DNA of 64,000 nucleotides from Rhizophagus irregularis (GCF_026210795.1 NC_089432.1:1054001-1118000), one strand, 5' to 3'. Positions 1 to 64,000 are shown, counted from the stretch's first letter. Program-made: numbers and translations. Notes: a model not told the origin generated them from the letters alone.

Positions 1-650
1 ATGACGTTTAGCTTCGAAGACTATATTGTTATTACATACACAGTATATACTGCGGAGTGGATTAACATGACTCCTTAACATACAGTGGATTTTTTTAATT
101 AGCCTAATTTACTATATTATACTCTACAAATGACAATTCATGACGTATTACATTATAGGGACGAATTATTATATATAGATAACGATATTGTTTGAAATTT
201 CAGGGTTTCATTATTTAATGTTAAGATCATCATCTTAACGACCCCATTTGATAATACAATATCATCACAATATCACTTATCGTTACGATATAGATATAAA
301 TATAATACAGATGGTTTACATAATAAAGTATTTTTGTATAATGTCAAATTGACGGGATTTTTGATTTTACCTTACGTTAAGACAAAAAAATTTAATATAA
401 AAACCCGTTTTAACCCATTTAACAGTTAACAACCTTACGGTAGGTCGTTTTATAAGTTGTATGAATAGTTATAGTTTTCATTTTCTATTTCTTTCTTTTC
501 GGTTACTTTTTTTGAGTTTTGCTAACTTTTTTGCCGATTATTTTTTTTTAAAAAAATTTTCAAAAAAAAAATTATTTGTTATTCATTTCACTTTACATAG
601 ATTTTATTTATTTGGACATTTTTTGACAATGACTCTTACGTTTAAAATTA
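1..650. other. AT-rich intergenic sequence
   Basis: I see no credible gene. One 64-codon open frame (461-655, +) is almost all Phe, Leu and Lys and comes from poly-T/poly-A runs, so it is not called. Confidence 0.5.
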
Positions 651-882
651 TATAATTATATAAAATTTACTAGTAGGTTAAATCGCCCAGGCTAAATCAC
701 CCCGGGTTAAAATTAGTCTTATACATTTTTTTTCTTCTCAAAATCTTGTTCTAACGTCTTTTTTTATATAATTATATAAAATTTACTAGTAGGTTAAATC
801 GCCCAGGTTAAATCACCCCGGGTTAAAATTAGTCTTATACATTTTTTTTCTTCTCAAAATCTTGTTCTAACGTCTTTTTTTT
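651..882. repeat. 116-bp tandem duplication, two copies
   Basis: Two head-to-tail copies (651-766 and 767-882) are almost identical. The clearest difference is GCCCAGGC versus GCCCAGGT. Each copy contains AAATCGCCCAG and CACCCCGGGTTAAAATTAG, which are GC-rich islands in AT-rich DNA. Such low divergence indicates a recent duplication by slippage or unequal exchange. I see no coding potential. Confidence 0.9.
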
Positions 883-1938
883 CTTTTGTAGTTTCAATGT
901 TTATCTTCGAAAATGTCTTTGTAAATAAGAAAGAAGCTAAAATTGGCTTCTTTTACTCTTTATTTTTTATTAGAGGATTGTTTAAATAATTTTTAATTAG
1001 GGTGGCTTAGAATTGGCACGTGATATTACGGATGCACCAATATCCACTGCTTATCATAGAGCAAAATTTAAACCACAGGGTTAACCAAAATGGTGCTCAT
1101 TCTAAAGACGCATGCATTAGTTGCCAGTATGGTTGATTTCTCTGATTTTATTTTACTGAGTAATCATAATGATATTAAAATTATACTTAGAAAATTGATC
1201 ACATATCGGAGTTTTTTTGATATTGAAATGATATCATTTAAAATAATGAGATTTCTGTAAAGAATAACTTTTCACATAATGATTGAAGTCTTTTTGCAAA
1301 AGCTGAGAAGTACTGTTTTTAAAAAATAAATCGACCAAGAAACACAAATGAAGTCACGATTTATATTAAGACAAGAGAACAAGAAGTTAATGAGTTATTA
1401 TCCGAAAATCATCTGGTTATTATCAAAAGTAAGTAAGTATCCCTCTCTCTATTTGTATTAAATCAATTATTCTTGCTGAACTTGTTCTTAATTACCAATA
1501 AAGATAGTGTAAATGAGTGCTTTGGAGAAACAGCACGAGATTCCATTGACGACGTCTCGAAAAATAGCATAAAAGAGTCTTGGTCACGTATAATCTAGGA
1601 CTTAAATTGATATAAATCATTCACACAACTTTTCATTGATACACAAAGAAGGAGTAATAATGGTGATCATGGGTAAAAATTCGCCTCGCAGAGAAGGCCA
1701 AAAGGAATCATGACAGGTTTCCAAAAGTATCACAATGATATTGACATAAACCAATTGGAATCCAGGGAGAAAGAATGATGAACAATGAATAGAGATACGT
1801 GAACGTATAACAATTGGTACCGAAAAATTTAATATCAATCAATGGCAACAATTGCGCTCTTCTCTTCAAAAATGTGTCAGAAATTTGTATAATTAATCAC
1901 AAGAATTTAAATTTATTGGAGTTGTCAATAAAAGCTGG
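883..1938. other. Intergenic, degenerate sequence
   Basis: Short open stretches occur, for example around 1380-1430 on the + strand (EVNELLSENHLVIIKS in one frame), but stops interrupt all of them and no start, splice pattern or family could be assigned. This may be the remains of a decayed gene. Confidence 0.3.
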
Positions 1939-2175
1939 CTACAATTGATTATATTTTTTAATCATCATGTTCATTTCTTCAACTAACGGATCATTTCCGT
2001 TCGCTTCACAAAAAACTTTCCACGCAAGTGTATCGTAATCCACACGAGGATCATATTCTGATTCTTCAGGTAAATAATCATTATCATCATCCAGCACCTC
2101 AGCTGAATCATTAGGGTTAGAATTTCCATCAGTTTTCTTTTTTGATGAAGAACGAAAATATGTTAATACGAGCAA
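1939..2175 (-). CDS. Hypothetical acidic protein fragment
   Basis: The open frame of 78 codons has a Lys/Ser-rich start, an acidic middle (EVLDDDNDYLPEESEYDPR) and an amphipathic C-terminus (LVEEMNMMIKKYNQL) before a stop. The composition is far from the Phe/Ile/Lys background of random frames here, which suggests a real C-terminal exon. No domain is recognised. The first ATG may not be the true start, because upstream exons could lie toward 2500. It could equally be a chance frame or a relic. Confidence 0.25.
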   Translation of the reverse strand: MLVLTYFRSSSKKKTDGNSNPNDSAEVLDDDNDYLPEESEYDPRVDYDTLAWKVFCEANGNDPLVEEMNMMIKKYNQL

Positions 2176-2518
2176 TGAAAATTTCGAAACAATTCATAAT
2201 AAATAATATTTGTTATACGGAGGAAAATACTGATTCCAATATCTCACCAGAATCCTTCAGCTCATTTTCACATGTTTCGTTTTCATCAGTCCCCTGGCCT
2301 CGTGAGATATAACCATGAATAATAGTATAATCATCCTTAGCGTAATTTCGAGAAACGTATACTGCACAAATATCATAATAATTAATGATAATTTTTTAGG
2401 TTTCAAGAGGTCCCTAATGATACGTTTAATGTTTGGAATACCCACAAATGCCGAGATAATAATGAATGGTAATTTATTGGAATTTAAGACATCCCTATAA
2501 ATACTTTTAATATTTGGA

Positions 2519-2615
2519 ATATCTGGTTGATTTTTTTCATTTGTGTAATCGCTAGGAAGTTTGAACCCCGGTGTTTGTCACTGCATTATTTCAGCTAATT
2601 ATCCGGACAGATTCT
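2519..2615 (-). repeat. Possible tRNA-derived SINE-like relic
   Basis: Read on the minus strand, this stretch carries an A-box-like segment (TTAGCTGAAATAATG) and, about 30 bases later, GGGGTTCAAACTTCC, which resembles the pol III B box and T-arm. The arms do not close into a full tRNA cloverleaf by eye, so it is a tRNA-like relic at best. It could also be coincidence. Confidence 0.25.
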
Positions 2616-5600
2616 ATTTAACATTTGCAAATTACATAAAACTATTTTGTTATTTTATATGATTAGTAGTGTCGTCACATTAATAAAATCTAAACTGGAT
2701 TTTTTGGTTAGAAGATCAAATAAAAGACAATTGTTCGGGTATGTCGTTTGTTCGTAATATAAATATTTGGCAGTCAAATCATTAGAAATATTAGAAATTA
2801 CGTAATAATTATATATCCGAATTACGCAATGGATAAAGACGATGATGATTCATTCGCAATTAATTGGACTTTTAAAAAAAATTTTACCTTTCTTCACATT
2901 GCAAAACAATGCCTTTCAGGCGTGCCCATTCACTTCACTACAATAGATTTCCAATATTATTGAAAAACGTAAACAATCTACTTAACCTAGCATAAAATAT
3001 CAGATATTATAGTATTGCGTTACTCTTAACTTGTAATAAAGATGTAAAGTAAATTCTTCTGAAATAAGAAGACCATTAACGACAAAAAGGGCACCTGAAT
3101 AGTGCACTTCGAGCGGTTACCAAGTAGTCATACATAATAGTTCTTCGATAAAAGTTGCCCTTCTTTGTAAAATAAAATATGTCCTTTTGTCCACCATAGT
3201 AAAAGGGCTTTAGTCGAACACTTCACTTCCTCTAAAAACGGGCAGTCTAACTATTATCTAGATTCTACCAAGAAGTTTCCAAGGAAAGCAACGAAGAAGT
3301 ACCAATTACTTCATGGCAACGGTTCCGATGTAACAAAATTAAACAATTAAGACACGATGCATTTGGTCTTATGGTATCATGAATATTGTTTTAAACGATT
3401 ATCTCGTATTGTAACATTCTTATTTATTTTTAACAGCGTACACATATATCGAAATTAATGAATATAAACTACCACAATATTGTTAACAGTACTATCTAAC
3501 TAAATTCTGCTATCGGTACACGTATTTTTTTAGGTGACGAATTTGACTTTCGACACTATGGGTGGCGGAATGATGGTTTAGTTGGTAATGATAGTACTTT
3601 CCTAATAGTACTTTCCTAAATAATAAAAAAATGAGATTAAACTGCGGAATGACATGTTTGAAGATTATGATGTAGGTTCCTACCAATAATGAATATAGGG
3701 TAGATACTACAGTGATGATGTTTAAAAAAATTCGCATTTTCCGTTGGGAGCGGTATAGGCCATCATAAGTCAAATCTGTGCTAAATATTTAATTTCGCTC
3801 CCTATTGGTTTTACATGATTAGCAGGGTAAACGCACATCAGTTAAGTTATAACAGTGATACCTACCACAAATTAATATACCGTATGTTTCCAGACCAGCT
3901 ACATAACCGTAAATACTAATAAAATAGTCTATTGACCCTTTCATGAATTCTGCTAACTTTATTATACGTTGATTTATGGTTATATTGCAATAAGGTGGCT
4001 TTATCTCGCCAAATATGAGTTCCCTGTCGGTGTCATCAATATTTGCGAGGATCCAAAAGTGGGTTTTCTACCATGGTTGTGACCATTTAATAAGCATCTT
4101 TCCTTAGAACTTTCAGATTTGCCATTTGCCCTTTATTCAATAATGAGATGAACTTACCCTATTGTATTCAATTATTGTTAAGTCCGTAAGACGAACTTGG
4201 TTCCATATCTTTTCGGAACATTTGACGTATTCTGGTTTAAGTCAATTGCAATACATAATCGACGATAAATACCTGTATTAATGTACAAATATATTAAAGT
4301 CAAATTTTGCGATTTTTGCATAAAAAATATTTAAAGTATCATATCGATCTCTTTCGCATATGATAAAGTTTGGAATGATTTTCAATTTGTTGATTCTAAC
4401 AAAAATCGATGGAGATCCTGTGTTGTCCACTATACAAAAGAGAACAGGATTAGATTATACCAGGATAAAGAAATCAAGAAATCTCAAACCGATATTTTTT
4501 AATACTTACGTCATTTTCAGAGGCATTATTTATAACAACACTATCAATCGCATGACTCCACCTTGAATAATAAGAACAAGATCAACTATGCTTATTTTTG
4601 AAAGAATCATCAAGACATCAACCTTATATTTTCCCCTGTCTGTCCTATAAAAGGATTATTATCATCCTCACGTGTTATCCTTACATCAGAACAATTGTTG
4701 TCGCTTGGCTTTGAGAGGAATGATGCAGATTAGAAATGCCTGGCTTTGCAATGTAATATAGAACGCATATCAAGATTCCTGGAGTGAAATCACTGAAAAA
4801 AGAGATAGATCAGTTTCCTAGATAGATCAGTTTCCTTCTCATCAGCTGAGCTAGATGATTCGTCTTTAATATACTCTTCTTTGTCGTTCTGGAGTTCGTC
4901 TTCGATAGTAGTAGTAGTTTTGACCTACATACCAAATTCATTTTCGTTTGTATAAGCCTCAAATTATCGGTTAAAGAATAAAGAAGATTTACAGCCTTAT
5001 GTTTTTTGTTTCTTCATTGCCTGATTGTTTACAATTTTCATAGGATCGTTTATTCCCTCGAATCACATTGGAAGATCCACCGATTTGTATTCCATCACAA
5101 GTCAAATCACAAGACAAAAATACGTTTTCTGCGTTTATCTTTTTATTCACCGCCACATTATGATGTTTCAATCTAAGTAACGACTTCAACCAAAAGTTAT
5201 CGATACGCCCCATCTTTTTAGATTCAACCTTGGATAGATAGATTATACATTAACATGTGTCAAGATATTGGAAAACAAAAAATTCCTGATCGTGGCTTGT
5301 CACAAGCTGGCTACAGCAGAGACTAGTCCATAACCATACGAAGATGCAGTTCTATGGTTAGCTGTAGTATTTTGTGTTTGAGAAACAATGAAATATTCAA
5401 TAAACTAACTTTAGGATTAAATATTAAAGTCATAGTATTAAGTGGCGTGGCGAAAAACTTAAATTAGAAATTTGAAATTAAATTTACAATTATAGTAAAA
5501 ATTTACAATTATGGTAATAAAAAACATTGTATAGTACAATTTGCGTTTCTCCGAAGTATGATGCTATAAATACAATCATTTTATTCAAAATGTGAAATTT

Positions 5601-5639
5601 GAAATATCAAAAAAAAAAACAAAATCTAAAGTAGAAATA

Positions 5640-5762
5640 GATGAGCACAAAAATTTGGCACATTTTTATTGGATACAAAAATCGATCCCAGTCCGGATCG
5701 GTCCTCAAATTTCAGACCAAAGACCAGGAAGACCGGTCCCAAGTCCGATCCAACCTATAAAT
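5640..5762. repeat. GGTCC/GATCC word-rich block, probable transposon-end relic
   Basis: The sequence is a dense, degenerate series of GGTCC, GGACC, GATCC and AGTCC words on both strands, unlike the surrounding AT-rich DNA. The same vocabulary fills the TIR element at 46875-47377, so this is likely a decayed relative. I could not define terminal repeats or a target duplication here. Confidence 0.35.
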
Positions 5763-6182
5763 TAACCTTGATTTTCAAGACGTGTCGCACTTTTCCTTTC
5801 CTCTTCCGTGCCATTTTTTTTTGAAAAAACATACGTACGTATATAAAAAATAAAAATATTAGGTTAAACCCGCAAAAATCATCTAATTTAATAATTTTCA
5901 AATTTATTTTCATTCACCCAGATGAGTTTAATTATTAGAATAGTTCAATCGATTTTTTAGCGTCGTAACTAAAAAAAAAAATCAAAGCATCGAAATTTCA
6001 GACTACTTTCGCCACCCGTAAATGTCACATTGACGTTGAATGAATAAATAATCTTATGAATGTTGTTTATTAATATAATAAAATTGATATAAACATATAC
6101 AAATGTTATAAATACAATAAAATGTTAAATTTACAATAATTGTTATAATAAATACTAATTTACATTATCATAAAAAATTGAA

Positions 6183-8285
6183 TTATATATAAATCATTCT
6201 CTCCGAAAATTCTTTAAGTTTATCTTGTGCATCTTGATCTCCTTGTTCAGCAGATTTTTTGTACCAAGAAATTGCTTGATTCATATCTTTTTGAATCCCC
6301 ATTCCATTTTCATACATCAAAGCAAGATTATATTGAGCATAACTACTTCCTAAATTTGCTGCTTTTTGATATGATTCAAATGCCATTTGCATATTAACAT
6401 CAGTTCCAATTCCATTTTCATAAAAATAACCTAATTTATTTATTCCCATTGCGTCTCCTCTCTCTGCTAACATTTTAGAGAATTCAAATGCTTTGTTAAG
6501 ATCTTTGTCAACGCCCTCTCCATTTTCATATAAAACAAGAAGATTATATTGAGCTATAACGTTCCCTAAATTTGCTGCTTTTTGGAATAACTCAAACGCC
6601 TTTTGTTTATTAACATCAGTTCCAATTCCCAAACTATAACAATACCCTAACATACTTATTCCACTTGGATATCTTTTTCCCGCTAATTTCTCGAATAACT
6701 TAAAAGCTTTAGTATAATTTTTATGAGTATCTTCTCTATACATATTGGCAAGATCAAATTGAGCTACGATATTTTCTGACTTTGCTGCTTCTTGATATAA
6801 ATCAAACGCCTTTTGTTTATCGCAATCAATTCCAATTCCGTTATAATATAAATACCCAAGCAAATAATTTGAATTCGAAGTATCTTGATTATATAAAAGC
6901 CAATTATAGATCTCATTAGAACTTATGTTGAGATTTTTAATAAAATCAAGAACATGTTTCTTTCTTATTTTTCCTTCTTTTTCTTCGTTTAACTCCTTAG
7001 AAATAAAATCAACCAAATTATCAACGCTTTTATTATAATAAGAATTGAGTTTTTGTCTGGTTTCTTTTATCGATTCTAATTTAACGACTACTTGATTCAT
7101 AAATGGCCTTTTATCTGGATTATCATTCCAACATTCTATATAAAATATAAATAAATTTATTATATTAATGAACATCAATTACGTTAAAATTAGATATTAA
7201 AATCACAAATTGTACTTACCGATATAAAGATTCGAATAATCAAGAGGAGTATCTGGAACGATATTTTCTCTATAACCATTTACAATTCTCATAATTAAGC
7301 TAGCATCATATAATTCATTTTTAAATGGTGGTTGACCGCTCGATATCTCCCATAGAAGCACTCCAACACTGTAAACATCACATTTTTCATTTGGTTTCAT
7401 GTGATTATCATTACTGATGAACTTTTTTGGATCGATATAAGGCGCGATACCAAATAAGTCTGCTCGTTGTTTTTTGGTTGCCTCCTTGATTCTTTTTGAT
7501 AAACCAAAGTCGGCTAATTTAACAGTACCTTGATGAACTAAAACATTTCCGGAATGCTATTATAGAATATAAAAACAATATATAATTAAGTCTTAAATTA
7601 TCAAAATCAAATAATTTAATGAATTTATAAATTACCAAGTTACAATGTACAATTCCTTTCTCATGTAAGCAAGATACAGCATTGGCTAACTGGTAAGCTA
7701 GCTTGTATTTATGTTCTAGAGTAAGATTTTTAAAGTTTTCTTTTAAATAATTTCGAAGAGGACTATCAGCATACTCCATTACTAATAAATATTTCTTTAA
7801 ATGATCGGGTTGACATTCTAATTAAGAGAAATAATTATAATTAACTTAAATTATTAAAAAATCAATGAAATATATATTTAAATATATTCTATACCTTTTT
7901 CTGTAATCCCACATAAACGAATAACATTGTTATTTAAGTCCTTTTCACGTTGTAGTTCAAGCTAATATAACGTTATATAAATGTAAATATCGTAGTCCGA
8001 GATATAAAATTAATATTATTATTAAAAGTTTTTAATTACCTCATGAATAATTTCTTTTACAGTATCGTTATCAAGGTTAAAAAAAGATTTTAACGCAAAG
8101 TATTGATCCGAGTTTTTTTTTTCTGCACGATAAATTTTTCCGAAGGCCCCATTTCCAATTTTTTGAATATTATGAAAATGTTTGTAATCGTAACATTCTA
8201 AATTTTTTTTAGAAATAGCATCTTCAATTAAACCAATCCATTCATTTGAATTTTTGACAGCTTGAATTTCAATTTTATTAGACAT
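6183..8285 (-). CDS. TKL-type protein kinase fused to Sel1-like repeats, probable pseudokinase
   Basis: Five exons on the minus strand, 8040-8285, 7895-7961, 7636-7817, 7220-7556 and 6183-7135, join in frame across GT-AG introns into a 594-aa protein. The start is the MSNK Met at 8285. An upstream in-frame Met at 8333 adds only a Phe-rich stretch read from the 5' leader. The kinase domain has a Gly-rich loop IGNGAFGKIY (about 42-52), Lys66 in FALK and DFG at 181-183. The catalytic HRD reads His-Cys-Asn (162-164), so the catalytic Asp is replaced. After CWNDNPDKRP the protein continues through a helical linker (ELNEEKEGKIRKKHV, EIYNWLLYNQ) into about six SLRs of roughly 36 aa (LGYCYSLGIGTDVNKQKAFE type). 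That same linker starts the stand-alone SLR genes nearby. In this family kinases signal and SLRs act as adaptor scaffolds. Catalytic loss is inferred from the motif. Confidence 0.85.
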
Positions 8286-8333
8286 GGGAAAAAAAATAAG
8301 AAGTGAAAAAGTAAAAAAAGTAAAAGAGTTCAA

Positions 8334-9747
8334 AGGGGTAACGATTAAAGAATTTAAATAAGTTTCATTTTCCCAATTAGTAATATTGTTGACGTTTTTG
8401 GCTTAGACGATTAATTAAAGTTTGAAATTACGTATATCACGTGTTATAATGATGGTACCTGACCTGGAGACTGGATCCCGGTACTGTATTGTCACGTGAG
8501 AGCATCTCCAAATGGCAAGATTTTCAAAATCGTCAAACTCCAAAAGGTAATCCATGTTCATTATCTAATTCCGGAATTTTTTACGGACGTGACGCAGTAA
8601 ATTTCCAGTAAATTTTATAAACATCAGAAAAAATTGTCTTTTTTGATTATTCCAAATAGTATATGCACGATTATAATCAAACTTTTAAATTTTCTGGCCC
8701 TTTTAAAATACATGCATTAACGTTAACGTATCTAATATATCCGGTCACATGTTCCGATGCAAGAAATGAATTTCCGTAATTTTTAAAACTTTTTCGGAGT
8801 ACCAACGTGGAATTATTTTTCTACTAGGGTGCAGACTTTTTCTTTTTTTTAGCTACGTCACTCATTAACTTTTAGAAAATTAATTATTATGGCCATTTAA
8901 CGGTTTTAACCATATTTTTATATTTTATTTGTAACGTTTAAATTATACAAATGGTTACGAAAATGTTATTTCATTGTATTTACAAAATCGATCATGCGAC
9001 TCTGAAGATCGAAGCTTACGTGAATAACGGGATTATTGTATCTATTAACGGTTTATTACTTATTTCTTAATTCTTTTATTAATTTTATTTCATTAGTTTT
9101 ACTTCTTTTTCTTACTTCAAGTGCATATATATTTTTTTCTGGTACTCCAGTTGGCCAATTTTTCATACTCAATTTTATATATTAATTTTTCGTTCTTTGA
9201 ATCTTCATTTTCTTTGCATTCAATATTGATTCTTCGTTTTTTCATTAGTAGATTTATTTATATGGGATGTAATTATTTTGTTTATATACATATATATATA
9301 TATTTCATTTTTTGATTTTGATTTTTGTTGTTTGTTTATTAATTTGTATAATTGATAGTTTAATATTAAGTAAACCCAATAGCATGACTTTGTTGTTCAC
9401 TGATAGTCAAAGTGATCTAGAAATTCATAAATTGCAAATACTTATATTTATTTCACGCTATGTACGTATTTTATAAAAAACATGTCACAACGATGAGATG
9501 CAGCAATGTTGATCAGGACCTCGAGGAAGGGGAAAAAGGGAAGGAGAAAAGACGAGAGAGGGAAAGGGAAGAGGAAGGATGAGAGAAAAGGAAAGGGAAG
9601 GAAAGAGCAAGGAAATATACGTAAATATTCACACACCCGCACACCCACTGATGACTGACCCACACACACCCACACCCACACCTACACAACAACGTGTAGA
9701 ACGCTTATTATTGTATAATTATCGATTCGGATACTCCTATTCTAATA
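8334..9747. other. Intergenic between two minus-strand genes
   Basis: This holds the upstream region of the kinase-SLR gene and the downstream region of the next SLR gene. No gene was found. The frame at 9121-9315 is Phe/Tyr-rich low complexity. The notable content is the purine tract and CA-rich block at 9517-9690. Confidence 0.5.
9517..9690. repeat. Polypurine tract followed by CA-rich microsatellite
   Basis: About 100 bases (9517-9616) are nearly all A and G (GAAGGGGAAAAAGGGAAGG and similar). A CACACCC-type stretch follows at 9630-9690. Long purine mirror tracts can adopt triplex DNA, and the CACACCC words are unstable. The two open frames that cross it (9448-9681 - and 9579-9770 +) are products of the simple sequence. 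Confidence 0.8.
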
Positions 9748-10650
9748 TTATTTCCCTGAAAGTAAATTAAACTTACTTTGTGCATAATTGTATCCTTGTT
9801 CAGCAGACTTTTTATACCAATAAATTGCTTGATCTATATCTTTTATAATTCCATTTCCATTTTCATACATTGAAGCTAAATTATATTGAGCTATATAATT
9901 ATTCAAATTTGCACCTTTTTGATATAACTCAAAACCCTTTTGTTTATTAACATCAGTTCCAATTCCATTATAATGACAATAACCAGTATTATTTATTCCA
10001 GTTGAATTTCCTAATTCTGCTGCTTTTTGATAAAATTCAAATGCTTTTTGCCAATCAGCATAAGTTCCAATTCCTTTTTCATAACAATATCCTAACTTGT
10101 TTATAGCATTCGGAATTCCTTTTTCTGCTAATTTATTTGATAATTCAAAAGCTTTATTATGATTTGTTTTAATACCATTTCCATGAATATATATTTCAGT
10201 TAGATCTAATTGTGCCACACAATTATTATTATTCATTTCCATCGCTTTTTGATATAATTCAAATGCTTTTTGCATATTAATATTTGTTTCAATTCCATTA
10301 TAATTAAAATATCCAAGTAAATAAATAGAATTTGATGATTCATTTTGATTATTTAAAAGATAATTATAAATTTCTTGTGAGATTATTCCTTGATTAATAA
10401 TAAAGTTAATAACATGTTTCTTTATTACTTCTTTATATACTCCCTCATTTAATTTTTTAAAAATCATATCAATTAATTCATCTATTATCATATTTAAATT
10501 TCCATCAAAAATATTTTTATTGATATTTTTAATTGTAGGTTCTATTTCTTTTGTACTATCTATTTTATTGAAATTTTGAATAATTTGAGAATATTCATTT
10601 GATAAATTATTGATATTCAAAAGGTTATTATTAATTTGATTATCAAACAT
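9748..10650 (-). CDS. Sel1-like repeat protein (300 aa)
   Basis: This is a single-exon gene. The N-terminal part (about 1-110) is the helical domain shared by all SLR paralogues here (SQIIQNF, IIDELIDMIFKKLNEG, ISQEIYNYLLNNQ). Five SLRs follow, from IYLLGYFNYNGIETN to YWYKKSAEQGYNYAQ. SLRs are TPR-like helical hairpins that usually scaffold signalling complexes; the partner is unknown. There is no signal peptide and no catalytic domain. The C-terminus SKFNLLSGK departs from the LKELxxx ending of its paralogues, and the DNA there reads CAAAGTAAGTTT, a perfect splice-donor look-alike, so a short alternative last exon cannot be excluded. The conserved upstream element lies at 10723-10750. Confidence 0.85.
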   Translation of the reverse strand: MFDNQINNNLLNINNLSNEYSQIIQNFNKIDSTKEIEPTIKNINKNIFDGNLNMIIDELIDMIFKKLNEGVYKEVIKKHVINFIINQGIISQEIYNYLLNNQNESSNSIYLLGYFNYNGIETNINMQKAFELYQKAMEMNNNNCVAQLDLTEIYIHGNGIKTNHNKAFELSNKLAEKGIPNAINKLGYCYEKGIGTYADWQKAFEFYQKAAELGNSTGINNTGYCHYNGIGTDVNKQKGFELYQKGANLNNYIAQYNLASMYENGNGIIKDIDQAIYWYKKSAEQGYNYAQSKFNLLSGK

Positions 10651-11991
10651 TTGTAAAAGATAAAGTGTAAGAAAGAAACTAAAATAACGTTAAAATATAT
10701 AAATTTTTTTTTTTGTTTTACTTTGGTGGTACTGTAGGTGCAGTTGCACAAAATCTTTTAAATCATTCTTAGTTGTATCTGCGGCTTTATTGATAGTCCC
10801 GTGTAACATCATCGGCCAATCTCGGAAAAAGGCTAATTTTTGAATGAAATTTTTAATGATTCCATTTTTAGCAGGTTATGCCATATTACGGTGTCCCGGT
10901 CCGATGATCTTTCCGAGTCCAGTCGAATATTTTTATTATACGCTAGTAACGCTACACAGAAAAATAATAATAAAACTCATGCAAATAATGTTATTTGTTT
11001 GTATCGTGTTAAGATATACAAAAAAAAATTAAATAATTACTCATACTCGTACGAAGGAAATCACATGATGTGACATAATCTAGTTTGTTATCAGTATGTA
11101 AATATTTACTTTTATTGCTTTTTCTTTAGATCTACTCCCTGTTTATGTGTTTGTGGATTTGTGAATCTATCTCTTATCATAGAATCAAATTAATAAACAG
11201 TACTAATATAATTCTTTTATTTATAGAATCTCCTATGTTGTCCTTAGAATTTCTTTATCATTGTAGTAAGTCGCATATTTCGATTAATAATTAATATTGT
11301 ATTCCTAAAATTTTCTATTGAAAAATGAATTGTTTATTTGTATTATAAATTTTCATATTTGGATTAGATATTTAAGGTTTGAATCTTGTAACTCATTCAA
11401 TTAATGATTTCTTAATAAAATTATCCAAAAGTCAATACGAGATCCATTAATCATGAGATTCTTTCATTTGTAGATATTTTATTTTATGTACAAGAAAATA
11501 CAAGAAAATATATTATGAAGAAAATAGAATAAAATAATAGCTATTCAAAAGTTCAACGGTTAAATGCTACCTATGGGATGTATCTTGGAATAATTGTTGA
11601 ATACCTTGAATGCTTGAGACGACTTAGATGTCAGCGTTTCACCCAGGAAATTTGTATTTGTAATTGCCTGTCTGGGCAAACACATTTTCTTTCAGGAGTG
11701 TAACGATTATAGAACTATTACTGCATGAGGTCTCATGTTGTCAACGAATGGCATTATCATTTCGAATTTGTCATACAGACCACTACTGAAAACCTTACAC
11801 TAGGATATATGTTACTCATAGAGAAAGCAGCAATTTCATTTGCTTGATCTATTTCTTATTATGTCCTGTCATGGATGTTTTAACTGGTCGCTAAAGATGG
11901 ACACTAGTATCTGTTACTGGTATACAACGGACTTTTTGAAGAAAAGGCAGTGTCAATGGGGGACGTTGTAAGAATCGGTTAATTTCAGGAT
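10651..11991. other. Promoter region of the SLR gene plus intergenic DNA
   Basis: Apart from the promoter element at 10723-10750, this stretch has no supportable gene. The overlapping frames at 10840-11073 have no family features. Around 10800-10930 there are GC-richer words (CATCGGCC, CGGTCCGATGATC) that suggest a degenerate repeat. Confidence 0.45.
10723..10750 (-). promoter_or_regulatory. SLR-family upstream element (diverged copy)
   Basis: On the coding strand it reads TGCACCTACAGTACCACCA, a diverged version of the CTGCAGTAYCACCA element found before the paralogous SLR genes. It lies about 75-100 bp upstream of the ATG at 10650. The position and similarity suggest a shared core-promoter site. 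No binding protein is known to me. Confidence 0.45.
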
Positions 11992-13566
11992 ATGTCTAGT
12001 AAGAATAGTCGTTATCTGTCAACTTATAAAACGGCCACTAAATTTATAATTCAAATGAAGGATGAAGTAGAAAGTCAGTACAAACAATATCAGGTAATAA
12101 AAAATTTTTTTATCTTATAATAATTAAATTTAATCATTTATTAATTATTACTATCATAGAAAATAAATCATATCTGTTATACAAGTAGAAGTGATGTAAT
12201 ATTTGCCTATTACTATTAAATGATAGTGTGTCGCCAACGATCTAACGTCATGCCAATTGGGAGAATATTTACTGAAGAGATTTTTCTTATTCAAACATTA
12301 GGGGGTTTTGTGCCATGTAAAATAGTACGTTTATATTTTTTTGTCACATAATTCATATTCATTAGAAAAAAGAACAGGATATAAAATTACTACTTCACTT
12401 TTAACCGCAATCAAATATAGAGTTACATAATATCATTGAACTGTGTATTACACATATTAAACGTGTTAGTTTTTATTTTTTTTTCTTTTAAATTCATGGA
12501 TTTTTTAAACAAAAAAAAAATGATAAACGAAAATTTATTTCGAATTCATTTTATAAAAACAATAAATAAATTAACCATATAATATTCAACCAATTTTTAT
12601 TTTAAAATGATTTTTGAGAGATTCTTTTTGTTTTATAACAACTAAAACAAATATTTTTTTTTTGTTTCGTAACAATTAAAACAAATATTTTTTTTTGATT
12701 CGTGACAATTAACAATAACTGTAATTTGGCGTAGTTGCAATTAAAACAAACAAAAAACGGATTAAGGGGTCCATTATGTGATAATCACATGATTTACGCA
12801 GAATTACCGTTTATCACCACCCCCTAAAAAAATATGTAAAGGGGTTTCGCAAATAAAGCGATGAAAAAAAAAATTTTTTTTTTTATAACATAAGGAAGCA
12901 AGGAGCTTTGTAAATAACATTACAATTGGTAATTTTTTTATTTAAATCAATGATTTTTTTTTGTTTTAGAACTTACAAGAAAATATGTTAACCGTGTTAA
13001 AGCCTGTGTAGCTTTTCACAGGAGTTTACATACAGGTGAATCTATCGACCAAAGTCATAATCGCATAGATCAACAAGTTTGGATACGAAAGGTATTGACA
13101 AGTAATTTAGCAGATCATTTAAATTTTGATTAAATAGCAAAACTTAATTTAAAAATTATTATTTTTTTTGTACATTAAGAGCGTATTTCGCGACTTGAAA
13201 GGGGAATGACATCCATACAAGAACAAATGAGCAGTGGGTTCGGCCAGATAATAAGAATGTTAGAACGTTTCCTAAATTCGCAAGAGCATTCCACGACAAA
13301 ATAAGTGGTCGAATGGTCACCTAACACTACTCAAGCTCAAAGGCTTGCTGTCAAGAATTGTATGTTTGTACTACTCTTTTTTTTTATATATATACAGTAT
13401 ATTGACTATATTGTCTAACTTTGTTTTTTTTGGATCAGTATTGCAAATAAACTATACCATAACTTGCCATCCAAACAATAATCTGACGGTTCTGACCACC
13501 TCCATCTTTCATGTTACTAATCGTGATATCAGCGATAGTGCACAAACTATTGAAGACGCTGTACTA
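11992..13566 (+). pseudogene. Decayed multi-exon gene of unknown function
   Basis: Several exon-like pieces in order suggest one gene. A 34-codon exon (11992-12093) starts MSSKNSRYLSTYK, reads through DEVESQYKQYQ and ends at a good donor, CAG|GTAATA. Exon 12970-13091, read after a TTTTAG acceptor, contains RVKACVAFHRSLHTGES and ends at GTATTG. It joins in frame to 13182-13304 (RISRLERGMTSIQEQM, a short heptad-like helix). The TAA at 13302 looks like a nonsense change, because the same frame continues (VVEWSPNTTQAQRLAVKN) to a GTATGT donor. A further open piece at 13440-13566 (NRDISDSAQTIEDAVL) also ends in a stop. The 12100-12960 part could not be resolved. I do not recognise the family. Confidence 0.35.
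12620..12760. repeat. Short tandem repeat of about 40-bp period inside an apparent intron
   Basis: Units of the form AACAATTAAAACAAATATTT followed by a T run and GTTTCGTAAC or GATTCGTGAC recur at about 12629, 12662 and 12697, decaying toward CAATTAACAATAACTG. It lies in the unresolved middle of the decayed gene. Confidence 0.6.
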
Positions 13567-13570
13567 TAGA

Positions 13571-14744
13571 CAACCTGGTGCCGGTATATTGGGAAGAATT
13601 TTTTCAATCAGGGCAGGGAGAAAGGATCACTTTTTGATACTTGAACATCGTGATGTTTTTCTTTAATTTTTTAATTTTTTTTCTTGTCAAAAAGTTTCAA
13701 TTATTTCCATTTTAGCATTGATTTATCTTCGTTGTAAATCATCTTGTGCTAGACTTCTTATTATTTTATCAATTTGAGTTTATTTTATATTTTTCAACAC
13801 TCTAAGTCTCTAATAAAAATATAACGCTTTTGATTTTATGTTGATTATTGACTAAATAGAAACATGTCATATTTTTCTTATTCGATTTTATCGAATATTC
13901 CGTTATTCTAGTTATTTCTGTCACGATAGTATTAATAACTCGCGTTACATATATTTCATTGAAAACTTAAATTCCTTTTGTTTGAGATAACACTTCCACT
14001 AGCATGTGAATTTCTGAGTATTTTTTTCTAGTAATCACGACTCTCACAAATTTTTGGCTTGTCTATAAGTGAAAATTTTTGCCAGAAACTTTTGGAATAC
14101 CCAAACTTCCAGGACGCAATGGACTTTCCAGAATATATTTAAATTTCAATTTTTCCCAGGAATTTTTCAGTGAACCACATTTTAGTGATCACTATAAGGT
14201 TTTGCTTGTTCAATTGCCTCTGCCCATTAAAAGTGAAGTGTGGGGCGCCTAACTACTGATAGATATCGTAACACTTATTGTAACACTTATTGGTATCAAA
14301 AAGTCAAAATGAAAATATTGTGTTTTACCAACTAGTGATTATGCACTTATAACTTCAATCCATTTCGATAATTTATTAAATAAATTATAATTTTTTACAA
14401 TTAAATAATTTATTTTATAAATTATTAGACAATTTATTATATTAACAACTTTTTTAATCGCTTTTTTAATAAAATAAATAAAATTAATCAGCGTAATAAT
14501 GAAATTTTTTGAGTTGTATTATATAAAATTATGTTTATTGAAAAATTATTGTCATACACGGCTTAATAAAAAAAACTCAGTTCATAATTTTGGAAATTTA
14601 AGAATTAAGGTTATTACTGAAATTTCTTAATAAAAAATCATTTTTTTTTTTAAAGAAAAACGAAAATAATATTTAATTTTATATAAAAAATTTTATTAAA
14701 AATTTAATAAAAATATTCATCAATACCTTGTATACTGCATTTAT
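13571..14744. other. AT-rich intergenic DNA
   Basis: Nothing codes convincingly here. A small direct duplication, GTAACACTTATTG, occurs near 14268-14292. The stretch from 14340 on is A/T-only in large part and merges into the downstream side of the Tc1 relic. Confidence 0.5.
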
Positions 14745-15684
14745 TCAACGATTCATACTCTCGACAAGTTTTTGATACATCTCACATTGAATTTGTGACC
14801 AGCACTCCTGAATAAATGACTCTATTTCTCCCAAATTCTTTGGACTATTTGTTCTCGCTCGAATACGACGTTCAAGCTCATCCCACATGTGTTCAATCGG
14901 ATTAAGGTCGGGACTTTGTCTCGGCCATGGGAGTTGAGCCGTGTCATTAAACTTGTATGTATTGGCGCGTTGTCTTGCTGAAAAAAATACTCCCCATTTC
15001 TTCTTCAAATTGCTCCAAAAATGGTACTACATGATAGCCAAGGATCTTTTGTATGTATCTTTCACTATTAACACGACCATCAATTCTTACCGGAGGGCCA
15101 AATCATACCAACTAAAACACCTATACCACCTCTACCATGTTTTATGGTCGGAACAAGGCAATTTACAGCAAGACTTTCTTTTGGAAGGCTGCCATACATG
15201 AATTTTTTTATCGCTTTGAAACAAAGTGAACCTAGACTCGTCACTCCACACAAATTTCTTCCAGTCATTTATTGTCCAAAAACGACTTTCACGAGCCCAA
15301 AATAAACGAATTTTTCGCTTATGAGAGGTTTTCTGTACGTCTATGGTACCCATTTCATACCGTGTACGCCTTACAGTGCCTTTACTCACTTCTTTTCCGA
15401 TTGATTCAATAAAATCTTTTTGCATTTTTTCTGCTGATATACGACGATTTTGGTAAGGACAACTTAAAGATGACGTTTATCACGTTCATTTGATTTTTTT
15501 GGACGTCCGCTCCGTGAAGCAACAGTTAAAGCACTTGTTTTATGATATTTTATTAGAAAGAACTATTCAAGGAAAACTGACTATGGAAAGACTACTGTTC
15601 ATAATATTATGAGTCTCCAGCTTCATAAAGACCGATAATCCCTCCACGTTCGAGATTTGATAGTTCTTTTGTTTTGACCATTTT
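14745..15684 (-). pseudogene. Tc1-like DDE transposase pseudogene
   Basis: The reading is MVKTKELSNLERGGIIGLYE (start near 15681; N-terminal helix-turn-helix region), then RSGRPKKSNERDKRH (linker), then VWSDESRFTLFQSDKKIHVW (first DDE block, near 15230), then the KHGRGG block, and finally LPWPRQSPDLNPIEHMWDEL with DLNP and the third acidic residue near 14890. The blocks lie in different frames and stops follow EAGDS, so several frameshifts or nonsense changes have inactivated it. In the family this enzyme cuts and pastes the element at TA sites. Confidence 0.9.
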
Positions 15685-15854
15685 ATCGCACTTAACAGAG
15701 AAATGAAGAAAAATAAATATCACGCATGATGATTTTTTTTTATTTATTATTATTGTACTACAAAATCCCTCATTTTTATTGCACAAAATCCATTTTTGTC
15801 GCATACTTTGCAAATCATTAGGGTAGTCCTAAACTTTTGAGTAGGTAGTGACTG
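14745..15854 (-). mobile_element. Degenerate Tc1/mariner-type transposon
   Basis: A broken Tc1-like transposase reads on the minus strand. The 5' end of the element is placed at 15854, where CAGTCACTACCTACTCAAAA, read inward, is followed outward by TA (15855-15856), as expected for a Tc1 terminus at a TA target. I could not find a convincing matching inverted repeat on the 14.5-14.7 kb side, so that end is probably lost and the left boundary given is only the end of the transposase. Confidence 0.75.
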
Positions 15855-15856
15855 TA

Positions 15857-16866
15857 TCATGATGCCATTCGATACATGTAAGAAGAAGGTATTTCTTGTC
15901 CCGAATAAATGTTCCATCGGAACAAAGTAGGTTGTAGTAATTTAATACGTCCATTTTTCTCCCTGCATCAATATTATTCTGATTCCTAAGTTGTTGGACG
16001 AATTCCAAAATAGAATCTGCCGCATTTTAATCCATACTAAAAAGCTGCGAAAGTTTATTTTGGGTTAATCATAAAAATGAGTTTTCATTTAGGATTTTTT
16101 TTTTCATAATTTTTTCAATGTGAAATCAGAGTTCTTTTTTAGACTCCAAAAAGACTTTAACGTGGAGAGCTGACTATTTTTTAACGTTGGAAGGAATTTC
16201 GACAGACATTATTTTGTAAATTAAACCCATTTTTCGATAAAGTTCCACTATTTTATTTCCATGCTAATCCTAAAGGAGTAAATATGTGCCGATACTTCGG
16301 TACATCGTAAAACAGAAATATATAATATATTGTTGTTTTATTCTACTCCGCTAAACAAACAAGTGCTTTTCCAGTTACAGTAAACCAATTTTTGTATTAG
16401 CTTCACTGATATTGTATAAATGGCGACCCGAGATCTAGATCTGATTGATCTGATTGATGACTCTGATCTATAATTTTATATCAAAGTATTCAAGTAAAAA
16501 AAAAGATTACTGGTAATCATATTGGTAATCGTCCGATAATAACTTGTTTATAGGGATGTAAATCATATTGTCTATGTATTATAAGTAACAATTGTATATT
16601 ATTAGTCACCATTAACACCATTAAGCTATTTCATATTACTAGTTTAGGTGATATAATAAATGTGACTCATACATGATCTTGATTTTTTTTACTGATCAAA
16701 TGTATTAGTCACTGTGTATTCAAAAGATTTTACAAATATATATATACCCTTAAACTTCCTTAAGAAAAAATCAAAAATCAAATTTCATATTATTTTTCAA
16801 CTTCAAATATTATTTGTCTCAATTCAATTATAAATTTCAATCCAATATTTCAAACTATAATTCAAG
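15857..16866. other. Intergenic, upstream of a possible membrane-protein gene
   Basis: No gene was found. A TATA-like run (ACAAATATATATATACCC, near 16735) about 130 bp before the ATG at 16867 could serve that frame. Short GATCTGATT repeats occur near 16430-16470. Confidence 0.4.
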
Positions 16867-17334
16867 ATGTCTTATCAATTGTGCCCAAACATTATCAGTA
16901 CTATTCTTAATGAAATTCCCATCAATAAATGTTACCATAATCCTCAACTCATTGAAACTTCTCAAACTTCTCAATATTTACCATTGCTTGCTGGATTCTT
17001 TTATGTTCTTTTGATCATTCTTCTAATATACACCAATATTCTTAATAATATTATTGTCTTAATTTTTCGTTTATTGAAATTCATGTGTACTATAATCTTT
17101 TCTCTTTCCCATCTCCCTACTCTTTATTTCTCTAATATATTTCATCCTTTTGAAAATTTATTATTATCTATATTATTACCAAATCTTCTTTATTTATTGT
17201 ATATATTATTATCAATTCTTTTTCATTTTCTTTATTTACTTAACTGTATAATTCATATTCTCATCTTTTCTTATTCTTTACTTTATAGAGTAATCTATTT
17301 AGTAAATATTATTATCCTTTTAATTTCTCAATAA
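16867..17334 (+). CDS. Hypothetical small membrane protein (155 aa)
   Basis: The open frame starts MSYQLCPNIISTILNEIP at a reasonable context (TCAAGATGTCT), with a soluble N-terminus of about 45 residues. Several long hydrophobic stretches follow (LLAGFFYVLLIILLIYT near residue 40, then LLLSILLPNLLYLLYILLSI near 100, and more). It could be a multi-pass membrane protein. The caution is that T-rich DNA always reads as Leu/Ile/Phe, so a chance frame is possible. The non-repetitive N-terminus with Cys, Pro and Asn and the TATA-like run upstream favour a real gene. I recognise no family. Confidence 0.4.
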   Translation: MSYQLCPNIISTILNEIPINKCYHNPQLIETSQTSQYLPLLAGFFYVLLIILLIYTNILNNIIVLIFRLLKFMCTIIFSLSHLPTLYFSNIFHPFENLLLSILLPNLLYLLYILLSILFHFLYLLNCIIHILIFSYSLLYRVIYLVNIIILLISQ

Positions 17335-17419
17335 TTTAATTAAATAATCTTATATTACGTAGCTTGGCCCATTGCTTACCAAATATAGCATGGAGATGTA
17401 ATCTTTCCCCTTTGGTCAA

Positions 17420-17690
17420 CTTGGGATTATTTGACCATTCTTAGATAGATAATTTTTACAAGGGGATCGTTTGCATCGCCCATGAAGCATTGCACCATGC
17501 TAATTGGTGTCAGAGAGATCCTTTGTCTTGTAAAAATTTACCCTTTCTTGATCATTTGACCATTCTTAGATAGATAAATTTTATAAGGGGATCGTTTGCA
17601 TCGCCCATGAAGCATTGCACTGTGCTAATTGGTGTCAGAGAGATCCTTTGTCTTGTAAAATTTACCTTTCTTGATCATTTGATCTATCTC
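17420..17690. repeat. 125-bp tandem duplication, two full copies and a fragment
   Basis: The unit holds ACCATTCTTAGATAGATAA, AAGGGGATCGTTTGCATCGC, CATGAAGCATTGCAC and TCAGAGAGATCCTTTGTCTT. It occurs at about 17420-17544 and 17545-17669 with only a few changes (CATGC versus TGTGC, for example), followed by the first bases of a third copy (CTTGATCATTTGATC). It is a recent duplication with no coding frame seen. Confidence 0.85.
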
Positions 17691-18889
17691 ATGTGATTTC
17701 CTTCTTCACATGTGATACCCTTTATTTTGTTCCTTTGTTGAGTTCTTTCCTTAATAACTTATTAACTCAACAATATCCATCACCGTTGGTTCCACGATTT
17801 CTGTGTCCAAGTTCAATTCTTGGAGGTGATTTGCTTTACTAATTAGTTTATCCTTTTTTTCAATTTTCCATTCCAAATATTCTTAATCACTGACAAACTG
17901 AACTTATACAAGAGGTGAATGGGTGGTGTGATGTATGTTAAGTAAGAGACATTTCTAATGTTTCTACTTTTATAGGAGTTCCAGACGAAATTATGAACTG
18001 GATTTTTTAGGTAGAAAATATTTTTTTTATTTATTTTTTTAGTAACATTTTTAGCATTACTTATTTTTATTTTCTTGTAGGGATTACTGAGACAAACTGT
18101 ACTCCTGTGTTACAAAACAAATGATCACACATCAAAGTTTGTGCAACAGTTGAATTTAATGCCCTTCAGTATTTTTTGCGCAAATAAAATTTTTATCACA
18201 TTATCTTTGTATACAATATTTATTTAATCCATAAATTTTTATCACGTTACTCTGTCTTGTCAAAGGAAACATGACTGCAAATACTTTCTGACGCCTAAAA
18301 CATTAAGCTATGGACGCTGGCGATTATGACTATCGCAAATCTCCTCCTTGAACAGGAAAGTTTATTATTTTAATACTAGTCCATGTTCTGATATATAGCT
18401 TTTCCATACAAACTGACTGATGATTTCCATTACTAGCATTCAGTTAAAGAATCTCTCACTCCAAGACAATGATGACTGTCATCAATAAATGATATTGGAG
18501 ACTACTGGTCTGATAAATCGCCTAAGAAGAGTATTCATGTCATAGTTAAGCCACCCGTGTCAACTGACACTTCGAGTTATGAACAGGAATTAACAAGTCT
18601 GTCTATGGTATGTATAAAGTAGTGGGGATAAACTGTGAGAGCTTTTCGTTGCTTTACAGTATATGACGTTGTTGTTAGCACTAAATAGTAAATATCAAGC
18701 ACATGACCCTTGAAGGACTAAAAAATTCCATATGTGCAAAGTATCAGATGAGAATAACTTTGTGAAATGCTCCAGCTATTCGTATCAAAATACAATTTCA
18801 AGTCTACCATGTTTATAGAGACTCCCTTGAAAGCTCTATCAAATTTGACCTACTACAATATATTGAAAATGACGATAAACTAATAAAAT
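17691..18889. other. Intergenic, possibly exon relics
   Basis: Short intron-like borders (TTTATAGGAGTTCCAGACG near 17970, TTCTTGTAGGGATTACTGAG near 18078) suggest a dead multi-exon gene, but open pieces are under 20 codons and no family is visible. Confidence 0.3.
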
Positions 18890-19032
18890 GATGGTTTCTA
18901 TTATTACAAAATATTATTTATATTAAAAACTAATTTATAAAAGAAACCAACTTATAAAATGAAGATGGTTTCTATTATTACAAAATATTATTTATATTAA
19001 AAACTAATTTATAAAAGAAACCAACTCATTCA
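18890..19032. repeat. 74-bp tandem duplication with terminal inverted heptamer
   Basis: Two near-identical copies (18890-18963 and 18964-19032) each begin GATGGTTTCTATTATTAC and end TATAAAAGAAACCAACT. GGTTTCT at one end pairs with AGAAACC at the other, so each copy can fold as a hairpin. It sits just downstream of the 19126 SLR gene. Confidence 0.85.
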
Positions 19033-19125
19033 AATTCATTTTATTAAAATAAATAATTATAAGGTACAATTTAAGTATCTATATAAAATAAATATAATAG
19101 AGTTAGTTGATACATTGATATTTCT

Positions 19126-20013
19126 TTATGCTGTAAGTTCCTTTAATTTATTTTGAGCATATTGGTATCCTTGTTTTGCAGATTTATTATACCAATAAAT
19201 TGCTTGATTTATATTTTTTCCTATACCATTTCCATATTCATACATTAAAGCAAGATTACATTGAGCCAAATAATTGTCTAAATTTGCTGCCTTTTGATAT
19301 AATTCAAACGCTTTATAATCATTAATATCAATCCCAATTCCATTATAATAACAATTACCTAAGTTATTCATTCCATTCGCATTTCCTAAATCTGCTGCTT
19401 TTTGGAATAATTCAAATGCCCTTTGCCAATTAGTAACAGTTCCAATTCCCATTTCATAACAATATCCTAACTTATCTATCGCATTTGGAATTTCTTTGTC
19501 TGCTAATTCTTCATACAATTCAAAAGCTAAATCATTATTTATATCAACACCTTCTCCATGAATATACATTTCAGCAAGATTTAATTGAGCTACGCTATTT
19601 TCTAATATTGTTGCTTCATGATATAATTCAATTACCTTTTGCTTATTAATAATAGTTCCAATTCCATAATAATTAAAATATCCAAGTAAACAAATTGAAT
19701 TTGAATTATATTGATTATTTAAAAGCCAATTATAAATTTCTGGTGTTAATATCTTGTGATTATTAATATAATTTATTATATTATTTTTTAGTATTTCTTC
19801 ATCTTTCCCTTCATTTAGTCCTTTAAAAATAAGATTGATCATTTCATCAATTATGATACTTAAGTCTTCTTCAAATATATTTTCATGAATATTTTGAGTT
19901 ATAGGTTCTATTTCATTTATATTAATTTTATCAAAATTTTGAATAATTTGAGAAAATCCTTTTAATGAATTATTGGTATTTGATGAATCAATATTATCTA
20001 AATTTAGTTGCAT
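19126..20013 (-). CDS. Sel1-like repeat protein (295 aa)
   Basis: A single exon with the paralogue architecture: a short Asn/Ser-rich start, the shared helical domain (FSQIIQNFDKININEIEPI, IIDEMINLIFKGLNEG, LTPEIYNWLLNNQ), then five SLRs from ICLLGYFNYYGIGTIINKQ to YWYNKSAKQGYQYAQNKLKE. The conserved LGxCYxxGIGTxxxxxKAFELYQKAA core is clear in repeats 3 and 4. Predicted soluble adaptor, partner unknown. It is intact, with no frameshift. A conserved upstream element lies 95-115 bp before the ATG. Confidence 0.88.
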   Translation of the reverse strand: MQLNLDNIDSSNTNNSLKGFSQIIQNFDKININEIEPITQNIHENIFEEDLSIIIDEMINLIFKGLNEGKDEEILKNNIINYINNHKILTPEIYNWLLNNQYNSNSICLLGYFNYYGIGTIINKQKVIELYHEATILENSVAQLNLAEMYIHGEGVDINNDLAFELYEELADKEIPNAIDKLGYCYEMGIGTVTNWQRAFELFQKAADLGNANGMNNLGNCYYNGIGIDINDYKAFELYQKAANLDNYLAQCNLALMYEYGNGIGKNINQAIYWYNKSAKQGYQYAQNKLKELTA

Positions 20014-21781
20014 ATTGGATATTATAAATTAATTTAAATAACAAGGGAAAGGAGAAGGCAATAATTTTTGTGTAATTATTTTTGCAGCACATTTATTTAT
20101 ATGTGTGGTGGTACTGCATTGTAAATCACTAGAACTATTGTAATTTTACTGATATTCAGTTGTGTAATGTTAATCAATAATACTCGGGATTGAACTCAAT
20201 TTTATTTTATTTCCATTATTGGAGTATATCCAAATTTAGAAGGTTATCGAATTTATTTTACCTTTATATGTTATATAATATGCATCAATTAATTAGTGAG
20301 AAATTATGATAATAATAAAAGATGAATTTGTAATAAATGTATTTTTAATAAATGTAAATACTTATTTTAACGTATTATATGTATTTGATATTTATAATTC
20401 GAATATCATTGTGATAGCTCCCCTTTAAACGCTCTTTAAACATATTTGTGATTTTACAAAAAAAAAAAAGTTCGTCGCTAAACATTGCATATTTTATCAT
20501 TCCTATCATTTGAGCATCTATTTGTAATTTTACTTCTCGTAATCTTACAAAATTTCTTTTGATTTGTGTAAAGAATTCCTAAGATCCGCTCGCCTAAAAA
20601 AAAAGTGAAAAATCGAAACGTTAGCTAGTAAGGCATTTCGTTAAAGGAAATGCAATCAAATACCTACCGAAATCCTTACATCCAAGATGCGGTCTCTAAA
20701 AAAAAAAGTGAAAAATCGAAATGTTAGTAAGTTCTTTATAATTTTTGCATGTGTTTCAGACTCATTTATTTACCCGGACAACATGGTCTTGTTAAATTGG
20801 GAATAAGGAACTTTTTAAATAAATATTATGAAACGTCCTTAATAATATTGTTTATATCATGAACCAAAAAAGCTCATGAATCCTAAAATATGATTAAGCG
20901 CTTTTATATCCTCATTATATTTGCCAATATGTAAGCAATTTATATTTCAATTATTTCTGTAATTGAAATTAATAAATTACTGTGCATAGCGATCGTCGTG
21001 TAGATGATATTAAGTATTCCTTTGCGAAAAATTAAGGCGGGAGCAGAAAACTGTTATCAATGTCAACATTCTAATAACACGATACATTCCATACACAAAA
21101 TGGTCTTGTTTGGATTAAATTCTGCTCACCTAATAAGATATCGTCTTTTCTTTTTACAATATTTAAGAATATCCAATATGTAAAACCAATTATATTACTA
21201 AAATAAATTTTCGTTTTATGTGAAAAAAATACACATTTAAATGCTACCACATATTTCAAAGGACATGTGATATTCTTTGAATATGAATGGAACGAAGATA
21301 TTCCATCGTTAATCTATATCCAAATACAATAGACGTACATGTAAAATATATGATAATTCATGTAATTAATTCTTTATTTAATAAATACTATAAAGTAAAT
21401 TTTCATAGTATTAACTGGAATTTTAATCATTGATATCATTAATCCTTAATATTTTTAATTTGATCAAAATTATATACATGCTCAAACTCTTAACAGAAAA
21501 TTAACAAACTAAATTCAAATAACAAATATATCACTTCATTTTGGACCTAAATTTTTATTGTAATATCATATCTTACATGTATACGTGCAAAAAAAAAATA
21601 AAAAATAAGTCACAATATTTGATATATTGAATAGCTATAAAAATGAAGTTAAAAAATTTAAAATAATGACGTATAAGTTATTTACATCATAAATATGGAA
21701 CAACTTGTTTCACATATTTAATAGTAGTAAAAACAATTGATAAAAAATAATAAGAAAAATAAAATAAGAATAATAAATAAT
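20014..21781. other. Promoter region and intergenic DNA with a repeated motif
   Basis: The SLR promoter element is at 20106-20128. Two imperfect copies of AAAGTGAAAAATCGAAACGTTAG occur near 20600 and 20705, each after a poly-A run, and resemble units of the array at 54080-54660. The frame 21071-21259 (-) has no support. The rest is AT-rich without features. Confidence 0.5.
20106..20128 (-). promoter_or_regulatory. SLR-family upstream element
   Basis: The coding strand reads GATTTACAATGCAGTACCAC, about 95-115 bp before the ATG at 20013. It matches the GATC(N)CACTGCAGTAYCACCA consensus shared with the neighbouring SLR genes except for changes in the PstI-like core. Confidence 0.6.
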
Positions 21782-22744
21782 TTACTTCTTTGTAAGCTCC
21801 ATTAATTTATTATCAGCATAGAAGTATCCTTGTTCAGAAGACTTATTGTACCAATAAATTGCCTGGTCTAGGTCTCCTTTAGTTTCATACATTTTAGCAA
21901 GATTGTATTGAGAATATTTATATCCCATATTTGCTGCTATACAATATAATTCAAAAGCCTTCTGACTATTAACATTAGTTCCACTTCCCATCTCATAACA
22001 CCATCCTAAGTTATTTATTCCATCTAAACTTCCCAAATCTGCTGCCTTCTGATACAATTCAAATGCTTTTAGCTTATTAACATTAGTTCCAATTCCTTTA
22101 TCATAACATAATCCTAAATTACTTATTCCATCTGAACTTCCTAAATCAGCCGCTTTTTGATATAATTCAAATGCTTTTTCTCCATTTGCGTCAACTCCAA
22201 TCCCATGTTCATAACACCACCCTAAGTTATTTATTGCGTTCGGAATTCCCTTTTCTGCTAATTTATTTGATAATTTAAAAGCTTCATTATAGTTTTTAAA
22301 AGCAGATTTTCCATAAATATATATGTTAACAAGATGTAATTGAGCGACATTATTTTCTAGTTCTGCTGCTTTTTGAAATAATTCTAATGCTCTTTGTTTA
22401 TTAACACCAACTTCAATTCCATGATAATTAAAATATCCAAGTAAACAAATAGAATTTGAATTATGCTGATTGTTTAAAAGCCAATTATAAATTTTTTGCA
22501 TATTTATTTTTTGATTGTAAATATAATTTAGTACATGAAACTTCAATAATTCTTCGTCGTCATTTAATTCATTAAAAATAAAATTAATCAATTCATCAGT
22601 TATAATATTTAAATCTCCTTCAAAAATATTTGTAGGTTCTACTTCTTTTATATTGATTTTATCAAAATTCTGAACAATATCATTTAATAAATTATTGGTA
22701 TTTAAGGAACTAATATTATCCGAGTTAAGTTGCTTATCACACAT
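21782..22744 (-). CDS. Sel1-like repeat protein (320 aa)
   Basis: Start chosen at MCDKQLNSDN (22744). The open frame extends upstream to 22870, but that part contains the conserved promoter element (22824-22848) and encodes a Cys/Leu-rich leader absent from paralogues, so it is 5' leader. The shared helical domain (IITDELINFIFNELNDDEE, MQKIYNWLLNNQ) is followed by six SLRs. Repeats 3 to 5 (INNLGWCYEHGIGVDANG, ISNLGLCYDKGIGTNVN, INNLGWCYEMGSGTNVN) are close copies, suggesting recent internal repeat duplication. Repeat 6 is shortened (AKMYETKGDLDQAIYWYNKS). Intact. Predicted scaffold or adaptor; partner unknown. Confidence 0.88.
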   Translation of the reverse strand: MCDKQLNSDNISSLNTNNLLNDIVQNFDKINIKEVEPTNIFEGDLNIITDELINFIFNELNDDEELLKFHVLNYIYNQKINMQKIYNWLLNNQHNSNSICLLGYFNYHGIEVGVNKQRALELFQKAAELENNVAQLHLVNIYIYGKSAFKNYNEAFKLSNKLAEKGIPNAINNLGWCYEHGIGVDANGEKAFELYQKAADLGSSDGISNLGLCYDKGIGTNVNKLKAFELYQKAADLGSLDGINNLGWCYEMGSGTNVNSQKAFELYCIAANMGYKYSQYNLAKMYETKGDLDQAIYWYNKSSEQGYFYADNKLMELTKK

Positions 22745-22823
22745 TGTAAATTGATTTAATAAATGTAACGAACAACAAGGGAAAAGAAGCAAATAAATAA
22801 CTTGTGTAGTAAAACAACGTTTT

Positions 22824-22848
22824 ATGGTAATACTGCAGTGCAGATCAG
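22824..22848 (-). promoter_or_regulatory. SLR-family upstream element
   Basis: The coding strand reads GATCTGCACTGCAGTATTAC followed by CATA, 80-105 bp before the ATG at 22744. It is one of the best matches to the family element, and its place inside the longer open frame argues that translation starts downstream of it. Confidence 0.7.
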
Positions 22849-22919
22849 TTTTGTGCACCTGCAGTTTCATTGTATGATTGCTAATTTAAAATTAGTAATG
22901 CGCCAAGAACTGGGAGTTC

Positions 22920-23540
22920 ATAACATTATACAATAAAACTGCAGGTAGTGAAACGACGAATACAATATTATAAGCGGATATCCGTCAGCTGAAATAATCT
23001 GAATAATTATTACATATCCGCAGTAGATCGAATAAATAATTCGCGGATATTTTGCCAAATTATTTACAAATGATCTGCAAATTACATGGCTAACATGAAA
23101 TCCGGAAATTATCCGTATTACCATATATCCGTGGATAAAACTAATATAATTTTTTATTCACATTTTTTTTTAATTCAACAGTTCAAAAAAACCTCGGTCA
23201 TCATTGAATTTTCATAGAAGTTAAAAAAAAAAAAATTTATAAATATTCACACAATCATATCAGATATGTTTCAGTTTTTGGATGGCGAAGTGTTTCTTAA
23301 ACAGGTTAAAAGTATGACAAAATCAATCCTAAAAATGCAAGTATATTACAATAAATTATATCCATATCGTTGTTTATGAAAAAGAAGAAAATCATCATTA
23401 ATTTATTTAATTTCGATTTATTACAGTTGAACTTACGAATATTCATGAATATTTGCAAATTATCCGTGTGGATTGTTCTACAGATTGCTCATTAATCCGT
23501 AAATTATCCATATTATTCGCATAAATCTGTAATGCATCAT
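22920..23540. repeat. ATCCGCGGAT-word region, probable decayed TIR element
   Basis: Words such as GCGGATATCCG, ATCCGCAG, CGCGGATA, ATCCGTATT and their complements recur at 22975-23135 and again at 23450-23535, with AT-rich DNA between. The outer sides share loosely inverted sequence (CGAATA, ATAT and CGGAT in order). This matches the style of the hAT-like elements at 45358 and 59165, but no target duplication could be found. Confidence 0.4.
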
Positions 23541-24715
23541 ATGATCTAAATTAAGAAATTTTCAAATCAAACTCTGTTTGTCATACATGTAATGCTTGTT
23601 GTACTCATGAGTCAGATCACCGTTTGATAGTGCATTTTGCATAAATATTATTACAATACTAATAAAGGTTTTTTTTAAAAAAAAAGAAAAAAAAATATTT
23701 ACTTTATTTTTTCAAGTTAGGGAGAATTTGATATAATTATATGGTAATGGCTCACAGTAATGATAAAGGTAATAATTTATATATGACATGAACATTTAAT
23801 ATAACTAGAATTCTAAAATTTTTAACTAAATTTGCCGCAATATAATAAAATAGTTCCCAGTAGTATTTGAAGAATTTGAAGGAAGTAGTAAGTAAAAATC
23901 CAAAGGTAAATCAAACTGAAATATTAAATTTTTATTTATAAATAATTTGAATACTACTTTTTTTGTTAATATACAATGTAATTTAAACTAACTTTTTTAA
24001 TATTATTTAAAGCCTGCAAAATATTCTTTATCCCCCGGCCCCTAAGAAATTATATTATTAAAGATAAGACATTAATGACATTATACATAATTATACATAA
24101 TTATTTTGACTTTATGTAAATAAGCATTGACTAATAGGAATTCAAATGGTCAAATTGAAAATATTTTTCAAAACTTTTTTGTTGTAATAATTAGTAGTCA
24201 TTTACGAATTTATCGATCATTGAATTTTTTTTCCAGGTCATATAAGATGCATATAAAGAATATCCAGCATATTCAGGAAAGCGACAAAAAAGCAGTCAAT
24301 TTATATTTGCCTATTCGATTTGGAAGATTATCTTTTTCTTGTAACATAATTTCAAATAACTCATTCTAATAACCTTAAGTCCTTGATACTTTCACATTTG
24401 GTAATTATCAAATTTTTACTTGAAAGATATTTGCACAAAATACGATTTTTTTTTATTTAAAAATTTCTTGGAGTTAAACACATATACAAGTTTTTTGGCA
24501 GACCATGGAAAAAATATTATTTGTAAATAATGATTTTATTAGAACTATTTTACGCATTGAAGTGTTTAATATTTACATAACCACCAATTTTATAATACAT
24601 TATACAAAATATTTTAAATATATGATGAACACTTAATTTTTTTTAAAAAAAATGAATAGATTTTATTTAATAATGCAAAAATAAAAGTACAACAAATTAA
24701 TTAATATATAAAAGA
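23541..24715. other. AT-rich intergenic DNA
   Basis: No gene was found. The frame 24127-24369 (+) has no family features. The region after 24600 is the downstream side of the next SLR gene. Confidence 0.5.
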
Positions 24716-25591
24716 TTATTCTTCTAAAAGCTCATTTAATTTATCTTGCGCAGATTGGTTTCCTTGTTCAGCAGATTTTTTGTACCAATAAATTGCTTGA
24801 TCAATATCTACATTAATTCCATCTCCATCTTTATACATTTTAGCAATACAGTATTGAGCAAAATCATTTTCAAAGTTTGCTGCCATGAGATACAATTCAA
24901 ATGCTTTTTGTTTGTCAACATAAGTTCCAATTCCCTCAGAATAACACCAACCAAAGTTAATTATTCCATTGATATTTCCTAAATCTGCCGCTTTTTGATA
25001 TAAATCAAATGCTTTTTGGTCATAAGCATCAGTTCCAATTCCATTTTCATAACACCATCCTAAGTTATTCAGTCCACCTGCATATTCTTTTTTTGCTAAA
25101 TTCTTAGATAAGTTGAAAGCTAAATCATCATCACTTTCTGTTACATGGATATATATTTCAGTAAGGTCCAATTGAGCCACTATATTTTGTAATTTTGCCG
25201 CTTTTTGATATAATTTAATTGCCCTTTGTTTATTTAGTTTGGTCTCGATTCCATTATAATTAAAATAACCAAGTAAATAAATAGAATTTGAATTATTTTG
25301 ATTATTTAAAAGGTAATTATAAATTTCTTGAATTATCACCTTATTATTAATATGATTTAAAACACATTGTTTTATAGTTTTTCTACATTTTCCTTCATTT
25401 AATTTATTAAAAATAAGTTCAACTAATTTAACAATCACATTATTTAAATCTCCTTCAAAAATACCTTCGTTGATATTTTCTGTTGCAGGCTCTATTTCGA
25501 TTATGTTAATTTTATCAAAATTCTTAATAATTTGAGAAAACTCATGTAATGAATTATTATTTGAGTTAAGATTAATCGAATTATCTGACAT
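24716..25591 (-). CDS. Sel1-like repeat protein (291 aa)
   Basis: A single exon starting MSDNSINLNS. The shared helical domain (FSQIIKNFDKINIIEIEP, VIVKLVELIFNKLNEG, IIQEIYNYLLNNQ) precedes five SLRs from IYLLGYFNYNGIETKLNK to YWYKKSAEQGNQSAQDKLNE. Repeat 2 is degenerate (IYIHVTESDDDLAFNLSKNL), a feature shared with the 26067 paralogue. The two proteins share the ending DKLNELLEE and the downstream DNA (CTTAATTTTTTT and poly-A), so they look like a recent tandem pair. Intact. Predicted adaptor, partner unknown. Confidence 0.88.
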   Translation of the reverse strand: MSDNSINLNSNNNSLHEFSQIIKNFDKINIIEIEPATENINEGIFEGDLNNVIVKLVELIFNKLNEGKCRKTIKQCVLNHINNKVIIQEIYNYLLNNQNNSNSIYLLGYFNYNGIETKLNKQRAIKLYQKAAKLQNIVAQLDLTEIYIHVTESDDDLAFNLSKNLAKKEYAGGLNNLGWCYENGIGTDAYDQKAFDLYQKAADLGNINGIINFGWCYSEGIGTYVDKQKAFELYLMAANFENDFAQYCIAKMYKDGDGINVDIDQAIYWYKKSAEQGNQSAQDKLNELLEE

Positions 25592-25673
25592 TATAAAGTA
25601 ATCTAATAATAAGAAGGAAAGAGGAAAAAAAGTAAATATGATTGTTTTTTTTTAGCAAGTTATATTTAAGTAT

Positions 25674-25698
25674 ATGGTGATACTGCAGCGATGATCTT
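25674..25698 (-). promoter_or_regulatory. SLR-family upstream element
   Basis: The coding strand reads GATCATCGCTGCAGTATCAC followed by CATA, 85-105 bp before the ATG at 25591. It is a near-consensus copy. Confidence 0.7.
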
Positions 25699-26066
25699 TT
25701 GTGACATGTTACAAAGAAAAATGATGTCATGAGCCATGTGATTTCCAGTTGCTCAGATAGATTATACGGTATATATTTTGGTATTTACATTGGTTAAAAT
25801 CACTTCATGACGTCAGTAAATAAAAATACAACACCGTACAATATTTATATTACCATACATGCTTGTACTAGCATAATAATAAAATCATTGGATACTAGTA
25901 ATGGGATATTGTAAAAATTGCACGTACGGTCTCGTTAATCAATAATATATAAATACAAAATATTTCAAAATATATGATGCACACTTAAATTTAATGAATA
26001 AAAAAAAAATAAATTTTATTTAATAACTGAATGTAAAAAATTGACAATTAAACAAATTAATTAAAT
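25699..26066. other. Intergenic between two tandem SLR genes
   Basis: AT-rich spacer. The part near 25960-26040 (CAAAATATATGATGCACACTTAA, poly-A, TTTAATAA) resembles the sequence downstream of the 24716 gene near 24610-24690, so the duplication that made the two genes probably included their 3' flank. Confidence 0.5.
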
Positions 26067-27038
26067 TTACTCTTCTAAAAGTTCATTTAATTTATCTTGA
26101 GCGGGTAGGTATCCATGTTCAGCAGATTTTTTGTACCAATAACTTGCTTGATCCATATCTTTTTTAGTTCCATAACCATTTTCATACATTTTAGCAATAT
26201 TATATTGGGCACAATCATTTTCCAAATTTGCTGCCATTAAATATAATTCAAATGCCTTTTGTTCATTAACATTAGTTCCAACTCCATTGTGATAACAATT
26301 TCCTAAACTAGATATTCCATGTGTGTTTCCTAAATATGCTGCTATTTGAAATAATTCAAATGCTTCTTGTACATTAATATAAGTTCCAATCCCATAATTA
26401 TAACACCAACCTAAATTATTTATTCCATTTGAATTTCCCAAATCTGCCGCTTTTTGATATAGTTCAAATGCTTTTTCTTCATTTGCGTCAACTCCAATCC
26501 CATGTTCATAACACCACCCTAAGTTATTTAATCCACCTGGATATCCTTTATCCGCTAATTTTTTAGATAATTTAAAAGCTAAACCATCATTATTCTCAGC
26601 ATCTGCTACACAGATAATTATTTCAGAAAGATTTAATTGAGCTACTTTATTTTCTAACTCTGATGCTTTTTTATACAGTTCAATTGCCTTTTGAATGTTA
26701 AAAACAGTTCCAATTCCATGATAATTAAAATATCCGAGTAAATAAATAGAATTTGAATTATTTTGACTATTTAAAAGGTAATTATAAAATTCTTGTGAAA
26801 TTATCTTGTTTTTAGTAATATGCTCTAAAACATATTGTTTTATAATTCTTTCATTTTCTCCTTCATTATGATTATTGAAAATAAGAATAATTAATTCTTC
26901 AACCACAATATTCAAATCTCCTTCAAAAATATCTTTTTTGATATTTCCTGTTGTAGGCTCTATTTCTTCTATATTTACTTTATCAAAATTTTTAATAATT
27001 TGAGAAAACTCATGTAACGAATTATTGATATCAAACAT
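26067..27038 (-). CDS. Sel1-like repeat protein (323 aa)
   Basis: A single exon starting MFDINNSLHEFSQIIKNFDK. The shared helical domain (IVVEELIILIFNNHNEG, ISQEFYNYLLNSQ) is followed by six SLRs. Repeat 2 is weak (EIIICVADAENNDGLAF). Repeats 3 to 5 are canonical (LNNLGWCYEHGIGVDANE and similar). Repeat 3 is nearly identical to repeat 3 of the 21782 gene (LGWCYEHGIGVDAN), which suggests exchange between paralogues. It ends DKLNELLEE like the 24716 protein. Intact. Predicted adaptor, partner unknown. Confidence 0.88.
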   Translation of the reverse strand: MFDINNSLHEFSQIIKNFDKVNIEEIEPTTGNIKKDIFEGDLNIVVEELIILIFNNHNEGENERIIKQYVLEHITKNKIISQEFYNYLLNSQNNSNSIYLLGYFNYHGIGTVFNIQKAIELYKKASELENKVAQLNLSEIIICVADAENNDGLAFKLSKKLADKGYPGGLNNLGWCYEHGIGVDANEEKAFELYQKAADLGNSNGINNLGWCYNYGIGTYINVQEAFELFQIAAYLGNTHGISSLGNCYHNGVGTNVNEQKAFELYLMAANLENDCAQYNIAKMYENGYGTKKDMDQASYWYKKSAEHGYLPAQDKLNELLEE

Positions 27039-27126
27039 TGTAAAGTAATATAATTATAAGGAGAGAGAAGAAAGAAATTAAATAAAGTGTACCTTTTTTT
27101 TCACAACTTTATTTATAATGAAGTGT

Positions 27127-27150
27127 ATGGTGATACTGCAGTGTAGATCA
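27127..27150 (-). promoter_or_regulatory. SLR-family upstream element, consensus copy
   Basis: The coding strand reads GATCTACACTGCAGTATCAC followed by CAT, 90-110 bp before the ATG at 27038. It contains the palindrome ACTGCAGT. Confidence 0.72.
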
Positions 27151-28385
27151 TTTATGGCAATTTATCGAATTTGTCTTTGTGTAATGTCAATTACTTTATA
27201 GAAGATTAAAATGATGACAATGAGTAGTTATTTATTTCGGTAAACAGTAGTATATTTATCATAAAGATGAAAAATATTTGTAAAAATGGGAGAGCGATGA
27301 TATAAATAATAAAGTACACATTAAATAATTTTTAAATAATATTCACTATCATTTAAATTTTCAGAAAGGGTAATTTAACATAATTAAAAGAACAAAAGTA
27401 TAAAATCATAGAATTACAGTATAAGTTAAATATAGGGTAATTAAGCTAAATTAGTATCAAACTGCATTATTTATTATAATTATGTTGATATGAGTTTGGC
27501 TCTATTTTGTATGTAATGAGTCTGCGACCGTATGTGTTTTATGTGTTGTTACTTTTTGTTAATGATTATTGTCTAAAAGATTTTTTTCCTTTAAACAACT
27601 AATATTTCTGCACGCTTAAGTTTTGTCCTTTTATTTTATCATGCATTAATATTAAAAAATAATTGAATTAATTGAATTAATTAAACTATTATTAACATTT
27701 CTCTCGTTTTCTTTTTTTTTTTAGGGATGGTTTGGCAGTAGAAAATTGAGGGTAAAAAAAAAAACTTATATTTTTATAAATAAACTAACTAAAGCTTTTA
27801 AACAAATCTTATTTAATTTTAACATACTATCGGATTTAAATGGTCGGGCAAATACTACAGCTTTATCTTGTAATTTATTTAGGGAGCGAAATATTTTTGA
27901 TTGTTAATTCTTCGTTTTTTCCTTTTTTGTTTTCGGACATGGATTTCTACAATACAAAGAATTGTATTAGTTTGTTTACAAATATTATGTGTTTGCCAAT
28001 TGATTTCATCGTTTTTTATGAGAAAATCTGCGAAATTTCGAAAATGTTATGTAAAGATGCTTTAATTGATGATGTCATTGGCGCTTGTACGTTAACATAA
28101 TTATTATGACTAATGACTTAATATATACAAGGATTATGTGATATTTACATACAAATTCGATTTATTGAATATATACTACTAGTTTTTTGAATTTTATTTA
28201 TTGATAAAGAATTTTGAAATCATTAATAAATAGTATTTTATAAAATAAAAAAGTAATTTTTTAATTTCTATTACATAAAGTTATAAATAAATATTACATA
28301 AAGTCCAAAAACGAAATAATATGACATTTAAAAATTAGTGATTTTCCTATTTATAAAACTGCGGTTAAATACAGAACACCAAAAA
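27151..28385. other. Intergenic between divergent SLR gene and pseudogene
   Basis: No supportable gene. The 86-codon frame at 27840-28100 (+) has mixed composition with Cys and Asp near its end (CKDALIDDVIGACTLT) and cannot be fully excluded as an exon, but no family or splice pattern supports it. Confidence 0.45.
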
Positions 28386-28406
28386 CTGAGCTGCAGTATC
28401 ACCACA
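28386..28406 (+). promoter_or_regulatory. SLR-family upstream element before a pseudogene
   Basis: GAGCTGCAGTATCACCACAC lies about 100-120 bp before the ATG of the SLR pseudogene at 28507. The element is conserved although the gene is dead, which supports a whole-unit duplication including promoter. Confidence 0.6.
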
Positions 28407-28506
28407 CACAATAAATATGAAAATAATTACACAATTAACACAAATTAATACATTTACTTTTCTTCCTTCTTTAATCTCACTGTTTAGTTAGTTACTGTAC
28501 GTTACA

Positions 28507-28984
28507 ATGTCAAATAAAATGATAACATTGACATTTCAAATACTAATCATTTATCACAAAATGGAACCTACAACCAAAAATATCGATGGATATATTTTTG
28601 AATTCTTATATTGTAATTGATGAGTTAGTTAATCTTATTTTCAAAAGAATGAATGAAGTAAAAGATTATATTGATTATATTAATACTCACACTATACTTT
28701 CACATGAAATTTATAATTAGTTATTAAATAATCAAAATAATTCAAATTTGATTTATTTACTTTGATGTTTTAATTATTATGGAATTGGAACCAATTCTAA
28801 TAAACAAAGAGCAATTGAATTATATCCAAAAGCTGCAGAATTAGAAAATAAAGTAGCTCAATTATATCTTGTTGATGAATGCATTTATGGGGATGTTACA
28901 ATAATTACAATTTAGCTTTTTTTGAGTTATCTAAAAATTAGCAGATGAAGGATATGCGAGTGGAATAAATAACTTAGGATGGTG
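28507..28984 (+). pseudogene. Sel1-like repeat protein pseudogene, truncated
   Basis: The copy begins MSNK like its paralogues and keeps recognisable stretches: MEPTTKNIDGYIFE, DELVNLIFKRMNE, HEIYN then stop, LLNNQNNSNLIYLL then TGA, NYYGIGTNSNKQRAIELYPK, and finally YASGINNLGW followed at once by TGATAAAAAAAATAATAATAG. Several stops and frameshifts lie in the helical domain and first two SLRs. The gene stops abruptly at the third repeat. The opposite orientation to the 26067 gene makes this an inverted neighbour. Confidence 0.85.
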
Positions 28985-29559
28985 ATAAAAAAAAATAATA
29001 ATAGTTTTGCACATTAAATAGGTTATTTAATAGATAGATTACTTTATTGATTAGATTTTTTACGTCTTTATTTATATTAAATTAGATTTGCACCAAATTT
29101 CTTACAATACTAATAAAGAGTGTTACTAGAAAAAAAAACAATACATATTCGCCGATCTGCAGAATGCATGTAATAATTTAGGCGCAGTTAGATTTATATA
29201 TTTTTTTTTAGGTAATTTTTTTCTTGAAATTCTTATGGGTGGTTTATTTAAAAAGATGGAATAAAAAGACTAATTATTAGTCAAAATAATTATATTAAAA
29301 GGCTTTATGGCAAGGATGCCGTGATATAAACCAGTTATTTCACGTCTATGATTTTCATGCTGCGCTATGAAAATCATAGTTCCCATGAAATAACTATTAC
29401 AGATTGGGATCGGCGTGATTAACTGACCAATTTATATGATCTTCGCCCTAAATACTTAAATAATATTTTTTCCGGAGTTTTTTTTCACTTTCTATTGAAA
29501 TTTTTCTTTTTAATTCAGAACAAAATTGTTTTATTAATCCGAATTCGTTTATTATTTAA
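28985..29559. other. Intergenic with a strong hairpin
   Basis: Upstream side of the kinase pseudogene. It holds the hairpin at 29333-29395 and otherwise no gene. Confidence 0.5.
29333..29395. repeat. Long two-step hairpin
   Basis: CTATGATTTTCAT pairs perfectly with ATGAAAATCATAG across an 8-base loop (GCTGCGCT). Outside a small asymmetric bulge, AGTTATTTCA pairs with TGAAATAACT. The flanks carry related direct words (GCCGTGAT and GGCGTGAT), so it may be the core of a small palindromic element. A structured RNA is another possibility. Confidence 0.7.
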
Positions 29560-30060
29560 ATGGATTTTATTCAAATAATTGATGCCTTCTTCTTCATACT
29601 CATCATTATTATTATATATACTAAGTCAAATGAGATATGTATAAAATGTAATAAAATTTGGTTTGAAAAACGGTTCAAGCAAAAATTTAAAAACTGGACT
29701 AGTGGTAATAATGATATTGATAAATTTATCCAAAATACTCAACTATTAACTCATAATGATGCGGAAAAAGTATTAGAATGGATACCTTATGATAAATTTA
29801 ATAATATTAAGTCATTAAGTGCATTGTAAAAGACCAAGTATATAAAGCAAATTGGATTGATAGATATTGATATAAATAAATGGGATGACAAAAATCAAAA
29901 TTGGGAAAGAATAGAACAAAATATATTTGTAATTTTAAAAAGTTTAAATATTTCAAATATTAGTGAATTAAATGAGGTATAATTAATACTATTATTTAAT
30001 AAAATATTTTGAATATTTTGATTTTTATTAATATATTCAATACATCTATTTTTTTTGTAG

Positions 30061-31966
30061 ACTATAGAAGTTTATGGAATAACCCAAAATCCAGAAACAG
30101 AAAAATACATGGTAGTTTTAACATGTAAACAATGTAATAATATATGTAATACAGTACACTTTCAACTAAATTTTGGAAATTGGACTAGTGGTAATAATGA
30201 TATTAATAGATTTATTCGAGATACTCAGCTATTTTTTCATGAAACCAATCAAATATCATATGTATTAGAATGGATTCCTTTTGATAGATTTTATGATATT
30301 AAACATATTATTGCAAAAGGAGAAGTGTATATAGCAAATTGGATTGATGGATATATGAATAAATGGAATAATGAAAATCAAAATTGGGAAAGAAAAAATC
30401 AAAATATGTTCGTAATCCTGAAAAATTTAAACAATTTAGAAATTTTGAAGTTAGAATATATAGGAACGGTATACTATCTGATTTATTCTTTACTAACGAT
30501 AACATTAAAACATTTATTTTACTAATGCATTTTGTGTATATACTATATTTGTAGTTTGAACCTCATCGAGTTTATGGCGTAACCCAAAATCCTGTAACAA
30601 AAGATTATATGATGATTCAGAAAGATATATGTGAAAAATGTAGTTATATATGTAATGCAGTATATTTTCAACGAAATTTCAAAATTTGGACAAGTGGTAA
30701 TAATAATGTTGATAAATTTATCCAAAATACTCAGCTATTAGCTCATAATGATGCGGAAAAAGCACTAGAATGGATACCTTATGATAAAGTTCGTGGTATT
30801 AAATGTATTGTGAAGGATGAAATATATAAAGCAAATTGGATTGATGGGTATATAAATAAGTGGGATGATGAGAATCAAAAGTGGAAAAGAAAAAATCATG
30901 ATATGATTGTAATTTTGAGAAGATTCAATAGTCCAGAAAATAATTTATTAAAATTTATTAATGAGGTATGAATTAATGAATTTTTAAATATTTAATTTTT
31001 GTTAATTTATCATATTTATAGATTGCAAAATATCACAGAGTTTATGGAATAACTCAGGATCCAAAGACAAAACATTATATGGTAATTTTTAGCAAAATGT
31101 GTAAAAAACACAACGATATGTGTAACGCACTATATTTTCAACAAAATTTCAAAAATTGGACTAGTGGTAATAATGATATTGATGAATTTATTCAGATTAC
31201 TCAGCTATTGTCACATAATACCTATCAGATATCAAAAGCATTAGAATGGATTCCTTATGATAGATTTTATAACATTAAATGTACTGCAAAAGTATGCGGA
31301 GATTTGCATCCCCAAAATTTTACTGATAAATTATATAGAGCTAATTGGATTGATGGATATATAAATAAATGGGATGATGCGAATCAAAATTGGAAAAGAA
31401 AAAATCAAGATATGATTATAATTTTGAAAATCTTTAATAGCCCGGAAAACGTTTTGTTAAAATTTATTAGCGAGGTATGATTTATTATTTTTAATGAAAT
31501 TCTGAAAATTTTGATTTTCGTTAATATTTTATTTTTATAGTTTATAGGTTTTCATGAAGTTTATGGGATAACTAAGGATCCAGAGACAAAAAACTTTATA
31601 GTAGCTTTTAATGAAGAATGTAAAAAATACAAGCATGTGTGTAATGCATTACATTTTCAACAAAATTTCAAAAATTGGACAAGTGGTAATAGCGATATTG
31701 ATGGATTTGTTCAATATATTCAGCTATCAAGTCATAGTTATAATGCATGTCATGCATTGGAATGGATACCTTACAATAAATTTTATGATATTGAATATAT
31801 TGCAAAAGGTGGATTTGGCAAAGTTTATAAGGCTAATTGGAAAGATGGATGTATAGATAAATGGGATGATGAAAATCAAAATTGGAGAAGAAAGAATCAA
31901 AATATGTTGGTGGCTTTAAAAAGTTTGAATAATTCAAAAAATGTTACATTGGAGTTTATGAATGAG
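30061..31966 (+). repeat. Tandem kinase N-lobe exon modules (E2 to E5)
   Basis: Four consecutive exons of 408, 411, 453 and 426 bp, all multiples of three, are separated by introns of about 56-89 bp. They repeat the same order of motifs and share intron boundaries (donor GTAT or GTAACT after the Asn-Glu codons, acceptor before the beta4 segment). The exception is E2, which ends in IGT instead of NE. Unit period is about 450-520 bp. Divergence between units is considerable, so the array is older than the one at 39.9-43.8 kb. Confidence 0.85.
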
Positions 31967-33007
31967 GTAACTAATTTTATTATTTGAAATTAGTAAATAT
32001 TTTAATTTTGCTAATATATACATTTTATTTTAGATTACATCACATTGTAAAGTAAATTTGGGTAGGTGCATTGTTAAACTTTATGGAATAACTCAAGATC
32101 CAGAAACAGAAAATTATGCTATGGTTTTAGATTTTGCAGAGGATGGAGATTTACGAAATTATTTAAATAAAAATCATAACAAATTATATCTTAACGATAA
32201 AATTAATTATTTACATAGCATTACACGAGGGCTTGCAGATATTCATAAAAACGAATTAATTCATCGAGATTTACATATTGGTAATATACTAAGGTTCAAA
32301 GATCTCACTTGTATAACTGACATGGGATTATGTAAACCTGCAGATTATAATCCATCAGAAAATACAAAAAATAGTACATATGGTATTTTACCTTATATTG
32401 CTCCTGAAATATTACGAGGACAAAATTATACCAAAGCCTCAGATATTTATAGTTTTGGTATTATTATGTATGAAGTAATTTCTGAATTACCTCCATATCA
32501 TGATGTAAATCATGATTATAATTTAGCAATAAGAATTTGTAAAGGACTTAGACCAAGGTTTAATATCAAAGTACCACAATTAATTGTCCATTTAATTAAA
32601 AGATGCTTAAGATTTTTTTGATTTCTTCTGCTTCTGGTCAACTTAACGGATTTGAATCTAAGTCAATGGTCTAAAGAATTATTTACTACGTTGAAAAATC
32701 ATCATGTAGCTGATAATTATGCAGAAATACAGAAACAAATTAGAGAAGCAGAAAATATCAATAAGAATTTGGCGGTCAGTAGTGCACCTTCAACCAACTT
32801 AGGATTATTGATCGTATAAAACACGTTCAGAAGACATTTATACCAGTAGATTGCTTAATTTTAATAATCTTCCTGAACCAAAAAATTCTGTCGATTATTA
32901 TGATAATCAAAATGATGATATAATTAGCATGGAATCTTCAGGTATCAACTAATTTTATTAAATCAACATAAAATTAATTATTAATAATATTTTAAATTAT
33001 TAAATAG

Positions 33008-33559
33008 AATACTTACAGATTGATTTCCATAAATTGAAAAATGATGATGATAATATTCCTGAACAAAAAATTTCTGATGATTATTATGAAAAAAATGATA
33101 ATAGTGGTATAAATTTCTGATACTTTTTTTTATGAAAAAATATTCAAATTAATTAAAGTATTAATAAGTTTTAATTTACTAAATAGAATCTTTAGAAATT
33201 GATATTTCTCAATTGAAAATTACTGATAATATATTTTTCGTAGAAAAAAATTCTGACGAATATGATGATAAACAAAATGATAATATGATTAAAATGGAAT
33301 TTACAGGTATTGCTTGATAAAAGAAAAATATAAATTAATTATAAAAAGGCTAATAAAATTTTATCTATTAAATAGCATCTTTATCTTTACAAATTGATGT
33401 TTCTCAATTGAATATTAATGAAGATGGTAAATTTTAAGTTTATATTTATAATTTTCTTTTTTATTCATATTTATATCTAAATTTCTACTTTCTTTTTCTT
33501 CTACTTTTTTTTTAGATCAAAGTAACAAATCTAAAGGAGTAATTATCCAAAACGATTAA
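33008..33559 (+). repeat. Tandemly duplicated small C-terminal exons
   Basis: Three small exons of 99, 120 and 51 bp, all in the same phase and each following a TTAAATAG or CTAAATAG acceptor, encode versions of one motif: EYLQIDFHKLK, ESLEIDISQLK and ASLSLQIDVSQLN, with EKNSDEYDDKQND-like acidic tails in the first two. A last 44-bp exon ends SKGVIIQND then stop (33557-33559). Confidence 0.6.
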
Positions 33560-34076
33560 GTAACCAAGTACTCCTTAAATTTTAGTTACTGTAAATTTTA
33601 TATTTTTATACTTTATTTCCCACCATTATAGTTTATAGCAGAAGAAGGGAGTGAGAGTCAAATGTACACTTGTTATATTACTGTATATTTATTTATTTAT
33701 TTTATATTTATTAAAATCATTGATTATATCCTTAAACCTTGATAAATTTATAATTTGACCCTAATACAAAAAGGATTTAAATAAATAAAAAAAAATTATT
33801 TATTATTTCGAGTATACAATCATATTTCACAATTGATGAGTAAATCGAGGAATTTCAATTGAAGGGAAAAAATGTATCAAATTTCAGATTCAAAGTGGCT
33901 AATAAAATAAAAATATATCATAGAATTATCAAAAGTATGATAAGAGTCATAAATTAATATAAGCTAATTTCCTAAATTTCCTTACATGGAGTGCAGAGAT
34001 CTTATCGTGAAACAAAAAAGCGAAGGTTTTGTCACTGATAATCATGACCAGGCATTTTTTTACACGTCTCTATAAA

Positions 34077-34318
34077 CAGAACCTAGAAATATATATAAGA
34101 GGGTCAGGTTTGAGTTTGCATATTTTGAACTAGAAAAATCATGAAAATCCTTCCTTTTTTAGATAATTTTGATAATGCCAGTCAGAATTTTATTTCCTAT
34201 TATAGTAACCGACTGGCATTATCATAATTCCGGCCCTGAAAAAATGCGTACATCTCATATACGTAGTAAAAAATTTTTTTCATCACCTGACCACTATATA
34301 TATATTTCTGGGTCCTCT
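34077..34318. mobile_element. MITE, copy 1 of a family also at 62320
   Basis: The ends are inverted: AGAACCTAGAAATATATATA on the left matches AGGACCCAGAAATATATATA read from the right, followed by GGTCAGGT on both sides. The core (34147-34245) contains CAGTCAGAATTTTATT, TAGTAACCGACTGGCATTAT and ATAATTCCGGCCCTGAAAAA, which recur almost unchanged at 62400-62475. It has no coding capacity. Outer boundaries are approximate. Confidence 0.75.
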
Positions 34319-34847
34319 ATAAACCATAAACTTCAATTTCTCATTATTCAACTTAAAAACATTTATTTTTTTTATATAAAAAATTGATTACTTGACGATA
34401 TATACACTTAGTATACAAGTTTTAGCGAGTCTTTCATTCTGTAGAGGGTTTTACCAAGTGCTGATTTTTTTTAAAGCTAACTTTAAATAGATTAGCTTTA
34501 ATAAATTTTATCAACCAAAATGCATAATATATTGATAATATACCGCACGCAATAATTTCAATTATTTAGTGGGAAATAACTAAAGAATCCATACATCTTA
34601 TATCAACGTGCGATAATTATCAAATACTTTATTTTCCTGTACTCTCATATGCATTATACTGTATATCAATTACAGGACCGATAAAATGATAAAATATCAA
34701 AAAAAATAGGGAAGGTGGCTTTTTGTGGAAGGCGTGCGGGGTGAAAAGAGTTTTCAGTAAGAAGGTAGACTTCGAAGTAGTGTGTGATTTTGGTAGTGCG
34801 GACATGTGCGCTTGCACATGACTATCTTTTTTTTTTCTTTTTTTTTC

Positions 34848-35075
34848 TTTTTAATGTCGTCTGGTTTCTTTGGCAAGGTAAGCTTATCCCTTTTGTTTGC
34901 TTCTTTTCATTTCTTTTCATTTGTTATTTATTTTTGCTAACATCTTTTTTTACTTCATTTCTCTTTTATTTTCGGTCATTATCGTAGTCAGTTCTTTTTT
35001 TTTTAGGCGTTTTTGGTGTTTTAATGTCATCTGGTTCCTTAGATAAGGTTGGTTTATCCCTTTTTGTTTATAAAT
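34848..35075. repeat. Imperfect direct duplication
   Basis: TTTAATGTCGTCTGGTTTCT, then GGCAAGGTAAGCTTATCCC near 34850, recurs as TTTAATGTCATCTGGTTCCT, then GATAAGGTTGGTTTATCCC near 35021, about 172 bp apart. GGTAAG in the first copy looks like a splice donor, so this could be a duplicated 5' leader exon. Confidence 0.55.
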
Positions 35076-36024
35076 TTTATAGAGGAGCATATTAGTAAAT
35101 TAATCCTTTTGTAACGCAACAGGCTACTGCTAGTAAATACTAAATTTATTGATTATATACTCAAAATAAAATGAGGTGTGTGACAAAAAAATAATTTATT
35201 ATTTCGAGATTTGACGACATTATTAATAGAATGATAAACCAAGGACTTGCAGTTATGATTACAACTGAAGAGTAAAAGATACATGAACATAAAATTTTTA
35301 AATTTTATAAAAATTAAGCACAATCCACGTAAACAAATCAAATAAATTAAATAAATTATATTATAATATTATTAAGTAAAAAGATTTAAATAAAATAAAT
35401 GAATCTATAAAATTTCTTAATTAATTACCTAAATTATTTAGCATAATTTTCCAAAAAGTTTGTTTAACCTCTAATAATTATCTAACGCCACTAAATAATT
35501 CATTAGACGATTATCTAAAAAAAAATAAATATAAACTCATAATTAAACAATGGCAACCTCGTATCACTATTGTTTGATTCATTATTTATTTACCCTATAA
35601 ATCTATCAATTTTGTAGAGAAATATGAAATAATCATTTCAAAATATCCATTATATCACTTATAAATAGGTTAAAGAGCAACTTGCATTATGAAAACTTGT
35701 TATTAAAGAGTTAATATATGAAAAAGAATAAATAAATACAACTCGATTGTATTTGTAATAGTTATTTCACAAATATTAATGAAAATGTTATCAATTCTGA
35801 ATTAGTTATTTTATGCCACTGTTCCGCTCATTTCCGAATACTAATTAATATAGAGTAATTTTTATAATTATTAACTCTTCGTGATGGAATTTATGCATAT
35901 ATGTGTAAGCTTGGTTATATGAAAATTTACGTTTAAACTATTGGTAAAATTGCAGTAATACAAAAATTTGCCGTGTTATTATAATAAATACTAGTGTTCA
36001 CCTGTTGTCTACGACAACAGTTAA

Positions 36025-36275
36025 TATGTAATTCCGGCCAGAATTAAAAGATCTGCAAAGAATTTCCTTTTTTGGAAATTTGAGCAACACAATTTTTTTA
36101 ATTTCTCTGAAAAGTAACAGAAGACAAAATTTCCTTTTTTGGAAATTTGCGTAACCGACAATTTCCTTTTATGGAATCCTGTGTAACCCAAAATTTCAGT
36201 TTTTCGACAGAAATAAAATTTCCTTTTTGGTCTTGTGTAACATTGGCGACGAATAGGAGTAGGGTTACACAATTC
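36025..36275. repeat. TTTCC/GGAAA palindromic repeat cluster, probable MITE
   Basis: The phrase AATTTCCTTTTTTGGAAATT occurs at about 36061 and 36127, and weaker copies (AATTTCCTTTTATGGAAT, AATTTCCTTTTTGG) follow, each with GTAACC or GTGTAAC spacing. The region starts with TAATTCCGGCCAGAATTA and ends with GGGTTACACAATT. The words are self-complementary, so it folds into serial hairpins. It lies just upstream of the SLR pseudogene at 36401. Confidence 0.6.
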
Positions 36276-36310
36276 AAATGACTTATTTATATGGTTAATC
36301 TAAACATAAC

Positions 36311-36332
36311 GCCCACGTGATTGCAGTGTTTT
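36311..36332 (+). promoter_or_regulatory. Weak SLR-family upstream element
   Basis: CCCACGTGATTGCAGTGTTT contains only TGCAGT of the core. Its place, 70-90 bp before the ATG at 36401, fits the family position, so it may be a decayed copy. Confidence 0.3.
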
Positions 36333-36400
36333 TAAATATATAGATGCTGAACAAAACAATAAATATGATATTTCTTTCTTTCTCTTTAAATTAATCCACA

Positions 36401-37285
36401 ATGTCTAATAAACAGATTTATTCAGATAATTCAGATAACAATAACTTTTCAAATACTCAAATTACAAATAATTTTGTTAAAATAAATATAAGGGAAGTGG
36501 AGCCCACAATCAAAAATATTAATGATGATTTAAATATTATAATTGATGAGTTAGTTAATCTTATTTTTAAAGAAATAAATGAAGGAAGACGTGTTATTAA
36601 AATAAGGCAACACGTCATTGACAATATTGATAGTTACAATATATTTTTAAAAAAAGTTTATGTTGACCTTTTAAATAACCAAAATAATTCAAATTTTATT
36701 TATTTGCTTGGATATTTTAATTTTTATGGAATTGGAACTGATTTAAATCAGGAAAAAGGATTTAAATTATATCAAAAAGCTGCAGAATTACAAAATAGAG
36801 CGGCTCAATTAAATCTCATTAGGGAATATTTTCATGAAAACATTTGTTTAGATCCCAAATTAGCTTTGAACTATGTGAAAAATTAGCAAAAGAAGAATAT
36901 GCAGATGGATTGTATGATTTAGGTTATTGTTATGAAGTAGGAGTTGGAACTAATGTTGATAAATAAAAAGCATTTGAATCATATCAAAAGGCGGCAAATT
37001 TAGGAAATATTAACGGAATAAATAACTTTATTGGTGTTATAAAAATGGATTTGGAACTAATGTTAATGAACTAAAAGCATATGAATTATATCGAAAAGCC
37101 AAGAAAATACAATTGCAATATTTAGCTTAATAGATTGTTATTAGTATAAAGGAATTGGAACTAATATTAATAAAGAGAAGGGATTTGAATTAAATTAAAA
37201 AGCAGTAAAATGGAAGTGAAGTTAAAAAAGATATTAATAATGCAATTTATTGGTACAAAAAATCTGCTAAACAAAGAAATAAATA
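36401..37285 (+). pseudogene. Sel1-like repeat protein pseudogene
   Basis: The first 161 codons are open (MSNKQIYSDNSD, then IIIDELVNLIFKEINEG, VYVDLLNNQNNSNFIYLLGY, first SLR FYGIGTDLNQEKGFKLYQKA). A frameshift after LDPKLALNYVKN shifts the rest: LCEKLAKEEYADGLYDLGYC and YEVGVGTNVDK continue in another frame, then a TAA stop, KAFESYQKAANLGNINGINN, more shifts, and a final NAIYWYKKSAKQ-like end near 37270. An earlier full-length gene of about 300 aa is implied. Confidence 0.85.
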
Positions 37286-39168
37286 AACTTTAAAGTAATA
37301 AATTAAATTTTGTTATTGAAATATTTTTTCTTTTGCTGAGAATAATTGGAATTGGTTATTCCTTTTTATACAGTATATATATTAAGCTAAATTTCAAATT
37401 TCACCCTTTTAGTTTTACACGAATTTATGTTATAAATATTTATTGGTACTCGAAAAGATACCATCTTTCCTTTATATAAGTTTAGGACTTAATTTTTTTT
37501 ATTATTCTTGTTTTCTACATTGAAAATCTCTTCGTAAAATTAAAAATAAATTTCCCACATTGTATATAATAATTATTGTTTTTTTTAAATAAAATAACAA
37601 GTAGTGCGCATTACCAAAAAAAAATAGTTCATAGTTGCTGCGCCACAAGAAAATTTAGAATTTTTTGTATACGATATATTAAATTAGTTTAAAAAGATTT
37701 CGTAAGTCAACATGAAATTTGTTTTCTGGGAATCTTTATAGAACTTTTTGAACAAACTTTTAGTAACTGGTATTTTTAATAAAATTTTGTATGAAAGTTT
37801 CATTTACCAAATTTATTTTGAAAGAATTTATATTGTTATATTAGCCGCAGGTACATATTATATTAATAATAAATATTTTATTACTAATTTTTTATTTGTT
37901 GCAGGAAACGTACGCCAACATGATGATACTCATGCAATTATTTATACACTAACCTTATTAGTTATAGTACACAAACCACATTAGCAGCATATCTTTTAGT
38001 GTATCTATTAACAAAATTAATATCCATAGTTATAGTGCGAGATAATATTTTTCGCGTGAAACAATGAACAAAGATAATATTTTAATAACTTTTATAAGTA
38101 GGAAATATCATTTTTCGTGTAAAACAAATGGAGATAATATTTTTCTTTTGGGTGAGTAATTTCAGAATTTTATAAGCGAAATATTATTCTATATACACGA
38201 AAATAATATTTCTTTTATGTGGAACGAGAAAGACTGATTTTATTATCGATTATCATATCAGTTGTACTACTGCGCAGAAGATTTTAATAAATTATACTAT
38301 TATACATACGCAGTAGTAGTATTACAAATCATATGGTTGAGTAGATATTTCACGTGACATACTATACCGAACCGACACCACTCCTTTTCGTATTACTCCT
38401 ATAGTCAGTCCTATTATATGATTTTTATTTCTGTTATAAACAATATAGCTAGTATATAAGGGAAACAGGAATTTTACTTTTCTTGTACGTATGCTTTTTT
38501 ATTATTACAGGTTGTGAATGTATCTGGACAGCATTTATCAAAGGAAGGTTACAATGCGGAGCGCACCCTAGATATAGTCCCCTCTTATAAGCACATTTAA
38601 GTTGCTAGTCACACCATAGTATTTTTATAATCACACTATTTTTTTCAGTCCCGAGGGTGTGACTATACAGAGACTTGACCATATATAATTTTCTAAAAAT
38701 AGTTATTCATTTTTTTTTTTTTGATTTATACATTTATAATATTTTTATTATACTTTTGTAATACGAACATTATTTTGTAATAAATCAATTTATTACAACA
38801 AATAATTAATTAAATATATTCAAATATATTTACCAATATAATCTTTTTGGTGCATTAGGAACAGATGTAAAATATTACTATTTGGTCTATCAAAAACAGA
38901 TAGATCAGTGATCACTAGTAGTAGATAAATACACACCACTCCGTCATTTCATTTTATGAATAAGTTTGGATTGTTGAAGGGTGACGATGTAAAATCAGAT
39001 AATTTCGACATTATTGGAGTAATATTTTCAAATATAAATAAAAATTTATTATAATATCGTAATGAATATTTATTGACGAATAAAAAATAGTGGCTTTGAC
39101 TGGTTACACTAATAAAAGTCAGATTGCGCATGTGCCGTTGAGGTGATCGGACTGTAGCGTACGGTGAG
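37286..39168. other. Intergenic with degenerate repeats
   Basis: Between 38025 and 38215 GATAATATTTTTCGCGTGAAA-like words recur in both orientations, and around 38262-38330 TACTACTGCG pairs with CGCAGTAGTA. Near 38610-38675 CTAGTCACACC faces GGTGTGACTA. These look like small decayed TIR elements. The frame at 37748-37984 (+) is not supported. Confidence 0.5.
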
Positions 39169-39302
39169 CTATGTATGTACGTATAGTGGTCAATGTATGG
39201 CAACGTCCGTATACATTACCCTACAGTATACATCACCCACCCTACAGTATGGTAGAAATGACCATACATACCGTACGTTGATCACTATACAGACATACAT
39301 AG
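39169..39302. mobile_element. Palindromic MITE, 134 bp
   Basis: The two ends are inverted repeats of about 32 bp: CTATGTATGTACGTATAGTG on the left and CTATGTATGTCTGTATAGTG from the right, both continuing into GTCAATGTATGG or ATCAACGTACGG. The centre contains two direct copies of ACCCTACAGTAT. No target duplication is evident. Non-coding. Confidence 0.75.
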
Positions 39303-39901
39303 GCCTCTATACATGACATGTTTCCGTCGTACCCGAATTTTTTTATATGTAACTTTTTGTGCTACAGTACATGATTGACATCGATTTCAACCATTTTGCG
39401 TAAAGGTCACGTGATAGTAATAGAAATACTTTAACGAATAGTTTAAAATTTAGTGTATGTGTGGAAATTAAAGCGTATACTTTATTTAAATTTATAATAA
39501 ATGTATATCAATAAGTACGAAAAGTAAATGCTAAACAAAATGCAATCACAAATAAATCATATCAAAATATAATTAACAATATTGCTGCCTCGCTATCGGC
39601 GATCTGCAATATTACAATATGAATAAACCAAAAATTTATATATTAATCCTTAACTTACACTTAGTATAACTTGCACTAAGTGTAAGTTATCCAAAGTGTA
39701 AGTTATACAAAACACCAACAAATTGTTGATCATTTCAATTATGTCAGCGGTATGCCGAATTTTTGCCGAATTTTGCATATATGCTGATCTGCGTAACAAT
39801 ATTACTAACATAAAATTTCTTTTTTGGAATTTATTAACGTCCAAATTTCTTACATGCAAATAGTTTATTATTTTAAAAGAAATTTTTTGAGCATTTGCAA
39901 A
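39303..39901. other. Upstream region of the N-lobe array kinase
   Basis: It contains a hairpin (39652-39688) made of AACTTACACTTAG and CTAAGTGTAAGTT around an 11-base loop, with a third AAGTGTAAGTTATAC copy following. It also contains TGCCGAATTTTTGCCGAATT near 39753. No SLR-type promoter element is present. Confidence 0.6.
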
Positions 39902-42900
39902 ATGTTTTTCAAAAAAAAACCTTTAGAGATACATAACATTCTGGAATATTTAAAAAATAATTTTACAAATTGGACCAGTAGAAATGAAAAAATTGATAAC
40001 TTCATTCAGGAAATGCAATTGAACATCAATAATGAAAATGATGTAGTATTTGAATGGATACCATATAAACAATTTAATAAAATCAAAGAGATAGGCAAAA
40101 ATGATTCTATAACAGTGTATTCATCAATATGGAAGGATGGTCCATTATGTAAAATGAATATGTTGAGTGGGTATTATGCAAGGGATCCAAATATAAATGT
40201 CGCCTTAAAATATTTACATAACTCACAAGATTCTGTTGATTTTCTAATAAATGAGGTATACCATTTTAATAAATATTCTTAATACTTTAAGTATAATAAA
40301 TTTACTCATTTGTTTATATTTAGGCTAAAAAATATTCAAGAAAGATCTTTGATAGAGCAATTTGTGACATATATGGAATATCTCAAAATCCAAAAACAAA
40401 TAACTATATTTTAGTTCTTGCATGGGCGAGTGGAAGCGAAAAAATTGATAACTTCATTCAGGAAAAGCAATTGAACATCAATAATGAAAATGATGTGGTA
40501 TTTGAATGGATACCATATAAACAATTTAATAAAATCAAAGAGATAGGCAAAAATGATTCTATAACAGTGTATTCATCAATATGGAAGGATGGTCCATTAT
40601 GTAAAATGAATATGTTGAGTGGGTATTATGCAAGGGATCCAAATATAAATGTCGCCTTAAAATATTTACATAACTCACAAGATTCTGTTGATTTTCTAAT
40701 AAATGAGGTATAACATTTTAATAAATATTCTTAATACTTTAAGTATAATAAATTTACTCATTTGTTTATATTTAGGCTAAAAAATATTCAACAAAGATCT
40801 TTGATAGAGTAATTTGTGACATATATGGAATATCTCAAAATCCAAAAACAAATAACTATATTTTAGTTCTTGCATGGGCGAGTGGAAGTGAAAAAATTGA
40901 TAAATTCATTCAAGAAATGCGATTAAAAATTAAATGGATACCATATAATCAGCTTCATTACATTAAAGAGGCAGACAAAAATGACCTTATAACATTGTAT
41001 TCAGCAATATGGAAAGCTGGCCCATTATATAAGAGATATGGTTTGAGTAATTATACAAGAAATCCATGTAAAGAAGTTGCCTTAAAATGTTTACATAATT
41101 CACAAGAATCCATTGATTCTTTAATAAATAAGGTATGAATTTCTTTAAAGATTTAAATACTTTTTTTATTTATTATATTAACAATAGTTTTTACTTATAT
41201 TTAGGCTAAAAAGTATCTAACAATACATAATGCATTTCAAGTATTGTATGGAATATCTCAAAATCCAGATACAGGAGATTATATTTTAATTCTTAACCAG
41301 ACGAGTGGAAATGTAAAAATTGATGATTTCATTCAAGAAAAGCAATTAGAAATAAATGACTATGATGATATAGTGTTTGAATGGGTTCCATACAATCAGT
41401 TTAATAAAATTGAAAAGACAGGCAAAAATGGCCCTGTAACAGCATATTCAGCAATATGGAAAGATGATTTACTACATTATCAGTATTATGGATATACAAG
41501 ACATTCAAATAACAAAATTGCTTTAAAATGTTTTCATAATTCACAAAAATCCATTGATTCTTTAATAAATGAGGTATGAAATTCTTTAATTATTTAAATG
41601 TTTATTTTAATATATTTACAATCTCTTTTATTTATATTCAGGCAAATAAATATCAAACAAAGCATAAAGCATTTCAAGTATTATATGGAATATCTCAAAA
41701 TCCATTTACAGGAGATTATATTTTAATTCTTAACTTGATGAGTGGAAATGAAAAAATTGATGATTTCATTCTGGAAAGGCAATTGAAAATTAGTAACTAT
41801 GATGATATTGTGCTTGAATGGATACCATATAATCAGTTTAATGAAATTAAAGAAACAGGCAAAAATAACCTTATAAAAGTATATTCAGCAACATGGAAAG
41901 ATGGTCCATTATACAAGAAGAATAGACAGAGTAATTATACAAGAAATTCAAATAAAGAAGTTGCTTTAAAATGTTTACATAATTCACAAGTATTCATTGA
42001 TTCTTTAATAAATAAGGTAAGGAATTTCTTTAAATATTTAAATACTTTTTTTAATTAACATATTCTAATATTTATATTAGGCTAAAAAATATCCAACAAA
42101 ATATAAAGCATTTCAAGTATTGTATGGGATATCTCAAAATCCAGATACAGGAAATTACATTTTTGTTATTAACTGGACAAGTGGAAATGAAAAAATTGAT
42201 GATTTCATTCAAGAAAGGCAGTTAGAAGTTAATGATTATTATGATATAGTGCTTGAATGGATACCATACAATCAATTTAATGAAATTAAAAAGACAGGCA
42301 AAAATGACCTTATAACAGTATATTCAGCAATATGGAATAATGGTCCAATATACAAATTGTTTGATAATGATAATTATAAAAGAGATTCAAATATAAAAGT
42401 TGTTTTAAAATGTTCACATAATTTACAAGTTTCTATTGATTCTTTAATATATGAGGTATGAAATTTCTTCAAATATTTAATAAATACTTATTTTAATTAA
42501 TATATTTACCTTTTATTTATATTTAGGCTAAAAAATATTCAATAAAACATGAAGCATTTCAAGTATTATATGGAATAACTCAAGATCCATATACAAGAAA
42601 TTATATTTTTGTTCAAAATAATTCTATAAACTTAACAAATTGGATCAGTGGAAATGAAAAAATTGACGATTTCATTCAAGAAATGCAATTGAAAATTAGT
42701 AACTATGATGATATTGTGCTTGAATGGATACCATACAATCAGTTTAATGAAATTAAAGAAACAAACAAAAATAACCTTATAACAGTATATTTAGCAATAT
42801 GGAAGGATGGTCCATTATACAAGAAGAATAGACAGAGTAATTATACAAGAAATTCAAATAAAGAAGTTGCTTTAAAATATTTACATAATTCACAAATATT

Positions 42901-44771
42901 CATTGATTCTTTAATAAATAAGGTATGAAATTTCTTTAAATCCTATTTAAATACTTTTTTTAATTAACATATTCTAATATTTATATTAGGCTAAAAAATA
43001 TCCAATAAAACATAAAGCATTTCAAGTATTGTATGGGATATCTCAAAATCCAGATACAGGAGATTATATTTTTGTTCTTAACTGGACAAGTGGAAATGAA
43101 AAAATTGATGATTTCATTCAAGAAAGGCAGTTAGAAGTTAATGATTATAATGATATAGTACTTGAATGGATACCATACAATCAATTTAATGAAATTAAAA
43201 AGACAGGCAAAAATAACCAAATAACAGTATATTCAGCAATATGGACAAATGGTCCATTATACAAATTGCTTGATGATTATGATTATAAAAGAAATTTAAA
43301 TATAGAAGTTGTTTTAAAATGTTTACATAATTCACAAGAATCTATTGATTCATTAATAAATGAGGTATAATTTTCTTTAAATGTTTATGTATTTTTTCAA
43401 TTAATATTTACAATCTCCTTTATTTATATTTAGGCTAAAAAATACCCAACAAAACATAAAGCATTTCAAGCATTGTATGGAATATCTCAAAATCCAGATA
43501 CAGAAGATTATATTTTAGTTCTTATGTGGACAAGTGGAAATGACAAAATTGATTATTTCATTCAAGAAATGCAATTAAAAATAAATGAACATGGCTATGA
43601 TGATATAATACTTGAATGGATACCATACAGTCAGTTTAATAATATTAAGGAAATAGGTAAAGGTGGTTTTTCTACAGTATATTCAGCAGAATGGAAGAAT
43701 GGTCCATTAGAATATAATGTGGATAAAGAAATCTACAAAAGGAATTCAAATAAAGTAATTGCTTTGAAATGTTTGCATAATTCCCAAATTATTACTGATA
43801 AATTTTTAAATGAGGTATGAAACTTTTTTAAAAGAATCACTATAATAGAATAATCTTTTATTTAAGCACAATGTAATTACTTATTTTTTGATATCAATGT
43901 ATTTTAATAGGTTAAAGAGTACTCAATAAGTAAAAGCAGTAATATTCTTAATATATATGGAATATCTCAAAATCCAGATACAAAAGAATATATTATGGTT
44001 CTCCAATATGCAAAAGAAGGCAATTTTAATCATTGGATAAGTAGAAACTATGAATATTTCAATTGGAAGGACAAAATATCTGTATTACTTAATATTGTTA
44101 ATGGTCTTAAGGAAATACATCAAAGAAATTTAGTTCATCGTGATTTTCATACAGGAAATATATTAATTTTAAATTACATAAGTTATTTTAGTAACTGTGT
44201 ATTAATTTCAGATATGGGATTATGTGGAGAAGTAGATGAAACTAAAATTTATGGAGTTATGCCTTATATGGCTCCTGAAGTATTAAGAGGAAAGCTTTAT
44301 ACTCAAGCAGCAGATATTTATAGTTTCGGTATGATAATGTACTTTGTAGCAACTGGAAAACAACCTTTTGGCGATCATGCACATGATCATCTTCTTGCAT
44401 TAGATATTTGCAAAGGAATTAGACCTGAAATAAGTGAGCCAGAAGCACCAAAATATTATATTGATTTAATGAAAAAGTGTTGGGATTTAGATAAAAATAA
44501 TAGACCAGATATTTTTGAGATAAATAAATTAATCACATCATTTTATGAGTTATATGTGGAGAATTTTGTTACTGTAGAAAATGAAGAAATTGTAATACAA
44601 TTTAAGGAGGCAGAAGAATATAGAAAAGCAAATCTTACTTCCATTGAAAATTACCAAACAGCTACCCATTCACAAGCTATTTATACATCTCGATTACTTA
44701 ATCCTATTACAAAAGATCTTCCAAAAAATGATGATGATTATAATTCTCAATGTTTAGATCAAGTAATCTGA
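39902..44771 (+). CDS. TKL-type protein kinase with nine tandem N-lobe modules (1408 aa)
   Basis: Ten exons join in phase 0 with GT-AG introns: 39902-40255, 40324-40707, 40776-41132, 41205-41573, 41642-42016, 42081-42455, 42527-42922, 42990-43364, 43434-43814 and 43911-44771. All lengths are multiples of three and no stop interrupts. Exons 2-9 each read YGISQNPDTGDYILVL (beta4-beta5), WTSGNEKIDDFIQE (linker helix), LEWIPYNQFNEIK, a loop segment, VYSAIWK, VALKCLHNSQ (beta3) and SIDSLINE (alphaC). In exons 1-8 the Gly-rich loop is replaced by TGKNDLITVY-like sequence. Exon 9 alone has IGKGGFSTVYSAEW. Exon 10 completes a kinase with HRDFHTGNIL, SDMGLCGE and MAPEVLRG, then RPDIFEINKLI and an acidic tail ending QCLDQVI. 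Start: MFFKKKP at 39902; an in-frame Met at 39824 is the alternative. Activity is inferred to reside in exons 9-10. A set of partial genes is the alternative reading. Confidence 0.78.
39965..43814 (+). repeat. Tandem array of kinase N-lobe exon-intron units
   Basis: Nine units of about 415-470 bp each consist of a 354-396-bp exon and an intron of about 64-96 bp. The intron after exon 1 and that after exon 2 are nearly identical (GTATAACATTTTAATAAATA, TACTCATTTGTTTATATTTAG). Exons 1 and 2 encode the same protein over about 80 residues at a 452-bp offset, the freshest duplication. Exons 6 and 8, and exons 5 and 7, are also close pairs, which suggests a later two-unit duplication. The unit breakpoint lies between ILVL (from a C-lobe-type exon) and NWTSGN (from an N-lobe-type exon). 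Confidence 0.9.
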
Positions 44772-45349
44772 CTCCAGATGAAATCCAAACAAAGTATATT
44801 ATAATAATATTGTGTTTAATTAAGATGTGCTAAAAATTATTCACTTGATATATATTTATATAGCTATTATTTTATAGTAATTTGCAATTAACATACAATT
44901 TTGTCCAACACTGTATATAGAATAACATTTATTCATGAATAAAATCAGTTTGTAATTGGACATTTTAAATATATTATTATTTTTTCTGATATGATAAACA
45001 AATGTTGGTAGCATTAACACTTCAATGAAATAATTCTTCAATGCATGAATTTGTTGATATATTTGTTGATATATTTGCAAAATAAAACATTCCATCCTTT
45101 CCTTTATATTCGTAAAATAACAAAAATAATACAATTTTTAAAATATTAAATATTTCATTTACACTGAGTTTAGGAACAAACTGAATTTTATTAGTTATCA
45201 AATTAAGACCAACTGGCTTAAATAAGTAAAAAATAAGCAATAATATTTATTTAATAAAAAATAAATCAACTGAAATAACATATTATAGTAGAAATTTATT
45301 TTTATAATTTTATCAAAGGCTTCTAGATATGTTATACTACAATACAGTA
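44772..45349. other. Downstream of the N-lobe array kinase
   Basis: AT-rich 3' flank without further genes. The frames at 44856-45240 (-) have no family features. It ends at the target duplication of the hAT-like element. Confidence 0.5.
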
Positions 45350-45357
45350 AGTACAAC

Positions 45358-46457
45358 TAGTGCCTCGACCCGTATCCGGATCAATCCGGATTGATCCGGA
45401 TTTTTTTTTTTTTCGGATATCCGGATTTTCACGGTTTTCATCCAGATTATAAATCGGATGAAAAATATCCGGTTTGACCCGGAATCCGGATGAAATTTTT
45501 ATTATTTTTTTTTTTAATTAATAATGATTTTGCTGATCCATAAAGATCTATATCTAAATTATATTATGGCTAATTATTTTTGCGCCTAATACCAATTTTT
45601 TTATTAAAATTTATTAAATTTATATTTGTTATATTAAACTTTTTAATACAGTAAGTTTAAGAAGATTTTTCAATTATAATTTATTTATTGAAGTTTGTAT
45701 CAGATTTGTTTATTTAAATTTATACATTAACAAATAACAAATAATTTTAGATTTCACATTCAAACGTTCAAAAGAAAAAAAACTTTATATTATTTTTGTT
45801 ACAACAAAATAATAATTATTGTTTTAAATGAAAAATTGTTCAATATTATAAATTTATATAATTATAACAACTTTTTTTAAAAATTAAAACTAGTGTTATA
45901 TAATTTGATTCAAATGATTCTTTAATTTTTGAAAGAAGAAACAAATCCTTAAAAAATTGCCTTACTAACCCAACACATCTATTTATAGTAATCTTTAGCT
46001 GTATATAAAAATATCTTGTTTAAAATTTCATAATTAGTTAATTTACAAAGAAATGTTAAACAATATTCTGAGACAATGCTGAAATAATATGAAATTGTTT
46101 TAAAGAAAAGTATTTAATGAAATTGGAATTATGTAAATTTCGTGGTCTTGAATAATTTTGGCCAAATTTGTAATTCTGGCCGAAATTAACATCACGTGAC
46201 ACCGGAAAATAGTTTAGCCACCGGGCAAAAAATTTTTTATCGGCTGGCATGAAAATTTAATGTTACACAATTTGTAATTCTGGCCGGCGTTATGAATTCT
46301 GGCCAGAATTATTGCCGATCATTTGTAAATCCAATCCGGTTTCCGGTTTCTATCCGGATTATCTGATCCGGATTCAAAATCCGGGTCAATCCGGATATAA
46401 TCCGGATTTTTTTTTTGTGTAATCCGGATGACGGTTTTCATCCGGGTCGAAGCACTA
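45358..46457. mobile_element. Non-autonomous hAT-like element, 1100 bp, with 8-bp target duplication
   Basis: The ends are TAGTGCCTCGACCCG on the left and TAGTGCTTCGACCCG read from the right, inverted with one mismatch. AGTACAAC flanks it directly on both sides (45350-45357 and 46458-46465). TIRs starting TAG and an 8-bp duplication are hallmarks of the hAT superfamily. About 130 bp inside each end consist of repeated ATCCGGAT words, the likely subterminal transposase-binding repeats. The middle contains AATTCTGGCC/GGCCAGAATT words and no transposase. Any open frame inside (for example 46056-46250, -) is not supported. Confidence 0.88.
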
Positions 46458-46465
46458 AGTACAAC

Positions 46466-46866
46466 AACAAAATTATGAAATTTACTAATAAAGGACTGTT
46501 ATGTTAGTTTCTACTTGCGTAGGAAAAATGGCCAATCGATAGTGCACATATGGGATCTAAATTGTGTTGTTTCTTATTTATAGTAAAAGCTTGGATATAT
46601 TGCAAAAAGAACATGAATATAGGTCAATTCTGATGGTTACAAAAATTTTAAGAGGAGGTAGAAGAGGGAATGTAACTTTACCTAATAGTAAATACTACTT
46701 TACAGTAACAATATATACAGTATATATTCCATACCAAATGTATGACATTACAATTTGAAGTTCATTGATAGATAATTTTTTGAATACTATTATCCTTGGG
46801 TACATTTAGTGCCAAATTGTTTTTCTACTTGGCATTTTCTGTTAACAACAATATTGCTGGCATTCA
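46466..46866. other. Short intergenic spacer between two TIR elements
   Basis: AT-rich. The frame at 46564-46758 (+) has mixed composition but no recognised family, start context or splice signal, and is not called. Confidence 0.4.
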
Positions 46867-46874
46867 ATTCGACC

Positions 46875-47377
46875 TAAAGATGGTCAATGGTCCTACTCGG
46901 TCCTACTCAGTCCGGTCTAAGCCAGTCCTAGTCTTTGTAAGACTGGACTGCAGGCCTTATTCATTTGTGGCACACTGGACTGAACCAGAGACTGACCAAG
47001 AGACCATCAGCCCGTCTTACAAAATTGATTTTTTCACAACATTTCCTTTTATTTTCTTTTTAGGAATGGTTTGAGACTTGGTCTTACTTAAAATATTTTT
47101 TTTTTTATTTTTTTCAAATATTCCTAAAAAATGTAAAATCTGCTCTTGATGATGATTTAAATAAATAAAAAAATTCCATAAATAAGTGTTTATTATTTAA
47201 TATTATAACATAATTTATAATATATATTGATATGTCTTTAGAAGGCCATGATCCTGGTTTTATTGATTTATCATGCAATTGAAAAGAACTATAGGAGACT
47301 GCGTCCTATGTGGTCCAGTCTTTTTGCCACATAGGACCAAAGGTGACTATGGTCTTTAGGACCATTGTTCATCTTTA
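46875..47377. mobile_element. Non-autonomous hAT-like element, 503 bp, older
   Basis: The left end TAAAGATGGTCAATGGTCC matches TAAAGATGAACAATGGTCC read from the right. The 8-bp flanks ATTCGACC (46867-46874) and ATTCAATC (47378-47385) agree at 6 of 8 positions, both differences being transitions. Subterminal GGTCC/AGTCC/GGACT words are dense on both sides. The open frame crossing it (46796-47074) is a by-product. The degenerate duplication suggests an older insertion than the 45358 element. Confidence 0.7.
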
Positions 47378-47924
47378 ATTCAATCTGCATTTTCTGATAT
47401 TTTTTTAGTACCACTATTCATATATGTTATGAAAAATTTCATAACAAAATTATAGAAACAAATTAATACTTTAGCCTTTAGGTTTTTACCAGAAACTTCA
47501 AATGAAATGAACTGCCAGTAATAGTGATAATTCAAAATCAAATTTTTTTTAGCTAAAAAAGTTTAACACTGAACTATGAATTTAAATCTCATATTATTTT
47601 ATTTTAAAACTAGGGTAATTTGGTATTGTTAGTGAGTTATAATATAATTATTGCATTATTCAGTAATTATTTATATATATTTTAAGTAATATAATAGGGT
47701 TTATATTAAAAAGTTGATTTGTATTTTGTATATTTATCAAATAATAAATTTTATGGTTTATTTTGAGTTTATTAGTTTTATTAAAGAAATATTATATTTA
47801 ATGATCAAAATGAATTAATCCTGTAACATGTTAAATGGTAATAATATAAAGATAAATATAAATATAATAGTTTGTATTGATTTTAATAAAATATTAGATA
47901 TGATGATAATGTTAAGTATACGTC
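47378..47924. other. AT-rich intergenic DNA
   Basis: Nothing was recognised except that the sequence leads into a Tc1 transposase C-terminus at 47925, so part may be decayed transposon. Confidence 0.4.
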
Positions 47925-48035
47925 AAGGTTGCATGGGATGATCTCCCTCCTGAATATTATCGAAAATTAATTGATAGTATGCCTCAGAGGGTCAATGCTG
48001 TTATTTTCACGAATGGATATAGAATTAATTATTAA
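47925..48035 (+). pseudogene. Tc1-like transposase C-terminal fragment
   Basis: Thirty-six codons and a stop read KVAWDDLPPEYYRKLIDSMP, then QRVNAVIFTNGYRINY. This is the classic Tc1/mariner C-terminus (W..I/LPPEY.RKLI.SMPRR...V). Upstream catalytic blocks are missing. It belongs to a different subfamily from the element at 14.7 kb, whose C-terminus reads CWSQIQCEMYQKLVESMNR. Confidence 0.85.
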
Positions 48036-49319
48036 ATTTTTGTAAAATTCAATAAAGGAAGGCGTAATGAACATGTTAAATTTTTATTTTCATTTTATAA
48101 AACATATAAAAATTTTTTAATTTTGAAAGTGGCCGGATCATTTAGGCCACCATCTGTATGTAACATGATCTGTCCATGTTATTTGATTGGCGGTCAGGTC
48201 ATATTATACACAATTCTTTATTGCTAATATAATTTTCCGGTTAATGAAATTTTAATCACTTTTTTTACAAAAAAACTTAGTTTGTATTAATAATAATTTT
48301 TCTATTCCCATCCTCTTGGAATGAATGATGCAGCTATCCAGTTATTTTCAGTTTTTGTAATTACAAATTTTTTTTAAATGAATATTATTCCTTTTTCAGT
48401 CAAAGCCAATTTTTTTCCATCATTGTAATTCTTTTATTTATTTAGTGTTTTTAATAATTTTTTTATCACTATAAAAATTTGTTTTTAAATTTTCTATTAA
48501 TAAAATAGTGGCAAAAAAAAAAATAATAAAAATTGATATGAAAATATAGAAACATAATATGGACGAAATTATATTTATTTTGTAAAAGATATTTTGCGAT
48601 GTGATTTTAACATGATTTATATAAAGAAAAAAACTCCATTAATCCATTTATATTTTGAAACAATAAAATGATATATCTTTTTTTATACTGTATATTCATA
48701 CTGTATGCTTATAAAAAAATAAAATCTCCATATTTTTTAATATTCCACATTTTAAAGTACTTAATTAAATTCATATATTTATTATTAAATTCAAATAATA
48801 GAATAGCATCTGTTTTTTAATACTAATATATTTCATTAATTTATAATGTTTCATACATTGCATTTATTTATTAAGTTTCATTTATTCACATTTATTGTTA
48901 ACCTTTTGTATACATGCAATTTACTTTATATATACTGCCTATTATCAGAATAAGTATGTTAATTATGTAATCATTTATGAACTTAATAAATAAACGTGTT
49001 AAAAAAAGAATCAGAATAAGTAAAAATTGGCAAAAAATCGGATAGCCAATTTTTGGCTACATCTGTCCAATTTGTGACTTTTACAGCCGATTTCATAGAT
49101 CGTTAGTGTATTACCAATATAAAAATGTAGATTCCATAATCCATATACAATTTTTTTGTATGGTAAAAAATAAAGAAAAATTTATATTGTAATATTAAAT
49201 TTAATTTTAAATAATAATGCTTTATTAAGTAATATTAAATAAAAATTTAAATTTTAAAAATACATTAAAGAATGTAAATTTATTTGCAATTCAGTATAGT
49301 ATGATCATAAAAAATATAA
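48036..49319. other. AT-rich intergenic DNA
   Basis: An inverted GTGGCC/GGCCAC pair lies at about 48129-48152, possibly from the end of the Tc1 relic. Otherwise no features were seen. Confidence 0.5.
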
Positions 49320-50160
49320 ATTACTCCACTGCATTTTCATGAAAATTGGATTTTGACTGCTAAACAACTTTTAATTAATAAAAGAAGTCGATTTCCTTTG
49401 ACCAAAATGTTCAAAATACGTTCTGAAGTGACAAAACAGAAAAAATAAAATTCATGAATGAGTACCGTTGTGAAAAACGTGAATAACCCTTCAAGTATTA
49501 ACTGTACCTTCATGAAAATTAATATCCAAGCAGATTATGACCCGCTGAACAACTTTCAATTAATATAAGAAGTCGATTTACTTTGACTAAAGTGCTCAAA
49601 ATACGCTCTGAAGTGACAAAACGGAAAAAATAAAATTCGTGAATGAGTACCGTTGTGAAAAACGTGAATAACTCTTCAAATATTAACTGTACCTTCGTGA
49701 AAACCAATATTCGAACAGATTATTACTCGCTGAACAACTTTCAATTAATATAAGAAGTCGATTTACATTGACTAAAGTGCCGAAAATACGCTCTAAAGTG
49801 ATAAAACAGAAAAAATAAAATTCCATTGTGAAAAACGTGAATAACCCTTCAAGTATTAACTGTACCTTCATGAAAATTAATATCCAAGCAGATTTTGACC
49901 CGCCAAAAAACTTTCAATTAACATAAGAAGTCGATTTACTTTGACTAAACTGCCCAAAATACGCTCTGAAGGTAAAAAAAATTTGTAACTTAGTACTATC
50001 ATGTAAAAATGTAAATAACTCCAAAAATATTAACTGTGCTTTCATGTAGATTAATATCTTAACAGCTTCAAACTTGCTGAACTACTTTTAATTAAAGAGC
50101 AAGATTTACTTTGGCCAAAATGCTCAAACCATAATTTGAAATATGTGTAAACAAACTATA
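49320..50160. repeat. Satellite-like tandem array of about 185-bp period, 4 to 5 copies
   Basis: The phrase GAAGTCGATTTACTTTGACT recurs at 49384, 49569, 49754 and 49927, with a decayed copy near 50100. The spacings are 185, 185, 173 and about 173. Each unit includes CAAAATACGCTCTGAAGTGA, AACGTGAATAACCCTTCAAG and TATTAACTGTACCTTCATGA. The third unit lacks about 12 bases where the others read GTGAATGAGTACC. The last units are the most diverged. Open frames inside are by-products. Confidence 0.9.
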
Positions 50161-50957
50161 ATATTTGTTTATATTTAAATTCTGAGTTATTTAATTTAAA
50201 TATGTTTGTGTTTATATTTAAGGAAAAAAAATAAAATTTTACTTCTATTTTATTAGGTTTTTGTAAATAAAAGACAAAAAAATAATCAGCTGAAAAAATA
50301 AAAAAATTCTTTGTTAATAACCGTAATACATGATCACATGTTGCAATATTAAAATCGGAAATCCTATATTTAAATTGGTAATACGTATTACATATATGAC
50401 CGATAGGCCAAATTATATCTCCTGCTATTACAATTGTAAAATAATATTAAAATTATGAATAAATTAAAAGTTTTTCTAATTTGAAAAATGCAAATCTTTC
50501 TGAATTACTCAAATTTTCAAATCTGTTTATTATAGTATAATCAATAGTTAATTTTCACTGCAAAATCTCCTAGGAATGGATAAATAAATACATATAAAAT
50601 TTACTACCCAGTAAGGTTTTTTTGGATGGTTCTAACCTCTACTTATTATTTATTTTATTTATTTTATTTTTTTTATAGAGAGAAATTGTCATAATACATG
50701 TATTATTTTAAAATTAACATTTTAAAAATTAAATTGAAAAACTATAATTTATTAATTAACAATAAAATGTTTTTTGTTAAAATTATTTAAAAATTTTTTA
50801 AATTATAGCGAAAATGCTATAACAGTAAATAATATTATAATAGCAAAATTGATCAGCAAACAAATGAAAACATGCAAATATTGAATGATGTCTCAATTTA
50901 ACAGGTATTTTCAGTGGCACAGGAAGAGTTTTTGCGAAAAGTTGGCATTAGAAGTTT
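50161..50957. other. AT-rich intergenic DNA
   Basis: No gene or structured repeat was recognised. It is mostly A/T runs up to the hexanucleotide microsatellite. Confidence 0.5.
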
Positions 50958-51031
50958 TTTTCATTGTCATTGTCATTGACATTGACATTGACATTGACAT
51001 TGTCACTGACATTGACATTGTCATTGTCATT
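50958..51031. repeat. Hexanucleotide microsatellite (CATTGA/CATTGT)
   Basis: About twelve units alternate CATTGT and CATTGA with one CACTGA. If read in the surrounding frame it would encode alternating Ile-Val and Ile-Asp, which explains the open frame at 50885-51139; that frame is not called. Confidence 0.9.
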
Positions 51032-51296
51032 TACATAAAGTTATATAAGATTAATTTGAGAGTTTTTTACCAAAAAGGAAATTTTTTTATAAAAAAAGAA
51101 ATGATTTTCAATTTCGAGGCAATTCAGCAGGTGTTTTAATAACAAATTGAGAAATGATTTCCATAGAAAATCTCGTGACAAAATTTATAATAAATTTAAA
51201 AATAAATGATCAACAAATGATCAACAAAATTGTTACTAGTTTTATAAAAAACGCCCAATAATATCTTTTTATTGTTTTAAAATATAAAAAACATAT

Positions 51297-52556
51297 GCTC
51301 AGATTAGTGATTTGTTTGATATACCTCATGTCGAATTTTATTCTACTATTGATAAATGGCCTTCTGCATATAGAGGAGAATTGTTAGCTGTTCTTTTAGC
51401 ATTAAGCGTTGTTCCAAAAAATAGTAAAGTTAGAATTAACACAGACTCGCTTAACGTGATTACTCAATTTGAAAAATTGAAGAAGTCAAGATTTTCTCAA
51501 ACCTCACGTGAATACTTTAAGGCTAATAATAATTTCTTATGGGCTATTTTATGTAGAATCATATTAACATTGAACTTGCATGTGGAAATGTTTAAGGTTG
51601 TTGCTCATGGTGATGATATGGGTAATAATTATGTAGATAATTTGGCGAAAATTGCACATACTGATCAAGATCGCTATATAGTTTTACGACAGAACGCTTG
51701 TATGATGAAAGTTCTTCCTTGTTGGAATGGAATTATTATTGAAAATAAGCTGCGCTCATTTTTGAAAAATATATGCAACTACAAAGGTTTAGAAAAATTT
51801 ATTAATTTGAATAGAAATTCTAAATATCGCACGCTAGAAGTCAACTGGACATCCACATTTAGTTGTTTAAATTGTGACATAAATAACAATGAAACTTCTG
51901 TTTCTTCTTCTAAAACGAAAGCTCAAAAAGTTCACTTGTTAATTGAAGAAATTCCTACAATTGAACAGATGAAGAAATCATTGTTTGACTTATATGATGG
52001 TTGGATGTGCCCTATATGTGGTCTACAAGACGAAACCTTTAATCATGTCTGGACGTGTAGTGGTCATTATGATATTATTAACAACATTCGAGATAAGACT
52101 ATTAATCATCTCTTAACTTGGATATTAGAATATAATGATAATATACAAGATTTTAATGCTCTTATGGCACTTGATATATGGGATATATCTTATGATCCTA
52201 ACATGTTTACTTTTATTGACTTGATTAAAGGTATTATACCTATGTCGCTTTCAGAATTATTGAATTCCTGGACTACAAAGAAAAATGTTGTTGATGTTTT
52301 GGTTCAAATGAGACAGTTTATTTTTAATGCTATATTCGAAGAAGTTTGGATTCCAAGGTGTTCGCATTTGAAGGAATTTGAACATTCTATAGGATTAACT
52401 AAAAAGAAAAAATTAGAATTCAAAAGCGTTCGTTCATTACCTAGTAATAATAGTAGTTATACTAATAATATTCATTATGATTCTTTAGATAGTGTTAGGA
52501 ATTACATTTATTTTGGTAAAAATATAATAGAATTTTATACTAATCTTACTTCGTAG
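51297..52556 (+). pseudogene. C-terminal part of LINE ORF2: RNase H and zinc-knuckle-like domains
   Basis: Open frame from the truncation point; the codon at 51312 is TTG, so there is no real start. The RNase H-like core shows AYRGELLAVLLAL (Glu), VRINTDSLNVI (Asp) and FKVVAHGDDMGNNYVDNLAK (His and the final Asp). The first beta strand with its Asp is lost with the missing 5' part. Further on, CPICGLQDETFNHVWTCSGH is a Cys/His cluster of the kind seen after RNase H in these elements. The sequence ends IIEFYTNLTS then stop. The frame has no internal stops over about 420 codons, so the insertion is young. No endonuclease or reverse transcriptase remains. Confidence 0.85.
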
Positions 52557-52858
52557 CGCCATCGTAGATTTTAGTAGTTTGATTTATATAATTTTATAGG
52601 GTCAATTTTACTTTTTTCTGCAGGGCGGGCTTCAACTTACCAAGTTTCGGCTAGTGTATGGGAGGTAGTGGGTTAATTAAAGAAATGGTTTTTAGGTGTA
52701 GTTGGTTATATCTTTAATAGTTTCGTATTTAATTGCCCCATCGTCGAAGTAGATTCTTCTGATAGTTTAGTTCATTTTTTTTATTTTACTTCTTCATTTC
52801 TGATATGTTTATAAAATTTGTATTCGCTAACTATTACTGTTCAATAAAAATAAAAATA
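51297..52858 (+). mobile_element. 5'-truncated LINE insertion with 18-bp target duplication
   Basis: The insertion is bounded by direct copies of AAAATATAAAAAACATAT (51279-51296 and 52859-52876). Its 3' end carries a tail of repeated AATAAA-like units after TGTTCAATAAAA, and its 5' end starts in the middle of a coding frame. Truncation at the 5' side, an A-rich tail and a variable-length target duplication are the signature of target-primed reverse transcription. The internal frame is the end of a LINE ORF2. Confidence 0.9.
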
Positions 52859-52876
52859 AAAATATAAAAAACATAT

Positions 52877-54079
52877 AAATTCATCATTCAATATATTGAG
52901 AATGGACAATCTGAAGTATATCAAATGACTTCACTCAAAACATGTTTGATAATAACTCGGGTACTGATATTTATTTTTAAATGATACTTGATACTTGAAT
53001 AAGTAGAAATTAAATTCACATTAAAACCCACTCTTGAACAGTACCATCATAGCAAGACATAACTATTAGAAAAATTTATTGGATGATGAAATCCATGGAA
53101 GATTTAATTTATGGATTACTTTTCTGAAAATTCAAATTTAAATAATAATAATATCTTTATTAATAACAAAAGAGAGAAGTTAACAGCTGCATAAAAAAAT
53201 TGTATTAGCAATTAATAAAGCACATTTCATTTTTTCCTTAGTTTTTCCACTTTCTTTCGTAAGTTATTTTTTTTTATATAGTATTTTTAATATTTCCTTT
53301 ATAATAATATAGAATTTTAATATTAAAAAAGTAATATTATTTTCATTTACTTTTTATTAATTTCCCATTTTTCTAATTGATTCTCATCTTCATACTGACA
53401 AATATTTTCTATCTTCTAATCCAATAACTATAAATATCTAAATAAAAAAATTCATAACATTACATCAATTTACAAAGGAATTCAACAATTATAGTTGCAT
53501 AATCAACTATTTTAATAAATTTTAAAAACCCAACAAGAATTTAATATGAATCTAATTTTATATGTAAAATAAATTTATATAAAATCATTTAGATTTTTTA
53601 TTATAAATTAAATAAAATTTTATAATAAATATTGCATTTAATAATGTAAATTTATAAATAGGCTTTTATTTTAAAATATTGCAAAATATATTCTACTAAC
53701 TAATTATCTGATGATATGCAAGGCAAATAAATCTATTTAGAATTTGGAGGACATCTAAACTTTAATAAGTAAGGTTGATATTTTGGTTGTTTAACAATGC
53801 GAACATTAGGAAAAATATTGTGATAACATATCACCTAACGAATCTATTCAACCATATTGTGCTCAATCTTCTTGTAATATGAACTGTCAAAATTTACGAA
53901 ATGGAGGCAAAAAATTTAGTAGTGTTTCCTTTTAAAACAAAAAAAGGAAGTTTTTCAGTAAAATTTACTTTTCTTATTACTGATTCAGTTAGCTAGATTT
54001 CATCCGAATCTATAAAAAAAAAATAATACTTCAATAAAAAAATACAAACAAGTTAAACAAGTTAAAAAAAGAAAGTTAG
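52877..54079. other. AT-rich intergenic DNA
   Basis: No gene was recognised downstream of the LINE insertion. Confidence 0.5.
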
Positions 54080-54660
54080 TAAAAACCGTCTGATAATCCC
54101 TCGTAATACTTCTGATATTTAATTCCAATCATATCTCACATTTTGATCTAAGCCGTGTAGTCCGAATAAAAAAAAGTTGAAAAAAGTTTTCGTTTAATGC
54201 CCTTGGTTCTTCTGATCTTTAATTTCCAGCTCATACTACCTTCCAATTTCGGTTTCTAAACTCCAAGGCCAAAAATTCGCGCCTAGCAGGTACTGTATAT
54301 ATCTAAAAAAAGACAAGGAACGTTAGTAAGATCTTACTAATGTTCCTTAACTCCCAATTCTCAACCTACCTTTTCATTCTGAAGTCCAAGGCTGCCTATA
54401 AGAAAAAAAAAAGGAGCATTAATAAGCCTTGCTAATGTTTCTTAAATCCCCTTATTCCTAATCCTTCCATAGTTTACTTCCATAGTTTATTTTCAATTTC
54501 CAAAATTCAATAATTAATGACAACCGGGATTCTAAAAACTATATAAATAAAAATATTAGTAAGTTTTTATTATATTTCTTAAAATCTCTACTCCCTAATT
54601 CCCACACCCAATCTTTACCTTATTCTAAACAAAATGAATTCTACTCGTTCATAGTCCATA
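54080..54660. repeat. Degenerate tandem array built on GTTAGTAAG ... CTTACTAATGTTCCTTAA
   Basis: Units of roughly 110-130 bp contain an A run, AACGTTAGTAAG or a version of it, then ACTAATGTTCCTTAACTCCC or CTAATGTTTCTTAAATCCCC and a CCAATT/CTCCAAGG-like end. About four to five decayed copies can be followed. The inverted pair TTAGTAAG/CTTACTAA makes each unit a potential hairpin. Related single units lie near 20600 and 20705. Confidence 0.65.
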
Positions 54661-55997
54661 GTATCTAAAATAAGCTTTTTTTAATAAAAAATATACCAGT
54701 TTATAAAAAAAAAGAGTAAAAAAAAAGAATGTCGTTTTTTTTTACCGAGTTTAAAAAAGTATTAAAAAGTATTAAAATATATAAAATGAAGATTTATACA
54801 AAATGATTATTAAATAAATCAAGTTTAAGAAAAAAGTTTTAAAAAAAATACGAAAAAAATGTTTGAAAACACGAAATTAGATTAAATAAAAGTTTAAAAC
54901 CAAATTTTATCAACAATCGTAGAGTAGTGATTGACATTGCAGATCACGATTTTTTATTTGCAATGTTTTCAAGTTTAGAACTATAAACTTAATTTCTTAA
55001 TAAAAGATATGTAATAGTTCAAGTTAAATATTAGCTAAATTTCTAGTTAGTAAACGTTTTCTTAAGAGTACGAATTATAGTTATTCATTTGGTACTAGAT
55101 CAATATTAAATTTAATCAGATTTTTTTAATCTTAAAGGTCGATTAAATAAGAGCTTTTTTCCAACTTTAAAGATTAGCCAAATGTCAAATGTTTGATACA
55201 TTATTTGATTGATTTGGCCAAAAAAATCTTATGATCAAAAGAAATAGTTTCTTAAATTTATTGCAATTATATAAATAAATATTTTTAAAACCCATACAAA
55301 TTTATATGGAAATTTATATAAATTATAAAATAGGTATTATATATATAATTAGAATATAAAATATTTGTTTGTTATATATTATACATAATTATAATTAATG
55401 TAATGTAGGACTATTCTAATATGAATTTATATCTAATCTATAGTCAAATAATATTGTGTGAATATTTTATATAAAATTATAAATATGAAACTATTTGAAT
55501 ATAAATTTATATATAATCTATATTCTATAGCCAAATAAATACTATGTATGAATTAATTATATATTTACGAATTTCAATACGTGTTTTAATTGTTTTATAA
55601 AAATTGTTAAGTAAACTGTATGGGATTAAAATATTCATACTTAATTTTTAAATGTTATTATTCTATATAAAATCATAATAATTTTGAAATTTTAGTTTAT
55701 ATCAATCATGATCGCCAACATTTATTCATCATGTGATTTTGTAAAATATTTTGATTGGTAATTTTAATCAAAAAATAATCAAATAAACGAAAAATTAACT
55801 AGATGATTGGTAAGATGCAAAAGCAAAAGGATTCATTAAAATTTAAGATATAAAATTAACGAAAATAATTTTAACTAAATAAAAATACGTGGTTATTAAT
55901 GTAATTTGTGATTGGCGTTTCGATAAGAAATACCGACAAAAATACAAATATCAATAAGTTATAATATAAATATGTCTCAAATAATAATAATTACAAA
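54661..55997. other. AT-rich intergenic DNA
   Basis: Long A/T-only stretches, no gene. It ends at the start of a small interrupted gene. Confidence 0.5.
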
Positions 55998-56438
55998 ATG
56001 GATTATTATGGAAGAATATTAAGTAAATTATGTAACATTTTTTCGTTAAGAGTAAAGAAAGTTTATTTTTTAAAGGAAGATTTTAAACACCAAATTAATA
56101 AGCATATAAGAACCAATAAAGAAGTTAAAAAAACCTTTTTGAAGTTAGACACAGTGGAATCATTTAGCCGGGCCCTGTAAAAAATCTGATCCGTGTTTTA
56201 TCTTTCCATGTTTTTTCCGTGAATGTATCATTTTCATGGAATTTATAGCCTTAAATCATGGAAATTTTCATCTCGCTAACACGGATATCCGTGAATGTAT
56301 CATTTTCACGGAATTTTTACGGAAGACACGGAGAAATAATGGAAATATTCGGATAAAAATTTTTTATAGGGGGGGTCATTTAGAATCGCTTGGAAAATAC
56401 TAAGAAAATATTTAAGTATTCCGGGATATGAAGCTTAA
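55998..56438 (+). pseudogene. Small hypothetical gene interrupted by a MITE
   Basis: The frame opens MDYYGRILSKLCNIFSLRVK, and is basic and Leu/Lys-rich. At TCATTTAG (56160-56167) it runs into a 208-bp TIR element and stops three codons later. After the second copy of TCATTTAG the same frame resumes (RIAWKILRKYLSIPGYEA) and ends at TAA 56436-56438. Removing the insertion and one target copy would leave an uninterrupted 74-codon frame. That the frame continues exactly across the insertion argues it was a real gene or exon. Family unknown. Confidence 0.65.
56168..56375. mobile_element. MITE, 208 bp, hAT-like, 8-bp target duplication
   Basis: TCATTTAG flanks it on both sides (56160-56167, 56376-56383). 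The ends CCGGGCCCTGTAAAAAAT and CCCCCCCTATAAAAAATT (read from the right) are imperfect inverted repeats. Inside, CCGTGAATGTATCATTTTCA occurs twice, and CACGGATATCCGTG and related ACGGAA words repeat, again the pattern of subterminal motifs. Non-coding. Confidence 0.85.
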
Positions 56439-57403
56439 TAAAAGTTAAAAGTTGTGAAGAAAATGACTGAAAATTTTTATACTTTTATATCACACTATTT
56501 CTTTTATAATTGATACTAATTCGAAAATAGCTATTTTTAAATAAACCTTTCATTTCATTCAATCCCTTTTGTTATTTAATTATATTTACCCTTTATAATT
56601 TACCTTTTTATTTTACTCATTACCCTTCTTTTTTTCAAATAATTTCTTTATTGAACGTCAATCCTTACATAGATAGTCGTACCCGAGTTGGTATTTTTCT
56701 TAGATTAAAAGATGTCCTTGAAATCTTGAACTTCTAGCCATTTATACACCAATTAACTGTTAAACTTTTTTTAATGCTCTAAAACTTTTATATTTATATT
56801 ATAAATAATTTTTATTTATAGCTTTATTTTATTTAGCATTTACCGTTTTAGTTTTAGCCAGTTATTATGATTGTTAAAAGTTATAATAAAGTTTAATTCG
56901 TGATCCGGGAGTGATTTTCATTCCTTAAATAATGCTCTTTATGTGAACCATTCAACACCAACATATTTTAATACATAATATTTATCCCAAAGTTTCAAAT
57001 AGTTTGATTTTTACAATAATTTTTTCACATAATTTTTTACTTTTATTTTATTTTTTTTATTTTTTTTTTTATTACAAAGGAAAAATTTATTATAAAAGAA
57101 AAATATACAAAATTGAACTAATCTAGTTTAAATACAAGATCAAATAAAAACTAATAAAAAACTTGGTGACTTAAGAATATGTGTTCAAAAGAACTTTCTA
57201 CCATCATGCCTGCCCAAATACTTTCACATGCATAAAGCATCCTACTGGTATTCGTACATCCTTTAGTGACTAGCTCAAAGATATTTCTCTACAAAAAAAA
57301 AAATAAAACAAAAAAAAATAAAACAATTCTAAAACCTAAAAAAATCTAGTATATCCTAAATTAATTTACATAAAACATCTAAAATTTCCACTAAGACCTT
57401 AGA
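56439..57403. other. AT-rich intergenic DNA
   Basis: No gene. Near 57170-57290 a GC-richer stretch (ACCATCATGCCTGCCC, CATCCTACTGGTATTCG) may be 3' flank of the LINE ORF1 relic. Confidence 0.45.
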
Positions 57404-58819
57404 TCATGATGTTTTACGGGACTTATCTTTCTTCTGCTTTTTATGCTTCTCAGATTTTGTCTCTTGTGGTTTCTTTTTAGAATTCTTAGAATTCTTTTGA
57501 CTTTTATCAGTCTGTCAACTTCCTGAAGTTCTTTTTTGATCCTTGTTGGCATTATTGCCAAATGCTGTTGCTCCCAATCATATTGATTATCTAATGCTGT
57601 ATGCATATCAACCCACTTTTCAAAATAACCAATAAGCTTACGATCTCCTTTTGCTGTCTGTACAATTTTAAAGCTTTTCAAACCATTAATCGCAGTAAGT
57701 AATGAATGTAGGCGATGGTCTTTCCATAAGGTTGCTAATGTCATCGAATCTGGAATTTTTCAAATTGTAGCTTGAAACTTCTTACATTGTTTTCTTTCTT
57801 TGAGTATCCACCTTGCTGGAAACTACTGAACTGGTATCCCCTAAATCTGTAGTCCAAACTGGACCATCATTACCTTTGAACTGGGCTAGATGAAAGGAAG
57901 TTAATTCTATCTTCAAATGAACTGTCTGGTATTTCTTTTGTTGTTTCATTTGTAACGAGATAGTCTTTTCCCACAGAGTTAACTGTTGCAGAATTTCTTC
58001 TGGTGTCAAGGATACTGGAACATCATAAACCAATATATCTCTAATCTGTAATATACCATTATCATCTGGTTTAATACCTGTAATAACTTGTTGAATAATA
58101 TTTTTATTTGACTTCATTTTTTTATTTGAAGATTTTGTCAAATTAGATGAATTGTCAACTGGTTGTTTTACAAGCTGCGGCTGTGGTATTACATCCAGTT
58201 CAGAAATAGGTTATACTGTTGAGATTTCCATATCAATAGGTTGATCAACATGTGATTGTGATTTAGAGGCATCTGCAATCGACCGATTTATAATTACATC
58301 TTGATCAACACCCAATTTATCATCATCATTATCAGTATTTCTCATTATTCCACTAGTACTTACATCTGTAAGCACATCAGAATCAGAATCTTCAGATTGG
58401 TGTTTTTTCTTATTTTTTTTAGCCTTCTTGCCCTTTTTAGACTTTTCCTCATGCTTTCTCACTAAACGTAACATTTGCTTTCTTCCTTCACTGTGCTCCT
58501 TTATTCCAGAGTATACTGCGTTAAAACCCTGAGAAGCAGAGTACATAGCAACATGTAAAAAAAAAGAAAAACTTTGAAGTATCATTTTATAGCAAGCAGC
58601 TCTATTCTCCCAACTGAGTATTTCTTCATTTGTTAGACCAAAATTTGCTTTTAAAATATTATTTTGAACTTCTACTTGAGGTCCAGAAAAAAATGAAGTA
58701 AAAAGACTTTCACAATATTGAAAATAATGTGTATATGTAAAATGTAAAAATCTATGTTCTTCGCCAGTTCCATAAGGAAACTTATTTTTGGCTAATTGTA
58801 TATTTCTACTATCTTCCAT
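57404..58819 (-). pseudogene. LINE ORF1-like (gag-like) protein pseudogene
   Basis: Read from 58819 it starts MEDSRNIQLAKNKFPYGTGE, with an alpha-helical N-terminal part (ILSWENRAACYKMILQSF), a Lys-rich linker (KKGKKAKKNKKKHQSEDSDS), an in-frame TAA at 58211-58213, then a domain recognised from Rhizophagus LINE-associated proteins (ILQIRDILVYDVPVSLTPEE, WEKTISLQMKQQKKYQTVHL, VWTTDLGD). A frameshift follows, with FPARWILKERKQCKKFQATI then TGA in another frame, then IKSFKIVQTAKGDRKLIGYF and a final frameshift before KSEKHKKQKKDKSRKTS and stop. In the family this ORF is thought to bind element RNA. Three stops fit C-to-T or G-to-A changes. Confidence 0.75.
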
Positions 58820-59156
58820 ATTAATAAAAATGAGAGTAAAAAAAATTTTTATTTTTTACTGTGGAATTATTATGTTTTTAAGAAATTGAGGAAGAAGTTT
58901 TTTTTTAAAAAAAAATTTTTACTTTTATTTGACGCCACGCCAGATTCCCATTTTCTGCAGATCATTTGCAGTTGACTTATACTTGTGGATCACAAATTAA
59001 ATGATAAAACCTACATTTTTAACTTTTGTATACAATATGAAATACAAAATTGTCTTTATTACATAATAATAATAAAATAAAGAATTTTGAATAAAAATTT
59101 CTCTATATTGTGAAGTTAAATTTTTATATCATTAAAAAAGTAATATATAAGTAGTA
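58820..59156. other. Intergenic between LINE ORF1 relic and hAT-like element
   Basis: Poly-T and poly-A runs at 58890-58920, a short GC-richer stretch (GACGCCACGCCAG), otherwise AT-rich. Nothing coding. Confidence 0.5.
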
Positions 59157-59164
59157 ACAAAGAG

Positions 59165-59761
59165 TAGAGCTGTGACCCGTTACCTATCTATGAGTATCCA
59201 GGTTATGGAATAGCAAATGTGTAAAAATGGGTAATACCCATTTTGTATCCATTTTATGTTGACATTTATATACCCAGGTATTACTCGGGTAATTGCCCAT
59301 AAATTTTGCCAGAATTGAGATGTTAACTCAGGCCAGAATTTTAATGCCGGCCAGAATTAATGTTTATAAATCACTTGGTGATCGTCACTAATAAGTACGG
59401 TTACAAGCTTTAATATTTGAACGAGAAAGTTACCACAAAAAATAACTTTTGTCCCATTTTATTAATTCTGGCTAAAATTGTAATTTTTGGCTAGAATTAA
59501 ATGTTTACCACTGGTGAGTTTTAGCAATGCTAGATTTCTTTATTTTGTTTTATATATTTGATAATTATCTTAATTTATAGATTTATTGAGAAAAAAACAG
59601 GTTTTTATCCGGGTAATACCTGGGTATACTCGGGTCATATCTAACAAAAAGATAAATGGGTATAAACGGTATAATCAGGTAATACCCGTTTTGGAGTCGG
59701 GTAACACATTTTTTGATTTGAGTATGATCTGGATACAGAAATTCTGATGGGTCGCAGTCTA
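59165..59761. mobile_element. Non-autonomous hAT-like element, 597 bp, same family as 45358
   Basis: The ends TAGAGCTGTGACCCG and TAGACTGCGACCC (from the right) are inverted and resemble the TAGTGCYTCGACCCG ends of the 45358 element. ACAAAGAG flanks it directly (59157-59164, 59762-59769). Subterminal words are GGGTAATACCC and TACCCGG instead of ATCCGGAT, and GGCCAGAATT words occur in the middle. Non-coding; the open frame at 59583-59765 is made of the repeat words. Confidence 0.85.
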
Positions 59762-59769
59762 ACAAAGAG

Positions 59770-60011
59770 GACTACCCCTGCGTACCCTTCAAAAATGTCA
59801 CGAAACGGCCGGCATTACGGCGTTATGCACTAACACGTGAAAATAAACAGTGACGAATAAGGGTGTGACGAATACGTTTTTACTTACTCGAAAAAAACTA
59901 AGTCCCTCAGATACTTATGAAAAATGGAAACAAGGAAGGGTGTGACGGATGTGACAAAAAAACAGTCACGTGAATTTTCGTGACATTTTTGAAGGGTACG
60001 CAGGGGAAATC
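59770..60011. mobile_element. TIR element, 242 bp, flanked by 9-bp AACAAAGAG
   Basis: The ends are a 36-bp inverted repeat with two mismatches, for example GACTACCCCTGCGTACCCTT and GATTTCCCCTGCGTACCCTT, continuing CAAAAATGTCACGAAA on both sides. AACAAAGAG flanks it (59761-59769 and 60012-60020), the same sequence that flanks the neighbouring hAT-like element. The interior repeats GTGACGAATA/GTGACGGATG. A 9-bp duplication would fit a Mutator-like element, but the superfamily is uncertain. No coding frame. Confidence 0.82.
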
Positions 60012-60020
60012 AACAAAGAG

Positions 60021-62319
60021 ATCAGCACTCGCTTACTATTAGCTCTACACGTCTCTTCAGGGCCAGAATTACATAATTCCGCCTGGCATTATTCAAAAAA
60101 GGAAGGAGCTACACGTTATTTTGGCTTTATATATTTTAAATATTAAAATAATTATGATTAACTCACCTTTGTTACTTTGTTATGGAGACTATTGTTGTGA
60201 TGTCTAAAGTGCAAGAAATTTTGTCAAATTTTGTTACATTAATTTATCGAGTATTTTAACTTATATGATAAAATAAATTAAAAAAAAATTGACATAAGAA
60301 AAGAACAATAATTACAATAATTTATTAACAGACAGGCTGAATAAACTGTACTATTACCTGTAAAAAAATAATTACGTTAAAATGAAAAAAACTTTTATTG
60401 ATTTGAAATCAAAGGTATAATGTTTTATTAAAATAATTAAGAGATATTAGCTTATTTTACGTTAGAAATCGTGAAGTTAATCAAATTTACAATGAAAAAA
60501 TATATATATTAAATTTCTTTTCTTACATTTCTACCATTAAATTCTTTTTTATATTTTACATATATAATTGACATTCAAAAGTCAATACGAATTTCCCACT
60601 ATGTTTTTTTATTAAAAAGTTTCTTTTTAATAAGAAATTATCAAAAAAACCTTAAACATAATTTTCCTTACTTCTACTATGATCAAAGATGTAGTGTTTT
60701 TATTACAAATAAAATATCCTATACACATTTTTTATTGGATGGGAACGAAACTTCTGTGCTACGAATTTCGTGATTTTCTTCAAGAAACAAAATTATGAAA
60801 CGCAACAAATTGTGAAACTAAAGTCCTCTTATTAGTATGGTTGCAATAACAGTTAGTTAGAAATGTTACACTACATTTATTATATCCACACATGAAAACT
60901 CTGACTAACTTTATATATTAGGCTTGTTCAATTCTGATCGTTCGGGTTTTTTGATCGAAAATCCATTAACCAATCCTATCATGTGATCAAAATAAAAATT
61001 GATCGGGCTTATTAAACGGTTAACCTTGGTCACCTTATTTTTCGTATAATAAAACATTTTTCTTTTTTAAAATGGCAAATAAGCAATACATAAATGTATA
61101 TTAAACTTTTTGAGGGCGCGTATTAAAACTTTACTAGACACCAGACACGTTAAAAAAAAGCGATCAAAATGATACCATATTTTGTTGTTCGGAAAGTTCG
61201 AGTTGTTGATCAGGTCACACAATTTCATCAGCCAATATTATCAATTCGAATAGGCCCTATTGGTAATTAAAGTGATACAGCATAAAAAAAGAACCAATAA
61301 AATGAGACATAGCACATATTAACTCTTGCTACTAATACTCCAATGCGGTGCATGATACTATAAAATTCAAGATATTTAAAAGATTTATGTTAAGTTTTGT
61401 AACAAGAAATATAAAAAATAATAAAGTTTCATAATAACATAAACAGATTATGTAAGACCCTTTTATATTATTAAAAAAAAAATAGCTAAGAATTTTCTTA
61501 CGTTAATAATTGTATTGATAAGAATTTATGTATTATTTAACAAAGAGTTTTTCTTTTCTCAATTTTAGAGACATTTCAACCAATCAGAGGACCAATGTCG
61601 AAATGCCAAAAATAATGAAAATTTCTTTCCAGTGTTAAATATGAAATGACTGATCGGTCAACTATGTAAATCAAAACTATATCAGGTAGCTTAATTAAAC
61701 TATTAATCAAAGATTTTTTAAATCATAATAGATACTTAATAGAGAGTCTCTTTTACATAGGCCATAATATTAAAAGAATAGTTCGCGAATTTTTAGATGT
61801 CTAGAGTGAACCTTCTTATTATTTATTACTTTTTTTTATAAATATCCATTCTCATACACATCTCTGACAAAGTTACGTTGATTATTTTTGTATTAATATT
61901 CAACTTTCAAATCAATACCCTGCAAAACCTCTCTCTATACTAATATTAAGTAAAAGGAAGGTTATTTTTTCATTAATTGGTAAAATATTTCAAATTTAAC
62001 AACGTAACTCTGTTATTCTGGAATTAAAATTAACTTTAACATCTAAATTTAGCATTGGTATTTACAATTCATATAAACGAAAGTATCAAGCTCGGAAAGC
62101 AGCCAAAAGAGTCTAAAAAAATGACCATAATGGAAATAACAAGTCAATTAATTACCCATGGCAGGGGAAGTATTGCGTCAAACCTTTTTAATTGTATCAT
62201 AGGCAATAAATAAAATAGTGATTATTATTACTTATAGCCAAAAAATATCTTTTTATTTTATATAAAAAAATTTCTTCAATAAAAAAAAAATATCACGTAT
62301 CACAGTCTAATAGTAAATA
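60021..62319. other. Intergenic with one more probable TIR element
   Basis: Near 60060 CCAGAATTACATAATTCCGC belongs to the dispersed CCAGAATTA word family. The probable TIR element at 60919-61259 is described separately. The remainder is AT-rich with no gene. Confidence 0.5.
60919..61259. mobile_element. Probable decayed hAT-like element
   Basis: TAGGCTTGTTCAATTCTGAT on the left resembles TAGGGCCTATTCGAATTGAT read from the right. Inside the ends GATCGTTCGGG, TTGATCGAAAA, TGATCAAAAT and TTGATCGGGC words repeat. The 8-bp flanks (TTATATAT and TTGGTAAT) do not match well, so the target duplication is lost or the borders are off. Confidence 0.5.
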
Positions 62320-62540
62320 TTTAGGACTCGAGCACTGTAATAGGTAAACACAGAATAGGCCAAAATAGCTATGAAAATCTTACCTTTTTTAAATATTTTT
62401 CGGTAATGTTGGTCAGAATTTATTATTTATTTTAGTAACTGACTGACATTATTATAATTCCGGCCCTGAAAAAATGTGTAGATAATAGTAATATTTTGCT
62501 AATTTTCTATGACCTATTTATATAGTGCTCGGGTCCTAAA
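62320..62540. mobile_element. MITE, 221 bp, copy 2 of the 34077 family
   Basis: The ends TTTAGGACTCGAGCACTGTA and TTTAGGACCCGAGCACTATA (from the right) are inverted, and TA lies directly on both sides (62318-62319, 62541-62542), suggesting a TA target. The core (TTGGTCAGAATTTATT, TAGTAACTGACTGACATTAT, ATAATTCCGGCCCTGAAAAA) matches the copy at 34147-34245. Non-coding. Confidence 0.82.
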
Positions 62541-62820
62541 TACTTATCATGAAATCAAAAGTATCATGAAATCAAAAGGTTTAATCTAGATCCTAAAAAT
62601 AGAAAAAATTTGACCTAAAAAAATTCATCATAAGCTATTTCTTCAGATTCATAAACATATATAGCCCTTCGCTTCGCTCCGGACATAAGATTTAAAACAA
62701 CAATTTTTTTTTTAAACAATATTTAATTATTTATATTATGCAATAATTGAACAATTGTTAGATATGCACAGTTATTATTACCACAACTGATCGGCATAGT
62801 TGCACCGGCTTCATATAGTA
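62541..62820. other. Intergenic upstream of the last SLR gene
   Basis: AT-rich with a GC-richer phrase CCCTTCGCTTCGCTCCGGAC near 62665 that is a widespread-looking repeat word. No gene. Confidence 0.45.
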
Positions 62821-62846
62821 TTTAACTGCAGTACAGAAAGTGATCA
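62821..62846 (+). promoter_or_regulatory. SLR-family upstream element
   Basis: TTTAACTGCAGTACAGAAAG lies 90-115 bp before the ATG at 62936. It keeps ACTGCAGTA of the core but not the CACCA part. Confidence 0.45.
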
Positions 62847-62935
62847 ACAAAACAGTATTACTAATATAAATACGTTTGTGAAAAAAAAAAAAAAAATTTA
62901 AACTCTATTTTTTTTCTTGTTTAAATTATTCTAAA

Positions 62936-63916
62936 ATGTCTAATAAGCAAGTTAATTTCAAAACTAAAAATTTATTATATGAATTTTCTCAAATTATTCA
63001 AAATTTTGATAAAATTAATATAAAAGAAACTGAACCTATTATAAATGATTATATTTTTGAAGGAGATTTAAGTATCATGATTGATGATTTGGTTGATCTT
63101 ATTTTTATGAAATTAAATGAAGGGAAAGACGCAATAATAATAAAGCAACATGTTTTTAACTATCTTAATAATCACAAAATTATTTTACAAGAAATTCATA
63201 GTTGGCTTTCAAACAACCAAAATAATTCAAATTCTAATTATTTGTTTGGATATGTTAATTATCATGGAATTGGAACTAATTCTGACAGGAAAAAGGCAAT
63301 TGAATTATATAAAAAAGCAGCAGAGTTAGAAAATAATGTAGCTCAATTAGATCTTATTCATATATATATTCATGGAAAAGATAATGAGATAAATTATAAT
63401 TTAGCATTTAAGTTATCTAAAAAATTAGCAGAAAAAGAAATTCCAAGTGCAATATATAGTCTAGGCTATTGTTATTTCAGGGGAATTGGTACTGTTTATG
63501 ATACAAAAAAAGCATTTGAATTATATCAAAAGGCAGCAGATTTAGGAAATTCAAATGGAATAAACAACTTAGGTTGGTGTTATTATGGTGGAATTGTAAT
63601 TAAGTCTGATGATCAAAAAGCATTTGAATTGTTTCAGAAAGCAGCAGATTTAGAAAATTTAAGTGGAATAAATGGTTTAGGATGTTGCTATGAAAAAGGA
63701 GTTGGGACTGATATTAATAAACAAAAAGCATTTGAATTATATAAAAAAGCAGCAGAGTTGGGAAGTAATTCAGCTCAATATAATCTTGCTAAGATGTATG
63801 AAATTGGAAGTGGAGTTGAAAAGGATATGGATCAAGCAGTATATTGGTACCAAAAATCTGCTGAGCAGGGATACAAATATGCTCAAATAAAAGTAAATCA
63901 ACTTTTAAAAAAATAA
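62936..63916 (+). CDS. Sel1-like repeat protein (326 aa)
   Basis: An intact single-exon paralogue starting MSNKQVNFKTKNLLYEFSQI. The shared helical domain (MIDDLVDLIFMKLNEGKD, ILQEIHSWLSNNQ) is followed by six SLRs. Repeats 3 to 5 carry LGYCYFRGIGT, LGWCYYGGIVI and LGCCYEKGVGT cores with KAFELYQKAADL. The last repeat is AKMYEIGSGVEKDMDQAVYW. It ends IKVNQLLKK. It lies over 34 kb from the main cluster and on the opposite strand, between MITE and transposon ends. Predicted soluble adaptor, partner unknown. Confidence 0.9.
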   Translation: MSNKQVNFKTKNLLYEFSQIIQNFDKINIKETEPIINDYIFEGDLSIMIDDLVDLIFMKLNEGKDAIIIKQHVFNYLNNHKIILQEIHSWLSNNQNNSNSNYLFGYVNYHGIGTNSDRKKAIELYKKAAELENNVAQLDLIHIYIHGKDNEINYNLAFKLSKKLAEKEIPSAIYSLGYCYFRGIGTVYDTKKAFELYQKAADLGNSNGINNLGWCYYGGIVIKSDDQKAFELFQKAADLENLSGINGLGCCYEKGVGTDINKQKAFELYKKAAELGSNSAQYNLAKMYEIGSGVEKDMDQAVYWYQKSAEQGYKYAQIKVNQLLKK

Positions 63917-63932
63917 ATTATATTTATTACTA

Positions 63933-64000
63933 CAGTCAAACCTTTATATAACGATATGTCGGGACATATATGAAATTTTTAGAAAATATCGTTATATCAA
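63933..64000. mobile_element. End of a pogo/Tc1-type transposon, cut by the window
   Basis: CAGTCAAACCTTTATATAAC directly follows TA (63931-63932) and continues CGATATGTCGGGAC. This is the familiar terminus of pogo-like elements (CAGTyrAACCTyTATATAACGA type). Farther in, ATATCGTTATAT is the inverted partner of ATATAACGATAT, a subterminal repeat. The rest lies beyond the window, so autonomy cannot be judged. Confidence 0.75.

Follow-up and report, generated by a model that had tools for sequence, protein, structure and literature searches.

Strings of degenerate kinase N-lobes precede a single C-lobe in a large gene family of Rhizophagus irregularis

Why would a fungal gene encode nine kinase N-lobes in tandem and then only a single C-lobe? 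The question is raised by a gene at 39902-44771 in a 64,000-nucleotide stretch of the Rhizophagus irregularis genome (hereafter the window; C4:1054001-1118000 of the genome searched, which comprises 146.7 Mb in 32 contigs). A first, sequence-only reading of the window had reported ten phase-0 exons, each a multiple of three in length, that yield 1408 stop-free codons, and re-splicing bears this out: the spliced translation of the ten plus-strand exons holds one stop, the terminal one, and the introns, all phase 0 and 64-96 nt long, have GT...AG ends and each contain a stop. The proposed architecture likewise stands, and it is indeed unusual: eight N-lobes are altered, and a complete kinase follows them. 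The count of nine N-lobes is also right, although an exon is not itself one N-lobe. Specifically, each exon boundary separates alphaC from beta4: a middle exon encodes the beta4-beta5 that complete one N-lobe and then, from leader helix through alphaC, the first part of the N-lobe after it. The nine N-lobes are thereby spread across ten exons, with the ninth continuous with the C-lobe.

The gene opens with exon 1 (39902..40255, plus strand, as are all the exons), which encodes the start Met, a short N-terminus similar to the first exons of other arrays, a leader helix and beta1-beta2-beta3-alphaC of N-lobe 1, whose Gly loop is degenerate (GKNDSITVY). Exon 2 (40324..40707) supplies beta4-beta5 of N-lobe 1 and then the leader-to-alphaC part of the degenerate N-lobe 2. 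Degenerate junction modules follow in exon 3 (40776..41132; N-lobes 2/3), exon 4 (41205..41573; 3/4), exon 5 (41642..42016; 4/5), exon 6 (42081..42455; 5/6), exon 7 (42527..42922; 6/7) and exon 8 (42990..43364; 7/8). Exon 9 (43434..43814) joins beta4-beta5 of N-lobe 8 to the leader-to-alphaC part of the final N-lobe, where the Gly-rich loop is intact (IGKGGFSTVY) and both the beta3 Lys (ALK) and the alphaC Glu (LNE) are found. Exon 10 (43911..44771) then contributes beta4-beta5 of the final N-lobe, a complete C-lobe (VHRDFHTGNI, ISDMG, APE), a C-terminal tail and the stop. The eight upstream modules had been described as lacking the Gly-rich loop; the loop is indeed degenerate, but beta1-turn-beta2 is present in the variant form GKNxxITVY for GKGGFSTVY. 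Identity among the window modules is 62-84%. Exon 1 matches exon 2 at 97% across 300 nt, intron edge included, and modules 5-6 resemble modules 7-8 (exon 5 versus exon 7, 91% nucleotide identity; exon 6 versus exon 8, 93%), likenesses that point to array growth by recent unit duplications.

At its C-terminal end the protein is conventional. Pfam PF07714 matches residues 1066-1328 of the spliced protein across profile positions 4-256 of 258 (E=2.5e-54), and the Gly-rich loop, beta3 Lys, alphaC Glu, HxD, DxG and APE are all present, which identifies the terminal domain by its sequence as a eukaryotic protein kinase of the PF07714 type that is predicted to be active. This is the single kinase domain that Pfam finds in 1408 aa, and the protein has a single C-lobe rather than two or more complete two-lobed kinases. 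As Pfam detects the terminal kinase only, domain-based annotation is expected to miss the N-lobe array.

Around the kinase gene lies a cluster of Sel1-repeat genes (Pfam PF08238), several with a similar N-terminus, at 6183-7178, 9748-10689, 19126-20028 and 26067-27053 on the minus strand and at 36395-36886 and 62882-63916 on the plus strand; open reading frames at 21782-22885 and 24716-25651 resemble these six genes. A second kinase C-lobe, a fragment with HRD and DMG motifs, is found at 32034-32621 (plus strand; PF07714, E=3.4e-33), and a plus-strand RNase H-domain reading frame at 51288-52556 (PF00075), with a Cys-containing region at its end, is probably a retroelement remnant.

The gene is not a lone oddity: its design is the norm for a large family of kinases encoded in the genome. 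A genome search with a middle exon returned at least 150 copies without an internal stop on many contigs, which excludes chance, and the C-lobe exon retrieved one group at about 70-93% identity, many members of which adjoin module clusters, and a larger second group near 57-68%. Forty loci (L001-L040) were fetched around module or C-lobe matches and scanned with a profile of the window modules; nearly all are module arrays ending in one C-lobe. The array loci number in the dozens, lie on at least 12 contigs and hold divergent, uniquely ordered modules. From the lower-identity C-lobe group, eight kinases (L041-L048) were picked for contig spread before their upstream regions were inspected; in each of the eight, the 3.7 kb retrieved contains three to five N-lobe modules. 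The array design thus appeared in every family gene opened far enough upstream (about 36 of a Cys-less subtype and 8/8 sampled from the second subtype), and at least 44 genes of the Rhizophagus irregularis genome share the architecture of the window gene. HxD, DMG and APE are retained in nearly all family C-lobes. Among arrays for which both the start exon and the C-lobe were fetched, the number of N-lobes per gene ranges from 4 (L027) to 21 (L017 plus L018). Many arrays share a start exon like KTMFSQNIPLTxDNILEYLETNFTNWTSGNEK, and an alternative start exon is common to the window gene, L009, L014 and L026.

Counted by exact motif across the genome, the module leader FEWIxYxQF occurs 569 times, WCKxCQIN 160 times and the upstream-type loop 83 times, and intact Gly loops, whichever kinase they belong to, number 337; 78 of the first 100 listed FEWIxYxQF leaders lie in same-strand clusters, often spaced near 450 or 550 bases. 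The total of array genes is put at well over a hundred, a figure that is an estimate and not a count. Most Cys-less arrays are crowded on contig C16, at about 2.39-3.8 Mb and 4.1-4.7 Mb, and most other array-bearing contigs have one or two each.

The modules also behave as spliced coding exons. In 315/317 full-length exons an AG precedes and a GT follows at the predicted base, 312/315 introns contain an in-frame stop, and retention adds a stop or shifts the frame in 315/315. Intron lengths are spread evenly modulo three (111/108/96), and exon lengths vary by threes only; exons that hold frame while introns drift are the pattern expected of spliced coding sequence. Not every gene is intact, as some arrays contain broken modules. 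Frame breaks were noted in arrays L019, L023, L001, L004, L006 and L040; in L019 and L023 two modules share an identical break, as if a broken module had later been duplicated. Residual nanopore errors may lie behind such breaks.

The second subtype varies the theme. In its units, beta5 and the leader helix are often separated by a CxxC...WCxxC stretch, possibly a zinc-binding element inserted where a C-lobe would follow. The degenerate loops of this subtype are variable and show no fixation on Asn. Three loci (L030, L031 and L032) are mixed, with Cys-less modules, then one Cys-type module and then the final module.

What distinguishes the last N-lobe from those before it follows a rule of position. 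The Gly-rich loop is intact in the N-lobe joined to the C-lobe in 36/36 Cys-less and 8/8 second-subtype genes, and it is lost from 330/331 and 27/27 upstream modules, respectively. The 36 Cys-less finals comprise 34 labelled by script, all with GxGG or DxGG (34/34), and L023_13 and L035_04, which are the last modules of their arrays; the sole upstream exception with GxGG, L026_05, sits in a locus with a broken C-lobe. At position 75 of the Cys-less subtype, where the second Gly is replaced, 94% of upstream modules have Asn and 100% of finals have Gly. Other features of the N-lobe persist upstream: the beta3 Lys is present in 34/34 labelled finals and in 313/333 script-labelled upstream modules (94%; this set includes L023_13 and L035_04), roughly 80% of upstream modules end in Glu at the alphaC position, and Trp, Tyr and Lys positions are conserved. 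Upstream and final modules differ in majority residue at 19 positions, and in a codon tree the finals form a pure clade (31/31, support 0.918). As such, a degenerate kinase-derived region stands beside an intact kinase, and the upstream modules can be described as a lineage separate from the finals, a predicted non-catalytic N-lobe type under constraint.

The two kinds of module also differ in how they evolve. Of 290 upstream modules, 179 have their nearest relative within their own array, versus 9 expected; of 31 finals, none does. In L011, L017/L018 and L023, runs of two or three modules recur as exact or near-exact duplicates. In 20% of modules the left half and the right half share a nearest relative, versus 37 +/- 2% for random halves, a low agreement that indicates mosaics. 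The final module of the window gene is 92% identical to the finals of L014 and L009, whereas its upstream modules reach at most 87% against those loci, so that gene history is kept in the final module while upstream modules turn over. These patterns point to duplication, deletion and conversion of upstream modules within each array. The earlier suggestion that exon number generates diversity therefore holds as an evolutionary change of array length through exon duplication.

Such turnover invites the view that the arrays are a neutral by-product, in which short similar introns drive unequal crossing-over and the extra N-lobes are harmless, mere linker. The frequency of recent duplications, the broken modules and the dN/dS of upstream modules, a moderate 0.57 obtained from 143 disjoint pairs of related, converting sequences (finals, about 0.41-0.45 in most divergence bins), are all compatible with it. 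Neutral growth would nevertheless have to account for hundreds of open frames, for one Asn kept in 94% of modules together with 19 diagnostic positions and conserved Trp, Tyr and Lys, and for a position rule that extends to the second subtype. It survives best among the alternatives, as an unlikely account, and the conservation likewise makes it unlikely that the upstream modules are dead relics.

The most variable stretch of the modules is the beta2-beta3 loop (positions 91-98), with 202 distinct ten-residue strings in 231 modules and an entropy of 2.43 bits upstream versus 1.44 in finals. Its pN of 0.285 and pS of 0.499, versus 0.126 and 0.204 elsewhere, show it to be fast at synonymous and replacement sites alike, and positive selection is for that reason not claimed. 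An apparent excess of pN, scored segment by segment, disappeared once only length-matched loops were set against their own pS. Alignment error, older loops kept via conversion or a mutational hotspot would give the same signal.

We consider that the array of inactive N-lobes may form a variable binding or regulatory region for the one C-terminal kinase, a reading to which we assign a probability of about one half. As the DNA shows, each gene begins with a start exon of similar type, continues with 3 to 20 inactive-type N-lobe modules and closes with a single canonical N-lobe and a single C-lobe. Next to the C-lobe the module is held canonical, and the others are of a distinct sequence type under constraint that would fold, outside catalysis, as a chain of N-lobe-like domains, each presenting a different beta2-beta3 loop. 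Through docking, decoy action or self-inhibition, this chain could serve as a multivalent binding and regulatory region by which the C-terminal kinase is controlled or targeted. Growth and shrinkage of the exon array, together with gene conversion, would permit quick change of valency and specificity, as in repeat-bearing immune-type receptors. A multivalent recognition or docking region that controls one kinase appears to account best for the number of modules, the diversity of loops and the consistently lost Gly loop, ahead of splice choice, pure autoinhibition and neutral growth.

The weakest physical step of this model is the predicted ability of an N-lobe to fold on its own when its C-lobe is missing. 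Predicted from eight window sequences, the structure model of exon 8 was of poor quality (mean pLDDT 50.5, with about 70-75 only over beta1 to alphaC); Foldseek with this model gave no significant fold match, with kinases in many of the top rows, and a PDB profile search with the exon-register alignment gave no meaningful match. Searches of the viral and prokaryotic collections gave no relative and hence no sign of a horizontal origin there.

A regulatory role could also be purely intramolecular, with upstream N-lobes that compete for or pack against the C-lobe, such that array length tunes activity and not recognition. The modules are indeed kin of the true N-lobe, as their mutual identities within the window attest, and keep most core positions. 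This account would leave unexplained why loops differ in nearly every module and why N-lobe numbers run from 4 to 21, and we regard it as somewhat less probable than neutral growth.

Alternatively, the array could offer a choice of splicing, in which alternative upstream exons are joined to exon 10 to give many kinase and pseudokinase isoforms per gene. All exons are phase 0 and share the same structural start and end point, so that joining any of them to exon 10 restores a complete kinase domain; as in Dscam-like exon arrays, the duplicates are of equal phase. Equal choices should, however, leave catalytic residues in upstream exons too, and in essentially every gene the Gly loop is kept by the final exon alone, the one adjoining exon 10. 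Splice choice is accordingly improbable, slightly more so than intramolecular regulation. Expression of exons 9-10 alone also seems unlikely, because the upstream exons are constrained and the introns are about 70 nt long. An assembler may go astray on repeats of about 450 bp, but an assembly artefact, raised at the outset as a possible refutation, is very improbable: the independent loci number in the dozens and spread over at least 12 contigs, their modules are divergent and stand in a unique order, and the matching published assembly reports uniform coverage and a read N50 of 25 kb (PMC10234402), well beyond a 5 kb array. A fusion of separate kinase genes, which would place C-lobes between N-lobes, fares no better.

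The multivalent reading has partial parallels in known systems. In JAK, an inactive kinase-derived region precedes the active kinase domain and regulates it, as an inactive kinase-derived region precedes the kinase here; that of JAK is a full two-lobed pseudokinase, whereas the inactive units of the window family have no C-lobe and are repeated. Fungal NLR receptors carry near-identical repeats under concerted evolution. Quick change of repeat number, repeats closest within a gene and variable positions inside repeats are shared with them (for context, see PMC9815663). Homogenisation and mosaicism within arrays and a hypervariable loop are seen in the kinase family, and dN does not exceed dS; its repeat is a kinase N-lobe rather than a WD40, ankyrin or TPR repeat, and Pfam finds no NACHT or NB-ARC match in the whole 1408-aa protein. 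Several wheat tandem kinase proteins contain one catalytically dead unit that is thought to bait pathogen effectors. These plant proteins resemble the window family in having more than one kinase-derived unit per protein, with two or so kinase domains as opposed to 4-21 N-lobes. Rwt4 of wheat is called a tandem kinase (PMC10027608).

The kinase expansion of Rhizophagus irregularis, to which the PF07714 terminal domain of the window gene belongs, is itself already known (PMC6123716, PMC8647823, PMC10234402). Strain DAOM197198 is credited with 2,533 kinases (PMC10234402) and PF07714 is the top inflated motif (PMC6123716); in passages retrieved by word search, the three papers count kinases as genes or domains and treat them as high-copy genes, some as tandem arrays of whole genes. 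These passages make no mention of N-lobe arrays inside genes, perhaps because Pfam detects the last kinase domain only. Within these sources, the expansion is known and the N-lobe-array design appears not to have been described, and it is on this design that the expansion appears to rest. A survey of pseudokinases by Kwon et al. 2019 (Sci Signal), which PMC10234402 cites beside the kinase expansion, may have flagged inactive kinases in this fungus.

The kinase genes of arbuscular mycorrhizal fungi run to thousands, and there is no agreement on their purpose. Should a large share of them encode N-lobe arrays that end in one catalytic unit, the chief characteristic of the family has escaped domain counts, and a repeat scaffold made of half-kinase modules becomes a concrete structural hypothesis. 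A tentative and rather doubtful extension is a new receptor-like system in which kinases encoded across the genome recognise through strings of retired half-kinases with individual loops, for self, partner or parasite recognition in these fungi. Such a repertoire would probably exceed a hundred genes by a wide margin, and its strings would be rearranged through duplication and conversion of exons. The array design, if it does account for a large share of the kinases, would mean that a kinase N-lobe is able to live as an independent repeat, which bears on how the lobes fold and regulate each other, and would provide a marker of variable copy number for comparing strains with respect to compatibility or host range.
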